Origin: Methanofastidiosum sp.
GTDB lineage: Archaea; Methanobacteriota_B; Thermococci; Methanofastidiosales; Methanofastidiosaceae
Length of the DNA: 64,000 bases
Reading direction: 5' to 3'
NCBI GenBank assembly: GCA_013178285.1
Contig: JABLXD010000002.1
Span: forward strand, 1-64,000
Shown in pieces: positions 1 through 64,000 of the stretch. How positions within the stretch are numbered: the first letter of the stretch is position 1; each line of letters begins with the position of its first letter. The notes under the pieces are model-generated. The model did no database searches. It was not told the origin of the DNA and saw only the letters and a program-made list of their open reading frames with translations. The position numbers and the translations under genes are program-made.

Positions 1-1073
1 TATCTCTGTACTACCAACGCCTGACCACCGGTCCACTGTGGACCTAGTAATGGCAAGTATGGTAAGAAGAGACCCTGGAATAAGTTCCTCCATCCTGTAA
101 TGATGTGGTTTCTTCCGATGTGGACAAGTAGTTTCTCATCTGGTCTTGCTTCGTCGGCCTGTTTGATTAAGGCCTTTAGAACGATGATATCTCCGAATGC
201 AATGATGTATGCGACTATAGCGACAGCGACACCGGCACCTATAAGGGTAGCTGATGGCCATCCGACACCAAAGACAGACACTTCATCTATCATTCTTCCC
301 CATGGCATTTCAATCAATGCTCTTGAGGTAATCTTTGCCATATCGACCTTGATTTCACCGGTGATAACTCCGAGGATGTAACCTATAACGAATCCAGGCA
401 CTATACCGAAACCTGCGAGCCAAGCAAATATCTTGTTACTCTTCCTCCATTGTACTGCCCTCTTAGAGAACAATAGGAATAGGGACAAGAACGCAGATAC
501 TAGGAATGATACTGGTAAGTCCTTTACGAATGGCTGTGCTGGGTTAAAGATCCTCTCTAGAGATGCTAGACCAGAACCTAAAAGAATACCTGCAGTGATT
601 GATTTTGGAATGTGATCTACAAAGCTTCTACCTGCACCAGAGACTCCTAGTACTAAGAAGATTATAGCTAGCACAAGCTGAACTGCAATCAATGCTTGCA
701 TCCTCTCTATATAAACCCCGCTGGGGCCAACGATATCCTTTGAGAAAGTCTCAAAGTAAGCGACATAAATTGGTATACCAGGTGTAATCCAACCGGCTAC
801 TGATGGGTCACCAAAAGAAGTGTGCCATAGATAGAAAAAGTTGTTTATCATTACCATTAAAACTGCTATTTCAATTGGTATTCCTAGTGTAGGCACCATA
901 GTTGCCGTGATACCCAAAGGTACACATGCCAAAATCATTCCTTGGATAAAGTCCTGATACTCGATTGGGTAGTGGTAGAATGGTAGTCTTAGTTTTAAGA
1001 ACTGTGGGTTGATTGAAGGCTGCTCTTCGTATCCGGGCTTTCTCTTTGGACCAAAATATCCAATTCCAGACAT
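1..1073 (-). CDS. Multi-pass membrane permease, C-terminus cut off by window edge
   Basis: About 357 codons are visible and the frame is still open at base 1, so the C-terminus is missing. The start is ATG at 1073 with a GGAGGA ribosome-binding site at 1081-1086. After a polar N-terminus (MSGIGYFGPKRKPGYEEQP) the protein is a series of hydrophobic segments separated by short charged loops, as in a transporter with ten or more helices. A central GDPSVAGWITPGIPIYVAY stretch recalls the substrate-binding helices of NCS2 or SulP-type permeases, but I cannot name the family or substrate with confidence. The gene has its own long upstream region with a TATA box and palindromes. A membrane transporter is well supported; the family is a guess. 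Confidence 0.65.
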   Translation of the reverse strand, partial: MSGIGYFGPKRKPGYEEQPSINPQFLKLRLPFYHYPIEYQDFIQGMILACVPLGITATMVPTLGIPIEIAVLMVMINNFFYLWHTSFGDPSVAGWITPGIPIYVAYFETFSKDIVGPSGVYIERMQALIAVQLVLAIIFLVLGVSGAGRSFVDHIPKSITAGILLGSGLASLERIFNPAQPFVKDLPVSFLVSAFLSLFLLFSKRAVQWRKSNKIFAWLAGFGIVPGFVIGYILGVITGEIKVDMAKITSRALIEMPWGRMIDEVSVFGVGWPSATLIGAGVAVAIVAYIIAFGDIIVLKALIKQADEARPDEKLLVHIGRNHIITGWRNLFQGLFLPYLPLLGPQWTGGQALVVQR

Positions 1074-1195
1074 TGTTTTTTCCTCCATTTTATATTTGAA
1101 AAAGTCAATCGACTTAATCAACTCGTTTGAATATATGCTTTTTAGTGATATTACTAAAAAATAATATACTCAAACAAACATATTTTAAGGCAATC

Positions 1196-1230
1196 ATATA
1201 TAAACTTTTCGGTATTAACCGATAATATCG
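1196..1230 (-). promoter_or_regulatory. Promoter of the permease gene with overlapping palindromes
   Basis: On the minus strand a TATA-like TTTATATAT lies at 1196-1204. Immediately upstream are two palindromes that share bases: TCGGT-ATTA-ACCGA at 1209-1222 and CGATA-A-TATCG at 1220-1230. Symmetric sites in the BRE/upstream position of an archaeal promoter are typical places for regulator binding. The transcription start would be near 1170-1175, giving a leader of about 100 nt before the GGAGGA site. The palindromes are seen directly; the regulatory role is inferred. Confidence 0.45.
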
Positions 1231-1294
1231 CCGTGTAGGTAATCCTAATTTATCGACATTTAACTTAAAAAATAATAGAAGATAAATATACTCA

Positions 1295-1351
1295 GGGGGA
1301 TTTCTCCCCCATCATCGTAATTGGAGTTTTATATGCAGGAATCTGCTCCAA
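1295..1351. other. Two adjacent hairpin-forming sequences in a 400-base gene-free stretch
   Basis: Between the permease and the CsaA-like gene (1074-1476) there is no gene. GGGGGA-TTTC-TCCCCC at 1295-1310 forms a perfect 6-bp stem. A second arm pair, TTGGAG at 1321-1326 and CTCCAA at 1346-1351, encloses a smaller CAG/CTG pair at 1336-1338 and 1343-1345. They lie downstream of the CsaA-like gene and upstream of the permease promoter, so they could be that gene's terminator region or part of a small structured RNA. No long T-run follows the first stem on either strand. Confidence 0.35.
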
Positions 1352-1374
1352 GATCCCTACTAACGGATAGGTTT

Positions 1375-1394
1375 TTGTCAATGTTGATTGACAA
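1375..1394. promoter_or_regulatory. Perfect 8-bp palindrome TTGTCAAT-N4-ATTGACAA
   Basis: TTGTCAAT at 1375-1382 and ATTGACAA at 1387-1394 are exact reverse complements separated by GTTG. A further half-site TTGAC follows at about 1406-1410, and GTCAAT recurs in the permease leader near 1105. The dyad lies between two minus-strand genes, about 300 bases upstream of the permease start. It resembles a dimeric regulator operator; an RNA hairpin is the alternative. Confidence 0.4.
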
Positions 1395-1476
1395 TAATAA
1401 CTATATTGACATCTATATATAAAGTTATTGGTTAGCAATAAATAATACAATATTGATAATCAATAGTAGTAAAGCC

Positions 1477-1806
1477 CTAAAGAATCCTATACCCTTCCTT
1501 GACTTCTCGATCAGGTTGCAATAAGACAACTTCCTTCGCATTCAATACAACACCCAAGACCAAGCATTCAGAAATAAAGTTTGCAATCTGTTTAGGGGGA
1601 AAGTTAGTAACAGCTACGACCTGCCTATTCAATAAATCCTCTTTTTCATAAAGTTTTGTAATTTGTGCACTAGATTTTTTTATGCCGTATTCTCCAAAGT
1701 CTATGATTAATTTATAAGAAGGATTATTTGCTTCAGGAAAATCATTAACTTCTAATACTCTACCGACCCTCATCTCTACTTTTTCAAAATCTTTCCAAGT
1801 TATCAT
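1477..1806 (-). CDS. CsaA-like tRNA-binding (EMAP/OB-fold) protein
   Basis: This 109-residue protein matches the usual length and layout of CsaA, a stand-alone tRNA-binding OB-fold domain. The N-terminus WKDFEKVEMRVGRVLEV and the later SSAQITKLY and VAVTNFPPKQIANFISECLVLG segments are characteristic of the family. Homologues dimerise, bind tRNA-like structures and have been proposed to act as export chaperones. The start is ATG at 1806; a TATA-like CTTAAATAT lies about 27 bases upstream (1827-1836), so the message is probably leaderless. The gene is monocistronic. Family assignment is firm; the cellular role is not. Confidence 0.88.
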   Translation of the reverse strand: MITWKDFEKVEMRVGRVLEVNDFPEANNPSYKLIIDFGEYGIKKSSAQITKLYEKEDLLNRQVVAVTNFPPKQIANFISECLVLGVVLNAKEVVLLQPDREVKEGYRIL

Positions 1807-2033
1807 AAAAGAAAGAAAATATAAGCATATTTAAGTCATACTATAAAATTAAGTAATAAAAAATCAATTAATATTAAAATAGTAAACAAAAATATAGTTA
1901 AGGGATAGTAATTTAATAAAATCTTAAGTATAAATGAAGATGTTGGACATTTTAGAAATCATAAATACTATCTTCCGCTTTATCAAAGGATATAGACTTT
2001 TTATTCAGATTAAATCCTGTTAAGGCGGGTAAT

Positions 2034-2204
2034 ATGGATACTAAAGTTATTGAATTGATGAACAGACATCAAGGATTTTTGGATGCCAATGAGATTTCAG
2101 TTTTAACAAAAATAAACTACAGAAAAGTGAAGAAAGATATTGAAATTCTAAAAGAATTAAAAAACTCTACGATACTGTTATTAATTATTTTATTTTATAT
2201 TTAA
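2034..2204 (+). CDS. Possible small or truncated helix-turn-helix protein (56 aa)
   Basis: An open frame from ATG at 2034 to TAA at 2202 encodes 56 residues. Residues 5-42 alternate hydrophobic and charged positions like a winged-helix recognition unit (HQGFLDANEISVLTKINYRK). The last 12 residues are a hydrophobic run (TILLLIILFYI) that does not belong to such a domain and looks like read-through of AT-rich DNA. It may be a 3'-degraded regulator. A still smaller open frame (1934-2023, 29 codons) precedes it. There is no strong ribosome-binding site. The rest of 1807-2393 holds no recognisable gene. Confidence 0.3.
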   Translation: MDTKVIELMNRHQGFLDANEISVLTKINYRKVKKDIEILKELKNSTILLLIILFYI

Positions 2205-2220
2205 AAACACTGTAGATTTT

Positions 2221-2363
2221 AAATATTTACTTATTTACTATTGACGATAATTAATTTATGGATTGTCTATAAAAAATATACTTAAAATATAATTTATAGG
2301 AATTTTTTTTAATTATTTAATAACTTTTAGTTATAATTAGGAATAAACTTAAATATTTACTTA
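2221..2363 (+). repeat. Direct repeat AAATATTTACTTA before the radical SAM gene
   Basis: The 13-base sequence AAATATTTACTTA occurs exactly at 2221-2233 and again at 2351-2363, 130 bases apart. Each copy contains a TATA-like core. The second copy lies about 30-40 bases before the radical SAM start codon and is followed by GTAAGTA, which forms an inverted partner to its TACTTA. A duplicated promoter or regulator site is the simplest reading. Confidence 0.4.
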
Positions 2364-2393
2364 ACTAATAGTAAGTAGTAAGAAGGTGTAAGA

Positions 2394-3842
2394 ATGAAGT
2401 TATTTGATACAGCTACCCTTCTTGGATCAATAGCTAACAATCCTATTTCAAAAGAAATTGTTGGTAAACTGGCCAGTAAATGCCCAGTTGATCGAAAATC
2501 ATATTTAGAAGTTGGTTTAGATATCTATTTGGGTAAGCGACAAGACGCATGTTTGAAGTGTAAGGCTTCGGCGAAAAGTTTAGGATTAATTCTCGACGAA
2601 ACTATAAAAGCTCTCGGCATATCTAAAGATGCCTTAATCGATACTTTTCAATTAGATCTTTTTGAAAGGGGGCTTTTAAGTGTGTTAAAAGGCATATCCA
2701 AATTTGGAGTAAGAAAATCTTTTGTTTCTGGAGCCCCATTTTTAGTCGTTTGGGATATTACAAATAAGTGCAACTTGAATTGCAAACACTGCTATTCTGG
2801 ATCTGGAATGGGTATGCGAAAGGAACTTAGTTTTTCAGAGGTAAAAATCGGAATTGACAAACTTTTTGACTCTGGAATATCACTTATAGCTTTTTCAGGC
2901 GGAGAGCCTCTGATGAGAAAAGATTTTTTTGAAATATTGCAATATTGCACGGACATCGGAATGGCGGTTTCTGTTGCATCAAATGGAACTTTGATAACAA
3001 AAGAGGTTGCTAGTAAACTAAAAGATTTTGGAGTATGGAATGTGCAGATTAGCCTTGATGGAAAGGATGCGTATACTCACGATATGTTCAGAGGTGTAAA
3101 CGGAGCTTTTGATAGAACTGTTGAGGGTATAAAAAATGTTGTAGAAGCTGGGATATATACAAGCGTGGCTACAACAATTACCAAAGACAATCTTGAAGAT
3201 GTACCCGAACTGATAGAATTTGTTCAAGGTCTTGGGGCTCAGTCCATAATAAGCTATAATTTTATTCCAACTGGCAGAGGCAAATTTATTGCAAAAAACG
3301 ATATAGCTCCAGAAGATAGGGAAAATCTTCTAAGGTACTTGTACAAAGAAAACAAATGCATAAATCTTGAGATTGTTTCTACTGCGCCCCAATTTGGCAG
3401 AGTCGCCTTGCAAGAAGAAACGGGTAGCGAAAAAGAGTTTATTCCAACTCACTTTTTTAACACACCTAAGGTGGGCCCATTAGAAAAGATATCTGAATTC
3501 ATAGGTGGTTGTGGTGCAGGAAGACTATACTGCGCCATAAGGGCTAACGGAGATATCGACCCATGCGTATTTATGCCTATAACTATAGGCAATATCTTAA
3601 CAGATGATTTCGAGAAGATTTGGGATGAGAATGAAGTACTTAACAATTTAAGGAATAAAGAAGCTGTTAAGGGAAACTGTGGAAAATGTGATTACAGACA
3701 CTACTGCGGAGGATGTAGGGCAAGAGCATATGCTTACTATGGAGATTATATGGCTCCAGATCCAGGTTGCAAATGGAATAGTTCCCTATTTGAAGAAATC
3801 CTAAATGAAAGTGAAATAGAAATTGGTGTTATTTCAAAATAA
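2394..3842 (+). CDS. Radical SAM/SPASM-domain maturase-like enzyme
   Basis: The 482-residue protein has a radical SAM core with the cluster motif CNLNCKHC (Cys126, Cys130, Cys133) and a downstream SGGEPL motif. The C-terminal third is rich in cysteine (CGAGRLYC, DPC, GNCGKC, HYCGGC and a final PDPGC), which marks a SPASM domain binding extra Fe-S clusters. The first 110 residues form an unusual N-terminal extension with their own CLKC motif. Related enzymes include AhbD/NirJ haem enzymes and peptide maturases such as PqqE; no substrate gene is visible next door. The start is ATG at 2394 with an AGGTG site at 2384-2388. The gene stands alone. Confidence 0.85.
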   Translation: MKLFDTATLLGSIANNPISKEIVGKLASKCPVDRKSYLEVGLDIYLGKRQDACLKCKASAKSLGLILDETIKALGISKDALIDTFQLDLFERGLLSVLKGISKFGVRKSFVSGAPFLVVWDITNKCNLNCKHCYSGSGMGMRKELSFSEVKIGIDKLFDSGISLIAFSGGEPLMRKDFFEILQYCTDIGMAVSVASNGTLITKEVASKLKDFGVWNVQISLDGKDAYTHDMFRGVNGAFDRTVEGIKNVVEAGIYTSVATTITKDNLEDVPELIEFVQGLGAQSIISYNFIPTGRGKFIAKNDIAPEDRENLLRYLYKENKCINLEIVSTAPQFGRVALQEETGSEKEFIPTHFFNTPKVGPLEKISEFIGGCGAGRLYCAIRANGDIDPCVFMPITIGNILTDDFEKIWDENEVLNNLRNKEAVKGNCGKCDYRHYCGGCRARAYAYYGDYMAPDPGCKWNSSLFEEILNESEIEIGVISK

Positions 3843-3914
3843 AAGACGTATAGCTAGCAGGATTTATTCGTTAAAAATTTAAATGGGCTTATTCAAAGGT
3901 ATTCTGGGTATATT

Positions 3915-4082
3915 ATGAACAAAATGGAAATGGGTGTTGCTATCGGTTTTGTCTTAGGGGCAGTTATTGGGATTATTATTGGGATTATTGTAAGGGATAT
4001 TGCTATGGGTTTATCAATTGGTATTGGAGGAGGAATTGCTTTAGGGATTGTTATAGGCTGGGCACTACAAAAAAATAATTAA
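3915..4082 (+). CDS. Small glycine-rich membrane protein (55 aa)
   Basis: ATG at 3915 to TAA at 4080 encodes 55 residues. The product is almost entirely two hydrophobic helices with glycine every few residues (GVAIGFVLGAVIGIIIG and GLSIGIGGGIALGIVIG) joined by a short VRDIAM turn. It starts with a polar MNKMEM and ends in QKNN. Glycine-zipper peptides of this sort pack tightly in membranes. A TATA-like AAATTTAAAT lies about 35 bases before the start, and no clear Shine-Dalgarno is present, so it may be leaderless. Its position 72 bases after the radical SAM gene raises the possibility of a functional link, which is untested. Confidence 0.5.
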   Translation: MNKMEMGVAIGFVLGAVIGIIIGIIVRDIAMGLSIGIGGGIALGIVIGWALQKNN

Positions 4083-4402
4083 TAATCATGTTTTTGACCC
4101 TAAAATATCGATTTCTAATTTGGTCTTGTAATTGGGCAACATTTTGGTGCTTAGTTAATACAAAATATTCTCGCAAGAAGAATTGGTATGCTATAAGACA
4201 TTGAATCTCTGGCCACTAGATTAAAGACGGGGCCATTTAAATTTTAATTTATATGATGACTTTATTTAAATAATCAGTTTAAATTAAGATTTTCAAATAT
4301 TCTCTCTTTTATATCTGCCTGTCTTCCAAAAACTTTGTTATTAACTGGCCCATAGGTTTATGTAATTAAATATATAAACTTTGTTTTAATATAGATATTT
4401 TG
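4083..4402. other. Gene-free interval upstream of polX
   Basis: No convincing open frame is seen in these 320 bases. One weak inverted repeat, TGGCC at 4210-4214 and GGCCA at 4231-4235, could form a short stem. The last 35 bases contain the polX promoter: AAATATATAAAC at about 4367-4379, roughly 25-30 bases before the ATG. Confidence 0.5.
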
Positions 4403-6103
4403 ATGAAAAATTCTGAAATTGCAGACATTCTGGATGAAATTGCAGATTTATTAGAGATGGATGATGTGCAGTTTAAACCCCGTGCGTATAGAAAGGCTGC
4501 ACGAAATATAAGGGATCTTGGGGAAGATATAGAAGATATATACAAAGGAGATAACTTAAAAGATATCCCCGGTATCGGAGAAAGTATTAAAAAAAAAATA
4601 ATTGAATTTATAGAAACTGGTAAAGTAAAAAAATTGGAAGAGCTAAAGAAAAAAACTCCTGTGGATATAGAGTCTCTTTCTGGAGTTGAGGGCTTAGGGC
4701 CTAAAAGAATAAATTTACTTCATAAGAAACTTGGGATTGAAAATTTAGATGATCTTGAAAAAGCGGCTGAAAAAGGAGAAATAAGTAAGATTGAAAATTT
4801 TGGTAAAACTATTGAAAAGAAGATTTTAGAAAATATAGATTTTGCAAGAAAAACAGGGGATAGACATCTACTAGGATATATACTTCCAATTGCTAACGAG
4901 ATAGTTGAAGATATTAAAAGCGATGCTATAAGAATAGAGCTTGCTGGCTCAATCCGAAGAAAGGTAGAAACCGTAGGAGACATAGATATATTAGCAACGA
5001 CAAAAAATAATGCTAAACTAATTAAAACATTTATCGATATTAAAGATGTTACAAAGATTTTACTTAAAGGTGAGAAAAAGGTATCTGTTCTAATAAGTGG
5101 TGGCATACAGGTTGATTTGAGGATTATTGAGGAGGATAGTTTTGGTGCAGCACTTCAATACTTTACGGGTAGCAAAGATCACAATGTAGCTTTGAGAAAA
5201 ATTGCTATAAAAAAAGGTTACAAGTTGAATGAATATGGAATTTTTGAAGGAAAAAAGAAAATAGAATCAAAAAATGAAAAAAATATCTATAAAACTTTGT
5301 CACTTGATTGGATTCCTCCAGAACTAAGGGAAAACAGAGGCGAGATAAAGGCTTCCATTGAAAAAAAATTACCCTCGCTTATAGATTACAAAGATCTTAA
5401 AGGGGATCTTCATGTTCATAGTAATTGGAGTGATGGAAAGGATTCAATTGAAGATATGGTAACAGGAGCTAAAAAACTTGGGCACAAGTTTATAGCAATT
5501 ACTGACCATATTGGAAATTTAAAAATAGCTAAAAGTATGAAAATAAAAAATCTTAGAAAACAGATGGCAGAGATTGAAAAAATTCAAGAAAAAAACAAAG
5601 ATATCCATGTATTTCGGGGTGTAGAAGCAAATATAGAAAAAGACGGCTCTATAGACATCAGCAACGAGATTATTGATGAGATTGATCTAGTAATTGGAAG
5701 CATACACTCATCATTAAGAATGAATAAAAAAGAAATGACTGAGAGATTAGTCAATTCAATTAAAGGCGGAAAGGTGGACATAATTGGGCATCCTACTTGT
5801 CGGCTTATTAACAAGAGAAAAGAAATATCTATAGATATGGAAAAAGTCTTGAAAGCTGCATCGGACAATAATGTAATTATGGAAATAAATGCATACCCCG
5901 AGCGTTTGGATTTAAATGATTATAATGTTAAACTTGCAATAGAAAAAGATGTTAAACTTTCTATCGGAACCGATGCCCATAATCAAGATCAGTTAAAATA
6001 TTTCACTCTTGGTGTTGCTGTTGCAAGAAGAGGATGGGCCAAAAAGAGAGATATTATAAATACCCAAGAAATAAAAGAATTAAAGAGAACATTTAAAAAA
6101 TAA
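4403..6103 (+). CDS. polX: Family X DNA polymerase with C-terminal PHP domain (PolX)
   Basis: This roughly 566-residue protein has the bacterial/archaeal PolX layout. An N-terminal 8-kDa-like domain with helix-hairpin-helix motifs (PGIGESIKKKI, EGLGPKRI) is followed by a polymerase-beta nucleotidyltransferase core with GS at about 173 and the catalytic DID at about 184-186. From about residue 335 there is a PHP phosphoesterase domain (GDLHVHSNWSDG, later GTDAHN). PolX enzymes fill short gaps in base-excision repair, and the PHP part gives 3'-end processing. An in-frame TTG sits directly before the chosen ATG at 4403. A TATA box about 27 bases upstream points to a leaderless message. The gene faces DNA ligase with only two bases between stop codons. 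Confidence 0.93.
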   Translation: MKNSEIADILDEIADLLEMDDVQFKPRAYRKAARNIRDLGEDIEDIYKGDNLKDIPGIGESIKKKIIEFIETGKVKKLEELKKKTPVDIESLSGVEGLGPKRINLLHKKLGIENLDDLEKAAEKGEISKIENFGKTIEKKILENIDFARKTGDRHLLGYILPIANEIVEDIKSDAIRIELAGSIRRKVETVGDIDILATTKNNAKLIKTFIDIKDVTKILLKGEKKVSVLISGGIQVDLRIIEEDSFGAALQYFTGSKDHNVALRKIAIKKGYKLNEYGIFEGKKKIESKNEKNIYKTLSLDWIPPELRENRGEIKASIEKKLPSLIDYKDLKGDLHVHSNWSDGKDSIEDMVTGAKKLGHKFIAITDHIGNLKIAKSMKIKNLRKQMAEIEKIQEKNKDIHVFRGVEANIEKDGSIDISNEIIDEIDLVIGSIHSSLRMNKKEMTERLVNSIKGGKVDIIGHPTCRLINKRKEISIDMEKVLKAASDNNVIMEINAYPERLDLNDYNVKLAIEKDVKLSIGTDAHNQDQLKYFTLGVAVARRGWAKKRDIINTQEIKELKRTFKK

Positions 6104-6105
6104 AA

Positions 6106-7830
6106 CTAACTAGAGTATATCTCAGTTACTTCCTTTGTGGTTGTCGCTTGTTCTGGTTTCTTATCATCTCTATATTTTTTAAACCTTGGAAATCTTAAAG
6201 CTAAACCCCCTCCAGTAGTATGGCTAGGACTTTCAGTAATTTGTGCTCCTAATACTTCTATGACAATTTCAGGATTGAAATAAACATCCGGTTCAATATT
6301 GTCTTTAATAGAAAGCCTGGCAGGTTTATGGTCAATTTTATATTTTTTAAATTTTTCATTAAAATTATCTAGAATATCATCGGTGAATCCGCTACCAAGC
6401 TTACAGAATGTTTCAAATATATCCTCTCCACTATTATAAACACAACACAATAGAGAGCCATAGCTTCCTTTTCTTTTACCTTTGCCGTAGTATGCCCCAA
6501 CTACAACAAGATCAAAAGTATCTACCATCTCCTGATATTCCTGTTTCCATTTTATCCAGTTGTACCCTCGTGCTCCTGCTGTATAAATTGAATCTTCTTT
6601 ACAGCTTTTGGCGATTATCCCTTCTGAACCATTCTCTATGCACCAATTGAAAAAATCCTCAATGCAATCAGTATCCCTGCATTTTTTTCCATTTGCAAGT
6701 TTTACTATTTCAGACTTCTTTAGTATTCCCCTCAAAGATTTACGCCTTTTTGGATAAGAAGTTTTTAAAAGAGATTTACCATCTAAGTAGAGTAAATCAA
6801 ATAAATAAATTCTAACAGGTACTTTTTTGACATACTCTTTTACATTTTCCTTTCTTTTTCTTTGCATTAATTTTTGGAAGGGTAATAGTGTTTCGTCTTC
6901 AGAAATAGGGACTATCTCCCCTTCTACAATAAATTTATCTGATTCAATTACATCCTTCAAGGCCGATGAAACATCTGGGAATTGATTGGATATATCACTC
7001 AATCTCCTGCTAAATAGAGTTATTTTTTTACCATCATAATGTACCTGTACCCTTTCGCCATCATATTTCTCCTCGCAAATTATAGGAAAAGACATTTTAT
7101 CTTCGATCAAAGTTATTTTTTTTACTCTCTGGGCAAGCATCATCTGGATTGGTTTACCAATAACAATATTTATTTTTTCTATTGATTCTAGTCCTTTTTT
7201 TGAGATCTCCTTCGATATCAAACCAATATCCGGACAAATGTTATATGCATGTTCAATCTTTTTCCTATCTTTTTTTCCGTGGGCATACAAATCCGCTAAA
7301 ACATGCAAAAGAGTTTTATCACTTGCGCCAGTTCTTAAATTTCCCATAATTATCCTTGGTATATACTTACTTTCAATTTTAGAAGAGTTTTTCAATAAAG
7401 AAGAGAGTATCCCCTTCTTTTTTTCTTTACTTCCAGCCCCCTCTTCAGATGCGATTTTATATAGGGTATCAAAAACTTGTTTTATTGTTAAATCAGATTT
7501 CTTATTTTTGTTTAATTGCTCCGCCACCAAACCCAAATCGCCCAGTTTACTAAACAGTTTTTTTACCTTTTCCTCGTTATTACCAGTTGCGGCTGATATA
7601 CTTTTCAATATCATTTTTTCGGCCATTCCGATTTTAATACTTTTGTAAATAGGGGAAATTCTTCCAATTAACATATAAGAAACATATTCAATATCATCGG
7701 GAGAGAGTTCTCTGATAAAATCGGCCATTATTTTTTCCATTTTCTGATTTGAGGAAGTACTTTCTAATTCATTTAAGATATATGCAAGTTTTTCAAATTT
7801 CAAAGGCATGCTCTTTATTTTATATTTCAT
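6106..7830 (-). CDS. lig: ATP-dependent DNA ligase (archaeal type)
   Basis: At 574 residues this matches archaeal replicative ligases. An N-terminal DNA-binding domain covers about residues 8-220. The nucleotidyltransferase motif EEKYDGERVQVH carries the AMP-accepting lysine (about Lys255), and later motifs include FSRR, VEGEIV, SEGIIAKS and WIKWKQEY. The C-terminal OB domain ends with ALRFPRF. It seals nicks in replication and repair. ATG at 7830 gives the longest product; the internal ATG at 7809 (MPLKFEKLAYIL) fits the usual family N-terminus better, and neither has a strong ribosome-binding site. It is convergent with PolX, a gap-filling partner. Confidence 0.95.
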   Translation of the reverse strand: MKYKIKSMPLKFEKLAYILNELESTSSNQKMEKIMADFIRELSPDDIEYVSYMLIGRISPIYKSIKIGMAEKMILKSISAATGNNEEKVKKLFSKLGDLGLVAEQLNKNKKSDLTIKQVFDTLYKIASEEGAGSKEKKKGILSSLLKNSSKIESKYIPRIIMGNLRTGASDKTLLHVLADLYAHGKKDRKKIEHAYNICPDIGLISKEISKKGLESIEKINIVIGKPIQMMLAQRVKKITLIEDKMSFPIICEEKYDGERVQVHYDGKKITLFSRRLSDISNQFPDVSSALKDVIESDKFIVEGEIVPISEDETLLPFQKLMQRKRKENVKEYVKKVPVRIYLFDLLYLDGKSLLKTSYPKRRKSLRGILKKSEIVKLANGKKCRDTDCIEDFFNWCIENGSEGIIAKSCKEDSIYTAGARGYNWIKWKQEYQEMVDTFDLVVVGAYYGKGKRKGSYGSLLCCVYNSGEDIFETFCKLGSGFTDDILDNFNEKFKKYKIDHKPARLSIKDNIEPDVYFNPEIVIEVLGAQITESPSHTTGGGLALRFPRFKKYRDDKKPEQATTTKEVTEIYSS

Positions 7831-7942
7831 ACTATTTGTTTTTTATGGTCTGTAAAAAATCGAATACTCTGAAGAAGAATAGGGATAATTTAAATAGCCC
7901 CAAACAACACCCTAATTCAAAATTAACCGCCAGAAAAGTTAT

Positions 7943-8019
7943 TGGCGGGCAGTAAGGGATTCGAACCCCTGACCCGTAGATTAAGAGTCTACTGCTCTAC
8001 CAGACTGAGCTAACTGCCC
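7943..8019 (-). tRNA. tRNA-Lys (anticodon CTT)
   Basis: The minus strand folds into a complete cloverleaf: acceptor GGGCAGT/ACTGCCC, D stem GCTC/GAGC, anticodon stem GTAGA/TCTAC with loop CTCTTAA, and a T-arm with TTCGAAT. The anticodon CTT reads AAG lysine codons. The discriminator is G and CCA is encoded (7945-7943). There is no intron. A TATA-like ACTTAAATATTG lies about 27 bases upstream (around 8040-8051). Confidence 0.97.
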
Positions 8020-8146
8020 TTAACCCACAAAAACAATGTCAATATTTAAGTTTTTTGGGTTAGTTTCAATAAATTTACAAAAAAGAGTTCAAAATAAATT
8101 GAATCTTATCAAAACTTATTTATAACATAAAAACAAAAAGTAGACG

Positions 8147-10489
8147 ATGAAAACAAAAATAATTAGCGTTTGTTTAATAATCTCATTTCTACTAATTGGA
8201 TGCACAGATAACTCAAATGATGTAAAAGATCAAGCGACAGATATTAAAACTTTAGACCCAACAAACATAAAGATGGAGAATAGAGATTTTTATCAATACT
8301 ACAAATTGGACGATATACCCATCGTTCCAGATGCTCCTCAATATAACTTACCTCTAAACGAAAAAGATATTTACAATTACGAAGATGTAAAATCTAAACT
8401 AAATTTAGATGAAAAGGACCTATTCCTAATAAAAAAGAACGGTTTTATAGTAATTAAAAATCCATTTAATTCAAAAGAAGAGTATATAACTGCGCCTTAT
8501 GAAACTCTAAAAAATTATGAAGTTCCAATATTTATAACTTCAGATTCACTCCTCCATGTTTACCATATACAATTTGATGAAACTCTTAGACAGATAGAAG
8601 AAAAAGAGTTCTATGATGACATTTGGAACATATCAAATGAACTATTGGAGAAATCAATTAACGACTATAATTCTTTTGATGGAGAATTAAAGGAAGCTTC
8701 AAGAAGAAATATAGTATATCTATCGGTTGCCTTAAGTCTTCTTTCCCCTAAAGAAGATCAAATCTGTCCTTACAAAGAGGAGTGGAAATGTGGAGATTCG
8801 TATTTCAAAGAAGAAGAATTGACAAAATACTCTTTTTCTGTTCCATTTTTTGTTAAATCAGATGTTGAAAAGGAACTAAAGCTTATAGAAGCGCATGAAG
8901 GGTTTTCTAAATCGCCTCTTTTCATATATAATGAAGACTATTCTCAGTATCTGCCCAGAGGCCATTATACTAGGTCTGAAAAACTAAAGAACTATTTCAA
9001 AGCAATGATGTGGTATGGAAGGATTTCAATGATTCTTAAGGGAACAGATCAAGTTGAACCTGGAAAGGATTGTCCCGAAATCCCACCTTGTAAAGCTCTT
9101 CTCTCAACATATGATGCAAGAATACAGACTATTCAGGCATCACTAATTTCTTACAATCTTGCCTTGGAAAATGATCTCTTGACTAAATGGAATAGAATAT
9201 ATGGGGTGACCTCGTTCTATGTTGGATTCTCAGATGATTTAGGCCCCTATGAGTACCTTGAAGCAATTGGGTTTGTATTTGGCAATGAATTTAATCCAAA
9301 GTCATTAAACTCTGAAACTACAGATAAAATCAAAATTAAACTTGCAGAATACTCTTCGCCAAAAATATATGGCGGAACAGGTAACTGTATTATCAATCCA
9401 CCTTTTTCATCAGAGCAAGCAGATGAATGTCTAGAAAATACAAAAGGATTTAGATTAATGGGGCAGCGATTCGTACCAGATTCATATATTTTCTCTAATC
9501 TCGTTGGTACCTATACACAAGAATATCTCGAGGATAAAACTCCTAAACCATTCACGTTTGTTATATCTGGTGCTGGAAGACCTATAAGAGGCTTCCCTAG
9601 AGGCCTTGACGTTATGTATATAATGGGGTCAGATAGGGCAGGCTATTTACTCGAATCTTTAGACGATTCAAACTACAAAGACTACGACAAACAGATTACT
9701 GAATTAAAAAAAGAGTTTGATTCCTTCTCCATTCAAGATTGGAATAGAAATCTTTACTGGTCTTGGTTGTATTCCCTAAAATCACTGAATAGAGATTACA
9801 ATGAAGGATATCCAACATTTATGCAGACAGATGCATGGCAAGACAAAGAGTTGACCACATCACTTGCTTCGTGGACTGAACTAAGACATGATACAATTTT
9901 GTATGCAAAGCAAAGTTACACAATGTTAGAAAGAACTGCTCTGCCCCCAGAAGAAGAAAAAGTCACAGGATATGTTGAACCAGTTCCAGAATTTTATAAT
10001 AGGCTTCTTGCCTTAACTAGAATGACAAATAGAGGTCTTGAAGATATGGGAGTTCTAGACGACAATTCAAGATCTAGGCTGCAAAACCTTGAAAAATTAT
10101 TGGAAAGATTAGTTAAAATATCTGAAAAAGAACTAAAGGCAGAAGAGTTAACCCAAGACGACTATGATTTCATAAAGAACTTTGGAGACCTATTAAACAG
10201 TTCTATCTACAGTGTGGAAGAGAATGCAAGAAAGACAACAATAGTTGCAGATGTCCATACAGATGGAAATACCCAAATGGTTCTTGAAGAGGGGGTTGGA
10301 TACGTCGACATAATTCTAGTTGCATACAAGACCCCGCAAGGTAGGACCTTTTTAGGTGCTGGCCCAGTGATGAGCTATTATGAATTTAAGCATCCGATGA
10401 GTGACAGATTGACCGATGAAAAATGGAGAGAGTTACTAAGTTCAAATCCTCCAAAATCTCCGGAATGGACATTAAATTATTCTAATTAA
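8147..10489 (+). CDS. DUF3160 lipoprotein, large extracytoplasmic protein
   Basis: This 780-residue protein begins with a lipoprotein signal peptide ending in the lipobox LIGC (Cys19), so it is probably lipid-anchored outside the membrane. The body has features I associate with the DUF3160 family: TAPYETLKNYEVPIFITSDSLLHVYHIQFDETLRQ near the front, an acidic SDRAGYL region, then QTDAWQDKELTTSLASWTELRHDTILYAKQSY, and a C-terminal VADVHTDGN segment. No function is known for this family. A TATA box (TTTATAA at about 8117-8123) lies 27 bases before the ATG, consistent with a leaderless transcript. It is convergent with pheA. Confidence 0.82.
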   Translation: MKTKIISVCLIISFLLIGCTDNSNDVKDQATDIKTLDPTNIKMENRDFYQYYKLDDIPIVPDAPQYNLPLNEKDIYNYEDVKSKLNLDEKDLFLIKKNGFIVIKNPFNSKEEYITAPYETLKNYEVPIFITSDSLLHVYHIQFDETLRQIEEKEFYDDIWNISNELLEKSINDYNSFDGELKEASRRNIVYLSVALSLLSPKEDQICPYKEEWKCGDSYFKEEELTKYSFSVPFFVKSDVEKELKLIEAHEGFSKSPLFIYNEDYSQYLPRGHYTRSEKLKNYFKAMMWYGRISMILKGTDQVEPGKDCPEIPPCKALLSTYDARIQTIQASLISYNLALENDLLTKWNRIYGVTSFYVGFSDDLGPYEYLEAIGFVFGNEFNPKSLNSETTDKIKIKLAEYSSPKIYGGTGNCIINPPFSSEQADECLENTKGFRLMGQRFVPDSYIFSNLVGTYTQEYLEDKTPKPFTFVISGAGRPIRGFPRGLDVMYIMGSDRAGYLLESLDDSNYKDYDKQITELKKEFDSFSIQDWNRNLYWSWLYSLKSLNRDYNEGYPTFMQTDAWQDKELTTSLASWTELRHDTILYAKQSYTMLERTALPPEEEKVTGYVEPVPEFYNRLLALTRMTNRGLEDMGVLDDNSRSRLQNLEKLLERLVKISEKELKAEELTQDDYDFIKNFGDLLNSSIYSVEENARKTTIVADVHTDGNTQMVLEEGVGYVDIILVAYKTPQGRTFLGAGPVMSYYEFKHPMSDRLTDEKWRELLSSNPPKSPEWTLNYSN

Positions 10490-10534
10490 TTTTTATTTTT
10501 AAAATAATTATATTAAATAATAAAAAGGAAATCT

Positions 10535-11341
10535 CTAATATGCCCTAGGATAAGACCCCAAAACTTTAACAGAAAAAATCGAAGATAGTTCTTTTAGAGT
10601 CTGACTAATTTTCTTATCTTTGGTGTGGCCTTTAAAATCAATGAAAAAAATGTATTCTCCCATTTTCTTCTTTGAAGGTCTTGACTCGATTTTAGTCATG
10701 TCAATGCCAGCGTCATAAAAAGGTTTTATAACAGAGTATAAAACTCCCGGCCTATTAACACTTGGAGATACTACAATGCTAGTTCTATCCTTTCCAGTTG
10801 GCAGTGTGCTTTGATTGCCAACAACAAAAAATCTTGTGAAGTTGAGTTTTTCATCTTGTACATCTTTTTTCAATAGCCTTAAATTGTAGATTTCAGCGGC
10901 AAATTCAGATATAAGTGCTGCGTATCGATTATCTTTTCTATTTGAAAGTTCAATTGCCGAAATTGCATTTGAAGAAGTTTCATGTATTTCGACGTTTGGC
11001 ATATAGTTTCTGACAAATTTTTCACATTGTGAAAGAGTGAGACTATGAGAATACAACACTTCGATATCTTCCAATTCCCCCCAACATGCAAGATTATGGT
11101 GAATAGGTAAAAGATACTCTTTGTTAATCTTTAGATTGAATTCAATAAGGCTATCAAGTGTCTGGGATACTCCTCCAACAAGAGAATTCTCTACGGGAAC
11201 AACGCCCCCCTCACATTCACTGTTCTCAACTGCATTGAATACTTCCCATATGCTTCTTTTGAATAAAACCTCATCTGCGCCTAAGAGTAAAGAAGTTTCA
11301 TGAGAAAAAGTACCTTTTGGCCCTAAAGTTGAAACCTTCAT
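10535..11341 (-). CDS. pheA: Prephenate dehydratase
   Basis: The 268-residue enzyme converts prephenate to phenylpyruvate, the last carbon-skeleton step to phenylalanine. It opens with STLGPKGTFSHE and has VPVENSLVGGV and the RFFVVG motif with a preceding Thr that is essential in the family. The C-terminal third (from DRTSIVVSP) is an ACT domain with the ESRPSKKKMGEYIFFIDF motif that binds phenylalanine for feedback control. It is a stand-alone dehydratase with no fused chorismate mutase; that activity is encoded at the front of the same operon. Its ATG overlaps the tyrA stop by four bases (ATGA). It is the last gene of the aro operon. Confidence 0.95.
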   Translation of the reverse strand: MKVSTLGPKGTFSHETSLLLGADEVLFKRSIWEVFNAVENSECEGGVVPVENSLVGGVSQTLDSLIEFNLKINKEYLLPIHHNLACWGELEDIEVLYSHSLTLSQCEKFVRNYMPNVEIHETSSNAISAIELSNRKDNRYAALISEFAAEIYNLRLLKKDVQDEKLNFTRFFVVGNQSTLPTGKDRTSIVVSPSVNRPGVLYSVIKPFYDAGIDMTKIESRPSKKKMGEYIFFIDFKGHTKDKKISQTLKELSSIFSVKVLGSYPRAY

Positions 11342-12168
11342 TCGCTCACCATCCTTTTGATCAATATATTGCTCTCTTTTTCAGCTTTTTCAGTGAACTC
11401 GCCCAAATACTCAGAGGCTTCTTCAAAGAATTTTATGAATCCTTCTCTATCTCTATCTTCAATTTTCTTGAATAACGCCTCGGCTGTTTGGAGATACTGT
11501 GATACTATTTCATGTGTTTTTGGATTTAAAAGGGAGATGTCTGCATAAAGTTCAGGCTCTTGATTTAGGATTCTGCCAGCCATGTCCAATGTAAGCCTAT
11601 ATACTGGGCTAGTACAGTCAAAACTTTTTTTTATATCAAAATCCAAATCTTTTAAGGAATGACAAAGAACTATCGCAGAAAAATGAGTAAGACCTTGAAT
11701 TACTCCCATCATTTTATCGTGAGTTTCTGGAGTCATTTCAACTATTTTTGCTCCCCTTTTGGTAAGCATCGAGTAAATCATTTGGTACAAATCTCCATTT
11801 GTTATTCTTTCAGGACATAGTATTATCGTCTGACCTTTGATATCTCCAATTGAAGGTGCAAATAGAGGATGGGTTCCCAAAACATCTGCTTTTGATTTTA
11901 GCATTTCATCTATTGGGCCTACTTTAAGAGAGGTTAGATCCATGAAAAGTTTTCCTTCGCCCATGAAAGGGACTATTTCTCTTATGACCCCTATTGTAGA
12001 TTTAATTGGAACAGATACAATTACAATATCACTTTTTCTGATAAGCTCTTCTTTAGAAAGAGATGTAGATCTTGATGAAACGATTACTTGAAATCCTTCC
12101 TCTTCAAATATTTTTTTAAATAGGCCACCAAGTTTTCCAGTACCACCAATAATACCGACTACAGTCAC
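11338..12168 (-). CDS. tyrA: Prephenate dehydrogenase
   Basis: This 276-residue protein has an N-terminal Rossmann fold (GIIGGTGKLGGLF) for NAD(P), followed by SVPIKSTIGVI, LGTHPLFAPS and a helical C-terminal domain with GVIQGLTHFSA. These match archaeal TyrA, which oxidises and decarboxylates prephenate to 4-hydroxyphenylpyruvate. The length indicates a dehydrogenase without fused mutase or ACT domain. Translation starts at GTG 12168, which overlaps the aroC stop as GTGA. It lies in the aro operon between aroC and pheA, so both branches after chorismate are co-transcribed. Confidence 0.93.
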   Translation of the reverse strand: MTVVGIIGGTGKLGGLFKKIFEEEGFQVIVSSRSTSLSKEELIRKSDIVIVSVPIKSTIGVIREIVPFMGEGKLFMDLTSLKVGPIDEMLKSKADVLGTHPLFAPSIGDIKGQTIILCPERITNGDLYQMIYSMLTKRGAKIVEMTPETHDKMMGVIQGLTHFSAIVLCHSLKDLDFDIKKSFDCTSPVYRLTLDMAGRILNQEPELYADISLLNPKTHEIVSQYLQTAEALFKKIEDRDREGFIKFFEEASEYLGEFTEKAEKESNILIKRMVSE

Positions 12169-13247
12169 AAGAACCCTCCTATCGATTTCTGCAAGAGCAA
12201 ATGATCTAGAAGTGTAACTGCTACCATTGCTTCACACACGGGATTAATTCTAGGAATTGCACAAGGATCATGCCTTCCCCCAATTTCAATTGATTTTTCA
12301 TTTCCTTCAACATCAACTGTTTTTTGTTTTTTAGAAATGGAAGGTATTGGTTTTACTGCAACTCTTACAACAATATCTTCACCATTAGAGATGCCCCCTA
12401 GGATTCCCCCCGCTCTGTTTGTCATAAATCCTTTTGAATCCATCTGATCATTGCTTTCTGACCCCAATAAGCTTGAAAGACCGAATCCCTGGCCAAATTC
12501 AACCCCTTTGACTGCACCTATGGACAAGAGACCTTTTCCAATGCCAGCTTCAAGCTTGTCAAAAACTGGTTCACCCAATCCAGCAGGGATGTTTTTGGCA
12601 ACTATCTCAACAATTCCTCCGACAGATTCTCCGCGGGATTTTGCATCTAGAATCTCTTGAGCCATTTGTTCAGATATTTTTTTATCGGGGCACCATAGCC
12701 TATCATTTATTATCTCTTCTCTTTTCAATGAGCTAGCATCAATTCGGGGTATTTTTATTTTTCCAATTGCTTTTGTATAAGAAAATAGTTCAAAATTATC
12801 AATCTCAGATTCCAATACTTTTCTTGCAACTGCACCTGCTGCAACCCTAGCAACTGTCTCTCTCCCAGAAGATCTTCCCCCGCCCCTATAATCATAGAGC
12901 CCATATTTCTTAAAGTAAGTGTAATCTGCATGACCAGGCCTAAATACTCCTTTTAAATTTTCATAAGAGGAAGAGTCAACATCTTTATTTTTTATTATAA
13001 TAGAAATAGGAGTCCCAAGGGTCTTCCCTTGAAAAACACCCGACACTATCTCACAATTGTCCCCTTCTTTTCGTGATGTTGAAAGTCCATCACTTTTAGG
13101 TTTTCTAAGAGATAATTCCTTATTTATTTCTTCTTCAGTAATACTAATCCCGGGTGGGCATCCGTCAATAACTACGCCTAATGCTTTACCGTGTGACTCC
13201 CCCCAAGTGGTTATTCTAAATAATTTACCATAAGTATTTCCGCCCAT
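12165..13247 (-). CDS. aroC: Chorismate synthase
   Basis: The 360-residue protein carries the family signatures GESHGKALGVVIDGCPPG near the N-terminus, RPGHADYTYFKKYG, the flavin-binding RGGGRSSGRETVARVAAGA, and near the C-terminus GRHDPCAIPRINPV. It makes chorismate from EPSP using reduced FMN. Length is normal for the family. The ATG overlaps the aroK stop as TAATG. It acts in the cytoplasm at the end of the shikimate pathway encoded by this operon. Confidence 0.97.
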   Translation of the reverse strand: MGGNTYGKLFRITTWGESHGKALGVVIDGCPPGISITEEEINKELSLRKPKSDGLSTSRKEGDNCEIVSGVFQGKTLGTPISIIIKNKDVDSSSYENLKGVFRPGHADYTYFKKYGLYDYRGGGRSSGRETVARVAAGAVARKVLESEIDNFELFSYTKAIGKIKIPRIDASSLKREEIINDRLWCPDKKISEQMAQEILDAKSRGESVGGIVEIVAKNIPAGLGEPVFDKLEAGIGKGLLSIGAVKGVEFGQGFGLSSLLGSESNDQMDSKGFMTNRAGGILGGISNGEDIVVRVAVKPIPSISKKQKTVDVEGNEKSIEIGGRHDPCAIPRINPVCEAMVAVTLLDHLLLQKSIGGFL

Positions 13248-13759
13248 TAGACCACGCCCCTTTTTTCAATCTCAAATAAGATTTTATCGCAGACCTCGTA
13301 GACACTTATGTCGTCTGTATCTATAATTATATCTGCTATTTTTTTATAAACTGGCATTCTTTCAGCCATGATTAATTCAATTTCAGATTTTGAATCATGA
13401 TTAGTAAGGGAAGGCCTAGGCGCGTCTTTTTCCATTCTATCTTTCATTGTAGATATATCTGCTTTTAGCAAAATAAAGATAGAGCCTTTCAATGATTCAA
13501 CATTTTCTCTATTCATCAACGCACCGCCGCCTAAAGAAATAACGGCATTGCCCTCTTTTGAAACGTCTATAATGACTTCCTTCTCTTTTAATCTAAAATA
13601 TTCCCAGCCATTTTCATTTATTATTTCTGGAATAGTTTTTGATTCTCTTTTTTCTATTAATCGGTCAGTGTCAAAAAAAATCCTATCAGTTATCTCTGAC
13701 AAATGAAGGCCAACTATAGTTTTCCCAACACACCTTAACCCAAAGAGAACTATATTCAA
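13247..13759 (-). CDS. aroK: Shikimate kinase of the bacterial P-loop type
   Basis: This 170-residue kinase has a Walker A loop GLRCVGKT at the N-terminus, the shikimate-binding DTDRLIE, the ISLGGGA motif, and a C-terminal half like bacterial AroK. Most archaea instead use an unrelated GHMP-superfamily shikimate kinase, so a bacterial-type enzyme is notable here. The start is TTG at 13759, which overlaps the aroA stop (TTGA). Its position between aroA and aroC supports the function. Confidence 0.92.
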   Translation of the reverse strand: MNIVLFGLRCVGKTIVGLHLSEITDRIFFDTDRLIEKRESKTIPEIINENGWEYFRLKEKEVIIDVSKEGNAVISLGGGALMNRENVESLKGSIFILLKADISTMKDRMEKDAPRPSLTNHDSKSEIELIMAERMPVYKKIADIIIDTDDISVYEVCDKILFEIEKRGVV

Positions 13760-15036
13760 TTGATTCCCTCACATATTTTTGAAAAATCTTCCCAAAATTT
13801 AGGGTATGATTTTGAAACACAATCCGGATCACGAATCTTTATCCCCTCGATAAAAAGCCCAGCTACAGCAAAAGACATTGCCATACGGTGGTCTTTATAA
13901 GTTTCAATTTCGGCACCAGATAGTTTTCCTGGAATTATAATTATGTAGCCATCTCCTTCGTCTACCTTACATCCAATCTTTGTGAGCTCATTTGCAACTG
14001 CACTTAGCCTATCAGTTTCTTTATATCTTAGTGTTTCAATGTTTTTTATTTTAGTTGGGCCTTTTGCAAAGGCTGAAACAACTGCCAAAGTTGGAACTAT
14101 ATCGGGAGACTTTTTCATGTCAATTTCAATACCTTTAAGTTCTCCGCCCCTTACTATTAATGAGTTATCGTTCCACTCTATCTTGCACCCCATATTTTCT
14201 AAAATATTTACAAATGCCTTATCGGCCTGTTTGGAATCTTTATTAAGATTCTCTATAATTAGTCTCCCCCTACTTATGGCCGCAATCGCCATAAAATATG
14301 AGCAATTTGAGAAATCCCCTTCAACTATATATTTTTGGCCCACATACCTTGAAGGATTAATTAAAAATTCAGAGTAATCTTTTCTTTGAACTGGGACTCC
14401 AAATTTATTCATAACGTCTATTGTCATCTCCACATAGGGGCTTGATGGTATTTGCCCAGTAATCTTAATTTTCATATAGGGTTTTGAATAAGGTGAAGCC
14501 AAAAGTAAAGCACTAAGATACTGACTGCTTTGGCTTGGCTCAAGTAATGTCTCCCCACCTATAATCCCATTTGACGATATTCTAACTGGGGGACATCCTT
14601 TGTTTGAGTCAATTGTCACCCCTAGTCTTTTTAGAGAATCTTCAAGACCTTTGACGGGCCGTTTTCTTACTTCTTCGTCACCATCAATGGTAACAGTTCC
14701 ATTTACAAGAGAAGCTACGGCCATGAGGAATCTAAGTGTTGTCCCAGAATTACCAATGTAAAGTGGAGATGCTGGTTCTTTCATTGCCCCACCACGTCCC
14801 TCTACATTTAAAATAATTCCATCTTTATTCGACTCTTCACTTATTATTATTCCGAGTTTTTTTAGTGCATCAATCGTATAATTAATATCGTCTGAAAATA
14901 GAGGATCTACAATCTTTGATTCTCCCTCTGAAAGAGCGGCAATGAAAAGAGATCTATGGGTATAACTTTTAGAAGGCGGTGCTTTTAATCTACCATCGAC
15001 TTCAAAATTTAATTTTTTTATCTCTTTAATTTCCAT
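13756..15036 (-). CDS. aroA: EPSP synthase (3-phosphoshikimate 1-carboxyvinyltransferase)
   Basis: The 426-residue protein shows the two-domain EPSP synthase fold signatures: PPSKSYTHRSLFIAALSEG near the N-terminus, LYIGNSGTTLRFLMA, SSQYLSALLLASP, and LRYKETDRLSAVANEL near the C-terminus with DHRMAMSFAVAGL. It joins PEP to shikimate-3-phosphate. The ATG at 15036 lies 11 bases inside the end of the upstream aroDE frame. Length is typical. Confidence 0.97.
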   Translation of the reverse strand: MEIKEIKKLNFEVDGRLKAPPSKSYTHRSLFIAALSEGESKIVDPLFSDDINYTIDALKKLGIIISEESNKDGIILNVEGRGGAMKEPASPLYIGNSGTTLRFLMAVASLVNGTVTIDGDEEVRKRPVKGLEDSLKRLGVTIDSNKGCPPVRISSNGIIGGETLLEPSQSSQYLSALLLASPYSKPYMKIKITGQIPSSPYVEMTIDVMNKFGVPVQRKDYSEFLINPSRYVGQKYIVEGDFSNCSYFMAIAAISRGRLIIENLNKDSKQADKAFVNILENMGCKIEWNDNSLIVRGGELKGIEIDMKKSPDIVPTLAVVSAFAKGPTKIKNIETLRYKETDRLSAVANELTKIGCKVDEGDGYIIIIPGKLSGAEIETYKDHRMAMSFAVAGLFIEGIKIRDPDCVSKSYPKFWEDFSKICEGIN

Positions 15037-16531
15037 TTTGTTCGCCCCTCAACTTTAAAGCCTCTCTCGATAATTTTTCCATTTCTTCATAAGAAGGTTT
15101 TATTCCAGTCCATAGCTCAAATTGGGCCATTGCCTGTCCAATGTACATATCCAATCCATTTGCAATTTTTGCCCCTTGTTTATTGGACATTTTTAATAAC
15201 TTTGTATTTATGGGACTATAAACTGCATCAAAAACTGTTACACCAGAGAGGTCTTTATCAAAAAATGAATCTCCCATTGGGCAGTTGTTCTCTTCTGGAA
15301 ACATTCCAATTTTTGTGGCATTAATTAGGATATCAAAATCAACTTTGGTTCTATCTTCCCACAAAACTGTTTCCGCCCCAACTTTTTCTGAAAGTTCTAG
15401 CGCCTTTTTATTATCCCTATTTGAAATAATTATTAGGCCTTTTCTATCTGCTATTCCAAAAGCTATGGCTTTTCCAGCACCTCCTGCTCCAAGGATTAAT
15501 ACCCTTTTATTCTTTATTTGATCCAATTTTTCGATAGAGTATACCGCCCCTATCCAATCGGTGTTTGTGCCAAAAACCCCCCCTCTAGTTTTCTTTATTG
15601 TATTTATTGCACCAATTTTTAGGGCCATTTCGTCTATATTGTCCAAGTAGGGGATAATTTTTTCCTTGAAAGGCATTGTGACGCATAGACCAGTAAACAT
15701 ATCTTTATAATTATCCATGAACTTCTTTATGTCATCGACTAAAAAGTTCAGGTAAACTGCTTGTATATTGTAATGAGAAAATAATTTATTGTGAACATAG
15801 TATCCTATACTTTCCTTAACGGGATTTCCAATAAGTCCATAAATATCAAAATTTTCATTAATGGCATCAACTCTGTATACCTCTTTTAGTATCTCTATTG
15901 GTATCTGCCCAGGAGCGGTATGGCCAACTCCTTTTAGTGGCGCATAAGAAGTGAAGCTCCCCCACGATCTGCAAAGGATTCTGCTTATCTCTCCTCGCTC
16001 GCCCATTAAAAAAGAAATGATTTTTTTGTCAGTATTTATTTTAGAAGATAAAAGATCTTTAATTATCAAATTGTCAGAAATATCTTTGGCATAAGTTACT
16101 ACCTTAACTATGCCAGGAAAGTTATCCTTTATTTCTGACAATATTTCATTAATATTTGGAGGAGTATTCCCAAAATTATGATAAGACACAATTATTTTTG
16201 TTTCTGAATTTAACTCTCTTTTTTTTCTAAGGAGTAGGTTTAAGGGATCTATAGAAGAATATTCTATATCTATAAATCCAAACTCATTTTTTATTGCTTC
16301 AATCAATGGAATAATTCTCTCAGACTCGCTTCCTTCAAATAATCCTCCTTCATCTTTTTTTCTATTGGTTACTATTATCCTTTTCTTGTCGAATTTATTG
16401 CCAATTTCTGGAATATTCAAATCAGGTACCAAATCTACCCTTAGTTCTGCTAATTCCCCCTTGGATAGTGCTTTTTCTAAAAGATTTATTGCCTCTTTTT
16501 GGGATGAAGGAATTATAGAAGCAGTAATCAC
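15026..16531 (-). CDS. aroDE: Fused type I 3-dehydroquinate dehydratase and shikimate dehydrogenase
   Basis: This 501-residue protein joins two consecutive pathway enzymes. Residues 1 to about 220 are a type I dehydroquinase: ELRVDLVPDL, the catalytic His in VSYHNF, the Schiff-base lysine in KVVTYAK and the GERGEISRILCRSWGSFTSYAPL segment. Residues from about 228 are shikimate dehydrogenase: YGLIGNPVKES, VTMPFKEKI with its lysine, GAINTI, GTNTDWIG and a nucleotide-binding LGAGGAGKA. The order matches the plant bifunctional DHQ-SDH. Translation starts at GTG, overlapping the aroB stop (GTGA). The shikimate-binding loop reads NPVKESIGYYVHN rather than the common NPVxHSxSPxxHN, so one substrate contact may differ. 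Confidence 0.94.
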   Translation of the reverse strand: MITASIIPSSQKEAINLLEKALSKGELAELRVDLVPDLNIPEIGNKFDKKRIIVTNRKKDEGGLFEGSESERIIPLIEAIKNEFGFIDIEYSSIDPLNLLLRKKRELNSETKIIVSYHNFGNTPPNINEILSEIKDNFPGIVKVVTYAKDISDNLIIKDLLSSKINTDKKIISFLMGERGEISRILCRSWGSFTSYAPLKGVGHTAPGQIPIEILKEVYRVDAINENFDIYGLIGNPVKESIGYYVHNKLFSHYNIQAVYLNFLVDDIKKFMDNYKDMFTGLCVTMPFKEKIIPYLDNIDEMALKIGAINTIKKTRGGVFGTNTDWIGAVYSIEKLDQIKNKRVLILGAGGAGKAIAFGIADRKGLIIISNRDNKKALELSEKVGAETVLWEDRTKVDFDILINATKIGMFPEENNCPMGDSFFDKDLSGVTVFDAVYSPINTKLLKMSNKQGAKIANGLDMYIGQAMAQFELWTGIKPSYEEMEKLSREALKLRGEQNGN

Positions 16532-17622
16532 AGGAATCCATTCTCCACTAATGAGTTTTTTACTATCTTATCTTCAACTTTTATCTCGTATACAGCTTCT
16601 CCTATACCTTTTACCAAGGAATATTCGGCTACTCCTTTCCTAGATTTTTTATCCGAAGTAGTTTTTCTTATTATTTCGTCTGCAGATAATTTGAAAGATT
16701 TATCAAGTAATTTTGATTTTTTTAGAAGTGCTAAAATTCTATCTTTTTCATCGAATTTTAAAATGCCAATTTTTTCTGAGATTAACGTTTCTACTGCCAT
16801 CCCTAAGCCAACTGCTCTTCCGTGGGGAATCTCAAAATTTGAAAGGATTTCTATTGCATGTCCAATTGTGTGGCCAAAATTTAATATCTTTCTGAGGCCA
16901 GCTTCTCTCTCATCTATTTCTACGACTCGGGCCTTAACTTTAAGTGATGAAACAATTGCCTTTTCTATATATCCTTTTTCTAGATTGAGCACTCTTTCAA
17001 TATTAGATTCTAAATAGTTGAAAAGTTGGAGGTCTTGTATTATTGCAGCCTTTATTATTTCAGCAAATCCATTGATTATTTCTTCATTTGGTAGTGTCTT
17101 CAAAAAATCTGTATCTATGTAAACTTTACTTGGAGGGTAAAATGCTCCCAAGAGATTCTTACCTGTAGGGTGATCTATACCAACTTTGCCACCTATACTG
17201 CTGTCAACTTGGGAAAGAAGTGTTGTGGGAATCTGTATGAAGGGTACGCCCCTCATATAAGTTGCAGCTATAAAACCTGCAAGATCACCAGTTACCCCAC
17301 CGCCTAAAGCAATAATCAAGGTATCCCTTCCAAATCCACGTTCGAAAAGTTTGTCTTCTAATATTTCTTTTGTTTTTCTATTTTTTGATTCTTCGCCTGC
17401 TTTGAAACTCAATGCAAAAACTCTATCAATTTTTCCAAGTTTTTGAAGAAAATCGCCATAAATACTTTCTACATTTGAGTCAGTTATTATGGCAATTTTT
17501 GAATCCTTATAGTCATCCAATATTTCTTCGAATGCCTTTTGAACTATATTACTACCAATAGATATATCGTATTGACTTTTTCCAGTTGCTACCTTGATTA
17601 TTTCTGTTTCAGGAATAGTCAT
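16528..17622 (-). CDS. aroB: 3-dehydroquinate synthase
   Basis: This protein of about 364 residues has the classical AroB motifs IALGGGVTGDLAGFIAATYMRG, PTTLLSQVDSSIGGKVGIDH, KNLLGAFYPP, GFAEIIKAA and a metal-binding LNFGHTIGHAIE. It converts DAHP to 3-dehydroquinate. Several archaea lack this enzyme and use the aminodehydroquinate route; here the standard bacterial-like route is present. ATG at 17622 is chosen because it follows the DAHP synthase stop by one base with GGGAA upstream; a TTG at 17640 would overlap that gene. Confidence 0.95.
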   Translation of the reverse strand: MTIPETEIIKVATGKSQYDISIGSNIVQKAFEEILDDYKDSKIAIITDSNVESIYGDFLQKLGKIDRVFALSFKAGEESKNRKTKEILEDKLFERGFGRDTLIIALGGGVTGDLAGFIAATYMRGVPFIQIPTTLLSQVDSSIGGKVGIDHPTGKNLLGAFYPPSKVYIDTDFLKTLPNEEIINGFAEIIKAAIIQDLQLFNYLESNIERVLNLEKGYIEKAIVSSLKVKARVVEIDEREAGLRKILNFGHTIGHAIEILSNFEIPHGRAVGLGMAVETLISEKIGILKFDEKDRILALLKKSKLLDKSFKLSADEIIRKTTSDKKSRKGVAEYSLVKGIGEAVYEIKVEDKIVKNSLVENGFL

Positions 17623-17623
17623 T

Positions 17624-18646
17624 CTATATTTCCCGTCCAAACATTCTACATATATATTTTATTTCTCCCATCAATCCATGAAGGTCTGCAGTGCTTATTG
17701 TCTGGTCAGCATCACTTATTGCTTTCTGAGGGTCGGTGTGCGCTTCAATAGTTACCCCATCAGCACCACAAGCAATGGCTGCAAGTGCCATTGGCTTTAC
17801 AATATCTCTTCTTCCTGTACCGTGACTTGGATCTACAATTACAGGCAGGTGACTTTCACTTTTTAATACCGGCACAATGCTTAAGTCCAAGGTATTTCTA
17901 GTGAAATCTGAAAATGTTCTTATTCCTCTTTCACAAAGCATGACGTTATTGTTTCCTCCAGCAAGTATATACTCTGCAGCCGATAAGAATTCCTTCAATG
18001 TTGCCCACATTCCTCTCTTAAGGAGAACTGGTTTATCACATTTTCCTAGCTCTTTTAATAATGCGTAGTTCTGCATATTTCTAGTTCCAACTTGTAGTAT
18101 GTCAGCGTATTCAGACACTAGAGTTACATCTCTTGTGTCCATAACTTCGGTGCATATAGGTAGTCCAGTTTCCTCTTTTGCAGCTAATAAAAATTTAAGA
18201 CCTTCTTCCCCAAGGCCTTGGAAATCTTTAGGCGCTGTACGAGGCTTGAATGCGCCTCCTCTTAAAATTGTGGCACCCGAACTTTTTACCTCTTTTGCAA
18301 TGTTAACAATCTGCTCTTTACTTTCAACTGTGCATGGACCTGCCATTACAATAATCTTTTTACCGCCTATTTCAATTCCATCTACATCTATAACTGTATT
18401 TTCCTGATTAAAGTCCCTTGAAACTAGTTTGTAAGGTTTTGTTACACGTACTACTTGCTCTATGTAAGGTGTTGCCCTTAATCTTTCAACATCACTTTCA
18501 TCTATCGAAGAAACATCTCCGATTACTCCTATTATGGTCCTATTTTCTCCTTTAGACAGGTGAGTATTAAAGCCAAGGTCTTTAACCTTCTTGATTGTTT
18601 CTTGTACTTGGCTTTCATCTGCTCCCATCTTCATTATTATTATCAT
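17624..18646 (-). CDS. aroF: DAHP synthase, second tandem copy
   Basis: This 340-residue protein catalyses the first step, PEP plus erythrose-4-phosphate to DAHP. Residues 1 to about 70 form a ferredoxin-like/ACT-type regulatory domain as in the Thermotoga enzyme. The TIM barrel carries [47 protein letters not shown] and [10 protein letters not shown]. It lies directly after a paralogue of identical length; the catalytic cores are nearly the same while the N-terminal domains have diverged. Its ATG follows the previous stop with no gap, using GGGAGGG inside the upstream gene. Differential feedback by tyrosine and phenylalanine is a reasonable inference. Confidence 0.94.
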
Positions 18647-19669
18647 TTATAATTCCCTCCCAACTACTTTTGCTATCTGTCTTACATCTTCCATAAGTTT
18701 GGAAAATGCACTTAAAGAAATAGTTTGATCTGCATCGCTTATCGCCCTATCAGGATCCGGATGTGTTTCAATTAATAATCCGTCTGCTCCACAGGCTATT
18801 GACGCTTTACTCATAGGTAGAACTAAACTCCTCCTGCCAGTACCATGACTTGGGTCTGATACAATGGGTAAGTGGCTCTCATCCTTTATTGCAGGGATAA
18901 TACTAAGATCTAGCGTATTCCTTGAGTAATCTGAGAAAGTCCTGATTCCTCTTTCGCATAATATGACGTTTTCATTGCCTCCGTTCATTATATATTCTGC
19001 AGCCCCAAGAAATTCTGCCATTGTGGCCCACATTCCCCTCTTAAGAAGTACGGGCTTGTCGCATTTTCCTAGCTCTTTTAGTAAAGTGTAATTTTGCATG
19101 TTTCTAGTTCCAACTTGAAGCACGTCTGCATATTCAGATAAAAGTCCTACATCTCTTGCATCCATAATTTCTGTTACGATTGGTAATCCTGTTTCTTCCT
19201 TTGCCTCGTAAAGTAACTTTAGGCCTTCTTCCCCAAGCCCTTGGAAATCTTTAGGCGAGGTACGGGGTTTGAATGCGCCTCCTCTTATCATGCTTGCTCC
19301 AGCTTTCTTTATCTTCTCTGCAACTTCCATGATTTGTTCTCTGTTTTCAACTGAACAAGGGCCTGCAAAAACAACAACTTTCTTTCCGCCTATTTTTACT
19401 CCATCTACGTCAATTATAGTTTGTTCATTTTTGAAGTCTTTAGAAACTAGTTTGTAAGGCTTTGAAACAAATACTGTGTTTTCTACACCTTTCATTGCCC
19501 TAATTCTGAAGAAATTATCTTCTCCAATTTTACTAATGTCGCCTATTACAGCAACTACTACCCTTTCGGCACCCAGATTCAATTGGGTTCTAAGGCCAAG
19601 AGATTCTATTGTATCTATAACTCTATTAATATCCTCCTCCTCGGCCTTTGCTTTCATTATCACAATCAT
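18647..19669 (-). CDS. aroF: DAHP synthase, first tandem copy
   Basis: This is the upstream paralogue of the following gene, also 340 residues with an N-terminal ferredoxin-like regulatory domain (first 70 residues, with VVVAVIGDISKI) and a barrel with [38 protein letters not shown] and [10 protein letters not shown]. All metal and phosphate ligands I recognise in the family are kept in both copies, so neither looks degraded. It starts at ATG 19669 and overlaps the chorismate mutase stop by four bases. Tandem duplication followed by regulatory divergence is the likely history. Confidence 0.94.
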   Translation of the reverse strand: MIVIMKAKAEEEDINRVIDTIESLGLRTQLNLGAERVVVAVIGDISKIGEDNFFRIRAMKGVENTVFVSKPYKLVSKDFKNEQTIIDVDGVKIGGKKVVVFAGPCSVENREQIMEVAEKIKKAGASMIRGGAFKPRTSPKDFQGLGEEGLKLLYEAKEETGLPIVTEIMDARDVGLLSEYADVLQVGTRNMQNYTLLKELGKCDKPVLLKRGMWATMAEFLGAAEYIMNGGNENVILCERGIRTFSDYSRNTLDLSIIPAIKDESHLPIVSDPSHGTGRRSLVLPMSKASIACGADGLLIETHPDPDRAISDADQTISLSAFSKLMEDVRQIAKVVGREL

Positions 19670-19950
19670 TTATGTTCCTCCAAAATATTATTCTGTATAT
19701 TTTTTGAGTGGGAAATGATGGCTCCGAAAATATCTGAAACAAACTTTTCATCAAGATTATTTCTTCTAGCCTCATTTTCAAGTTTCAAGAAAAGCGTTCT
19801 CTCTCTATTTCTATCCTCTACAGGAATGCCCTTTTCTTTTTTTAGGGCCGCTATCTTCTTTGCTACTTCCATTCTTTTGGAAAGCAGACCTATAATATTC
19901 TCATCGATTCCATTAATTTCTTCTCTAAGAGTCTCTAAAGAACTCTCCAT
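19666..19950 (-). CDS. Chorismate mutase, AroQ class, first gene of the aro operon
   Basis: The 94-residue all-helical protein starts LETLREEINGIDENIIGLLSKRM and has AKKIAALKKEKGIPVEDRNRE, the standard AroQ-class pattern with active-site Arg and Lys residues. It rearranges chorismate to prephenate for both tyrA and pheA. ATG at 19950 is chosen because AAGGAGG lies nine bases upstream (19959-19965); an in-frame TTG at 20016 would add 22 residues with no family counterpart. Placing the mutase first, and DAHP synthase next, resembles bacterial arrangements in which the mutase can modulate DAHP synthase. Confidence 0.93.
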   Translation of the reverse strand: MESSLETLREEINGIDENIIGLLSKRMEVAKKIAALKKEKGIPVEDRNRERTLFLKLENEARRNNLDEKFVSDIFGAIISHSKNIQNNILEEHK

Positions 19951-20008
19951 AAAAATAACCTCCTTAAAAGGCGATTGGAAAGAGAAACTAAGGATTCGGC
20001 CAGTGAAA

Positions 20009-20061
20009 GGTATCAATACCTAAAGCTAAAATAATAATATAATTTTCTTGATACCGATTCG
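20009..20061 (-). promoter_or_regulatory. aro operon promoter with palindromic operator
   Basis: The minus strand has a TATA-like AAATTATATTA at about 20034-20044. The predicted transcription start about 26 bases on falls inside the palindrome GGTAT-CA-ATACC (20009-20020). The arm GGTATCAA (20009-20016) recurs inverted as TTGATACC at 20048-20055, just upstream of the TATA box, and is followed by CCGA-T-TCGG (20053-20061). Paired sites flanking an archaeal core promoter suggest a repressor, probably responding to aromatic amino acids. The symmetry is observed; the regulator is unknown. Confidence 0.5.
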
Positions 20062-20175
20062 GAAGACCTAATCTTTCCCATCATAAAAATTTAACTAAAA
20101 TCAGTATTTAAAACTTTCGGGAATCTTTTTATTATAGGCATTAGATTTATAAGTAATTTTTTTACCTTTTCACTA

Positions 20176-21069
20176 ATGAATTATTCTGATTCCTTATCGG
20201 ATATGCGTAAAGTTGATACACATATCCATACAAAATATTCTGGAAATTCTAAAAAAATACCGGTCATCCCTGACTGTATCTCTAGGCCAGAAAAGATACT
20301 AAAATATGCAGATAAAAGAGGCATAGACTTTCTAGCTATTACTGACCATGACACAATAAGGGGAGGTATTGAAACAGAAAAACTTGCGCCTTCTAGAATA
20401 ATCGTAGGAGAAGAGATATCAACATCCGATGGCGAACTTCTTGGACTTTTTTTAAATGAAACTATTCCGCCTGGTTTGTCTGGAGAAGAATCAATAGAGT
20501 TGATAAAAGATCAAGGAGGCCTTGCTATTGCGCCTCACCCATACAGTGTCATATGCCCCTGTTTTAAGGACTTGATACACAAATTAAATATTGACGGTAT
20601 TGAAGTCTTCAATGCTTTTCATAGAGATGGCATTCTTAATAGAAAAGCTTCAGAAGAGAATAAGAAGATAAAAAATGCGCCAATTGCAGGAAGCGATGCA
20701 CATACAGAAAGGATGGTTGGTAATGCCTACACGCTCTTTGAAGGCAACACTATTGAAGATTTCTATAAAGCTGTAAAAAAGAAAAAGACAATCCCTCAAG
20801 GGCATGTTGCTTCAATGAAACAAACTATGTTATGGAGCTGGAGCACGGGATACTATATAATGAAAAGGTCTATGAGGAACGTACTTCAAGGAAATCAGAT
20901 AAAAAAGAATACTGGACTCTTTATAGGATCTGGAGTATCTGTAATTCCAGTAGTTCCTATATTAATGGCTTTTGTCTTAAATCGCTATCATGATAAAAAA
21001 GTAAAAAAGAGTTATCCTTGGGAATCTTTTATGTTTTCATATATGGGGTATAAAAAAAAGATATTATAA
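20176..21069 (+). CDS. PHP-domain phosphoesterase with C-terminal hydrophobic segment
   Basis: The 297-residue protein begins with a PHP metal-binding motif [12 protein letters not shown], followed by [18 protein letters not shown], an IAPHPYS histidine site and [15 protein letters not shown]. These are the metal ligands of PHP phosphoesterases, such as nucleoside 3',5'-bisphosphate phosphatases. After residue 220 there is a basic stretch and one hydrophobic segment ([22 protein letters not shown]), suggesting membrane attachment. Substrate unknown. A TATA box (ATTTATAAG around 20147-20155) is about 25 bases before the ATG, so it is probably leaderless. Its stop overlaps the end of the facing mutase gene by six bases. 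Confidence 0.82.
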
Positions 21070-22743
21070 TATTACAGAAGATTTGTATTCACCAAAGACT
21101 TTTCTCAAACTGTCGCTGATTTCACCAAGTGTCGCATAAGACTTTACAGCCTCTAATATTGGTGGCATGACATTCTTGTCAGTTCTTGCAGCGTCCTCAA
21201 TTTTTTCCAGCAGATCTTTTACTTTGGCATTATCTCTCTTGGACTTTAATTTCTTCAGCTTTTCAATTTGAAGTCTCTCTACTTCTGGGTTAACTTTTAG
21301 AAGCTCTTCTGGGAGTTTTTCTTCCATTGTGAATTTATTAAGACCTACTACTATTGAATCTCTTTTTTCAATTGCTTTCTGGTATTTGTAGGCGCTGTCT
21401 TGGATTTCCTTTTGGATATATCCTCCTTCAATTGACTTTACCATGCCACCTAGAGAGTCGATCTTATCAAAGTACTTGATTACTTCTTCTTCAATCTTAT
21501 TTGTTAGGTATTCGACATAGTATGAACCTGCAAATGGATCGACTGTATCAGCGACACCACTTTCATATGCAATAACCTGTTGAGTCCTAAGGGCTACTGT
21601 GACTGCTTTTTCTGAAGGGAGTGCGAGGGCTTCGTCCATTGAATTTGTGTGAAGTGACTGAGTTCCACCAAGGACGGCGGCTAATGCTTGCATAGTTACC
21701 CTAATAATATTATTTTCAGGTTGTTGTGCTGTAAGTGTACTGCCGCCTGTCTGGGTATGGAATCTCAACATCAAGGCTTTCGGATCTTTGGAGCCAAATC
21801 TCTCTTTCATTAATCTTGCCCATATTCTTCTTGCGGCCCTAAATTTTGCAATCTCTTCAATAAAATTATTGTGTGAATTAAAAAAGAAAGATAGTCTTTT
21901 CCCAAATTCATCTACCTGCAATCCTGCCTTAATAGCAGCCTCGACATAGGCTATCCCATCTGCTAGTGTAAAGGCAACTTCTTGTACTGCTGTTGCACCC
22001 GCCTCTCTAATATGGTATCCACTGATACTAATTGTATTCCATTCCGGGAGATTTTTTGTGCAGAATTCAAAGATGTCAGTTATTATTCTCATTGATTCCA
22101 TTGGTGGGAAGATGTACGTTCCTCTTGCCACATATTCTTTTAGGATATCATTTTGGATAGTTCCTCTTAATTTTTCCGGTGCAACTCCTTGTTTTTCACC
22201 TACAGCAATATACATTGCAAGTAAGATGGCTGCTGTTGAGTTAATAGTCATTGAAGTAGAAACTTTATCAAGTGGGATCCCATCAAAAAGCGTTTCCATG
22301 TCTTCTAGTGAATCAATGGCAACGCCGACCTTTCCAACTTCGCCAAAGCTCATTTGGCTATCTGAATCATATCCAATCTGAGTAGGTAAATCAAAGGCTA
22401 CTGATAGGCCAGTCTGGCCTTCCGATAAAAGAAATTTATATCTCTTGTTTGTTTCTTCTGCAGAGCCAAAGCCTGCGTATTGTCTCATTGTCCAGAGTTT
22501 TCCTCTAAACATGTTTGGCTGTACACCTCTCGTAAATGGGTATTCACCAGCATTTCCAATGTCATTACAGTAATCTATACCTTCAATATCAATAGGGGAG
22601 TATTGTACGCCCACGGGTATGTTGGATGAAGTGTAAAATTCCTTTTTTCTCTCCGGGAACTTTGATATCGTTTTATTATATTTCTCATTTTTCCAGCAAT
22701 CGATCTTTTCCTTCAAATTACTCATTGTAGAATCATCAAACAT
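21064..22743 (-). CDS. Methylmalonyl-CoA mutase, catalytic (large) subunit
   Basis: The 559-residue protein is the size of archaeal catalytic subunits that lack the cobalamin-binding domain. Typical segments are [20 protein letters not shown] near the N-terminus, [37 protein letters not shown] and [20 protein letters not shown]. It interconverts succinyl-CoA and methylmalonyl-CoA with adenosylcobalamin supplied by a separate small subunit. Neither that subunit nor an epimerase is found in this window. The start is ATG at 22743. Confidence 0.95.
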
Positions 22744-22839
22744 GAAAAATCACTTTCCTATTATATTTTAGAATTCACTTATTATAAGTTTTATTATTCT
22801 CCTGTGAAGATTTATAAACGAGATAAATGAACTTTTTCC

Positions 22840-23202
22840 ATGGAAGAGATCTCTGAAGATTCAAATCTATCGGCCTTTGGTGATGCTGTTGTGAACTTTC
22901 TGTACTCTGTTGCCAAATCAAAGGTTCAGGGAAGATATACTGGAAAAAAAGTTTCTAACATTGCGCTTTCAGATGCTTTGGCAAAATCAAAGATAAAATC
23001 GCCAAGAAGAAGTGATAAGAAAATGAGGGGCGATTTCGTTGAGGCAATGATTGGAAAAGGCTACATTGAAAATATATTCAATATTGATGATGCTGTAGAG
23101 GTTCTTTCTGAGAAGCTTAGTGGGAAAAATCTAAATGATCCAGAAGAGGAAAGAAAAGCGATTGCAGAGGCTTTTTCCTATTTTATTGATCACTATTTCT
23201 AA
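22840..23202 (+). CDS. RNase III-like domain protein (archaeal)
   Basis: This 120-residue protein has two segments that line up with the catalytic helices of RNase III: SAFGDAVVNFLYS (Asp15) and KMRGDFVEAMIGKGYIE (Asp65, Glu68). Between them lies a short helical linker (VSNIALSDALAKSKI). It lacks a double-stranded RNA-binding domain, so it is a minimal catalytic-domain protein, as in a small archaeal family. Cleavage of structured RNA is inferred from the kept acidic residues. A TATA box (GATTTATAAAC at about 22807-22817) suggests a leaderless message. The next gene starts 36 bases after its stop. Confidence 0.68.
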   Translation: MEEISEDSNLSAFGDAVVNFLYSVAKSKVQGRYTGKKVSNIALSDALAKSKIKSPRRSDKKMRGDFVEAMIGKGYIENIFNIDDAVEVLSEKLSGKNLNDPEEERKAIAEAFSYFIDHYF

Positions 23203-23237
23203 GGCTTAAACATATTAAGAGATATATCTATTCTAAA

Positions 23238-23819
23238 ATGATGCGGATAAAGAAGGAGATAAGGATCCTTGGAATTGATGATTCAAATTTTACAAGAGAG
23301 GATCGAGACGTTCTTGTTGTTGGTGCTTTACTTAGGGGCGGATATTGGATAGACGGTGTTTTAAGCACTCATGTTCAAAGGGACGGACTTGATGCTACAG
23401 AAAAAATAATCAATATGATTCTAAAAACCCGTTATAAAGATTTAAGGGCAATTATGCTAAAAGGTGTTACAATAGCAGGCTTCAATCTAATAGATATAGA
23501 AAAACTAAATCAAGATACGGGATTGCCAGTTGTAGTTGTTATGAGAAAAATGCCCGATATTGATTCAATAGAAAAGGCACTTACAAATCTAGACTATCTA
23601 GAAAAAAGAGTTGAGATTATAAGAAAAGCGGGAGAAATATATAAAGGAACTGTGCAGGAAAAATCTGATATTTTTTTTCAATTTAAAGGAATTGAAGAAG
23701 AAGATGCTAGGGAGTTAATCAGGATCTCATCAATGCATTCCAATATCCCTGAACCATTAAGAGTTGCCCACATAATTGCAACAGGAGTTGTTAGAGGTGA
23801 ATCAACAAAGAAACCATAA
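23238..23819 (+). CDS. DUF99 family protein
   Basis: The 193-residue protein has features of the archaeal DUF99 family: an N-terminal ILGIDDSNF, VVGALLRGGYWIDGVL, the central LRAIMLKGVTIAGFNLIDIEKL and the C-terminal PEPLRVAHIIATGVVRGES. The family is distantly related to the endonuclease V fold, and Asp14/Asp15 would be in the metal site. A DNA or RNA repair nuclease is possible, but no activity can be claimed here. ATG at 23238 is followed immediately by a second ATG. It lies between an RNase III-like gene and a DUF531 gene. Confidence 0.85.
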   Translation: MMRIKKEIRILGIDDSNFTREDRDVLVVGALLRGGYWIDGVLSTHVQRDGLDATEKIINMILKTRYKDLRAIMLKGVTIAGFNLIDIEKLNQDTGLPVVVVMRKMPDIDSIEKALTNLDYLEKRVEIIRKAGEIYKGTVQEKSDIFFQFKGIEEEDARELIRISSMHSNIPEPLRVAHIIATGVVRGESTKKP

Positions 23820-24330
23820 GGGCAAAGTCACAATCTGCCTTGTAAACACTTATGATAAACTGAAATGGCACGATATACACTCAAGGAATATTGCAAGGGC
23901 TGCACCCCTCTGCTACTATACGGGATTTGATCTTTGCCTTTTCGATTTTCCCTTCAAAGTGGATTACAAAGAATTTCTATTAAAAGAGGTAAAAGAAAAC
24001 ACTACAATAGGAGAAGGTGGAAGATACATCGAAGAACTTATCAAACATGGTAAACTCATAGCAGTTGATGACCCAAAAAAACTCAAAGGAATTTTTATCT
24101 CTACAACTTCAAAACCTGAAAAGCAATGTGACTTGAACACGATTACAGAAAATATTAAGAAAGGTGACGATTCTATATTCTTCATTGGGCTTGGTAGAAG
24201 GGGCCTGCCCATGGAAATAAGGAAAATGACAGCTTGCCATCTTGATATAACTGGAGAGGGTATTTCTCTTGAAACTTGTTCTGCTATTGGATTTATTATA
24301 GGAAGAATTTATGAAAAGATAAATTTATAA
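23797..24330 (+). CDS. DUF531 family protein
   Basis: This roughly 177-residue protein resembles the archaeal DUF531 family: VTICLVNTYDKLKWHDIHSRNIARAAPLCYYTGFDLCLFDFPF near the start and FIGLGRRGLPMEIRKMTACHLDITGEGISLETCSAIG near the end. The second half with its GxGRRGLP motif resembles a SAM-dependent RNA methyltransferase (SPOUT) knot, which is only an impression. GTG at 23797 is chosen because GGAG lies about ten bases upstream; it overlaps the end of the DUF99 gene. An in-frame TTG at 23776 would add seven residues. Function unknown. Confidence 0.72.
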   Translation: MNQQRNHKGKVTICLVNTYDKLKWHDIHSRNIARAAPLCYYTGFDLCLFDFPFKVDYKEFLLKEVKENTTIGEGGRYIEELIKHGKLIAVDDPKKLKGIFISTTSKPEKQCDLNTITENIKKGDDSIFFIGLGRRGLPMEIRKMTACHLDITGEGISLETCSAIGFIIGRIYEKINL

Positions 24331-24356
24331 ATTTGTAACTAGGCAGATTAATAATA

Positions 24357-24428
24357 GCGACTGTAGTCTAGTGGTTAGGACTGGAGCTTCCCAAGCTTCA
24401 AGCGCGGGTTCGAATCCCGCCAGTCGCA
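24357..24428 (+). tRNA. tRNA-Gly (anticodon CCC)
   Basis: A full cloverleaf is readable: acceptor GCGACTG/CAGTCGC, anticodon stem GGAGC/GCTTC with loop TTCCCAA, T-stem GCGGG/CCCGC with TTCGAAT. The anticodon CCC reads GGG. The discriminator is A and CCA is not encoded, unlike the second glycine tRNA in this window. A TATA-like AAATTTATAAAT lies about 30 bases upstream, overlapping the end of the preceding gene. Confidence 0.97.
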
Positions 24429-24516
24429 CTTCTTCGAGAGATATAAATTTTAATTTCTTAAATAATTATAAGAAATGTTTAAATAATCTTAGATTTATTT
24501 CATTGTGGGTGAGAAT

Positions 24517-25494
24517 ATGTGGTTACAAGCAAGAATGTATATGTTAATTGGATTAATGTTCGTTATAATATATGGATTTTTACTTTTTGTAGGGGCCGCA
24601 GTTGGATATTCTGGCCAGAGTTTTGTTAACTATAGTGTCATCCTAGCATTAGGAATGATGTTTGTCCAATACATGATAGGACCAAAGATGGTTGAATCAT
24701 CTATGAAAGTCAGATATATTACTGAAGGAGAAAATCCAAGACTTTACAGGATGGTTGAAGAGCAAGCTAGACTTGCAGGTTTAAAGAAAACACCTAAAGT
24801 TGGAACTTGCCCCACTCCAATGCCAAATGCATTTGCCTTTGGAAGATCGAAAGGGGATGCAAGAGTATGTGTGACAGACGGAATCATGAACTTACTTTCA
24901 GAGGATGAACTTAAAGCAGTCATAGGGCATGAAATATCTCATGTAAAACATAGCGATATGGCCATAATCACTCTTCTAAGTGCAGTTCCGATGATAGCAT
25001 ATTATATGTATATGTCTTCACTTTACGGAGGAGGAATTAGTAGAAGTAACGATAGAAATGCAGGTGGAACGGCCATAGTGGGAATTGCAGCTTTAATTGT
25101 TTACTTCATCACAAATTTACTAGTGATGTATGGATCAAGAATAAGAGAATATTACGCAGATAAAGGAAGTGCTGAAATAGGAAACGAACCCCATCAATTG
25201 GCATCTGCGCTATACAAGCTTACATATGGAACTGCAAAGACGCCAAATAGAGAAATACAAAGATTAGAGGGAATTAAGGCATTCTTCGTAAATGATCCAA
25301 CTAAGGCAAGAGGGGACTTCAACGAGCTAACTGAGGTTGACAGAGACATGAGCGGAACTATTGATAGAAATGAGCTTGCGGCAGTTAGACATGGCGGAGT
25401 TAGAGTTGGTACATCCGCCAGCATAATGGAATTAATGAGCACACACCCCAATATGCTTAAGAGAATAAAACATCTCTCAGAGCTTACAAAATAA
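24517..25494 (+). CDS. htpX: HtpX-like M48 membrane metalloprotease
   Basis: The 325-residue protein has two N-terminal membrane helices, then the zinc-protease motif HEISHVKHSD with downstream glutamate in REYYADKGSAEIG, and two further helices after the active site. HtpX enzymes degrade misfolded membrane proteins under stress with a cytoplasmic-face active site. ATG at 24517 is chosen with GGTGA four bases upstream; a GTG at 24505 would contain that site. The C-terminal region carries DRDMSGTIDRNE, a perfect EF-hand-like loop, between the last helix and the common STHPNMLKRI ending. Confidence 0.94.
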   Translation: MWLQARMYMLIGLMFVIIYGFLLFVGAAVGYSGQSFVNYSVILALGMMFVQYMIGPKMVESSMKVRYITEGENPRLYRMVEEQARLAGLKKTPKVGTCPTPMPNAFAFGRSKGDARVCVTDGIMNLLSEDELKAVIGHEISHVKHSDMAIITLLSAVPMIAYYMYMSSLYGGGISRSNDRNAGGTAIVGIAALIVYFITNLLVMYGSRIREYYADKGSAEIGNEPHQLASALYKLTYGTAKTPNREIQRLEGIKAFFVNDPTKARGDFNELTEVDRDMSGTIDRNELAAVRHGGVRVGTSASIMELMSTHPNMLKRIKHLSELTK

Positions 25495-25509
25495 AGGAAA
25501 GGCAACTAA

Positions 25510-26379
25510 ATGAAACCTAAGACGTTTATAGAACTGCTAGCGTTAGTCCTTATTTGGTCTGGCTCGTGGATTGCTATAAAGTGGGGATTAACAGAAATTC
25601 CTGCATACTCACTCGCATTCTTAAGGTTTCTAATAGCATGCCCAGTGATTCTTGTCATAACGTATTACTTGGAAGGAATCAAAAGTTTAAAGATTAATAA
25701 AAATGAAATAGTGGCATTTTCAATTCTTGGTCTTCTGGGCGTAACATTAGTACAGGGCATCCAAGTATATGCTCTAAAATTTACATCTGCTATAAACTCA
25801 TCAATTCTAATAAATTTCAACGTTCCGTTCATAGCAATTTTTGCATTACTTTTTCTAGGGGAGCCACTTTCCAAAAAAACAGCGTTTGGCATATTTGTTT
25901 CCTTTATAGGTGCAGTTATAATTGTAATCAATGGATCACTCTCGGGATTTCAAAGGATTAATATTGGAGATATTTTGATAGTGTTGACTGGCATCTTCTG
26001 GGCCGCATATTCAATAGCAGGAAAAAAAACAATGGAGCATAGAACCCCACTTTCAATGACTTCTTTCACATTTCTTTTTGGTACAATTTTCTTATTTCCA
26101 ATTGCCTTTCTTGAATCAAAATTTAATTTTGTTGGAAACATTACTTATTTGGGCATATCTTCAGTATTATATCTCTCTCTTTTATGCTCTGTATTTGCAT
26201 ATATATGCTGGAATAGATCAATGAAATGTGAAAAAGCTTCAAATGTCGCAATGTTCTTATACTTTGTTCCTGTCGTGACGGCAATAATGGCTTGGTTTCT
26301 TCTTGGAGAAGTAATAACTATCTTCACAATAATCGGGGGGGCCCTTGTAATAATTGGAGTTTACCTTGCAGAAAGATAA
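25510..26379 (+). CDS. EamA/DMT-family transporter
   Basis: The 289-residue protein has ten hydrophobic segments in two repeats of five, the standard DMT layout. Repeat 1 opens with LLALVLIWSGSWIAIKWGLTEIPAYSLAFLRF, and repeat 2 with GDILIVLTGIFWAAYSIAGKK. The first repeat ends with FLGEPLSKKTAFGIFVSFIGAVII, the second with LGEVITIFTIIGGALVIIGV, both typical EamA helix pairs. Substrates of this family vary (amino acids, metabolites), and nothing here identifies one. It starts 15 bases after htpX with AAAGG upstream, so the two may be co-transcribed. Confidence 0.92.
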   Translation: MKPKTFIELLALVLIWSGSWIAIKWGLTEIPAYSLAFLRFLIACPVILVITYYLEGIKSLKINKNEIVAFSILGLLGVTLVQGIQVYALKFTSAINSSILINFNVPFIAIFALLFLGEPLSKKTAFGIFVSFIGAVIIVINGSLSGFQRINIGDILIVLTGIFWAAYSIAGKKTMEHRTPLSMTSFTFLFGTIFLFPIAFLESKFNFVGNITYLGISSVLYLSLLCSVFAYICWNRSMKCEKASNVAMFLYFVPVVTAIMAWFLLGEVITIFTIIGGALVIIGVYLAER

Positions 26380-26429
26380 TTCTTCTTATATATTTTATAT
26401 ATACCAATATTAGATATTTAAATGAAATC

Positions 26430-26708
26430 TTATTCTAAGAGATATTCAAGCATTTTCTCCTTGAATATTTCTGAACTGCCCCATTTGTCTTCAATTTCGC
26501 CTAAAGTCTTTCTTATGATCCCTACTTCTCCCATTACTTTCTCCAAAGTTTCTTCGTCTTTAATGTTCATCTCAGCAAGGATATTTATAATAAAAAGAGA
26601 GTTGCCAATGCAATCTACAAGTCTTGCCATGTCATGACAATGGGTCTCTAACTGAGAATAGGCCTCATTTAATCTAGTATTACACATTATCAGCTCATTT
26701 GATAACAT
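26430..26708 (-). CDS. Small helical protein of unknown function (92 aa)
   Basis: ATG at 26708 is preceded by GGAGG at 26714-26718, which argues for this start rather than an upstream TTG. The product is predicted to be almost entirely helical with heptad-like spacing (LSNELIMCNTRLNEAYSQLETHCHDMARLVD, then MNIKDEETLEKVMGEVG). It contains a CHD motif and no membrane segment. I do not recognise the family. It is a single gene convergent with the EamA transporter. Confidence 0.7.
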   Translation of the reverse strand: MLSNELIMCNTRLNEAYSQLETHCHDMARLVDCIGNSLFIINILAEMNIKDEETLEKVMGEVGIIRKTLGEIEDKWGSSEIFKEKMLEYLLE

Positions 26709-26899
26709 TTTTTCCTCCAGTGCTAAAGGTTCATAAATGAACACTTATGGATATTATAACTAATATATAAATTTTTTGGTTTAATTTAAATAAATTAATA
26801 ATAATTTAAAATAAATAATATATAATTAATAATTGATTATTAATAATCTAGCTTAAACTTATCAGTAAATCTTTTATATATTTCATAAAACTCAAATCC

Positions 26900-27181
26900 A
26901 TGGTAAAAGAAGTACATGCGGCACATATATTAGTTAAATCCGAAGTATTGGCTAAAGAAATACTAGAAAAAATAAACAGAGGAGACAAATTCTCTGAACT
27001 AGCAAAAAAATACTCAGAATGCCCTTCGGGAAAAAAGGGTGGCGATCTAGGATTTTTTTCAAGACAGAAAATGGTAAAAGAATTTGAAAAGGCTGCTTTC
27101 GAAGGGAATGTCGGTTCTGTAGTTGGCCCTATTAAAACTCAATTTGGATGGCACCTTATTAAAATACTTGAAAAGAAATAA
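26900..27181 (+). CDS. Parvulin-type peptidyl-prolyl isomerase
   Basis: This 93-residue protein is a single parvulin domain: VHAAHILVKSE, FSELAKKYSECPSGKKGGDLGFF, and VGPIKTQFGWHLIKI. It has no signal peptide, so it acts in the cytoplasm as a folding helper that isomerises X-Pro bonds. Short cytoplasmic parvulins are found in some archaea and bacteria. TTTTATATA about 27 bases upstream suggests a leaderless message. Confidence 0.95.
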   Translation: MVKEVHAAHILVKSEVLAKEILEKINRGDKFSELAKKYSECPSGKKGGDLGFFSRQKMVKEFEKAAFEGNVGSVVGPIKTQFGWHLIKILEKK

Positions 27182-27182
27182 T

Positions 27183-27425
27183 TTATCTTTTTAATTTTGT
27201 AACTATATCTCCCCAGTCATCATATATTAATATCTCTGCCATCTGGGTTTCTTCATTTTCTTTTATCACTAAATCCCCATACTTACTGAAAAATCTCATA
27301 AGATCCTTCAAGTCTAGAAATTCTTTGATCCAATAGTTATTATTTTGATTAAATTCTGCACCTTCACAGGGGGGGTCTTCTGGATTTGAACTGTTTTTAC
27401 TTATCCTAGATATAACAAATTTCAT
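27183..27425 (-). CDS. Conserved-looking small protein of unknown function (80 aa)
   Basis: The gene has a strong ribosome-binding site (AAGGAGG shortly before ATG 27425). The 80-residue product begins MKFVISRISKNSS, has a DPPCEGAEF motif, an aromatic-rich middle (NNNYWIKEFLDLKDLMRFF) and an acidic end. It appears to be a small soluble alpha/beta protein. I recognise no family. Its stop is two bases from the stop of the convergent parvulin gene. Confidence 0.7.
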   Translation of the reverse strand: MKFVISRISKNSSNPEDPPCEGAEFNQNNNYWIKEFLDLKDLMRFFSKYGDLVIKENEETQMAEILIYDDWGDIVTKLKR

Positions 27426-27533
27426 TTTACCTCCTTCTGTTTTTTTATTTTACTCCAAATACTAACTATGTAGTTTAATTCTTATATATTTTACTATAAG
27501 AAAACTTAAATAAAGAACTTTTTCTTTACTTTC

Positions 27534-28124
27534 ATGGAAGTTGAAGCTATTATTTTTGATGTTGATGGTGTCTTACTTGATTCTTTTGAAAGTTGGTTTA
27601 CATCTTTTAATCAAACATTAGTTGAATTTGGAAAGGAACAAGTTGATAGAGAAACATATAGAAAGATATTCTGGGGCCCTTCAGTAGAAGAAGATTTAAG
27701 GAGATATAATCTAGGGGCAGATGCAGTTGAAGCTGCTTTGAGAAATCAAAGAAATAATGTTCATTTAATGAAACTGCATGAAAAAGTTCATGAAACTCTA
27801 GAATCTTTGAAAGGATTCAGACTGGGCGTAGCAACAAATACTCCTAGAATAAATCTTGACAAAACTTTTAACTATTTTGACCTATATAAATACTTTGAAG
27901 TAGTGATGTGTTTTGATGACGTACAGAGACCAAAACCTTATCCCGATATGATTCTAAAAGCTTCAGAAATCTTAAACATGCCAGTTACAAAAATGCTCTT
28001 TGTAGGGGACACAGAATCAGATATGGCTGCAGCTAAAGGTGCTGGATGTAATTTCATAGGGATAAAAATAGGAGATAAAAAAGTTGATGGAATAAAAGAT
28101 TTACTACCTATTTTATACTCTTGA
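27534..28124 (+). CDS. HAD-superfamily phosphatase, phosphoglycolate phosphatase-like
   Basis: The 196-residue protein starts with the HAD nucleophile motif [10 protein letters not shown], has a small helical cap (about residues 18-80), motif II around VATNTPR, the lysine in [10 protein letters not shown] and motif [19 protein letters not shown]. It hydrolyses a small phosphate ester; phosphoglycolate and similar sugars are typical. AAACTTAAATAAAG about 25 bases upstream implies a leaderless message. Its last 12 bases overlap the end of the minus-strand L40e gene. Confidence 0.88.
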
Positions 28125-28256
28125 TTCTTTAGCTTTTCCTCTCAATCCTGAATAACCACATTTTCTGCAGCTTTCAGCTTTCCAGGGATTTCTCGCGTTA
28201 CATTTCATGCAAATCTTTACATGAAAAAGTCTCTTTTCTGCTAACTCGTTCTTCAT
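28113..28256 (-). CDS. rpl40e: Ribosomal protein L40e (47 aa)
   Basis: This very short gene is easy to miss. The 47-residue product starts [19 protein letters not shown] and continues [18 protein letters not shown], giving the zinc-binding pattern C-x2-C-x10-C-x2-C of archaeal L40e, with a basic tail ending KESRV. It is a structural protein of the large ribosomal subunit. Its ATG overlaps the tsr3 stop as TAATG, so the two are translationally coupled. The tsr3-L40e pairing supports both assignments. Confidence 0.95.
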
Positions 28257-28795
28257 TAAATCTCCTCTGTAGAACCCTTTCTGTTCTTAATCCCTTTTAA
28301 ATATTTCTCTTGGAAATCTAAGACTTCGTCTCCATCCTTAGATTTCGAGTATCCTTCTAGTAATTCCATGTTTATCTTGAAAAATTCTCCACCCCAGTTA
28401 AAAGTAGATAGAAGTCTTTTTGCGTGCTCTTTCTCCCCCAGTATATACAATGCACCAGCAAAAGCTTCTGCAGTAGATAACTTACCTGGTTTCCCGTAGT
28501 TTACTGGATTTGATGGTACTAAAAAAGGCAGAATTCTTCCTTTTACTCGTGATTTTATTATATCAAAGCTCTTTTCTGCTTCAGCCCAAGAACAATCTAG
28601 GGCTGCAATGCCTTTCTTTGAATATTTTATATCTGCTGGTGACAAAACTTCCTTAGAAAATGGATTTAGCAAAATACAATTGTAGGGTAGGCCCATTACA
28701 TTTTTTACGAATTTTACTTCGCCAAACTTTTGCAGTCTGTGAGCGGTGCATTTCTTAGGATCGTCTTGGCCTAAGTTATATACTATGAGCTTCAC
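28256..28795 (-). CDS. tsr3: Tsr3-type rRNA aminocarboxypropyltransferase (DUF367)
   Basis: The protein of about 179 residues shows [13 protein letters not shown], the [17 protein letters not shown] segment, [34 protein letters not shown] and [16 protein letters not shown]. These define Tsr3, which transfers the acp group from SAM to a small-subunit rRNA nucleotide late in ribosome maturation. GTG at 28795 is preferred because a TATA-like TCTTTTATTA lies about 25 bases upstream; TTG at 28804 is also in frame. It is paired with rpl40e. Confidence 0.92.
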
Positions 28796-28865
28796 AAATG
28801 ACAAATATTTTGGCCTAATAAAAGATTTTCTAAAGTTTTAAATAGAGCTTTCCTTTTTTTTAGTT

Positions 28866-29516
28866 ATGCATAGCGCCATTGTCTTTGATCTAGATGGGGT
28901 AATAATAGAATCTCACTCTTCATGGGAAAGACTACATGAATATTTCGGTGCAGATGAAGAAAAAAGACAGGAAAATATGAATAGATATTTTTCCAAAGAA
29001 ATAGACTATGGCCAATGGATAAGGGAAGATGTTTCTTTGTGGAGAAGGGATGGGAGATACCCCCATAAAAATCAAGTTGAAGACGCACTTAAGAATTATG
29101 TTTTTATTGATGGATCAAAAGAATGTATAAAAATCCTAAAGAAAAATGAATTCAAACTTTTTATTGTTTCGGCAGGGATTGATCTTTTGGCCCAAAATGC
29201 AGGCAGTGTTTTAGGAATAAATGATATTTGGGCGAATGGGTTTCAGTATGATGAAAAAGGCTACCTTACCGGTGGAGATGTCTGGCGAGTAGATTTATTG
29301 AGAAAAGATAAAGTGATGGATCAGATTATAGAAAAATATCATTTAAAAAAACAAGAAATTATTTCTGTAGGGGACTCTAAATATGACATTCCTATGTTTG
29401 AATTATCGGGTTTTTCAATAGCTTTTGATCCAAAAGATGAAGAAGTTAAAAAGAAAGCAGATGCAACTATTTGTGAAAAAAACCTTTTAAGGATTTTAGA
29501 CTATATCGATTTATGA
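28866..29516 (+). CDS. HAD-superfamily phosphatase, phosphoserine phosphatase-like
   Basis: The 216-residue protein has the motif I FDLDGVIIES, an insertion cap with a WIREDVSLWRR stretch, motif II IVSAGIDLLAQNAG, and motif IV ISVGDSKYDIPMFELSGFSIAF followed by a KKKADATI region, all typical of the SerB-like branch. Serine biosynthesis is possible; other phosphate esters cannot be excluded. TTTTAAATAG about 27 bases upstream suggests a leaderless message. Its stop overlaps the start of the next gene (ATGA). Confidence 0.87.
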   Translation: MHSAIVFDLDGVIIESHSSWERLHEYFGADEEKRQENMNRYFSKEIDYGQWIREDVSLWRRDGRYPHKNQVEDALKNYVFIDGSKECIKILKKNEFKLFIVSAGIDLLAQNAGSVLGINDIWANGFQYDEKGYLTGGDVWRVDLLRKDKVMDQIIEKYHLKKQEIISVGDSKYDIPMFELSGFSIAFDPKDEEVKKKADATICEKNLLRILDYIDL

Positions 29517-29746
29517 AGGATGCCCATATTGAAATTGTGTATATTCATGAAAAAGCAAAGGACATAGAAAGGCTCCTTAGAATTGAGGAAGATAGCTCTC
29601 CTTTTTACAAAACTAAGTCCCAAATTAAAACTGAAGGCAATATTCTAAAAATCGAAATAGAATCTGAAGACATTCCTGCATTAAGGGGTTCTTTTAATAC
29701 TTTTATGAACTGGCTTATGGCCATTGAAGAAGGAATGAAATTATAA
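29513..29746 (+). CDS. KEOPS complex subunit Pcc1-like
   Basis: This 77-residue protein fits Pcc1: a beta strand start (AHIEIVYI), a helix, an IKTEGNILKIEIESEDIPALRGSFNTFMNWLMAIEE segment in which DIPALRGSFN is the family signature. Pcc1 forms dimers that hold Kae1 in the KEOPS complex, which makes the t6A base of ANN-decoding tRNAs. It overlaps the preceding HAD gene by four bases. The other KEOPS subunits are not in this window. Confidence 0.85.
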   Translation: MKDAHIEIVYIHEKAKDIERLLRIEEDSSPFYKTKSQIKTEGNILKIEIESEDIPALRGSFNTFMNWLMAIEEGMKL

Positions 29747-29758
29747 AAATAAAAAAAA

Positions 29759-31000
29759 TTATTTTAGGCCAAGTGTTTTCTTGTTAAGAATAACTTTGTG
29801 TGCTTTTAACCTAATTGCATTAATTCTTATGAAGCCTTTGGAATCAGTCTGATCGAATCCACCCTCTACATCCATACTAGATAGATCTTTGTTGTATAGT
29901 GATGTTGGGGATTCCCTTCCGAGTATAAACACGTTACCTTTGTATAATCCAATGACTACTTTTCCATCGATGTACTCCTGACTCTTGTTGAATGCTGCCA
30001 TCAAAAAGTCCATCTCGGGCGAGTACCAGAATCCGTTATAGATTAGCTCTGCAAACTTTGGTTCTAGTGTCTGTTTTAAGTGCATAACCTCTCTGTCCAT
30101 TGCTATTCCTTCAATGTCCCTATGGGCTGCCCAAAGTATTGTTGCGCCAGGGGTTTCATAAACTCCTCTGCTCTTAATGCCTACAAACCTATTCTCAACG
30201 ATGTCAATCCTGCCAACACCGTTTTCTTTTGCAAGTTCATTTAGATACAGGAACATCTCTAACGGTTTAGTTTTTACAGTTCCATTGTCTTTATTTGTTA
30301 CCTTAATTGGAAGTCCATTTTTGAAATCAATTTCGATTACTGCTTGCTTATTAGGGGCGTCCATTGGAGATTTTGTTATCTCAAACATGTCTTCTGTGGG
30401 AGTAAGCATTGGATCTTCAAGAATTCCGGCCTCGTGGCTTAGATGCATTAAATTACCATCTTCACTGTAAGGTTTTGAAACTGAAGCCTTAATAGGTATA
30501 CCTTTTGATTCCGCATATTTTATCAAGTCGGGCCTACCCTGGAACTGCTGTAAGTACTTTGGAATCTTCCAAGGGGCTATTACATGTATAGAAGGATTTA
30601 ATGCATAATAAGTTAGCTCAAATCTAACCTGATCGTTACCCTTTCCAGTAGCTCCGTGCGCAACGTATTTTGCTTTTTCTTTTTGAGCAATTTCAATCTG
30701 TTTTTTTGCAATTAAAGGTCTTGCAAGTGAGGTGCCTAAAAGATACCTGTTTTCGTACATAGCATTTCCTTTTAATGCCTGAAATATAAAGTCCGTGACA
30801 AATTCAGACCTTAAATCTTCAACATAGACTTTCGTTGCTCCACATTTAATCGCTTTTTCTTTAGCGGCGTTGAGATCTTCATCTTGCCCTACATCTGCAA
30901 TGAAACATATGACATCGTATCCCTCATCTATCAACCAAGTCAAGATAACGCTGGTATCAAGACCGCCAGAATAAGCCAAAACAACTTTATCTTTTGCCAT
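29759..31000 (-). CDS. argG: Argininosuccinate synthase
   Basis: The 413-residue enzyme joins citrulline and aspartate using ATP. It starts [16 protein letters not shown], the PP-loop that binds ATP, followed by [29 protein letters not shown] and the [18 protein letters not shown] segment. Length is normal. No argH or other arginine gene lies next to it; it is monocistronic with its own upstream interval (31001-31078). Confidence 0.97.
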
Positions 31001-31078
31001 TATAATCGCCGTGCATGAGGTATAAAGTCTGCTTAAAAGAATAACGACCAGGTTAAAACTTTTTATTCTCTATTTGTT

Positions 31079-32182
31079 TTAAATAATACTTTCTTGTTCA
31101 ATAATAATTATTCGATTGCCCACTGTTGCAGCCTTTAAATTATCTCCTATTTTTAATTCGCGTTTTAATCGAATTTCCTCTTTTGAAATATAAAATGTTT
31201 CATAATCCCCAGAAAGCTTCATCATCTGGTACCTTTCAGGAGTAACTTCTGTAACCGATAGATCTATTATTTCAAGTAAATCTTTATCTATTATGCTAAT
31301 TGTCTCTTTTTTAAGCTCCTTTTCAAACTCTTTTGCTTTTATACTTAAGATGCCCCCATCTTCAAGGGATGTGAGTTTGAAGTTCTCCCCTGCAATATCA
31401 AGTAAATAAAGGTGATTACGATAATATGCATATCTTTGGGCCAGGTTTTTTAATCTAACGGTGACCGTAGTTCTGTAAATCTTTTTTCCTGAATCCCTGT
31501 CAAGACCCATAAGTTTATGTGATTCTCCCATAGATCCACTGAATCTCTTGATAAGATCATTTGCAATCTTTCTTGCTGCAGATAAAGACCCCATATATAC
31601 ATCTATACCTTCTTTGAGCTCTTCTACTCTTGCTATAAATGCCATTCTATCTTTTGATATCAATCTATCAGAAAGTTCATCAATAATGGCCATTATGTCA
31701 TTTGCTTTTTCTAGCTCTATTTTTTTCTCTTCATTTCTTATCTGAAGTATTGCTTCATAGTACCCTCCATAGAATCTTGAGCATCTCTGGCACTGCTCCC
31801 CAGAAAGTAGTATTTCAGTTGAAGCGCTCATGTCGAAAGAGGGGTCCTTGTGAAAAGGCCTTATCATAACATTTATTTTAGTAATGTTGCCTTCTTCAGA
31901 AAACTCAATTTTTGCCTGAATTTTCTTATTTTTATTAGAGAATTCTGAAACAAAGTCAATTTCTCCATTTGAAGAAACATTATTTTTGATAATTTCGTTT
32001 ATAAATAAAGCCTTATCTTCAAGGGTGTTCCACCTGTTTGTGTAGTAGGAATTACAACTTTTACAGTAAGGAACTTTTATTCTAGAAGGTATCGAAAATT
32101 GAAATGATTCTCTTAAGTAGCACTCTTTGCACCTCCCATCTGTAAGGATATCCTCCTTGCCACAAACAAAGCATTTTTCCAT
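31079..32182 (-). CDS. nmd3: NMD3-family ribosome biogenesis protein
   Basis: The 367-residue protein has N-terminal zinc-binding cysteine pairs (CFVCG, CKECY, CKSCN) and a later CQRCSRFYGGYYEAILQIR motif characteristic of NMD3. In eukaryotes NMD3 escorts the 60S subunit; in archaea it is thought to act in large-subunit maturation. The C-terminal part is basic beta-rich sequence. A TATA box about 25 bases before ATG 32182 suggests a leaderless message. It is transcribed downstream of fttA and DUF424 but with its own promoter. Confidence 0.9.
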   Translation of the reverse strand: MEKCFVCGKEDILTDGRCKECYLRESFQFSIPSRIKVPYCKSCNSYYTNRWNTLEDKALFINEIIKNNVSSNGEIDFVSEFSNKNKKIQAKIEFSEEGNITKINVMIRPFHKDPSFDMSASTEILLSGEQCQRCSRFYGGYYEAILQIRNEEKKIELEKANDIMAIIDELSDRLISKDRMAFIARVEELKEGIDVYMGSLSAARKIANDLIKRFSGSMGESHKLMGLDRDSGKKIYRTTVTVRLKNLAQRYAYYRNHLYLLDIAGENFKLTSLEDGGILSIKAKEFEKELKKETISIIDKDLLEIIDLSVTEVTPERYQMMKLSGDYETFYISKEEIRLKRELKIGDNLKAATVGNRIIIIEQESII

Positions 32183-32231
32183 AATACTAAGAAAGATATA
32201 ATATTTAAATTACTTTTTATAGAATAATACC

Positions 32232-32534
32232 TTATAGCTTAGCCATTTGCGCATGTAAAGTTTTGTCTATTACTAGGATGCATTCTTTACTAATTAAGCC
32301 TTCTTCCAATGCTATTTTTATAATATCCTTGCCTACAAGATTAAGAATAGTGGCATCTTTCATATGTGGCAGTATATCCTCTTTTTGGCCCTTGTTTTTG
32401 CCATAAAAAGCTTTTTTTACATCTATTTTAATTCCCTTTTCATCACATGAGAAACTTTTGTCAAGAGTATCTTCATCACATACTGCCACGATTAACTCTT
32501 TTCCCTGGTAGTACAAAGCATAATAAAATTCCAT
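32232..32534 (-). CDS. DUF424 family protein
   Basis: The 100-residue protein matches the archaeal DUF424 family: GKELIVAVCDEDTLDKSF, IKIDVKKAFYGKNKGQK, DATILNLVGKDIIKIALEEGLIS and a C-terminal LHAQMAKL. Members are often found with translation or ribosome genes, as here between aCPSF1 and NMD3. The role is unknown. It starts nine bases after the aCPSF1 stop. Confidence 0.88.
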   Translation of the reverse strand: MEFYYALYYQGKELIVAVCDEDTLDKSFSCDEKGIKIDVKKAFYGKNKGQKEDILPHMKDATILNLVGKDIIKIALEEGLISKECILVIDKTLHAQMAKL

Positions 32535-32542
32535 TTTTTTAC

Positions 32543-34468
32543 CTAACTTAATCTTATTGTTTCAAGATTTGAAGGGGCTTTTGTTTCAATTCTGAATTTC
32601 CTATAAATTGTACTTGCAAAGTCTGTGCATTTTGCAGGATCTCCATGACCAGTTATAATTTTTTCAGGTCTTGGATTTAATCTCTTAATAAATTCCATTA
32701 GCTCATTTCTATCTGAGTGCCCTGAAAATCCGTCAACAGTATAAACTTTCATCCTGATATTAATCAATTCATTTTTTCCGTTTGCCCCCATAAGAGGAAG
32801 TTCTGTCATTCCTTTCTGGACCTTTCTTCCAAGTGAACCCTCTCCTTGGTAACTGACAAAAACTATTGAGTTTCTAACATCGTCTGCTAATGACTTAAAA
32901 TATTCTACTGAGGGCCCCCCTACAAGCATGCCGCTAGTTGCAAGGATAATACAAGGTGGCCCTTCAATTATGCTCTTTCTCTTGTCACTAGTACTTACAT
33001 TTTCAAATGTTTCAGATAAGAATGGATTTTTACCCTGGTGGAATATCATTTCTCTTATCTCTTTTGAGAGGTATTCTGGATAAGCGGTATGGATAGCAGT
33101 TGCCTCCCATATCATTCCATCTAGATAAACTGGCATTTTTTCTAATGCCCCTCCTTCCATTAGTTCTTCTAGAACAAGCATGATTTCTTGGGATCTTCCG
33201 ACAGAAAGTACTGGGATTAAGACTTTGCCCCCTTGGGAAGTTGTATCATAGATTATTTTTAAAAGATTTTTCTCTGCTTCCCCTCTGGGCATCTGCATGT
33301 CGTGGGATCCTCCGTATGTTGCTTCAATTAGTAATGACTCCAGACGTGGGAATTTGAAGCTAGCTTTTTCCAAAAGTTTTGAAGTTTCAAAGTTGAAATC
33401 TCCTGTGTAAACAATATTGTGAAGCCCATTTCCTACGTGTAAGTGAACCATGGCAGACCCAAGGATGTGGCCAGCATTATGGAATGTTAATCTGATATCA
33501 GGAGAGATATCCCTAACTTCTTTATAGTCAACAGGTATGGTATGATGGATGACGCTTTTTACATCTTTTCTTGTATAAGGTATGGGATTATTTTCTTTAG
33601 CTGCAATATCAATATAGTCTAACTGCAGCATAGTCATTAAATCCCTTGTAGGTGGTGTGCAGTAAACTGGACCTTCGTAGCCATATTTGTAAAGATAAGG
33701 AACAAATCCACAATGGTCAAGGTGAGCGTGACTTACTATTATTGCGTCAAGTTCCTTCGCATTAAGGATATATTTGAATTCAGGAGAATCTAAATGAGGA
33801 TATGCATGTTTTGGATCACTAGTTGCTACATTGACCCCACAATCCAACAAAACTTTAGATTCAGGGGTCTGAAGTAGAATGCAAGACCTCCCCACTTCCC
33901 TAAATCCTCCAAGAAGAGTTACTCTAATCCATTCAGAACGTACATCCTGAGATCTATAAATTCTATGGCCTATCTTCTTTAATATAGACTTTCTCTCATC
34001 CGCCTCTTTTTGAAGTGTGGATCTGACAGCTTTTATTGTATCGGATTGTAAAGGGGGCGTCCTTCTTACGATAGGGGCCCATCTTACTACTCTTGTAATA
34101 TCTCTCAATGTCTGCCCTGATTTTCCGATTACAAGCCCTGGTTTTTTTGCCTCAATTATTACTTCTGAAGCTGAGGGATCAAATGTTATATCAGTTATCT
34201 CCGCTTCTTCTGGAACAATATTTTTAATTTTGGCTACTGCTTCTTCTTCCGTAGTTAGAACAGCAGAATCAGGTTTTACAATGATCCTTTTTCTAAGATT
34301 CTTTGCTAGCTCTTTTACTATTTCACCGTCATCAACTAGCATTCCGGGATTTCTGGTGTATATAACGACCTCGGGGCCCTCAAAGTCTATATTAGTAATG
34401 ACTGCGCCAGGAGGTATGTTTTCCGTTACAACGTTTTTAATTTCTTTAAGTATCTCCTCTGAAGACAA
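32543..34468 (-). CDS. fttA: aCPSF1/FttA: KH-domain metallo-beta-lactamase ribonuclease, transcription terminator
   Basis: The 641-residue protein has the aCPSF1 layout. Two N-terminal KH-like RNA-binding regions (about residues 1-140, with GLVIGKSGQTLRDIT) precede a metallo-beta-lactamase core with SHAHLDHCG and a beta-CASP domain with VYLDGMIWEATAIHTAYPEYL, followed by SGHSDRNEL and TGHGDP. Archaeal aCPSF1, also called FttA, cleaves nascent RNA at U-rich sites and ends transcription. The start is TTG at 34468 with GGTGAG upstream. A key global factor, found as a single copy here. Confidence 0.96.
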   Translation of the reverse strand: MSSEEILKEIKNVVTENIPPGAVITNIDFEGPEVVIYTRNPGMLVDDGEIVKELAKNLRKRIIVKPDSAVLTTEEEAVAKIKNIVPEEAEITDITFDPSASEVIIEAKKPGLVIGKSGQTLRDITRVVRWAPIVRRTPPLQSDTIKAVRSTLQKEADERKSILKKIGHRIYRSQDVRSEWIRVTLLGGFREVGRSCILLQTPESKVLLDCGVNVATSDPKHAYPHLDSPEFKYILNAKELDAIIVSHAHLDHCGFVPYLYKYGYEGPVYCTPPTRDLMTMLQLDYIDIAAKENNPIPYTRKDVKSVIHHTIPVDYKEVRDISPDIRLTFHNAGHILGSAMVHLHVGNGLHNIVYTGDFNFETSKLLEKASFKFPRLESLLIEATYGGSHDMQMPRGEAEKNLLKIIYDTTSQGGKVLIPVLSVGRSQEIMLVLEELMEGGALEKMPVYLDGMIWEATAIHTAYPEYLSKEIREMIFHQGKNPFLSETFENVSTSDKRKSIIEGPPCIILATSGMLVGGPSVEYFKSLADDVRNSIVFVSYQGEGSLGRKVQKGMTELPLMGANGKNELINIRMKVYTVDGFSGHSDRNELMEFIKRLNPRPEKIITGHGDPAKCTDFASTIYRKFRIETKAPSNLETIRLS

Positions 34469-34526
34469 GAACTCACCTAATTTCTTAAGAATATGCGATA
34501 AATAATAATTAAAATAAAAAAGAGAA

Positions 34527-35144
34527 TTAATTCTGATTCTTTATGCCCATAATTTCTTCATCAGAAAGTTCTCTGTAGCCGTCTTTATCGATAACGGCCA
34601 TTGTAATGCCATTTCCAGTAGCAAGGTCCCTTTCTATTGCAGCGTTAATTGCCTTAATTGCAACAGATGCACCTTCTTCCCAGCTCATGCCATCTCTATA
34701 CATAGATTCTAAAACACCGTATGCAACAAGAGAGCCTGATCCAGTTGAAATGGCCTTATCTTCATTTACTCCACCTATGGGGTCAATTGAATATGCTATT
34801 GGTTTTTCATCAAAACCTGCGACCACAAGCCATGCTATTAATGGGTAATACCTCTGGCCATGTAGTATGTGTGAAGTCAATGTGGCAAGTGACCTAGTAG
34901 ACATCTTTGCGCCGTTTTTCATCTTGTATAGATTTACTTCGGCTCTTAAAGACCCTATCAAACTCTGAATATCACCTACACTACCTGCTACTGTTGCTCC
35001 AATGTAATCATCAATTTTGTATACTTTCTTTACATTTTTATGGGCTACTAAATAACCCATTGATGCTCTTCTATCTGTTGCTAATACTACAGCATCCTTA
35101 CATACAATAGCTACTGTAGTAGTACCTTTTTTAATATCTTCCAC
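34527..35144 (-). CDS. psmB: Proteasome beta subunit
   Basis: The 205-residue protein has a short propeptide MEDIKKG, after which self-cleavage would expose Thr8 of TTTVAIVCKDAVVLATDRRASMG as the catalytic N-terminus. Other family residues are the GS of SGSGSLVAYGVLE and the VIDKDGYREL end. It forms the inner rings of the 20S proteasome. Translation starts at GTG with GAGGTGA upstream, and two TATA-like elements lie at about 35185-35222. The alpha subunit is not in this window. Confidence 0.97.
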   Translation of the reverse strand: MEDIKKGTTTVAIVCKDAVVLATDRRASMGYLVAHKNVKKVYKIDDYIGATVAGSVGDIQSLIGSLRAEVNLYKMKNGAKMSTRSLATLTSHILHGQRYYPLIAWLVVAGFDEKPIAYSIDPIGGVNEDKAISTGSGSLVAYGVLESMYRDGMSWEEGASVAIKAINAAIERDLATGNGITMAVIDKDGYRELSDEEIMGIKNQN

Positions 35145-35232
35145 TAAATCACCTCAAAATAATTAGTTAAATAATAAGAAGTTAACTGATTTTTATAACT
35201 TAAAATCATATTTAAATCTTTTGGTAATAAAA

Positions 35233-36996
35233 TTATATTCCCCAAAGGGAGTCCTCCTTTCTCTTTATAACAATGAACTCTTCAAGTACTTCCTTTTCAT
35301 CCTCTGTAAGTTCATTATAAATCTCAAATTTTAATTTTTTATAATCTGGAAGGGGAATATTGACATAAAGAATGTCACCTTCTTTAATCTGTCTGCCAAC
35401 TGTTGGGCCATCAATTGCACATGCAATCTCTTTCCCCTGTAAAGCCTCTTTTAGGAAATCATTTTTATCTTTTAAAGTCTTTACAGTGCCTATATTCTTG
35501 CCATCATCTTTTATCAATGAAATATCGGTTTTTATTCTTCCACGCAATACTCTAACGCCCACAATTGCTGGCTTTGTAACTCTAAACACATGATGGTGCA
35601 TCAATTCTATCTTTCCAGGCCTTGTTATGCCTTCAAACTTCTTTTTCTTTTGTTTTTCTAATTCCTCTTTCTTCCAAAGTTCGTAATCTTCGATTAATTT
35701 GTAAATTATGTCACTTTCAAATACTTTAATCTCTTCTTTTGCAGCTACTTCTTTTGCGTCTGGCAGAATTCTAGAATTAAAGGCAAAGACTACTGCAGAA
35801 ACTTTGTCATCGATCTTGACAGATTTTGCTTCAATCATGTCCTGCTTTGTGACATCTCCTATGTCAGCTCTTCTAATATTAATCCCCAATTCTTTTAATT
35901 CCATGACAATTGCTTCAAGACTTCCAAGGGTGTCTGTTTTAATTATGACACCAGAACTATTATTTTCAATTTTAATTGATTTAATTTCTTTGGAGATTTC
36001 TTTCTTTGTCGCCTCTATATCTGTCGCGACATAAAGAGGAGAACCTGCCAATGCTTTTTCAAGATCTGGGGCAGAAATTTTTATACCTGCTGCCGCATAT
36101 TGGGATTCAACTGAATCAAACTTCTTTCTTGGATCTCTTATCTCGTCAAGTGGTTTTGGTTTTAGTAAAGCCCTGACATTTGTTGAGTATATCCCATCTT
36201 TTCCACCAAAAACGATATTGTCTTTCCTCTTAATGACCCCATCGTACACAATAACATCTAAGGTCATGCCTAGACCTTTTTCTTCTTTAACCTCTAAAAT
36301 TGTAGCTTTTCCGGGATCATTTTCATCTATTTCAAGTTTGTTCTTCAAGAATTTCTGGGAAAGCCCTGCAATAAGCAGAAGAAGGTCTGAAACTCCCATG
36401 CCTGTTTTAGCGGATATGGGCACCATTGCAATCTTTTTAGTGTAATCCGATATTTTATTATAAATATCACAATCGAAACCTTGTTCATACATCTTTGCTT
36501 GAAAATCCCATACTTTTTGATCGAGCATTAATTTGACGTTTTCGTTTTGTTGAGAGATTATCTGATTAAAAGAAGATTTTGGAATAATCTTAAACCCGTT
36601 AATTCTATCAATCTTGTTTAGAGCCATTACAAAAGGCGTCTTATAATTTTTCAAAATATTTATACTCTCTAAAGTTTGAGGTTGCAATCCTTCATTTATA
36701 TCAACTATCAAGACAGCAAGATCAGAAAGAGATCCACCTCTGGACCTAAGATTGGTAAATGCTTTGTGTCCGGGGGTATCAATAAATAATAATCCCGGAA
36801 GTTTAATTCCCCATTTATCAAAATCTTGCCCACATATGGCCTTTACTGTATCAATTGGCACCTCTGTTGCACCTATATGTTGAGTTATACCTCCGGCTTC
36901 CCTTGAAGCAACGGCAGAACCCCTAATATAATCTAAAAGGGATGTTTTCCCATGGTCTACATGACCTAAAACAGAGATGATTGGCTGTCTTATCAT
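35233..36996 (-). CDS. infB: Translation initiation factor aIF5B
   Basis: The 587-residue GTPase starts with the G-domain PIISVLGHVDHGKTSLLDYIRG, followed by AGGITQHIGA, DTPGHKAF and ALNKIDR. The later domains (beta-barrel, RITRPGKIELMHHHVFR-like region and a C-terminal helix) match aIF5B, which promotes subunit joining and initiator tRNA placement. No intein is present. It is the last gene of the L7Ae-S28e-L24e-Ndk operon. Confidence 0.97.
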   Translation of the reverse strand: MIRQPIISVLGHVDHGKTSLLDYIRGSAVASREAGGITQHIGATEVPIDTVKAICGQDFDKWGIKLPGLLFIDTPGHKAFTNLRSRGGSLSDLAVLIVDINEGLQPQTLESINILKNYKTPFVMALNKIDRINGFKIIPKSSFNQIISQQNENVKLMLDQKVWDFQAKMYEQGFDCDIYNKISDYTKKIAMVPISAKTGMGVSDLLLLIAGLSQKFLKNKLEIDENDPGKATILEVKEEKGLGMTLDVIVYDGVIKRKDNIVFGGKDGIYSTNVRALLKPKPLDEIRDPRKKFDSVESQYAAAGIKISAPDLEKALAGSPLYVATDIEATKKEISKEIKSIKIENNSSGVIIKTDTLGSLEAIVMELKELGINIRRADIGDVTKQDMIEAKSVKIDDKVSAVVFAFNSRILPDAKEVAAKEEIKVFESDIIYKLIEDYELWKKEELEKQKKKKFEGITRPGKIELMHHHVFRVTKPAIVGVRVLRGRIKTDISLIKDDGKNIGTVKTLKDKNDFLKEALQGKEIACAIDGPTVGRQIKEGDILYVNIPLPDYKKLKFEIYNELTEDEKEVLEEFIVIKRKEDSLWGI

Positions 36997-37007
36997 TTAA
37001 ACAACAA

Positions 37008-37445
37008 TTATTTATTGTAGTTGAAAACTTCTTTATCACTGAAGAATAATGAAATCTCTCTCTTTGCACTTTCTGGAGAATCTGAAGCATGGATTACATT
37101 AAATATATCATTACCTTTCTTGAATCCAAAATCCCCTCTTATACTACCTGGAGCAGCTTTGTGAGGATCTGTTGCACCACATAAAGTTCTTATTACTGTT
37201 ATTGCATCTTCTCCTTCGATTACTCCAAGAACAACTGGGCAAGAGGTAATGTAACCTATAAGACTGTCATAGAAGGGCTTACCAACGTGTTCCGCGTAAT
37301 GCGTTCCAGCTTTTTCTTTAGAAATCCACTCCATCTTTAAAGCTGATATCTTCAATCCTTTTGCTTCTATTCTAGATAAAACATTTCCAATGTTTGATCT
37401 CATTATAGTATCTGGTTTTAAAATAATTAGAGTTCTTTCGCTCAT
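37008..37445 (-). CDS. ndk: Nucleoside diphosphate kinase
   Basis: The 145-residue enzyme opens SERTLIILKPDTI, has the active-site histidine in NVIHASDSPESAKREISLFF, and VLGVIEGEDAITVIRTLCGATDP. It balances NTP pools by phosphate transfer through that histidine. ATG at 37445 is chosen because GGTG lies six bases upstream. Its place between L24e and aIF5B is a long-known archaeal gene order. Confidence 0.96.
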   Translation of the reverse strand: MSERTLIILKPDTIMRSNIGNVLSRIEAKGLKISALKMEWISKEKAGTHYAEHVGKPFYDSLIGYITSCPVVLGVIEGEDAITVIRTLCGATDPHKAAPGSIRGDFGFKKGNDIFNVIHASDSPESAKREISLFFSDKEVFNYNK

Positions 37446-37478
37446 GCTAAACACCAATTAAAAAAATATATAATAAAA

Positions 37479-37682
37479 TTATTTTTTAGTCCTAAGGGCC
37501 TTTTCTTTTCTGTACTCTTCAGTCCACTTGACTTTTCTTGGCTTTCTGTTTAGGCCAACCATATTTCTTTCGCACTTATGGGTACAAAAATTATAGATAA
37601 CTCCATCTTTTCTCACGAAAATAAGGCCTGTTCCGGGATCTATTGGATCTCCACAAAAAGAACAGTTAACTTTTCTTGGCAT
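37479..37682 (-). CDS. rpl24e: Ribosomal protein L24e
   Basis: The 67-residue protein starts [18 protein letters not shown] and has a second cysteine pair in FCTHKCERN, forming the zinc ribbon of L24e, then a lysine-rich tail with [13 protein letters not shown]. It is a large-subunit protein. It lies four bases after the S28e stop in the L7Ae-S28e-L24e-Ndk-aIF5B operon. Confidence 0.97.
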
Positions 37683-37686
37683 GGTC

Positions 37687-37905
37687 TCACCTTGGCGTCT
37701 TTATCTCCTTTGCTTCTCTTTCAGTTTCCTTTAGAACAACGATGTCCCCAACTTTTACCGGACCTCTTAGGTTTCTAGTGATGACTCTGTCTTTGTCCAT
37801 TCCGTCAAGTACTTTGACCCTAACCTGGAATATATCTCCAGTTACGCCAGTACGAACGACAATCTCCAAAACTTCTGCCGGTATTCCACTATCAATCTCG
37901 GCCAT
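37687..37905 (-). CDS. rps28e: Ribosomal protein S28e
   Basis: The 72-residue protein has a small OB-like fold with the family pattern [45 protein letters not shown] and the conserved end [11 protein letters not shown]. It is a small-subunit protein. It begins four bases after the L7Ae stop. Confidence 0.97.
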
Positions 37906-37909
37906 TCAA

Positions 37910-38275
37910 TCACTTTCTAAGTTCTTTTACCTTGACAATAATATCGTCAATAAGGTCCTTAGCTTTGCCTTCTTTTATTACTGCAACAGCTGCTGTTGAT
38001 ACATCAATACCTATTGCTGCGCCAAGCTCATCTTTTCTTGGAACATAGATATAGGGTATCTCTTTCTCGTCACAAAGTAGTGGTATGTGTGCAATGATTT
38101 CTTCGGGAGTAATATCCTCTGCAAGATAAACTAGTTTTGCAATACCTCTCTCAACAGCTTTTGTAGTTTCGTTTGCGCCTTTCTTTAATTTTCCTGTGTC
38201 CCTTACCATTTCAAGAGATTCGTAAGATTTGTTTGCTAACTCTTCTGGGACTTTAAATTTAACATAAACTGCCAT
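37910..38275 (-). CDS. rpl7ae: Ribosomal protein L7Ae
   Basis: The 121-residue protein shows [52 protein letters not shown] and the hydrophobic AVAVIKEG end, all standard for L7Ae. Besides its place in the large subunit, archaeal L7Ae binds kink-turns in box C/D and H/ACA guide RNAs and RNase P. It is the first gene of the operon; the 5S rRNA gene ends about 70 bases upstream. Confidence 0.97.
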
Positions 38276-38345
38276 TAAAACACCTCATTCCTCAAAACAT
38301 ATAGTTTTTCATCAGTCGGCTAGTATAAATAGCCAAGAATATAAA

Positions 38346-38461
38346 GGCCGGCGACGTTGTGATGTTCCCGCTACTAGCAGTACAAATCACGACGCAGAGA
38401 GTCTTAACTTCTGGGTTCGGGATGAGTCCAGGTGTATCACTCTCGCTGTGGTCGCCGTACC
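38346..38461 (-). rRNA. 5S ribosomal RNA, not linked to 16S/23S
   Basis: The minus strand reads as a complete 5S rRNA of about 116 nt. It begins GGTACGGCGACCACAGCG, has the central CATCCCGAACCCAGAAGTTAAG characteristic of 5S loops B and C, and ends AACGTCGCCGGCC. The ends pair as CGGCGAC/GTCGCCG. No 16S or 23S sequence lies nearby. Ends are accurate to a few bases. Confidence 0.95.
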
Positions 38462-38482
38462 AATCCAGAATAATTGTGGTTG

Positions 38483-38498
38483 GTATTTAAAGCTTTCG
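38483..38498 (-). promoter_or_regulatory. 5S rRNA promoter (BRE/TATA)
   Basis: On the minus strand CGAAAG precedes CTTTAAATA, a textbook archaeal BRE/TATA pair. The TATA centre is about 26 bases upstream of the 5S start at 38461, which agrees with archaeal RNA polymerase spacing. Very similar sequences lie before tRNA-Gly (about 54264-54275) and the radical SAM gene (44264-44279). Confidence 0.8.
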
Positions 38499-38588
38499 AT
38501 TACAGATTCTTAAAACTGTAAAAATTATTAAATAACAAAACAAATATACTTTTAAATGTTATTAGGTCATGCTTTCTAGGGTGCTTCT

Positions 38589-40184
38589 ATGAGAAGATTA
38601 TTTATTTTATGGATAATTGCATTAATGATTTTAAGTTTCCCGCTTAACGTTAATGCACAATCACAAAAAAGAGTTCTAATCGATGTGGCCCATGATGAGC
38701 CCATAAACTTTACAGCTGGTTACAATATGTTTCTTAGCCAGCTTACTAGCAGAGGATTTACTCTAGCCGAGAATAAAGTTCCTCTTACAGAAAATACTCT
38801 AAAAAATTATGATATACTCCTTATTATTGTTCCTAAAACAAATTTTACCCAGCAAGAGGTATTTGTTATTGAAAAATTTGTGAAAGATGGTGGAAGTCTA
38901 TTACTTGTCGGTAGGGGCGGTAGTTCTCTTGATATTAAAAAAACAAGAGAAGTCCTAAATGAACTTACTATCAATATGGGAATTACATTTAATGATGATC
39001 TGGTCACAGACACACAAAACTACTATGATAATGATGCAACTAACGTCATTATTATTAATATGGTTGATGACCCCATAACAGAAGATATATTTAAAATCGC
39101 TATGAAATTGCCCTGTTCTATTTCCATATCATCTCAAAGCTCTAAAGCATTGATGAGAGGTTCACCACAAAGTCTCAGTCGACCGTACTTAAGTGATCCA
39201 GATAAATCAGACCCCACAACTAAAGACCCTTTAAATCCTATTTCTGGAACAGATATAATTGTTGCTGCAAGAGCGAATTTATTGAGTGGCAAAGTAGTGG
39301 CAATAGGATCTTCAACTTTTCTTGAGGATCATATGATTAGTAATTATGACCATCTAAGATTAATTTCAAATATCTTTGATTATCTATCCGAAAGCGAAAC
39401 TGTTGTTACCCCTGAAGAAAAAGAATTGACTTACACTGAATTAGTCATAGCTGCAGAAGGGTATCTAAATGACAATAATTTTGATGATGCCATTAGTACG
39501 AGCGACAAAGCTATAGCACTTGATGCATCAAAATACGGCCCATACTTAATCAAAGCAAAATCACTTTGGAACAAGAGAAGGTATACTGAAGCTTTAACTG
39601 AGGTAAACAACGCCCTTGACAGAGACCCAGGGTATGAAGAGAGGATAGAGGCACTAATCTTAAAGGGGGATATACTACTTTCTCTTGGTAAATATGAAGA
39701 AGCGCTTTCAACTTATAATATTGCTAACGGATTAAATAGTAATTTATTTGGGGCTTGGTATGGGATCGCAAGGTCTCAGTATAATCTCGGGAACTATCAA
39801 GAAGCAATAGAAGCTATCAATACTGCACTTGATATTTCTCCAACAGATAAAGGTGCTAATGATTTCAAATCGATGCTTGTTTCAATAGGTGATGATGTAA
39901 GATTAGATGAAGCCGCTAGATACTTTAAACTAGCAGAGGATAGCTATCTTGCAGGAGACTACAAAAAGGCTAGAGAAAACTATGTAGAGTCAAAAAAACT
40001 TTATACTGAACTAGGTGACCAAGAGAAAGTAAGATTAATTGACTCAAAAATAAGTGCAATAGATGGAATGGCAATGGGCAAGAACACAATAGTTATTGTT
40101 CTTGGAGTTTTACTAGTACTCGGAGTTGGCCTTCTTGTCCTTCTACTTTATCTACTAAAACCTGAAATCTTTAAAAAATCATAA
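38589..40184 (+). CDS. Exported membrane-anchored TPR protein with DUF4350-like domain
   Basis: This 531-residue protein has an N-terminal signal peptide ending near VNAQS and a C-terminal membrane helix (IVIVLGVLLVLGVGLLVLLLYLL) with a short basic tail. Residues 30-240 look like a DUF4350/GATase-like domain (VLIDVAHDEPINF, YDILLIIVPKTNFT, VKDGGSLLLVGRGG). Residues about 280-420 contain three tetratricopeptide repeats (e.g. KYEEALSTYNIANGL, NYQEAIEAINTALDI). A fourth helical pair follows. The main body would face outside. Two DUF116 genes follow; co-function with them is suggested only by position. Confidence 0.72.
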   Translation: MRRLFILWIIALMILSFPLNVNAQSQKRVLIDVAHDEPINFTAGYNMFLSQLTSRGFTLAENKVPLTENTLKNYDILLIIVPKTNFTQQEVFVIEKFVKDGGSLLLVGRGGSSLDIKKTREVLNELTINMGITFNDDLVTDTQNYYDNDATNVIIINMVDDPITEDIFKIAMKLPCSISISSQSSKALMRGSPQSLSRPYLSDPDKSDPTTKDPLNPISGTDIIVAARANLLSGKVVAIGSSTFLEDHMISNYDHLRLISNIFDYLSESETVVTPEEKELTYTELVIAAEGYLNDNNFDDAISTSDKAIALDASKYGPYLIKAKSLWNKRRYTEALTEVNNALDRDPGYEERIEALILKGDILLSLGKYEEALSTYNIANGLNSNLFGAWYGIARSQYNLGNYQEAIEAINTALDISPTDKGANDFKSMLVSIGDDVRLDEAARYFKLAEDSYLAGDYKKARENYVESKKLYTELGDQEKVRLIDSKISAIDGMAMGKNTIVIVLGVLLVLGVGLLVLLLYLLKPEIFKKS

Positions 40185-40225
40185 TACAATTATACTTTTA
40201 AATTAAATTTTTTTATTCTCCTACA

Positions 40226-40876
40226 ATGAATGGATTACCTAGTTTTTTTTCTGTATTGGGCGTTATATTTGTAATACTCATTATTATTTTTGGAATACTT
40301 CTTTTAATGGCAATTATTTTAATCTATAGGATAATTAAAAAGAATCAAATAATATTCCCTCGTGTCACTTTATTTCTTTTAGATACCCTTTACTATCCTC
40401 TAAAGAGATTAGTAGCGTCCCTAAATCTTGATGAAAGTGTAGTTGACAGAATAGAAATCGACATAAGAAATAATATTTTAAAAAATGAGTATTTTGCTTC
40501 AAAAATTAAGGACAGAATAGTTGTTTTCCCATACTGTTTAAGGTCGATAGAATGCAAGGCTCAAGTGAGTCCAGAACTGGGCGTCAACTGTATCAAATGT
40601 GGAAAATGTAAAATAGGTGAATTCAAAAAAGTGTGTGATGAAAATTCCATAAAAGTCTTCATTGCTCCTGGTGGATCATTTGTAAAAAGAGTTTTGAAAA
40701 GACATCCGAAGTCATCCGTTCTATTGGTCGCATGCCATGTAGAATTAAATGAAATGATGAGAATATTATCCTCAAAAAGAATAGCAGAATATGGAGTACT
40801 TCTAGATAAAACTGGATGCATTGAAACTGATGTAGATATGGAATTAGTAAAAGAGATGCTATTCGAGGTACATTAA
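40226..40876 (+). CDS. DUF116 family membrane-anchored cysteine-rich protein, copy 1
   Basis: The 216-residue protein starts with one long membrane helix (about residues 8-36), then a cytoplasmic DUF116 domain. Family features are PYCLRSIECKA, NCIKCGKCKIGEFKKVC, the APGGSFVKRVLKRHP segment and LLVACHVELNEMMR. The five or so conserved cysteines could bind a metal or Fe-S centre. Function is unknown. A TATA-like stretch about 30 bases upstream suggests a leaderless message. The stop overlaps the start of a paralogue (TAATG). Confidence 0.87.
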   Translation: MNGLPSFFSVLGVIFVILIIIFGILLLMAIILIYRIIKKNQIIFPRVTLFLLDTLYYPLKRLVASLNLDESVVDRIEIDIRNNILKNEYFASKIKDRIVVFPYCLRSIECKAQVSPELGVNCIKCGKCKIGEFKKVCDENSIKVFIAPGGSFVKRVLKRHPKSSVLLVACHVELNEMMRILSSKRIAEYGVLLDKTGCIETDVDMELVKEMLFEVH

Positions 40877-41520
40877 TGGTAGATATATTTGAAATACTAG
40901 GAATGATTTTAACTGCATTTTTTCTAATAGTGGTATTCATACTGTTGATTGCTATACTACTAATTCTATACTCTGTAAAGACAAAAAAAGTATTATTCCC
41001 TGGATTTATTTTATTTGTTCTTGATTTTCTTTATTATCCTCTAAAGATATTGACTGAAAAAATAGGATTGAAGAAAGGATACATCGATATGATCTCAAAC
41101 GACATGAGAAATTTTATCAATTACAAAGAACTTTCTAAAATACCATTTGAAGATAGGATACTTCTTCTTCCACAATGTCTTAGAAAAATAGATTGTCCCG
41201 CAATACTCGATTCTATGTGTGGATTCAAATGTAAAAATTGTGGCAGGTGTGGAATAGGGGACCTAATCTGTTTCTGTGAAGAGAGGAATATTAGGGTATT
41301 CATTGTTCCTGGAGGGTCGTTTGTTAAAAAAGTAATTAAGCTTACTAGGCCTAAAGCGATAATTGGTGTTGGTTGCCATATTGAACTTAGAGAGGCCAGT
41401 TTAGTCTTAGATTATCTAAAAATTCCTGGGAGAGGCATTAATCTTGAAAAAGATGGATGTATTGAAACAAAAGTAAGTTATGAAAAGATAAAAAAAGCAT
41501 TAATAATAAATGAAAATTAA
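40876..41520 (+). CDS. DUF116 family membrane-anchored cysteine-rich protein, copy 2
   Basis: This 214-residue protein is the paralogue of the preceding gene, with the same plan: one N-terminal membrane helix, then PQCLRKIDCPA, FKCKNCGRCGIGDLICFCEE, VPGGSFVKKVIKLTRP and IGVGCHIELREASL. All the cysteine positions of copy 1 are kept, with some additional ones. It begins inside the last codon of copy 1 (TAATG), so the pair is co-translated and may form a heterodimer. It is convergent with the zinc-ribbon gene. Confidence 0.87.
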   Translation: MVDIFEILGMILTAFFLIVVFILLIAILLILYSVKTKKVLFPGFILFVLDFLYYPLKILTEKIGLKKGYIDMISNDMRNFINYKELSKIPFEDRILLLPQCLRKIDCPAILDSMCGFKCKNCGRCGIGDLICFCEERNIRVFIVPGGSFVKKVIKLTRPKAIIGVGCHIELREASLVLDYLKIPGRGINLEKDGCIETKVSYEKIKKALIINEN

Positions 41521-41843
41521 CCTAATTTTTGTCCACAGAATCTACAAAACTTGACTCCAGGCTCAAGAGCCTTTTGGCAGTTTGGACAGCTTAAGTCAGA
41601 TTTAGGTTCATCTTCCTCAACGGGAGGCGTTTGTTTTTTTGTATGTACCGGTCCAAAAGGACTTTCTCTTGTATCAAGCCCTAATTTTTCGGCCATTATC
41701 TCTCTTGCAGCTTTAACAACAATGTTAGATACATCTTTGTCAATTTTTTTCTTAACTTCTTCTAAAATCTGATTTTTACCTTCTTCGCCTAAAAGTTTCA
41801 CAAACTCAGGAATCTTAACTTCTAGATTAAATGTATCTTCCAT
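41517..41843 (-). CDS. Small zinc-ribbon protein (108 aa)
   Basis: The C-terminal 25 residues form a zinc ribbon with CPNCQKALEPGVKFCRFCG, preceded by an acidic linker (PVEEDEPKSD). The N-terminal 60 residues are helical and amphipathic (LEVKIPEFVKLLGEEGKNQILEEVKKKIDKD). The layout resembles small archaeal adaptor proteins with an unknown partner. Its stop overlaps the end of the second DUF116 gene by four bases. Confidence 0.75.
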   Translation of the reverse strand: MEDTFNLEVKIPEFVKLLGEEGKNQILEEVKKKIDKDVSNIVVKAAREIMAEKLGLDTRESPFGPVHTKKQTPPVEEDEPKSDLSCPNCQKALEPGVKFCRFCGQKLG

Positions 41844-41918
41844 AATATCACAGAATTTTTTTAACTTAAATATTTAATAAATCTTATGGTTTAAGGCAAA
41901 TAAAAATAAATATAAAAT

Positions 41919-43238
41919 CTATGTGATAGTAGCATTGTCATCTCGAACGCACCTTACATAGTTATATATTCTTATTACATCACCTTGAGGCCCGTGACCG
42001 TATGGATAATTTGCAGGATTGCCTGATTTTGGATCACTTCTTTGAGCTCCTGCTCCATGAACATCACTAAGGATGTATTGCCCTCTTGGATCTTTCATCC
42101 ATCCTAAAGCTTCACCAAATGCTATATATACTGCAGAGCTTCCACCCATAGAGTTGGCATGGGTCGTGCTTGTCCAGTAGAAGGGATAATTTGTGTTTCC
42201 CTCTTCATCTTTTATTGGTGAAGTTTTAAAGATTGGATCAATTGCCGGAGAATTTGTTGTAGTTGGAGATCTAGTATAATCAACTATGGATTGTAATTCT
42301 TTTGCATTTGGCAGCCTCCAATCAGAGTACCCTGCTAAATTTATATTTTCAGCATATTCTAGAGCATCCTCCCAAGACATGGATTTACTACTATCGACCT
42401 TTTGCCACATTAAGCCTGTCGCTTTATCAGTAATTGTTCCATCGCCATTATCTACAAAATCATTTTTTCCATAATCTGGATTACCACGTACATAGATAAC
42501 ATAAAACTCTTTTTCACTTCCTCGGAGAATTAATCCATAGCCCTTAATACGGCCATCAGCAAAGTTTACTCCAAAGGCAGTTTCATCTCTTGTAGGCATA
42601 GTTCCGGAAACATATTTGTTACTAGAAAGGAATTGAGAATCTATAATACGTTCCCCCGCAGTTGTATCGCCATACTCAAAGACAAAATAGTTTGTATCAA
42701 TAAATGGTTCTAGATTACTGGAACTAGTCATTTCAACTGGTGGATCAACTCCACTAAAAAGAATCAAAGAGTATAATTCCTTTATTGTCGGGAGTCTCCA
42801 GTCATCATAGCCTGCAAGAATAAATGAATCTGCTTTTGAAACTGCTTCGTTGTAGGTCATCTTTTCTCCAGGATCTTTTTGCCATATTAGTCCCGTATTA
42901 AGATCTGTTATAGTTCCATCACCATTATCTTTGTATGCTGGTTTATTCCCAAGATACTGTGCATCTTGACCATAGAACGCCACTCCAACTTTTGGACAAG
43001 TTATCTGTTTGGTATTATCGTAACACTTTGTTTGGCCTGTATCTACAATTGGATATGAAAAATATTGAATAGGGCTTGATTGTAGTTCAACTAAAGTCTT
43101 TTCTTGAGTTTCCTGATTTTGAGTTTGATTTATTTGTTCTAGATTATTGTTGTTCTCAGAGGATAAACACCCCATAATAGTTATTATAACTAGTAGGGCG
43201 GCAACAAATTTTAAAATGATCTTAGTATTCTTTGCCAT
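41919..43238 (-). CDS. DUF1566 lipoprotein with two repeats
   Basis: This 439-residue protein has a lipoprotein signal (IMGCLSSE, lipid on the Cys at about 24) followed by a low-complexity Asn/Gln linker. Two DUF1566-type units follow, each with DNGDGTITD, GLIWQK or GLMWQK, and AGYxDWRLPxxKEL. The first covers about residues 105-250 and the second 260-435. It is therefore an extracellular cell-surface protein. Such proteins are more common in bacteria; the function is unknown. Confidence 0.85.
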   Translation of the reverse strand: MAKNTKIILKFVAALLVIITIMGCLSSENNNNLEQINQTQNQETQEKTLVELQSSPIQYFSYPIVDTGQTKCYDNTKQITCPKVGVAFYGQDAQYLGNKPAYKDNGDGTITDLNTGLIWQKDPGEKMTYNEAVSKADSFILAGYDDWRLPTIKELYSLILFSGVDPPVEMTSSSNLEPFIDTNYFVFEYGDTTAGERIIDSQFLSSNKYVSGTMPTRDETAFGVNFADGRIKGYGLILRGSEKEFYVIYVRGNPDYGKNDFVDNGDGTITDKATGLMWQKVDSSKSMSWEDALEYAENINLAGYSDWRLPNAKELQSIVDYTRSPTTTNSPAIDPIFKTSPIKDEEGNTNYPFYWTSTTHANSMGGSSAVYIAFGEALGWMKDPRGQYILSDVHGAGAQRSDPKSGNPANYPYGHGPQGDVIRIYNYVRCVRDDNATIT

Positions 43239-43325
43239 TTCATTTCACCAAATTCTTAGGATACTATTATAGAATATAAACTTATAAAATTACCTTTAGA
43301 AAATAAATAATAGTTTATAATTAGT

Positions 43326-44240
43326 TTATTCGGTGAAATCTTCCTTTACTTTAGAAAGATCTACTGACTCTATTGAAGGAAAGTTGTAGATTGGACCTTT
43401 AGGAGATTCATTATAAAATGGTCTATCGCATGAGGGGCATCCCCTTGTAATAAAGATCTCATTCCTTAACTGAAATAAATATTCTTTTTCATAAACTATT
43501 TTTCCCTTATTAAATGAAAAATCTTCGAATCTTTTGATATCTGAAGTAATTAAATAACGGGCTAATTGAAGCTTCCTATAACTAGAAATATTTGGTGACG
43601 ATAAATTTTCATAATAGGTTCCTTTAATTGGAGTAAATGCAAATAAAGATGGATAGATCCCAATATCATAAAGTCTTTGAAATACATTTATCATTTCCTC
43701 TTCTGTTTCCCCAAGCCCCGCAATCAAATGACATATGACATTAAAGTTTCCGAATATTTCTGAAGAGGCTCTAAGGCCTTTCCAAGTTTTTTCCCAACTG
43801 TAATATGGCTTCATTTCTTTGAAGATATCTTTTCTTGCACAATCAAGTCCAATCCCGATTTTATCAACATCGCCGTATAGATTTTCAATGCCTTCATAAT
43901 TTCTTAATGATAGAGAAACAGACATTGGAAGCTTCTTTGAAAATTTTGAGATTATTTCTTTAATCTCAAAGATAAAGTTATCATGATTAACACTTTGGAT
44001 GCAGATTCGTTCAAAATTAGATTCGATATGAGGTATAGCCTTCTCTAAATCAAAAGAATACCAAGGTAATCTCGAAAGTTTAGATTCCTCCTTTGACCTA
44101 ATGCAGAAAAAACATCCGGCGTTACATTGCCCTTCCATCATCAAATAACAAGTTCTTTGGTCTACTAGTGGTGTACCTTTCTTAAGGCCGATTTTTACAG
44201 CCGATCCCAAAGAGAGTAAAACATTCATGATAATCAACAT
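43326..44240 (-). CDS. Radical SAM protein with C-terminal CPSCDRPFYNE motif
   Basis: This protein of about 304 residues has the radical SAM motif CNAGCFFC after LMMEGQ, and a biotin-synthase-like barrel (CIQSVNHDNF, IGIGLDCARKDIF, CHLIAGLGETEEEM). It ends with a distinctive TRGCPSCDRPFYNESPKGPIYNFP motif that would bind a second cluster. The combination recalls biotin/lipoyl-synthase-like archaeal proteins such as the LipS1/LipS2 pair, but no lipoate gene is near. The start is uncertain: ATG 44240 and ATG 44228 are both close to the predicted transcription start. Confidence 0.82.
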   Translation of the reverse strand: MLIIMNVLLSLGSAVKIGLKKGTPLVDQRTCYLMMEGQCNAGCFFCIRSKEESKLSRLPWYSFDLEKAIPHIESNFERICIQSVNHDNFIFEIKEIISKFSKKLPMSVSLSLRNYEGIENLYGDVDKIGIGLDCARKDIFKEMKPYYSWEKTWKGLRASSEIFGNFNVICHLIAGLGETEEEMINVFQRLYDIGIYPSLFAFTPIKGTYYENLSSPNISSYRKLQLARYLITSDIKRFEDFSFNKGKIVYEKEYLFQLRNEIFITRGCPSCDRPFYNESPKGPIYNFPSIESVDLSKVKEDFTE

Positions 44241-44245
44241 TATAG

Positions 44246-44279
44246 TATTGTTAAACAATATTACCGAAAGCTTTATATA
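44246..44279 (-). promoter_or_regulatory. Promoter with start-site palindrome for the radical SAM gene
   Basis: On the minus strand TATATAAAG (about 44271-44279) is preceded downstream-wise by CGG and followed about 25 bases later by the perfect palindrome TATTGTT-A-AACAATA (44246-44260), which spans the expected transcription start. A further AACAATA copy is at 44287-44293, upstream of the TATA box. Repressor binding would block initiation. The symmetry is plain; the regulator is unknown. Confidence 0.55.
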
Positions 44280-44347
44280 TTAGTGTAACAATAATAGTAT
44301 ATAATTATGAGCGCCATTATTAAATATTGATTAATGGTGTTGCTCAT
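44273..44347 (-). CDS. Possible 24-residue small ORF with strong ribosome-binding site
   Basis: ATG at 44347 follows GGAGG at about six bases, one of the best ribosome-binding sites in the window. The product starts MSNTINQYLIM and ends in a hydrophobic, tyrosine-rich run (IIIYYYCYTNI). A second, overlapping minimal ORF starts at the preceding GGAGGG-ATG and encodes nine residues ending QHH. The start codon lies in a hairpin (GAGC...CCATTA / TAATGG...GCTC at 44309-44345). It could be a small membrane peptide or a leader; it ends inside the radical SAM TATA box. Confidence 0.3.
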   Translation of the reverse strand: MSNTINQYLIMALIIIYYYCYTNI

Positions 44348-44370
44348 CTTTTTCCTCCATTTTCCCTCCA

Positions 44371-44390
44371 GGGGGGTTGAAAAACCCCCC
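44371..44390 (-). terminator. GC-rich hairpin with 8-bp stem after the MazG-like gene
   Basis: GGGGGGTT and AACCCCCC form a perfect 8-bp stem with a four-base loop (GAAA on the plus strand, TTTC on the minus). It starts at the stop codon of the MazG-like gene (TAG at 44392-44390). It could end transcription, protect a 3' end or isolate the small ORF that follows. There is no following T-run of the intrinsic-terminator kind; archaeal U-rich stops are absent immediately after. Confidence 0.5.
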
Positions 44391-44734
44391 TAAACAATCT
44401 TATCCGTGTATTTCTTCCATTCTTCCTTCCCAAATCTTTTTTGCATAATTTCAAACTCTGACAAAAAAGAAGACTCTAAATCAATCTCAAATGAATTTGC
44501 AAGTTGCATTAATAAGGATAAAATCTGTCCAAATTCTCTCTTTAGATTCTCGTAATCTGCATCTTTATCGTTTCCCATTCCGCTTTTTTTGTATCCGTCT
44601 TTGTAAAGAATGTATTCTCCAACCTCAGACAGTTCCTCATATAGGTGTATTAATACTAGAGAAGGGGGAAATTTATCCCATCCACGCTCTTCACAAAATA
44701 CTCTATCTTTCCTCTGTATTTCCTTTAAATCCAA
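44390..44734 (-). CDS. MazG-like nucleotide pyrophosphohydrolase
   Basis: From TTG 44734 the product has about 114 residues, beginning with LKEIQRKDRVFCEERGWDKF, then LVLIHLYEELSEVGEYILYKDGY and REFGQILSLLMQLANSFEIDLESSF. These match the EExxE and following helix of MazG-type all-alpha pyrophosphohydrolases that clean non-canonical NTPs. The second conserved ExxD reads REFGQ, so one metal ligand may be altered. The TTG is chosen for GGTGA four bases upstream at the end of the preceding gene; an ATG at 44779 would overlap that gene by 40 bases. Confidence 0.75.
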   Translation of the reverse strand: MDLKEIQRKDRVFCEERGWDKFPPSLVLIHLYEELSEVGEYILYKDGYKKSGMGNDKDADYENLKREFGQILSLLMQLANSFEIDLESSFLSEFEIMQKRFGKEEWKKYTDKIV

Positions 44735-44738
44735 TAAA

Positions 44739-45992
44739 TCACCTTCTTCCAATAAGGTATGTGGAAGTTGCATCTTCAATATCTACTCCGGTGAACTTTC
44801 CCACCACTGCATCTTCTAAAATAACAGGTTTGTTGTTATATATTCTTCCCGTGAACGTTCCATCCCTATTTTTCTCCGTTATCAATGCTTCAAAGCTTCT
44901 ACCAATGTAAGATCTATTTATTTCAGAGGATATCTTTTTCCTTAGAAGATTCAATCTTCTGGACCTCTCCTTAACAATCCATGTGGGTATCTGCTTCATT
45001 TTAGATGAATCTGTCCCTGGCCTTGGTGAAAAACGAGTTAGATTAATCTTGTCTGGCCTTATCTTCTCTATAAGCTTGTAGGTATTTTCAAATGCGGACT
45101 CATCCTCGGTAGGAAATCCAACAATTATATCCGTACATAGATAAAGGTCTTCTATATTCTTTCTAAAAAGTGAAACTGTATCTAGGAATTCTTTGACCGT
45201 GTGCCTTCTATTCATATCTGAAAGAACTTTGTCATCCCCTGACTGAACAGGTACATGTAGAAATCTATACATGTGAGGATCTTTGTAAACTTCAACTAAT
45301 TCCTTTTCAAATTCTTTTATATGATTTGGATTTGCCATCCCAAGTCGTAGCATAAATTTATCGTCTATACTGAAGGTCTTTTTTAGAAGGTTAATGAGAG
45401 TTTCACCCGTGTCGATTCCATATGCAGCTGTATCCTGAGAGGTAAAAAGTATCTCTTTATATCCGTTTGAAAGAGCTTCACTTACTTCTTTTACTATGTC
45501 GTCTATAGGAAAGCTATGGACACTACCCCTTGCAAACCTTGTGCAGCAGAAACTACACCCACCTGCACATCCTTCTGAGATCTGAACAATTGCAGAAGTT
45601 GATTCATCCCTAATCTTCTTAAATGAAGTTTTTGGCCCAAGTCTCCTATTATCCTCAGAGATGAAGATTTTTTTATCTTCAGAGAGTACAACTTCGACTA
45701 TATGATCTAAATCATTGGTGCCTATAATCCCCGAGACTCTTTCATCTATTGCTTGGAGGTTAATTTTAGGAAGGCACCCTGAGACAATGACTCTTTTATT
45801 TTCAAGTAAAGATGAAATTCTTAAGACAATCTTTTTCTCAGTTTGCCCTTTGACCCCACAAGTATTAACAATTACAGTATCTGCTTCATCAATTGAATCA
45901 ACAAGAAAGTCTTTCAAAAGATATTTTAATATCTCGCTGTCTCCTTTATTCTGAGTACAGCCATAAGTTTCAATGAAAATTTTACGCTGCAT
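44739..45992 (-). CDS. tRNA methylthiotransferase, CDKAL1/MtaB type
   Basis: This 417-residue protein has the three-part MiaB-like layout: an N-terminal UPF0004 domain (FIETYGCTQNKGDSE with three Cys binding a cluster), a radical SAM core (CAGGCSFCCTRFARG), and a C-terminal TRAM domain (YIGRSFEALITEKNRDGTFTGRIYNNKPVIL). Archaeal members make the ms2t6A base at tRNA position 37. The KEOPS subunit Pcc1 elsewhere in the window provides the t6A substrate. It is followed by the MazG-like gene with overlap. Confidence 0.92.
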   Translation of the reverse strand: MQRKIFIETYGCTQNKGDSEILKYLLKDFLVDSIDEADTVIVNTCGVKGQTEKKIVLRISSLLENKRVIVSGCLPKINLQAIDERVSGIIGTNDLDHIVEVVLSEDKKIFISEDNRRLGPKTSFKKIRDESTSAIVQISEGCAGGCSFCCTRFARGSVHSFPIDDIVKEVSEALSNGYKEILFTSQDTAAYGIDTGETLINLLKKTFSIDDKFMLRLGMANPNHIKEFEKELVEVYKDPHMYRFLHVPVQSGDDKVLSDMNRRHTVKEFLDTVSLFRKNIEDLYLCTDIIVGFPTEDESAFENTYKLIEKIRPDKINLTRFSPRPGTDSSKMKQIPTWIVKERSRRLNLLRKKISSEINRSYIGRSFEALITEKNRDGTFTGRIYNNKPVILEDAVVGKFTGVDIEDATSTYLIGRR

Positions 45993-46003
45993 TTTTCTAA
46001 ACG

Positions 46004-46261
46004 CTACCCTATCGAATTAATGATTGAAGGCAGAAGTTGAATTACTATGTACACGGCAAATATTACAATCAATATTTCCAATATCTTCTTAGCGTAGTCG
46101 AATCCCAGCCTAAGTAGAACTAAAAGAATTAATATTCCAACTTCATTTACGGCACCCTCTGGGAGGAATCCATTTGTTAGGGTAGAAATTTCTTCTGCTA
46201 TGAACTCGCTGAATGAAAGTATGGCCTCTACAACATTTATGACAAACTGCCCTATATCCAT
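46004..46261 (-). CDS. Small membrane protein (85 aa)
   Basis: The 85-residue protein has an amphipathic N-terminal part (VINVVEAILSFSEFIAEEISTL), a turn, then a hydrophobic region of about 40 residues split by GFDYAKKI (VGILILLVLLRLGFD; ILEILIVIFAVYIVIQLLPSI). It is likely to span the membrane twice. No family recognised. It lies 11 bases upstream of the methylthiotransferase gene, so they may be co-transcribed. Confidence 0.65.
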   Translation of the reverse strand: MDIGQFVINVVEAILSFSEFIAEEISTLTNGFLPEGAVNEVGILILLVLLRLGFDYAKKILEILIVIFAVYIVIQLLPSIINSIG

Positions 46262-46372
46262 ATTTTTAAAATTTAAGAATATACTTATAAGAGTTTTGCA
46301 GTTTTGTAAAGTAAATTTTATAAGGTTGATTTATACTCGACAAATAAAATTATTAAAAAAGAGGTGAGCATA

Positions 46373-46993
46373 TTGTCAATTTTAGATTCATTTAGAAAAA
46401 ATCCATATCAAATAGCAGGCAGTTTACTATTCCTTGCAGGTGTAATTGCCATAATGGGGATAATAACGGCCGAAATTTTCTATCCTTCAGGGTATTCCAC
46501 TTCAAACAGTGAGATAAGTGATTTGGGTGCAACTCGTCCTCCAAATAGTATAATCGTTCAGCCCTCTGCAGTTATTTTCAACTCGACAATGATTATAACG
46601 GGCATAATGACCTTGATAGGGGCATATTGCGTTTTTCTTATCTATAGGAAACTTATCTTTAATATTCCCTTTGGAATATTTGGTCTTGGCATATTAGGTG
46701 TTGGGATATTCCCGGGAAATGTCGAATTATTACACCCTCTGTCTGCATTGATAACTTTCATTTTTGGAGGTATTGCAGCCATTACTTCTTCAAAGGTATT
46801 GGATTCTCCATTTCGATATGTTTCAATCTGTCTTGGGGTAGTTGCGCTCTTCTTCCTTTTCTCTGCCGGTTTCTTTATTCCCCTACTAGGTGGTGGGGGA
46901 ACAGAGAGATGGGTAGCCTATCCTATTGTTATGTGGCTAGTAGGATTTGGAGGGTATTTGCTCGGAGTAAATTCTAAAATTAAAAAAGATTAA
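46373..46993 (+). CDS. DUF998 family membrane protein
   Basis: This protein of about 206 residues has six hydrophobic segments with a DUF998 appearance: QIAGSLLFLAGVIAIMGIITAEIFYPSGY, EISDLGATRPPNS, a LGIGILGVGIFPGN-like middle (LGVGIFPGNVELLHPLSALITFIFGG) and a polar C-terminus. TTG at 46373 is chosen because GAGGTGA (46361-46367) precedes it; a GTG at 46364 lies inside that site. Function unknown. Confidence 0.8.
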   Translation: MSILDSFRKNPYQIAGSLLFLAGVIAIMGIITAEIFYPSGYSTSNSEISDLGATRPPNSIIVQPSAVIFNSTMIITGIMTLIGAYCVFLIYRKLIFNIPFGIFGLGILGVGIFPGNVELLHPLSALITFIFGGIAAITSSKVLDSPFRYVSICLGVVALFFLFSAGFFIPLLGGGGTERWVAYPIVMWLVGFGGYLLGVNSKIKKD

Positions 46994-47017
46994 AGGCAAA
47001 TATTGCCTATTTATTTT

Positions 47018-47674
47018 TTACAATATTTTTTCAAGCAATATCTTGGGATTTTCTTTTATTACTTGTATTGCAGCTTCTTCTTTTAGGCCTGCACCTAAAG
47101 CTACTGTATATGCAAATTCCTGAGTAATTAAGTTGCTTGGAGAATGCGTATCTGTATCCAAAATAAAGTTTTCGCCCAAAGAGGCAACACGTCCATTTCC
47201 AATATTGTGGCCCCCTCTTGCAGTAATCTCTAAGAAGATATCTGATTTATTTGCAAGTTTGGCGTCTTTTTCTTCAATTATTCCTGGATGCGCAAGGATA
47301 TCAACTTCGCCACTTTCAATTGCACTTCTATTTGTTCCTGGCATTACAGGCTCTACAGGTGTTTCCCCATGAACAACCACTATTTTTGCCCCAAGTTTTT
47401 TTGCTTTCAATGCAAGTTTTTTAATAGTCTCTGGAGGGACATGAGTAATTTCAACTCCAGGAATTACTGTTATATCCCAATATTGATTGAGTTCTTCAGA
47501 AACTTTTACGAGATTGGGAACAATAAACTCAATATTTGAAGCATCTGCATGATCTGTTAATGCTATAGCTTTGTGGTCCAAAGCTCTTGCACGTCTTACA
47601 AGTTCTGTAGGTATAAGCTCACCATCAGAAAAGATTGTATGTGTATGAAAATCATATCTTTTTCCTAAATCCAT
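47018..47674 (-). CDS. PHP-family phosphatase, probable histidinol-phosphate phosphatase
   Basis: The 218-residue PHP protein has the metal ligands YDFHTHTIFSDGEL, IALTDHADA, PGVEITHV, VVVHGETP, LAHPG and LDTDTHSPSN. It is the last gene of the histidine operon, 4 bases after hisIE, and no other histidinol phosphatase is in the operon. A PHP enzyme does this step in several lineages (HisK type), so histidinol-phosphate is the likely substrate. The assignment of substrate rests on context. An AGGAAGTGA ribosome-binding site precedes ATG 47674. Confidence 0.82.
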   Translation of the reverse strand: MDLGKRYDFHTHTIFSDGELIPTELVRRARALDHKAIALTDHADASNIEFIVPNLVKVSEELNQYWDITVIPGVEITHVPPETIKKLALKAKKLGAKIVVVHGETPVEPVMPGTNRSAIESGEVDILAHPGIIEEKDAKLANKSDIFLEITARGGHNIGNGRVASLGENFILDTDTHSPSNLITQEFAYTVALGAGLKEEAAIQVIKENPKILLEKIL

Positions 47675-47678
47675 TTAT

Positions 47679-48302
47679 TCACTTCCTTCTTTTTTTTAAT
47701 TCCTCTAATACTGATTCCAGTTTGATGTCTCTTTCAACTAATAAAACAAATAAGTGATAGATTAAATCAGAAGCTTCTTCAACTGTTCTATTCTTGTCTT
47801 CAGAATAGGAGATAATTACTTCGCTTGACTCCTCGCCAATTTTTTTAAGTAGGAGATTCTTATCAGTAAGCAATTTTGTTGTATACGAATCTTTTGGAAG
47901 CTCTTTCTTTCTTTTTTCAATTAATTTGTAAAGTTCATCCAAAATATAAAGCCCGCCTTCGAAGGATTTTTCACCAATTATTTTTCCATCAAGTTTTCTA
48001 AAATAACATGTTGGGTATCCTTCGTGGCATGCTGCACCAACTTGCTCAACTAAGATTAAAATAGAATCTGCATCACAATCATATCTAATCTCTTTGACCT
48101 TTTGGATATTGCCAGATGATTCTCCCTTAAACCAGAATTTCTGTCTGCTCCTTGACCAAAAACAAGTTCTGCCAGTTTCAAGTGTCTTCTTAAGAGATTC
48201 CTCGTTCATATAGGCCGTCATAAGTACTTCTTTTGTATTATACTCCTGAACTATAGCAGGGATAAGTCCTTTTTCATCCCACTTTAAATTAAACTCACTC
48301 AT
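47679..48302 (-). CDS. hisIE: Fused phosphoribosyl-AMP cyclohydrolase and phosphoribosyl-ATP pyrophosphatase
   Basis: The 207-residue protein fuses two consecutive steps. Residues 1 to about 110 are His[50 protein letters not shown] with its zinc cysteines. Residues from about 120 are His[42 protein letters not shown]. The fusion is common in bacteria and less so in archaea. ATG overlaps the hisF stop (ATGA). Confidence 0.95.
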
Positions 48303-49054
48303 AATCTTACCGAAACATTTTTTGATCTAAGGTATTCTTTTACCTTTCTAATTGAGTGTTCTTCATAGTGAAAAATTGAAGCTGCAAGTGCTGCATCGGC
48401 TTTGCCTTTAGTCAATGCATCATATATGTGTTCAGCATTTCCTGCCCCGCCTGAAGCTATAACAGGTATCGTCACAGCTTCTGAGATGGCTTTTGTCAGT
48501 GATATATCATAGCCATCTTTTGTACCATCTGCATCCATGCTTGTAAGAAGAATTTCCCCACATCCAAGATTTTCAGCGTTCTTTGCCCATTCAATTGCAT
48601 CTATGCCTGTTGGTGTCCTTCCTCCATGTGTATATACTTCCCAACTGTTTCCTTTTCTTTTAGCATCAATTGCTAGAACTATGCATTGACTTCCAAATAT
48701 TTTAGAGGATTCCTTTATCAAATTGGGATTCTGAACTGCAGACGTATTGAGACTTACTTTGTCTGCACCTGCACGTAATATCGCCTTTATATCTTCAATA
48801 TTTCTTAATCCTCCCCCTACAGTAAATGGAATAAATACTACATCTCCAGTCCTTTCAACTACATCAACCATAATATTCCTTTTATCCGATGAAGCTGTGA
48901 TATCAAGGAACACCAATTCATCCGCACCTTTTTCATCATAAAGCTGTGCCATCTCTACTGGATCTCCTGCGTCTCTGATATCTACAAATTTTATTCCTTT
49001 TACAACTCTTCCCTGGTCAACATCAAGACAAGGAATAATTCTTTTTGCATGCAT
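48299..49054 (-). CDS. hisF: Imidazole glycerol phosphate synthase, cyclase subunit
   Basis: The 251-residue TIM barrel starts [18 protein letters not shown] with the catalytic Asp, and has [50 protein letters not shown] and [10 protein letters not shown]. It forms the synthase with HisH (encoded in the same operon). ATG overlaps the hisB stop as TAATG. Confidence 0.97.
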
Positions 49055-49626
49055 TAAATCACACCCTTTGTTGAAAGTAGATCAATTCTCTCATTGAATG
49101 AAGTCGCCATCAAGAGAGCTTTTCCGAATGATTTGAATACCGCTTCCATCTTGTGGTGGTCATCATCTCCATAAAACTCCTTTATGAAAAGATTCAATGG
49201 AACTTTCTGGGCAAAAGAATCGAGAAAATGCAAGAATAGATCTGGTGATACTTCTTCAATCTTATCAAACTTGAAATTTAGGTCAAATTTTGTATAGTGT
49301 CTTCCCCCAATATCAAGGGAAGACATGACTAGACTATCGTCCATGGGTACTGTGGCAAAGCCCACCCTATTGATACCTTTTTTATCCCCTATAGCCTCTG
49401 AGAAGGCCATCCCCATAGCTATCCCTATGTCTTCAACAAGGTGGTGAGTTAAATCGCCTTCCGCCTTTATCTCTAAATCAAAAAGGCTATACCTAGAAAA
49501 CGTTTCAAGCATGTGATCAAAAAATTTCTTTGATGTTGAGATTTTATATTTACCCTGACCGTCAATATTCAATTTAATTTTAATATCAGTTTCCTTTGTT
49601 TTTCTCTCTATCTTTGCTTGTCTCAA
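49054..49626 (-). CDS. hisB: Imidazoleglycerol-phosphate dehydratase
   Basis: The 190-residue protein has the metal-binding motifs [30 protein letters not shown] and [17 protein letters not shown]. It is the stand-alone dehydratase without a fused phosphatase, which agrees with a separate PHP gene at the operon end. The start is TTG at 49626 with GGTGATTTG upstream. Confidence 0.97.
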
Positions 49627-49632
49627 AACAAA

Positions 49633-50343
49633 TCACCCAAAAACTTTTCTTACTTCTTTTAAGTCAATTTTATTAGTGTAAATTGCTGTACCAACGACAG
49701 CTTTGTTAATCCCTATTTTATCAAGATCTATTAAATTGTCAATTGATGAAATTCCACCTGATGCAATTATTTCCACATCAGTTATTGATAAAAGCTTTTT
49801 ATATAATTCTATATCTGGCCCTTTCATTCTTCCCTCTACACCAATGCTTGTGATAAGGTAAGAGGATGCGTACTCTTCCAGATTTTTTGTTGCATCAAAT
49901 ATTGATAGCCCAGAATCTTGAGTCCATCCAGAAATTGACACCTCTTCTCCTTTAACGTCTAAAGCTATGACTATCCTTTTCTTTCCAAATTGATCTTTTA
50001 TGCTTTTTAGAAGTTCAAGATTTTTAATTGCTGACGTTCCAATTATGAGTTTATCTGCGCCTGCATCTATCAGTTCCCGAAATATTTCTATGCTTCGTAT
50101 TCCTCCACCAACTTCTGCCGGGATTTTGACTTCTGAGAGAATTTTCTTTATTATGTCCCTGTTAGTATCTTTATTATAGATTGCAGCATCAAGATCAATC
50201 AAATGCAAGTAATCCGAATATTCTGCCCACTTTCTTGCAATTGTTAGAGGGTCTGTGTCCTCAAACACTTTAGTAGCAGGATCTCCCCCTACAAGTTGGA
50301 CACATTTCCGATTAAGGATGTCTACTGCGGGCAAAACTTTCAT
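49633..50343 (-). CDS. hisA: ProFAR isomerase
   Basis: The 236-residue half-barrel-duplicate protein starts KVLPAVDILNRKCVQLVGGDP and has IPAEVGGGIRSIE, ADKLIIGTSAI and a phosphate site near the end (IIASGGISSIDNLI). It converts ProFAR to PRFAR. Its ATG overlaps the hisH stop (ATGA). Confidence 0.96.
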   Translation of the reverse strand: MKVLPAVDILNRKCVQLVGGDPATKVFEDTDPLTIARKWAEYSDYLHLIDLDAAIYNKDTNRDIIKKILSEVKIPAEVGGGIRSIEIFRELIDAGADKLIIGTSAIKNLELLKSIKDQFGKKRIVIALDVKGEEVSISGWTQDSGLSIFDATKNLEEYASSYLITSIGVEGRMKGPDIELYKKLLSITDVEIIASGGISSIDNLIDLDKIGINKAVVGTAIYTNKIDLKEVRKVFG

Positions 50344-50951
50344 ATTGTATTCTCCACTATACTTATGTAATTTTTAAGAAGTTTTAATCCTGATTCTCCA
50401 CTCTTTTCAGGGTGGAACTGTGTACCATAGATAAACTCCTTTGCAACTATTGATGGAAACTTTATTCCATATTCAGTTTCTCCAAGGGCATAATCAGGCC
50501 CACAGAATGGAGCATATGAGTGGACAAAATAGAAATAAGACTCATTTTTTATTCCCATGAGAAGCGGATCATCATCTAAAAATTCAATGCTATTCCAGCC
50601 CATGTGCGGAACTTTTAATCCTTCTGGTAGTTTTTTTACCGAGCCAGGTATAAGATTTAATCCCTTGAAGAATCCATTTTCTTCACTATCTGAGAAAAGC
50701 ATCTGCATTCCTAGACATATCCCAAGTATAGGTTTGGTCTCTACCTCTTTTTTTAATACTTTAATAAAAGGGGCTAGATTTTTCATTCCATCCTCGAAAG
50801 CTCCTACTCCCGGCAGAATAAAGCCATCACAATTATTAAAATCCTCTTCTTTATCTATAAAAATGGGTTCTGCTTTTAGAAATCTAAAGGCTTTGTATAC
50901 ACTCTTTAGATTCCCCATACCATAGTCAATAATACCAATTTTAACAGACAT
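50340..50951 (-). CDS. hisH: Imidazole glycerol phosphate synthase, glutamine amidotransferase subunit
   Basis: The 203-residue protein starts IGIIDYGMGNLKSV, has the nucleophile elbow GICLGMQMLF (Cys about 79) and GTQFHPEKSGESGL with the catalytic His and Glu. It supplies ammonia to HisF. ATG at 50951 lies inside the end of hisC with an 11-base overlap. Confidence 0.97.
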   Translation of the reverse strand: MSVKIGIIDYGMGNLKSVYKAFRFLKAEPIFIDKEEDFNNCDGFILPGVGAFEDGMKNLAPFIKVLKKEVETKPILGICLGMQMLFSDSEENGFFKGLNLIPGSVKKLPEGLKVPHMGWNSIEFLDDDPLLMGIKNESYFYFVHSYAPFCGPDYALGETEYGIKFPSIVAKEFIYGTQFHPEKSGESGLKLLKNYISIVENTI

Positions 50952-51990
50952 TTAATATCTCCCTTAAGCTAGAAATGAACTTAACACACTCTTCATACGT
51001 TCCTACAGATACCCTAAGGTAATTCTTACCTTCAAAGTACCGTATTAGGATATTTCTCTTCAACAATCCTTCGTATATTGTTCTTGGATTTTCTGCTTCA
51101 AACAGTATGAAGTTGGCATTTGATTGAATCGGCTTTATCCCTTTTATCTCCTTCATTGCACCATAAAGGTATTTTCGGTTTTCCTTTATTTTTTTAACAG
51201 CATCTTTCATGAAATCTTCGTGCTGAATTGCCATTTCAACTACCTTCATAGAGATAAGATTTAGATTATATGGAAGCATAACTTTGCTCATAGATTCAAT
51301 TAGCGTTTCTGATGCTACGCAATATCCTGTTCTAAATCCTGCAAGCCCAAATGCTTTTGAGAATGTCTTCATGATAATCAGATTATCATACTCATTCAAT
51401 AAGCCTAATCCAGAATGGCCAGAGAATTCAGCATATGCTTCATCAAGGATTACTAGCATCCCAGTATCCAATATCGGCCTAATTTCCTCATCTGGATAAG
51501 CAATTCCCGTAGGATTATTGGGGCTACAAATAATTGCAATCTTGGCATTTTTTGCCTCCATTATAATTTTTTCAAATGGAAGGGTATAATCACTATTAAG
51601 CGAGAGGATTATAGGAACTCCTGAGTACACCCTTGCCACGGAAGAGTAAAGTGAAAAGGTAGGGGAGGGGATCAAAACTTTATCAAGAGGAGATATGAAT
51701 GCTTTGCCTATTGTGTCAAGGATCTCATCGCTGCCATTCCCAACGAGTACATTTTCTTTTTCAAATCCAATATACTCTGCAATTTTGTTTCTTATTTCCG
51801 AATTTGTAACTTCAGGATATCTGTTGAGAGGCATTGATAAGAGACTATCATGTAAGGCCCAAACTACCGCTTCGTTTTTCCATGGTAGTTCATTAGCGTG
51901 TAATCTAGTTTGATTTCCATCTAATATTGAAACTTCTGAGGAGTATGGCTCAAGGCCCTCTAATAGATCCCTATCAAATTTACTTTTCAT
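50941..51990 (-). CDS. hisC: Histidinol-phosphate aminotransferase
   Basis: The protein of about 349 residues is a fold-type I PLP enzyme: NPLNRYPE-like (SMPLNRYPE), NVLVGNGSDEILD, SPNNPTGIAYP, LDEAYAEFSG and the PLP lysine in MKTFSKAFGLAGFRTGY. It acts before histidinol phosphatase. ATG at 51990 is chosen over TTG 51996; it overlaps the hisD stop by 11 bases. The enzyme may also serve the aromatic pathway, whose operon lacks an aminotransferase. Confidence 0.95.
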   Translation of the reverse strand: MKSKFDRDLLEGLEPYSSEVSILDGNQTRLHANELPWKNEAVVWALHDSLLSMPLNRYPEVTNSEIRNKIAEYIGFEKENVLVGNGSDEILDTIGKAFISPLDKVLIPSPTFSLYSSVARVYSGVPIILSLNSDYTLPFEKIIMEAKNAKIAIICSPNNPTGIAYPDEEIRPILDTGMLVILDEAYAEFSGHSGLGLLNEYDNLIIMKTFSKAFGLAGFRTGYCVASETLIESMSKVMLPYNLNLISMKVVEMAIQHEDFMKDAVKKIKENRKYLYGAMKEIKGIKPIQSNANFILFEAENPRTIYEGLLKRNILIRYFEGKNYLRVSVGTYEECVKFISSLREILNVC

Positions 51991-53245
51991 CTTCAAACCT
52001 CACATTTACAGCTTTTTCATGTGCAAATAATCCTTCTGATTTAGCAAGTGTTGAAACTGTAGGCCTATAAGTCTTTAGCCCTTCCTTTGTGACATACTGG
52101 AAGGTATACTTCTTCAAGAAATCGTCAACTGAAAGGCTTGAATAATACTTTGCAAATCCTGAGGTCGGAAGTACGTGATTTGTTCCCGATACATAATCTC
52201 CCATAGCTTCAGGAGAATATTCCCCAAGGAACACCGACCCTGCATTTTTGATTTTTGTGAGAAATGAAAATGGCTCCTTGACCATTATCTCAAGGTGCTC
52301 AGGTGCAAATTCGTTTGAAAGTTCTATTGCTTCATCTATTGAAGATATAATGAAAATGCCGCCCCTCTTTAGAGATTCTTCAAGAATTTCTTTTCTTGGT
52401 AGTACCTTAAGCTCCTTTTCTATTTCTTTCTGAACTTTTTCGGCTAGATTACCTGAAGTTGTCAAGAGATAAGCCGATGCAAGGGGGTCATGCTCAGATT
52501 GCGCTAGCATGTCTAAAGCTATGAATCTTGGATTAGAGCTTTCTTCAGCAATAATCATTACTTCACTTGGGCCTGCAGGAAATTCTGTAGGTGTTTCGAC
52601 AAGTTTTTTTGCCATTGCTACAAATCTATTACCCGGACCAACGATTTTTGAAACTTTCCTAATTGATTCAGTGCCGTATGCAAGAGCGGCTATTGCTTGA
52701 GCTCCCCCTACTTTGTAGATTTCATCTACACCTGCAATATCTGATGCTACTAATACTGCATCATTACATCTGCCATCTTTTCCAGGAGGTGTCACAACTA
52801 CGATTCTAGGAACTCCACATATTTTGGGAGGTATTGCGGCCATTAATACTGTAGAAGGATAAGTTGCCCTCCCTCCGGGCACATAAATGCCTGTGCTATC
52901 CAAGGGCAATATCATCTGCCCTGCAGTAATGCCTTTCTTTTCAAACAAAAATGATTGAGGGAGTTCTCTTCTGTGGAAGTCTTCGATATTATCTGCCGAT
53001 GTTTCAAGAGCTTGAATCAATTCAGTGTCTACGTTGTCATAAGCTTCTGCTATCTCGTCTTGAATTACAAGGAAATCATCTATTCTGACTCCATCAAATT
53101 TCAATGTGTATTCCTTGAGTGCTTCGTCTCCCCTTTTTTCGATGTCATCTAGAATTGACTTTACATAACCATCATCTTCTAGTAAGATCTTTCTCTGTTT
53201 ATTTTTCTCAAATAACTCTTTTGAGCCTTCATAAATTTCAATCAA
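51980..53245 (-). CDS. hisD: Histidinol dehydrogenase
   Basis: The 421-residue enzyme has the family motifs VPGGRATYPSTVLMAAIPP, VGGAQAIAALAYGTESI, VGPGNRFVAMAK, PAGPSEVMIIAEE, AQSEHDPLASAYL with the zinc histidine, and EFAPEHLEIM. It oxidises histidinol to histidine. The start is TTG at 53245, directly following the hisG stop. Confidence 0.97.
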   Translation of the reverse strand: MIEIYEGSKELFEKNKQRKILLEDDGYVKSILDDIEKRGDEALKEYTLKFDGVRIDDFLVIQDEIAEAYDNVDTELIQALETSADNIEDFHRRELPQSFLFEKKGITAGQMILPLDSTGIYVPGGRATYPSTVLMAAIPPKICGVPRIVVVTPPGKDGRCNDAVLVASDIAGVDEIYKVGGAQAIAALAYGTESIRKVSKIVGPGNRFVAMAKKLVETPTEFPAGPSEVMIIAEESSNPRFIALDMLAQSEHDPLASAYLLTTSGNLAEKVQKEIEKELKVLPRKEILEESLKRGGIFIISSIDEAIELSNEFAPEHLEIMVKEPFSFLTKIKNAGSVFLGEYSPEAMGDYVSGTNHVLPTSGFAKYYSSLSVDDFLKKYTFQYVTKEGLKTYRPTVSTLAKSEGLFAHEKAVNVRFEDEK

Positions 53246-54103
53246 TTAATTCACCAACCTCTCTATTGGAGTAATAAGAATCCCAGTTCCGCCCATCCTC
53301 TTTAATTTTTGGATTGTTTCGGATACCTGCTTTTCATCCACCACAAAGTGTGCTGCGACAAGGGATTCTTTTGAGATAACATGCATCACTGTTGGACCTC
53401 CAAGACCGTGGAATTCTTTTTCAAATAAAGCCAAGGATTTTGTCGGAAGGTTTACCATGATGTACTTTTTACCTTGTGCGTCTAATACGCTTCTTATAGA
53501 GGAAGATAGGAGTTCTATCTCTTCACTCTTTTCTTTAAGACTATCTTTATTTGCTATAAGAACTGCTTCTGATTCAATAATTTTAGATATCGGTTTTAGA
53601 TTGTTCATTACTAAGGTTGTCCCCGTACTCACTATATCTGAGATTAAATCAGATACACCAAGGTATGGGGCGATTTCAGTTGAACCCGATACTTCAATTA
53701 CTTTTAGACTAATACCTTTATTTTTAAAAAAGTTATCAGTTACATTTGGAAATTCTGTTACTATTTTTATTCCATCTTTTATATCCTGAAATGACTTTAT
53801 TGAAGAATTTTTAGGTGCTGCAACGGTGAGTGTGCATTTTCCAAATCCCATTTTTTGTAAAATTTCAACTTCTGCCTTTCTTTCCATAATTATATCAAGT
53901 CCAGTTATGCCTATATCGACAACTTGATCCTGAACATATTCAGGTATGTCTTGAGTTCGCACAAATACCGCTTCAATATTTTTTTCTTCGATAAGTGAAA
54001 ACAACTTCCTACCGCTATCCTCAAACTCGTAACCGGATCTTTTTAATATGTCAAGACAGGGGTTTGATAATCTCCCCTTTTTAGGAATAGCTATTTTTAG
54101 CAT
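53246..54103 (-). CDS. hisG: ATP phosphoribosyltransferase, long form
   Basis: From ATG 54103 the protein has about 285 residues. It starts LKIAIPKKGRLSNPCLDILKR, has VDIGITGLDIIME, the PRPP-binding segment VSTGTTL, and a C-terminal domain (GGPTVMHVISKES, RMGGTGILITPIERLV) found only in the long form that is inhibited by histidine without HisZ. GGAGG at 54111-54115 lies before the ATG, so the in-frame upstream extension (to 54175) is rejected as untranslated leader. It opens the histidine operon. Confidence 0.96.
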   Translation of the reverse strand: MLKIAIPKKGRLSNPCLDILKRSGYEFEDSGRKLFSLIEEKNIEAVFVRTQDIPEYVQDQVVDIGITGLDIIMERKAEVEILQKMGFGKCTLTVAAPKNSSIKSFQDIKDGIKIVTEFPNVTDNFFKNKGISLKVIEVSGSTEIAPYLGVSDLISDIVSTGTTLVMNNLKPISKIIESEAVLIANKDSLKEKSEEIELLSSSIRSVLDAQGKKYIMVNLPTKSLALFEKEFHGLGGPTVMHVISKESLVAAHFVVDEKQVSETIQKLKRMGGTGILITPIERLVN

Positions 54104-54110
54104 GAAAATA

Positions 54111-54203
54111 CCTCCGCCAAAAACGGCGTAATTAATGATGGTGAGCAGTACATGACAAAATAATAGAAGAATCAAACTTAACGTTTTCGTTAATTATGCC
54201 CAT
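54111..54203 (-). promoter_or_regulatory. Candidate histidine-operon attenuation leader
   Basis: After a TATA-like TATTTTAAA (about 54222-54230, minus strand), ATG at 54203 begins a 23-codon ORF. It starts MGIINENV and ends SCTAHHH, the three His codons (CAC CAT CAT, 54143-54135) being directly before TAA (54134-54132). After four bases a CGCC-GTTTTT-GGCG hairpin (54128-54115) forms, whose last G is the first base of the hisG GGAGG site. The start codon is about 23 bases past the TATA centre, so the leader could be translated without a 5' UTR. A dyad TTAACG-N4-CGTTAA (54178-54193) lies within it. Inferred: stalling at His codons when histidyl-tRNA is scarce keeps the hairpin open and hisG translated. 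Confidence 0.55.
54132..54203 (-). CDS. his leader peptide candidate (23 aa, ends HHH)
   Basis: The ORF reads ATG GGC ATA ATT ... CAC CAT CAT TAA. It has no separate family and would not be expected to have a function other than regulation. It is in a different frame from hisG and does not overlap it; the stop is 28 bases before the hisG ATG. A weak GGAG is three bases before the ATG, but a leaderless start is more likely. Terminal His codons make it comparable in design to bacterial hisL. Confidence 0.5.
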   Translation of the reverse strand: MGIINENVKFDSSIILSCTAHHH

Positions 54204-54299
54204 ATACTCCACATATGCTTTTTAAAATATCAATTTTTAAGCATTGTGGTATGTAAAAGAGAAAGTTTTAAATATACAATTAAGTCGATAAAAAAAGAA

Positions 54300-54374
54300 G
54301 CGGTCATAGTGTAGTGGTTAGCACCTGAGCCTTCCAAGCTCAAGACGCGGGTTCGAATCCCGCTGACCGCACCA
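54300..54374 (+). tRNA. tRNA-Gly (anticodon TCC)
   Basis: The cloverleaf has acceptor GCGGTCA/TGACCGC, anticodon stem TGAGC/GCTCA with loop CTTCCAA, T-stem GCGGG/CCCGC with TTCGAAT, discriminator A and encoded CCA (54372-54374). TCC reads GGA. A BRE/TATA pair (GAAAGTTTTAAATATAC at about 54260-54276) lies about 29 bases upstream. It is divergent from the his operon. Confidence 0.97.
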
Positions 54375-54482
54375 ATTCTTTTCTAAAATCAAAATATGAT
54401 TTAATTAAATTAGAATGGTTCATGTATCACTAGCTGAATAATTTTAGTAAAATTATTAAGCAAGTTTAGACAAATGCCCCGA

Positions 54483-55403
54483 TTATAAAATAAAAATAAT
54501 TACGGAAGTAAAACTAGACAATGCAATTAAGATCATACTCATAAAAATCATTTTGTTGATCCCCATTTCATGTTTTTTTGATTTCATTTTAGATAAAAAA
54601 ATGTAAGATATGCATATAGAGTAAATTGGAAGTAATAAATACAAATAACTTAGTTGCCATAAATTGAAAAGAGAATACAGATAAATTCCAAATATCCCAG
54701 TAATCAAAGAACAAATAGTAGAAAAGATTAAAATATTTTTAGGTCCAATTATTGATGCCAATGTTTTCTTTGTAACTAATCTGTCCGAATCTATATCTGG
54801 TATACCAGCAAGGGATACGCCTGCCAGTGAAGAAAAGAAAATAGGCATAGTTATGATCCAAATTATATTGGTATCAAGGATTCCTTTCTGGAAAACATAC
54901 CCACAGATAATAACATAGAATCCATGTATAAAGGCAACGTCCAATTCACCTAATCCCTTGTACGATAATTTTAAGGGCGGAGTAGTATAAGAAATCCCAA
55001 AAATAATCCCTATGGCTAAAAGAAATAATACTTGATGAGAAAAAAAAGTAATGTTTAACAGGTATCCAGAAAGAATCAAAAGGAACAGTGAAACAAATAT
55101 TAACGAAGTTTTCAATCCCTTTATTGAAATTTTATTTTCAACTAACATTCTTGAACCACCAGTGAATCTTCCTGGGGTTTTATTTAGCATGTCTGCTTCA
55201 AAATCATAGTACTCATTTGTAAAGACTGTTAGAAGTTCAATTAAAAAAATAATTAGATACCCAAAGACATAATTTATTGGAAGAAACAAATCATTAAATC
55301 TATAGAAAATCAAGGCTCCTAAAGAATATACTACAAGCGGCATAGAATAAAATTCCAATCTCATTATTTTAATCCAAGAAATAATTTTAGATTTATGCAT
55401 CAT
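54483..55403 (-). CDS. UbiA-family prenyltransferase, copy 1
   Basis: This protein of about 306 residues has eight to nine hydrophobic helices and both Asp-rich motifs: NEYYDFEADMLNKTPGRFTGGSR (NxxxDxxxD) and DIDSDRLVTKKTLASIIG (DxxxD). These coordinate magnesium and prenyl diphosphate in the membrane. The GRFTGGSRML segment recalls MenA-like enzymes that prenylate an aromatic ring. The acceptor is unknown; quinone-like carriers or lipids are candidates. It follows a second UbiA gene by about 40 bases. Confidence 0.85.
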   Translation of the reverse strand: MMHKSKIISWIKIMRLEFYSMPLVVYSLGALIFYRFNDLFLPINYVFGYLIIFLIELLTVFTNEYYDFEADMLNKTPGRFTGGSRMLVENKISIKGLKTSLIFVSLFLLILSGYLLNITFFSHQVLFLLAIGIIFGISYTTPPLKLSYKGLGELDVAFIHGFYVIICGYVFQKGILDTNIIWIITMPIFFSSLAGVSLAGIPDIDSDRLVTKKTLASIIGPKNILIFSTICSLITGIFGIYLYSLFNLWQLSYLYLLLPIYSICISYIFLSKMKSKKHEMGINKMIFMSMILIALSSFTSVIIFIL

Positions 55404-55442
55404 CAAATCTAGTAAAAATAAATAATCTTCTTTTATAATTCT

Positions 55443-56339
55443 TTATATTATAGTTCCTAGGATTATTGAGATTGAATAAATGGCCATAGACATGTGATAC
55501 AAAGGAAGGACTTTTAGACCTTTAGTTGGACTTGAATCCTTAATTATGGAGATGGTGCCAATCAATAACAGTACAAAAGGAATTAAAAATCCATAAAGAG
55601 TTACTTTAGGAAGGCTTGAAAGAAATATTATGGCCATTAAGAAATGAATAAAATTAAAAAATACAATCCAGATTACAGTTCCTTTGATCCCGTAAAGAAC
55701 TGTTATAGTATTCATTTTACGGACGATGTCATTTTTAATATCAATTAAATCATTTAATCCTAGATGAGATAATGCAAGCGGATAAAAGAAAAGAAAGAAT
55801 AACAATGCTACTTTGTCTGGAGCCCCAACACATAAATATCCTGCAACTGGAAATATGGCAAAATCAGTTCTCCCAAGAAGCTGTGCAAAAGGGAACTTCT
55901 GACTTCTCTTTTTTATCTGATAAAAGTATTCCATAAGATAACAGTAGAAATAGATCGACATGACGTAAAGAGAATTGGGAAAAGGAAGTGTAAGAATTAG
56001 AGAAACAGTAATAATAAAGAATAATAGGAATAATCTTAATGCGTTTTTTGAAGATATGTCTCCAAATGGCAAAGGTCTACTTTTATAGAGCCTCCAATAT
56101 AAAGTCAGTTTATCATATTCTACATCGCTTTTGTCAATATCTCTATCAATATAGTCATTTAATATCATTCCACCTTCAAATCCAAAAAGACCTATAAGTA
56201 TAGCTTTAATTACTAAAGTCCAGGAAAACCCTCCATAGTTATAAAATGCCAAAAATAAACCAGAGCAAAATATCAAAGGCCATGCAAACATAAAATGGGC
56301 TCTTGTGAGGTCAATGTAAGATTTGAAAGTTTGATTCAC
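55443..56339 (-). CDS. UbiA-family prenyltransferase, copy 2
   Basis: The 298-residue protein has eight to nine membrane helices, a first Asp-rich motif NDYIDRDIDKSDVEYDKLTLYWRL and a second motif GLNDLIDIKNDIVRKMNT. It differs from copy 1 across the cytosolic loops, so the two likely act on different acceptors. The start is GTG 56339 with AAGGAG upstream. The N-terminus (YIDLTRAHFMFAWPLIF) is typical of archaeal UbiA members. Confidence 0.85.
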   Translation of the reverse strand: MNQTFKSYIDLTRAHFMFAWPLIFCSGLFLAFYNYGGFSWTLVIKAILIGLFGFEGGMILNDYIDRDIDKSDVEYDKLTLYWRLYKSRPLPFGDISSKNALRLFLLFFIITVSLILTLPFPNSLYVMSIYFYCYLMEYFYQIKKRSQKFPFAQLLGRTDFAIFPVAGYLCVGAPDKVALLFFLFFYPLALSHLGLNDLIDIKNDIVRKMNTITVLYGIKGTVIWIVFFNFIHFLMAIIFLSSLPKVTLYGFLIPFVLLLIGTISIIKDSSPTKGLKVLPLYHMSMAIYSISIILGTII

Positions 56340-56411
56340 TAAATCTCCTTAGTTGAAGCAAGATGAAGGCCAGTTTAAATTATTAATTGTCAAATGGTAA
56401 ATTAATAAAAA

Positions 56412-59156
56412 TTATATTTCTTTCAATCCTAGCTTCGGCATCAAATATTTTCTTAATTCGTCTACTACGAATATCATTAATGCAAAAGGTAAAATCAGCA
56501 AAATTAATTCGGGCTCGATTGATGCAGTTCCAAGAAAAGTCTTAAAGAATGGAATATTTGTAAAGGCTATAATCAATATGATTTCACTGGCTATCCCTAA
56601 AAATATATATTTGTTTTTAAAAAATCCCATTTTAAATACGGAATTCCTAAGACTTCTACATCCCATCACATTGACTATTTGGCATATTATTATGGCAGTA
56701 AGACACATTGTTGTAGCTTTAAGATAAAGAGGATCAGTAAAAGCTAATTGTGCGCCCCATGTCCATCCCCCTTCTTTTAATACCCACCAAAACCCAAATA
56801 GTCCTGCTGCGGCTTCTATCGGGCCCACTAGCCCATATGATTTTAATATTAAAGGAACTGTAAGTAGTCTATCTTTTCTTGAGCGCGGGGGTCTTTGCAT
56901 AGTATCAATCTCCGCGGGCTCCGTTCCAAGTGCAATTGCAGGGAGCATATCTGTGCCTAAATCAATTGCCAATATCTGAATAACTGTGAGGGCAAGAGGA
57001 ACTCTAAAGAGTACATATACTATAAATGGAACTATTTCAGGCACATTACTAACTAAAATGTATGAAACAAATTTTCTAATATTATCATAAACGGCCCGGC
57101 CTTCAAGTACAGCTTCTACGATGCTCTTGAAGTTGTCATCTATAAGTATAACATCGGCAGCTTCCTTTGCAACATCAGTTCCTGTGCCCATTGATACCCC
57201 AATGTCGGCCTCCTTTAAAGCAGGGGCATCATTTACGCCGTCTCCTGTTACAGCTACAACTTCACCCATCTGTTTTAAAGCCATGACTATGTCAAGTTTA
57301 TTTTTTGGAGAGGACCTTGCGAAAATAATTTCTGGATTTGTCAATAAACTTTTCAGCTCTTCTGTGTCCATTTTAGAAACTTCGCTTCCCTCTACTACAA
57401 CTGGCGAACCTCCCTCAATTATACCTACGCTCCGCCCAATTGCCTCGGCAGTAAGTTTGTTATCTCCTGTTATCATTACTACCTTGATCCCAGCTTCCTT
57501 GCATTTCTTAACTGCCTCTTTAACTCCGATTCTAGGAGGATCTATCATGCCTACAAATCCCAACAATACTAGATCTTTTTCTACCTCTTCCGAATTATAG
57601 CTTTGTTTTTCACTTACTTCCCTATATGCAAGTGCCAAGGTTCTCAAAGCCTTTTTTTCAAAATCTTCAGCTTTATCGTGAAGATTTTTTTTATCTTGAT
57701 GAGTTAAATCAATTTCTTTTCCATTTTTCAATATTTTATTTGATAATCCTATAATCGATTCAGGAGACCCTTTAACGTATGCAATAGTTTTTTCTCCTTT
57801 GTATATTGTGCTCATCATTTTTCTATCAGAGGTGAACGGTATTACAAAAATTCTTTCTTCGAGCTGACATGTTGCATCTGTATCGATGATTTTTTTTGCC
57901 AAAACTAAAAGAGCCCCTTCCGTAGGATCTCCAATTATGGAATGCTTGTTTTCATTAAAAGTTATTTTTGAATCATTGCAAAAGAAAGAAGTTTTTAAAA
58001 GAGGTATAATAGACTCAATTTCTTTCTCTTCTATATCTTTCCCATCGAGCTGGAGTTTCCCTTCGGGTTTGTACCCAACTCCAGAAACATCATACTCTTG
58101 GTCATTAACAAATACTTTCTTAACGGTCATTTCGTTTTGTGTGAGGGTTCCAGTTTTATCAGTACAGATTACAGTTGTTGAGCCTAAGGTTTCTACAGAA
58201 TTTAAACTTTTAATCAGGGCATTTTTCTTTGCCATTTTCTGGGCCGCTATAGACAGAGTTAAAGTAACTGTAGGAAGAAGCCCTTCTGGAACATTTGCAA
58301 CTATGATTCCTATGCCAAAAATGAAATTTGCTGTGAAAGTATTTCCTAAAGACCAGCCAACTAAAAAGAATGTTACCCCTAAAAGTATGGCAATTAATGA
58401 GATATATTTAATAAAATAGGATATCTCTTTTTGTAGTGGGGTGGGGTCTTCTTTTATTTCTTGAGTAAGTCCTGCTATCTTCCCAAACTCTGTTCCCATT
58501 CCTACGGCAAAAACTATAGCTTTTCCAGAACCTGAAACTATTGTAGTTCCAGAAAAAACTACGTTTTTTGCCTCAAGTATACTTCCTTTAAAGGGATCTA
58601 CACTTCTTTTAAGAGATACTGATTCGCCCGTTAGCGGTGCATTATTGACTTTTAATTCATACTGCTCGAGTAGCCTTGCATCGGCAGGAACTTTATCCCC
58701 TTCTTTTAAAACAATGACATCCCCAACTACAACCTGATTTGCAGATATTTCTTCTTCTTTATTGTTTCTCAAGACTATGGCTGTCGGTGCCAATAGTTTT
58801 TTTAGAGCTTCAGCTGCTCTTTCGGCCTTATATTCCTGATAAAAAGTAAAAAAAGCATTGATGAAAATTACAACTACGAGCGCTATCCCAAGATTAATAT
58901 TGCCTTCCCCAGGTGCAAGATACTCACCTAAAAACGAAAGGCCGCTTGCGACCCACAATAAAATTGCAAAGAAATTGAAAAATTGTTTAAGGAGCTTAAC
59001 ATACAACGGAGTAATTCTTTTTTCTTGTATCTCATTTGGCCCAAAAGATGAGAATCTTTTTTCAACTTCATCTTTTGAAAGTCCTTCTTTAGAAGACTCA
59101 AGAGTTGAAATGGCTTCTTCTACCGAAAGCTCTTGGATATCCTTTATTTGCTCCAT
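56412..59156 (-). CDS. P-type cation ATPase resembling Na,K-ATPase alpha subunit
   Basis: The 914-residue pump has the full P-type set: TGES (about 176-179), phosphorylated Asp333 in CTDKTGTLTQNEM, KGSPE and MITGDNKLTAEAIG, and VTGDGVNDAPALKEADIGVSMG. Membrane motifs IVANVPEGLLPTVT (M4, Glu291), SNVPEI (M5) and AIDLGTDMLPAI (M6) keep the residues that bind cations in Na,K-ATPase. M4 here reads VPEGLLPTVT, near the eukaryotic VPEGLLATVT. It would pump Na+, K+ or Ca2+. It starts with GGGAGT upstream, seven bases after the stress-protein gene. Confidence 0.9.
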   Translation of the reverse strand: MEQIKDIQELSVEEAISTLESSKEGLSKDEVEKRFSSFGPNEIQEKRITPLYVKLLKQFFNFFAILLWVASGLSFLGEYLAPGEGNINLGIALVVVIFINAFFTFYQEYKAERAAEALKKLLAPTAIVLRNNKEEEISANQVVVGDVIVLKEGDKVPADARLLEQYELKVNNAPLTGESVSLKRSVDPFKGSILEAKNVVFSGTTIVSGSGKAIVFAVGMGTEFGKIAGLTQEIKEDPTPLQKEISYFIKYISLIAILLGVTFFLVGWSLGNTFTANFIFGIGIIVANVPEGLLPTVTLTLSIAAQKMAKKNALIKSLNSVETLGSTTVICTDKTGTLTQNEMTVKKVFVNDQEYDVSGVGYKPEGKLQLDGKDIEEKEIESIIPLLKTSFFCNDSKITFNENKHSIIGDPTEGALLVLAKKIIDTDATCQLEERIFVIPFTSDRKMMSTIYKGEKTIAYVKGSPESIIGLSNKILKNGKEIDLTHQDKKNLHDKAEDFEKKALRTLALAYREVSEKQSYNSEEVEKDLVLLGFVGMIDPPRIGVKEAVKKCKEAGIKVVMITGDNKLTAEAIGRSVGIIEGGSPVVVEGSEVSKMDTEELKSLLTNPEIIFARSSPKNKLDIVMALKQMGEVVAVTGDGVNDAPALKEADIGVSMGTGTDVAKEAADVILIDDNFKSIVEAVLEGRAVYDNIRKFVSYILVSNVPEIVPFIVYVLFRVPLALTVIQILAIDLGTDMLPAIALGTEPAEIDTMQRPPRSRKDRLLTVPLILKSYGLVGPIEAAAGLFGFWWVLKEGGWTWGAQLAFTDPLYLKATTMCLTAIIICQIVNVMGCRSLRNSVFKMGFFKNKYIFLGIASEIILIIAFTNIPFFKTFLGTASIEPELILLILPFALMIFVVDELRKYLMPKLGLKEI

Positions 59157-59163
59157 CTATATC

Positions 59164-59970
59164 TTACTCCCTTGACCTCCAAAACAATAAATTAGAGGGA
59201 GTCCTCCTAAGTAATTCTTCAGTTTCATTTCCGATAAGAAATTCTTTTAGAATATTCTGAGTCTTGGCTTTAACAAAAAGTATGTCATAGTTAGAAGCCA
59301 TTGTTTCATCAAGTATGCCGTCTGTGGCATGCTCACACTCTTTTATCACTAAATCAGTAGAAATTCCATTCTCTTTAAGTTGATCTATAAAAGAGGAGTA
59401 ATATTTTTCAGTTTCGATGAAAGCATTCTGCATTTCTACCTTGTCCATTTTTCCTTTAGGATTTTTAATACACCTTAAAACTGAAACCTTGAGATTTAAT
59501 GACTTTGAAATTGATTCAATTAAAAATATTCGTTCTTTGGCATGGTAGTCCTTGTTAGAGAGTGGAACTAATAATTTTTTATGTTGTTTTAGGGGCCTGA
59601 TTTTGACTATTCTAACCCCCATTACCGATGATAAGGCATATTTCATCAGCCTTTGAGTAAAACTACCTATGAAAAAAAGTCCATTTTCTTGCCTTTTTAA
59701 TGGGGTTACTATCAAATCAAGTTCTTTGTCCCTTATAATTTTGTTTAATTCATAAAGAATGTCGCCTTTAAGTTCTAATATTTCTGTAGATACATTCTCT
59801 TGGTTTGCTATTTTATTGATATATTCAATATTTTCTACAATTTCTTTATTATCTGTGTAGGGCACTAAAAATAGAGGCGCTTTTGAACACTTTGAAATCA
59901 AAATCGCATACATCGAAACTATTCTAACTTCAATACCCGCATCAACAATCAAAAAGATGCGTTTAAACAT
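59164..59970 (-). CDS. Two-domain universal stress protein-like protein
   Basis: The 268-residue protein has two UspA-like halves, the first starting RIFLIVDAGIEV and the second KKLLVPLSNKDYHAKE. Each has a nucleotide-loop type C-terminus, the first LFFIGSFTQRLMKYA and the second ILKEFLIGNETEELLRRTPSNLL. The G-x2-G-x9-G-(S/T) ATP motif is only partly kept, so ATP binding is uncertain. It precedes the ATPase gene and is likely co-transcribed, perhaps regulating the pump. GTTATATAAAC about 27 bases upstream indicates a leaderless message. Confidence 0.82.
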   Translation of the reverse strand: MFKRIFLIVDAGIEVRIVSMYAILISKCSKAPLFLVPYTDNKEIVENIEYINKIANQENVSTEILELKGDILYELNKIIRDKELDLIVTPLKRQENGLFFIGSFTQRLMKYALSSVMGVRIVKIRPLKQHKKLLVPLSNKDYHAKERIFLIESISKSLNLKVSVLRCIKNPKGKMDKVEMQNAFIETEKYYSSFIDQLKENGISTDLVIKECEHATDGILDETMASNYDILFVKAKTQNILKEFLIGNETEELLRRTPSNLLFWRSRE

Positions 59971-60005
59971 TAATAATATTTAGAAAAGGATGTTTATATA
60001 ACTTC

Positions 60006-60245
60006 TTATTTTTTAGAATATGTCATATAAGAAATAACTAATATTACAGCAACTACGACTCCTCCAAGTAAAATGCTTGTATTGAAAAAAACAGATTGGA
60101 TAGGGTCCTCTAAATTTGTAGAAGGTAATCTTATCGAACCTACGAATGATGTGAAGAGTATATAACCAATTACAAGGAAGGGAAGAAGCCTCCCCCAACC
60201 GGGACTTTTTGGACGCCTCTTGGGAATTTGATCAAAATTATCCAT
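60006..60245 (-). CDS. Small two-helix membrane protein (79 aa)
   Basis: The 79-residue protein has a basic, proline-rich N-terminus (KRRPKSPGWGR), one helix (LLPFLVIGYILFTSFVG), a short outside loop and a second helix (TSILLGGVVVAVILVISYM). I recognise no family. It is placed between the histidine kinase and the stress-protein gene on the same strand, 36 bases from the latter. Confidence 0.6.
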   Translation of the reverse strand: MDNFDQIPKRRPKSPGWGRLLPFLVIGYILFTSFVGSIRLPSTNLEDPIQSVFFNTSILLGGVVVAVILVISYMTYSKK

Positions 60246-60293
60246 ATTATTTAATCCATCTACAAGTTTATAAATGTTATAGGTTTTGAAAAA

Positions 60294-61979
60294 CTAGATC
60301 TTAGCACATTTTAATTTAATGATAAAAATAGTCCCTTTTGGTTTATTGTCTTCAACTGTAATTGTGCCACCATACCTGTCTATTGTCTTTTTAACGATGT
60401 AGAGTCCAAGCCCACTGCCTTTGCCACTGCCATAGCTTATACCTTCTTCAAATACATTATCTTTAATGAATTCTGGGATACCCTCTCCCGTATCAGTTAT
60501 TCTTATTTCACATATATTTTTTTTAGAAGATATGTCAACGTCTATGTTATCTGTTTTCCCATGAACAATTGCATTCCTATAAATATTTTCAAACACTGAA
60601 AATAAAGCTTGATCAGCTAGTGCGATTGCATTTCCGTTTATCTTAACCTGAATATGAATATTATTTGAAACTTCCTCAGCTACTTCGGATATAGACACCG
60701 GAATTAATTCTCCTTTAGCCATTATAAAAGATTCAAGTTCTCTTATTCTTTCAATTAGCCCAATACCACTATCTATTGAACGATTTAATCTATCAATTGA
60801 AGATTTATCATTCTTCTCCTCTAAAAGCCATAAAGAAGATTTCATGATAGTTAGTTTGTTTAAAAGATCATGCCTAAGTATTTTGTTCATTATCTGCAAA
60901 GTTTCATTAAGCTCTTCAATTTGATTATTTGATTTTATTAATTTATCTTCCATTTTTTTACGATTGGTAATATCATGTAGAGCAATAATATACCCAATTA
61001 AAAAATTTTTAGAATCGTATATATTTGAGATGTCCATTTCAAAAATCTTATTTCCTTTCACTAGATTCTTTTTATTGGCAAGCTTTTTAGAGGATAAATT
61101 AAGATATTCTTTGTTGAGTTCAGGCCATATCTCTGAGATCTGTTCTAATTTTTTTCCACAAATCTTACTACTTTCTAATCCAAGAACTTTTTCCATTGAA
61201 GGATTAATTTCAACAATTTGATTAAATCTCCCCAAAACAATAATTGCATCATTCATATTTTTAAAAACGTTTAGATATGCAGTTGGTACTATATCTAATA
61301 ATTGATATTTTGTGATTCCAATTAGTAAGACTAAACCCATTAGAGAAAAAGAAACTGAAGTAAAGTCTAACGGTGAAATAACTATTCGTGATAAATGTAT
61401 CAAATTTGCAATCCAAGTAATAAAAATAGCAATTATAAATGTTATTTTTTGCTTTCTATTGATTGAGTTAGATAAATTGAAGGATTGAAATAAATAAAAT
61501 ATTCCTATTATAATCAAGAAATAAAAATAGATAATAAAAAGCCAAAATAAAGGCCCATATTTTTTGCCAAATGCCAAAACTCCAGAAATTTCTATAAGAA
61601 AGATATCACTCCTGAATAGGTAATGATATTGATTAGTCCATACGATTATTAAGATAAGTAGTGAAAAAGAAGACATTAAAAAAATCAAACTTTTAGTAAT
61701 ATATTTTGATTTCCCAGAATACTCAAAGACAAATAATATCCATGAAACTGGGAATATTACAATAGCCATATAGGAAACGTTATCCCAAAATAATTTACTT
61801 GAAAGAGATATACTGCCAAGATTCAATAGATCTGCTAATGCCCAAAAAAATGCAGCAGAAATACAGACAGTTAAGTAACGACTTCCGGGAGACTGTTCTC
61901 TTTTTAGAAGAAAGAAGATTATTATGGATGACACTATCGAACTTAATAATAATGGTATTTGATACACTGTTAATTGCAT
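60294..61979 (-). CDS. Membrane histidine kinase with 7TM sensor and PAS domain
   Basis: The 561-residue protein has seven N-terminal membrane helices (about residues 5-230) like the histidine-kinase 7TM sensor region, a PAS domain (about 240-350), a helix with LRHDLLNKL in which His370 is the phosphoacceptor, and a catalytic ATPase domain (NIYRNAIVHG N-box, DTGEGIP G1, GKGSGLGLYIVKK G2). It would autophosphorylate and signal to a response regulator; none is found next to it. The HDLLN motif resembles that of euryarchaeal kinases. Confidence 0.92.
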   Translation of the reverse strand: MQLTVYQIPLLLSSIVSSIIIFFLLKREQSPGSRYLTVCISAAFFWALADLLNLGSISLSSKLFWDNVSYMAIVIFPVSWILFVFEYSGKSKYITKSLIFLMSSFSLLILIIVWTNQYHYLFRSDIFLIEISGVLAFGKKYGPLFWLFIIYFYFLIIIGIFYLFQSFNLSNSINRKQKITFIIAIFITWIANLIHLSRIVISPLDFTSVSFSLMGLVLLIGITKYQLLDIVPTAYLNVFKNMNDAIIVLGRFNQIVEINPSMEKVLGLESSKICGKKLEQISEIWPELNKEYLNLSSKKLANKKNLVKGNKIFEMDISNIYDSKNFLIGYIIALHDITNRKKMEDKLIKSNNQIEELNETLQIMNKILRHDLLNKLTIMKSSLWLLEEKNDKSSIDRLNRSIDSGIGLIERIRELESFIMAKGELIPVSISEVAEEVSNNIHIQVKINGNAIALADQALFSVFENIYRNAIVHGKTDNIDVDISSKKNICEIRITDTGEGIPEFIKDNVFEEGISYGSGKGSGLGLYIVKKTIDRYGGTITVEDNKPKGTIFIIKLKCAKI

Positions 61980-62115
61980 TGTCTGGCCTCAATATATTAT
62001 CAAATATTTATATCATCTGATAAAAATTAAATTTATTTTTTAAGGCTTTAGTATATTTTAAATTTATTCGCAAAAAAGATTGAGAATTACCCAAAAATTA
62101 TAATAATTATAAAAA

Positions 62116-62191
<76 letters not shown>

Positions 62192-62292
62192 TTATAAGAC
62201 TCCTTTAGGGTAATGCTTAAAAAATTTACGGTTAATTCCATGAAGATAGTTTTATAAGTTTCTTAAAGGTAGAAAGTTTCACCGGTGAACGG

Positions 62293-63027
62293 ATGATTAC
62301 TTCGGAGCATATAATTCTAGCAACGTGTTTTTGCATTATTTTTGGAGGTCTTTCTTTTAAATTTAGGGCTGTTGACCTTTCTGGGTTTGTCGCCGGCATT
62401 TTTGTTGGAATTCCAATTATTGTTTTTGGTGGGTTTAGGTTTTTTTTCATTCTAGCATTTTTTTTTATAACTGCATCTATAGCTACAAAATTTAGATATG
62501 AAGAAAAGAGCAAAAAAGGAGTAGCTGAGAAAAACAAAGGTGCAAGGAGTTATATTAATGTCTTAGGAAACGGCATTGTTGCTTCTATTTTTGCAGTTTT
62601 TTACTATATTGCGCCTGTTTATCTTAATTTGGATAGCAATATATTTTTATATGGATTTCTTGGTGCTTTGGCAACTGCGGCTGCAGATACGGCAGGAGGA
62701 GAAATAGGAAGACTTTCTAATTACAAGCCAAGGTTGATAACTAATTTAAAAGTTGTAGAAACTGGAGCAGATGGAGGAGTAACGATATTGGGAGAAATAG
62801 CAGAGCTTTTTATTGCTTTTTTAATTGGAATTATGGCTTATCTTGCAGGATTGGGGGACATAAGAATAATTTTTATTACTGGCGTTGCAGGATTTGTAGG
62901 ATCTAATATCGATAGTATAGTTGGTGCAACTCTTGAAACTTGGTACGACTTTTTTGGAAACAATCATACAAATATTATGGCAACTATTGCCGGCGGGATT
63001 TTAGGTTCAATCCTACACTTTTTTTAG
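62293..63027 (+). CDS. DUF92 family membrane protein
   Basis: The 244-residue protein has six or more helices and DUF92 features: FRAVDLSGFVAGIFVGIPIIVFGG, the KKGVAEKNKGARSYINVLGNG segment, ALATAAADTAGGEIGRLS, and TGVAGFVGSNIDSIVGATLE near the end. Related plant and bacterial proteins include phytol/prenol-phosphate kinases (VTE6-like), so a CTP-dependent phosphate transfer is possible. ATG 62293 has GGTGA four bases upstream. It overlaps the end of the facing methyltransferase gene by four bases. Confidence 0.88.
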   Translation: MITSEHIILATCFCIIFGGLSFKFRAVDLSGFVAGIFVGIPIIVFGGFRFFFILAFFFITASIATKFRYEEKSKKGVAEKNKGARSYINVLGNGIVASIFAVFYYIAPVYLNLDSNIFLYGFLGALATAAADTAGGEIGRLSNYKPRLITNLKVVETGADGGVTILGEIAELFIAFLIGIMAYLAGLGDIRIIFITGVAGFVGSNIDSIVGATLETWYDFFGNNHTNIMATIAGGILGSILHFF

Positions 63028-63986
63028 AGTTTAGTAATTTTTGCCATAAATAGTCCGTTGGTATTGTGGACATGTGGAAGGGATCTTTTGCATAATGAAA
63101 TTTCATCAGATAATTTTCTTCCAAAGATTTCTGTAAATCCATTTACAAGAGGAACTCCATTAATATCTGTATCAATATTAGATAATTTAATCTCAAAATT
63201 ATTTAGGGCCCACTGCACGACAAATTCATTTTCTTCTGGTTCTAGACTGCATGTTGTATAAAGAAGAGTTCCACCATTTTTCAAACTGTCAATAGCAGCT
63301 TTAAGAAGTTTTTTTTGAATTTCACTCAAAAATATTATGTCATGAGTCGTCTTTAAAGATTTTCTCAAGCTATCTTTCCTCATTATACCGCTACCTGTGC
63401 AAGGCGCATCTAGAAGAATTTTATCGGGCCTATTGTTTATCTTTGTTATTTCTTCCCCACTTAGATTAAATACGGCAATATTCAAACATCCAAGCCTTGA
63501 AATATTATTTTTTAGTGCAGATAATCTTCTTTTATTTATGTCAAAGGCATATACTACACCTTGATTTTCCATTATTGCGGAAAGGTGTGTTGTTTTACCA
63601 CCTGGAGCTGCGCACATGTCCACTACAAAGTCATTTTTAGTAGGTGAAAGAATTGGTGAAACAATCATTTCTGCAACGCCTTGGATGTAAAAGTATCCAA
63701 GAAGATTCTCTTGGGTAGAAGATACAGAAAAATTTGATTCCTCTATAATAAATCCAAAATCACTAATATCTTTTAATATAAATCCCCTTTCTGTAAGCCT
63801 TTCATATAATTGATTTCTTGATATTTTGATGGTATTGACTCTAATTGAATCTTTGTTTTCCTTTTCATTGGCTTCTAAGAATTCAGGTAGTTTCTCTCCG
63901 AACATTTCATTATATCGCTTAAGATTATCAAAGTTATACCCATATTCTCTTGCTATGTCACTTAACTTCATCAAATCAACAAACAT
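63024..63986 (-). CDS. NOL1/NOP2/Sun-family RNA cytosine-5 methyltransferase
   Basis: The 320-residue enzyme has the SAM motif VVDMCAAPGGKTTHLSA, DILLDAPCTGSG-like (KILLDAPCTGSGIMRKD) with the first catalytic Cys and LLYTTCSLEPEENEFVV with the second. A short N-terminal domain includes DSIRVNTIKIS. It methylates C5 of cytosine in tRNA or rRNA. ATG 63986 gives 320 residues; ATG 63971 (MKLSDIAREYGYN) fits the family N-terminus equally well. Confidence 0.94.
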   Translation of the reverse strand: MFVDLMKLSDIAREYGYNFDNLKRYNEMFGEKLPEFLEANEKENKDSIRVNTIKISRNQLYERLTERGFILKDISDFGFIIEESNFSVSSTQENLLGYFYIQGVAEMIVSPILSPTKNDFVVDMCAAPGGKTTHLSAIMENQGVVYAFDINKRRLSALKNNISRLGCLNIAVFNLSGEEITKINNRPDKILLDAPCTGSGIMRKDSLRKSLKTTHDIIFLSEIQKKLLKAAIDSLKNGGTLLYTTCSLEPEENEFVVQWALNNFEIKLSNIDTDINGVPLVNGFTEIFGRKLSDEISLCKRSLPHVHNTNGLFMAKITKL

Positions 63987-64000
63987 ATAAAATAGAACTA

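Follow-up and report, generated by a model that had tools for sequence, protein, structure and literature searches.

In the methane-producing archaeon Candidatus Methanofastidiosum, the short open reading frames (ORFs) upstream of the his, trpB2, paaK and aro operons are most likely amino-acid-specific leader-peptide attenuators, and their comparison among related genomes provides very strong evidence for ribosome-mediated attenuation specific to single amino acids in an archaeon. In all four operons, the leader has its own TATA-like element and ends in a run of His, Trp, Tyr or Tyr/Phe codons that matches the pathway encoded behind it, with the frame and the regulatory tail codons being kept while the remainder of the peptide drifts. 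Translating a codon-rich leader to control amino acid operons is textbook biology in bacteria. An initial annotation of the his locus had called comparable archaeal systems essentially unreported, and this was borne out: searches of the open literature, with subscription papers outside their scope, gave bacterial cases only, and the attenuation passages of reviews on coupling name no archaeal one. Because of this outcome, we call the putative Methanofastidiosum leaders a device of known type that is new to this domain of life. Genome comparison supports the sensor half of the device (a codon run read by the ribosome) well and the output half only weakly.

The his leader was found on the minus strand of the 64,000-nt stretch of DNA analyzed here (the window), whose genome falls in the same genus, Candidatus Methanofastidiosum, as the relatives detected through hisG. 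It is a 23-codon ORF, MGIINENVKFDSSIILSCTAHHH (54203..54132), that begins with an ATG at 54203-54201, ends with three His codons, CAC CAT CAT (54135..54143), and a TAA stop (54134-54132), and terminates 28 nt upstream of hisG. The stop is followed after three bases (T, T, A), rather than the four counted originally, by a CGCC-N6-GGCG hairpin (54115..54128; CGCC at 54128-54125, GGCG at 54118-54115) that directly precedes the hisG ribosome-binding site (RBS) GGAGG (54111..54115) and shares the single position 54115 with it. The hisG gene itself (53246..54103, minus strand, ATG at 54103) encodes a long-form ATP phosphoribosyltransferase, scoring above cut-off for TIGR00070 as well as for the C-terminal domain TIGR03455. 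Downstream, the operon is complete (hisG-D-C-H-A-B-F-IE), with ORFs for hisD, hisC, hisH, hisA, hisB, hisF, hisIE and a PHP-domain protein at 47018..53245 on the same strand; hisD, hisB and hisIE were confirmed with NCBIfam profiles and the remaining downstream genes were named from sequence. Upstream of the leader, a TATA-like element (GCTTAAAAAT, 54233..54242, minus strand) probably acts as the promoter of the leader-his operon. Its TTAAAA (54240-54235) lies 37 nt ahead of the leader ATG, and the core CACAATGCTTAAAA is kept in the genus relatives with one change in G003. This element predicts a transcription start near 54211, just 5' of the leader ATG. Apart from the spacing behind the stop, these elements, i.e., the ATG-started ORF with its terminal CAC CAT CAT and TAA, the one-base overlap of hairpin and RBS, the TATA-like element and the long-form HisG, are as the initial annotation had described them. 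An inverted repeat, CCACA...TGTGG, surrounds the promoter (window 54208-54249); it is kept in most relatives, G002 and G003 excepted, and is a possible operator.

The initial annotation had proposed aligning hisG upstream regions of relatives, and such an alignment shows that the His run is conserved while the other codons drift. It comprises all genus genomes with a readable his operon start (G000, G001, G002, G003, G006, G007, G008 and G009). Two consecutive His codons are present in all eight leaders and three in six, the others ending in HHQ (G002) and YHHN (G003); a ninth, partial copy in G008 likewise ends in HHH. One frame of 23-24 codons is open in every genome, the other two forward frames hold stops, and the G009 leader carries an insertion of exactly three bases within the ORF. 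The hisG RBS is invariant in the eight sequences, and the distance from the first His codon to the ACGCC of the hairpin is always 14 nt. Most changes in the body of the leader alter the amino acid, so this part of the peptide does not resemble a functional small protein.

In G006 and G007, shared lesions have broken and shortened hisG into a pseudogene (L030, L049, L064, L066), with leader, hairpin and RBS intact and followed by intact hisD and downstream his genes. Retention of these elements ahead of a broken gene suggests that the output may not be limited to hisG initiation. Nearly all genus genomes also possess a second long-form hisG, 35% identical and outside the his operon (L026 = G000:C7:51798-52658; L007, L008, L010, L014, L027-L029). 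G004 and G005 were found to carry no hisG other than this one, and in G006 and G007 no other copy is intact. Furthermore, two near-identical hisG copies (L003, L025) occur in the single assembled genome G008, perhaps reflecting two strains in one bin.

A second leader in the same window was noticed by reading upstream of the aro operon. This ORF, MGKIRSSESVSRKLYYYFSFRY (20013..20081, minus strand, with an extra in-frame ATG at 20084), ends in YYYFSFRY ahead of the operon and is conserved in eight genus genomes. Its Tyr-Tyr-Tyr-Phe codons, TAT TAT TAT TTT (20028..20039, minus strand), read YYCF in G001 and G009. Between leader and operon, AATCGCC...AAGGAGGTT (19957..19977, minus strand) forms a candidate RBS-sequestering hairpin of the first aro gene, which pairs in all eight sequences with one wobble change and no double change. 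In total, three helices of the aro upstream region pair in all sequences, yet scarcely vary. The operon (10535..19950, minus strand) contains ORFs for chorismate mutase, two DAHP synthases, aroB, aroDE, aroA, aroK, aroC, tyrA and pheA; chorismate mutase and the first DAHP synthase were confirmed by profile, and the other genes were named from sequence. The two DAHP synthase genes lie side by side (window 17624-19669).

Short ORFs in 1.83 of the 2.12 Mb of the genome (86%) were ranked by their amino acid runs; given this coverage, further leaders may exist. Two of the strongest matches precede genes of matching metabolism, namely a Trp run ahead of trpB2, encoding a TrpB-like enzyme, and a Tyr run ahead of paaK, encoding a phenylacetate-CoA ligase. 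The Trp leader ends in WWWRY (FWWWRY in the scan match) and was found in all nine genus genomes that cover the region. A WWW tail occurs only once among the 12,684 short ATG ORFs of the genome, this being the one ahead of trpB2, and of the 60 non-synonymous changes relative to G000, none falls in the last five codons. The Tyr leader ends in YCYYYGY (YCYYYYGY in the scan match), occurs in eight genus genomes and shows 48 non-synonymous changes relative to G000 with none in its last eight codons. A sodium/solute symporter and an ACT-domain protein, both named from sequence, are encoded downstream of paaK, and this operon may serve in aromatic amino acid salvage. In a second family of the order (G012, G015, G017 and G019; ligase 65-69% identical), an ORF of 28-30 codons upstream of the ligase ends in VYAYSY or YGYRY, so that a Y-x-Y-x-Y tail is present in all four genomes on leaders otherwise without similarity to that of the genus. 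Since this tail is found in four of the 12,684 short ORFs, its occurrence in all four genomes has a chance probability of ~1e-14, assuming independence of the four. Runs of Arg, Ile, Thr, Phe, Gln and others were treated as chance, their downstream genes being unrelated. No convincing leader was seen upstream of the paralogous paaK genes, of the ligases of a third family, or of hisG and trpB2 in Thermococcales. Likewise, no Trp leader was found ahead of trpEGDCFBA in G001, where the gene start is close to the contig end, and trpE of G003 seems truncated.

How far such tails exceed chance depends on the breadth of the comparison. HHH within the last ten codons is found in five of the 12,684 ATG ORFs of 15-40 codons of this genome, or ~4e-4 per 300-nt upstream region; judged in one genome alone, the tail ahead of hisG is only moderately beyond chance. 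Taken with its conservation and with the three further pathway-matched leaders, it is far beyond chance, and the original observation at hisG proves both correct and larger than stated. It is very improbable that these are ordinary short upstream ORFs, either with runs that arose by chance within conserved promoter or operator sequence or with a role in simple termination-reinitiation coupling. The his leader region, with a tRNA gene on one side, hisG on the other and 85% identity among relatives, would suit such a reading, but all four leaders match their pathway, the frame is open in every case and the tail codons are kept. Moreover, coupling in Haloferax fades at spacings not far from the 28 nt seen here (PMC12548453). 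Arrest of the nascent chain in response to the free amino acid, as in TnaC or SpeFL, is an improbable alternative as well: a few residues besides WWWRY (L, D and V) are constant in the Trp leader, as they would be in an arrest peptide, whereas runs of identical codons in an otherwise drifting sequence, such as Y-x-Y-x-Y in the second family, are better suited to codon sensing.

Under the attenuation model, the leader would be translated, and scarcity of the matching charged tRNA would stall the ribosome on the codon run. The stalled ribosome would then alter which helices form near the leader stop and the operon start and so raise expression, while with sufficient amino acid the ribosome would finish and depart, allowing the restrictive fold to return. 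For his and aro, this fold would most likely be the hairpin at the RBS of the first gene, i.e., translational control, which is favored by the lack of a conserved U-run between leader and RBS; for his, we rate this output at slightly below an even chance. The initial annotation had proposed that ribosomes waiting on the His codons melt the hairpin and free the hisG RBS. Its sensor part is strengthened by the conserved His run in a drifting body and by the sister leaders that match Trp, Tyr and Phe genes, whereas the output part is weakly supported. In its favor, the hairpin is paired in 100% of cells in all eight sequences, with three one-sided wobble changes and a loop that varies in sequence and length. 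Against it, hairpin and RBS share just one base, folding with a masked ribosome footprint gave no release of the hisG RBS in most species (small effects in G002 and G003), and the his region folds no better than shuffled sequences. The same masking had no effect in aro and mixed effects in paaK.

Assuming a bacterial-type footprint, which reaches ~15-17 nt ahead of the P site, a ribosome whose A site holds the first His codon would stop with its leading edge about at the hairpin base. Because of the 14-nt distance, a ribosome waiting there may not touch the hairpin, while one that has advanced to the second or third His codon would overlap the 5' arm; the geometry thus fits stalls at these two codons better than at the first. 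None of these stall positions would cover the hisG RBS itself, and initiation at hisG could thus still have room while a stalled ribosome holds the hairpin open.

Complementary segments are present in all four leader regions, with small covariation. In his, a helix between leader start and His codons is 86% paired and has two pairs with double changes, and covariation of the long-range pairing is absent. Pairing of the leader start with the 5' arm of the hisG hairpin, attractive by eye as an anti-sequestor, was rejected, being 86% paired without double changes. Compared to shuffles, fold z-scores are not significant for the his, aro and second-family paaK leaders and reach ~-2 to -4 in most trp and paaK leaders (8/9 for trp). 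In trp, the CTATGAG at the leader start has its complement, CTCATAG, behind the leader, and a hairpin begins at the stop codon; in G004, one base has been lost from each arm, turning the stop from TAA to TAG and keeping the helix. In paaK, GAGGGATTCAAT at the leader start and ATTGAATTCCCTC at the leader stop form a helix in which 98% of cells are paired, and the CCCTC of this helix could alternatively pair with GGGG of the gene's RBS, forming a possible switch.

The same codon sensor might instead act in all four operons through premature transcription termination, by a U-run or FttA-dependent polarity, without RBS masking. This is possible but rather unlikely as a general output. It agrees with a further hairpin followed by T7 in the Trp leader of G001 and G002, with a conserved hairpin region plus T7 in paaK, and with the retention of the leader ahead of the broken hisG of G006 and G007. 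However, the T-run of paaK lies after the RBS, G003 trp has no conserved U-run, and none was found between the his leader and hisG in the eight sequences, where the loop reads GTTTTT, ATTTT or TATTT (T5, T4 or T3) without conserved length. For trpB2 taken separately, premature termination is as likely as RBS masking, given the hairpin and U-run in some genomes.

The his locus resembles the bacterial his attenuator of the E. coli type in having consecutive His codons in a leader before the first his gene and hairpins behind it (PMC9413887), but differs in its archaeal host, in its His run, which consists of just the last three codons, and in that no terminator hairpin with U-run separates leader and hisG. 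RBS-sequestering attenuators, mentioned for some his operons in the same work, are alike in that the hairpin touches the RBS of the first gene; the his hairpin shares just one base with it, and release by a stalled ribosome is hypothetical. At the gathering threshold, an Rfam scan of the window, which holds the his and aro leaders, returned only tRNAs and 5S rRNA, with no known leader family and no T-box riboswitch.

Outside Methanofastidiosum, a peptide-pattern scan, which finds close relatives only, returned exclusively Bacteroidales HisG proteins, 38-41% identical and mostly over near full length, while Thermococci HisG is 35-42% identical over about 205 residues. Bacteroidales his operons have a conserved leader ending in YHHHHTCRS ~90 nt before hisG (L036-L065), and nearly all of these loci carry the MKRYTVSYHHHHTCRS type. 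It is therefore conceivable that Bacteroidota were the source of both the his operon and its attenuator, and that the archaeal leader is a modified relic. Transfer of his operon plus attenuator has been proposed among bacteria (PMC9413887), and we regard this origin, which is compatible with the attenuation model, as a tentative possibility. Both leaders have a His run ahead of related hisG genes, but their sequences are unrelated, and the archaeal leader differs in length and in spacing (28 nt compared to ~90 nt), lacks a terminator and is conserved in the genus; in the two Bacteroidales loci inspected, a T-run lies between leader and hisG. Furthermore, transfer leaves the trpB2 and paaK leaders unexplained, as these genes have orthologs across the archaeal order.

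TrpY, acting through the TRP box, controls archaeal trp genes, including trpB2, in Methanothermobacter. Five related genomes of other families carry one or two TGTACA repeats before trpB2 (L183-L187), which resemble this box, whereas seven Methanofastidiosum upstream regions have none and hold the WWW leader instead. The Tyr leader occurs in two families of the order, which would make it older than the genus. Taken together, these comparisons indicate that archaea probably own a native leader-peptide regulon, comprising at least four operons in one genus, with a Tyr/paaK leader common to two families and a trpB2 leader where related families have TRP-box-type control. If this is true, the device would have arisen or been recruited outside bacteria, archaeal leader translation and RNA folding would be coupled tightly enough to act as a sensor, and leader attenuation could replace repressor control. 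The four leaders, with eight to twelve natural variants each, form a compact set on which this can be tested.
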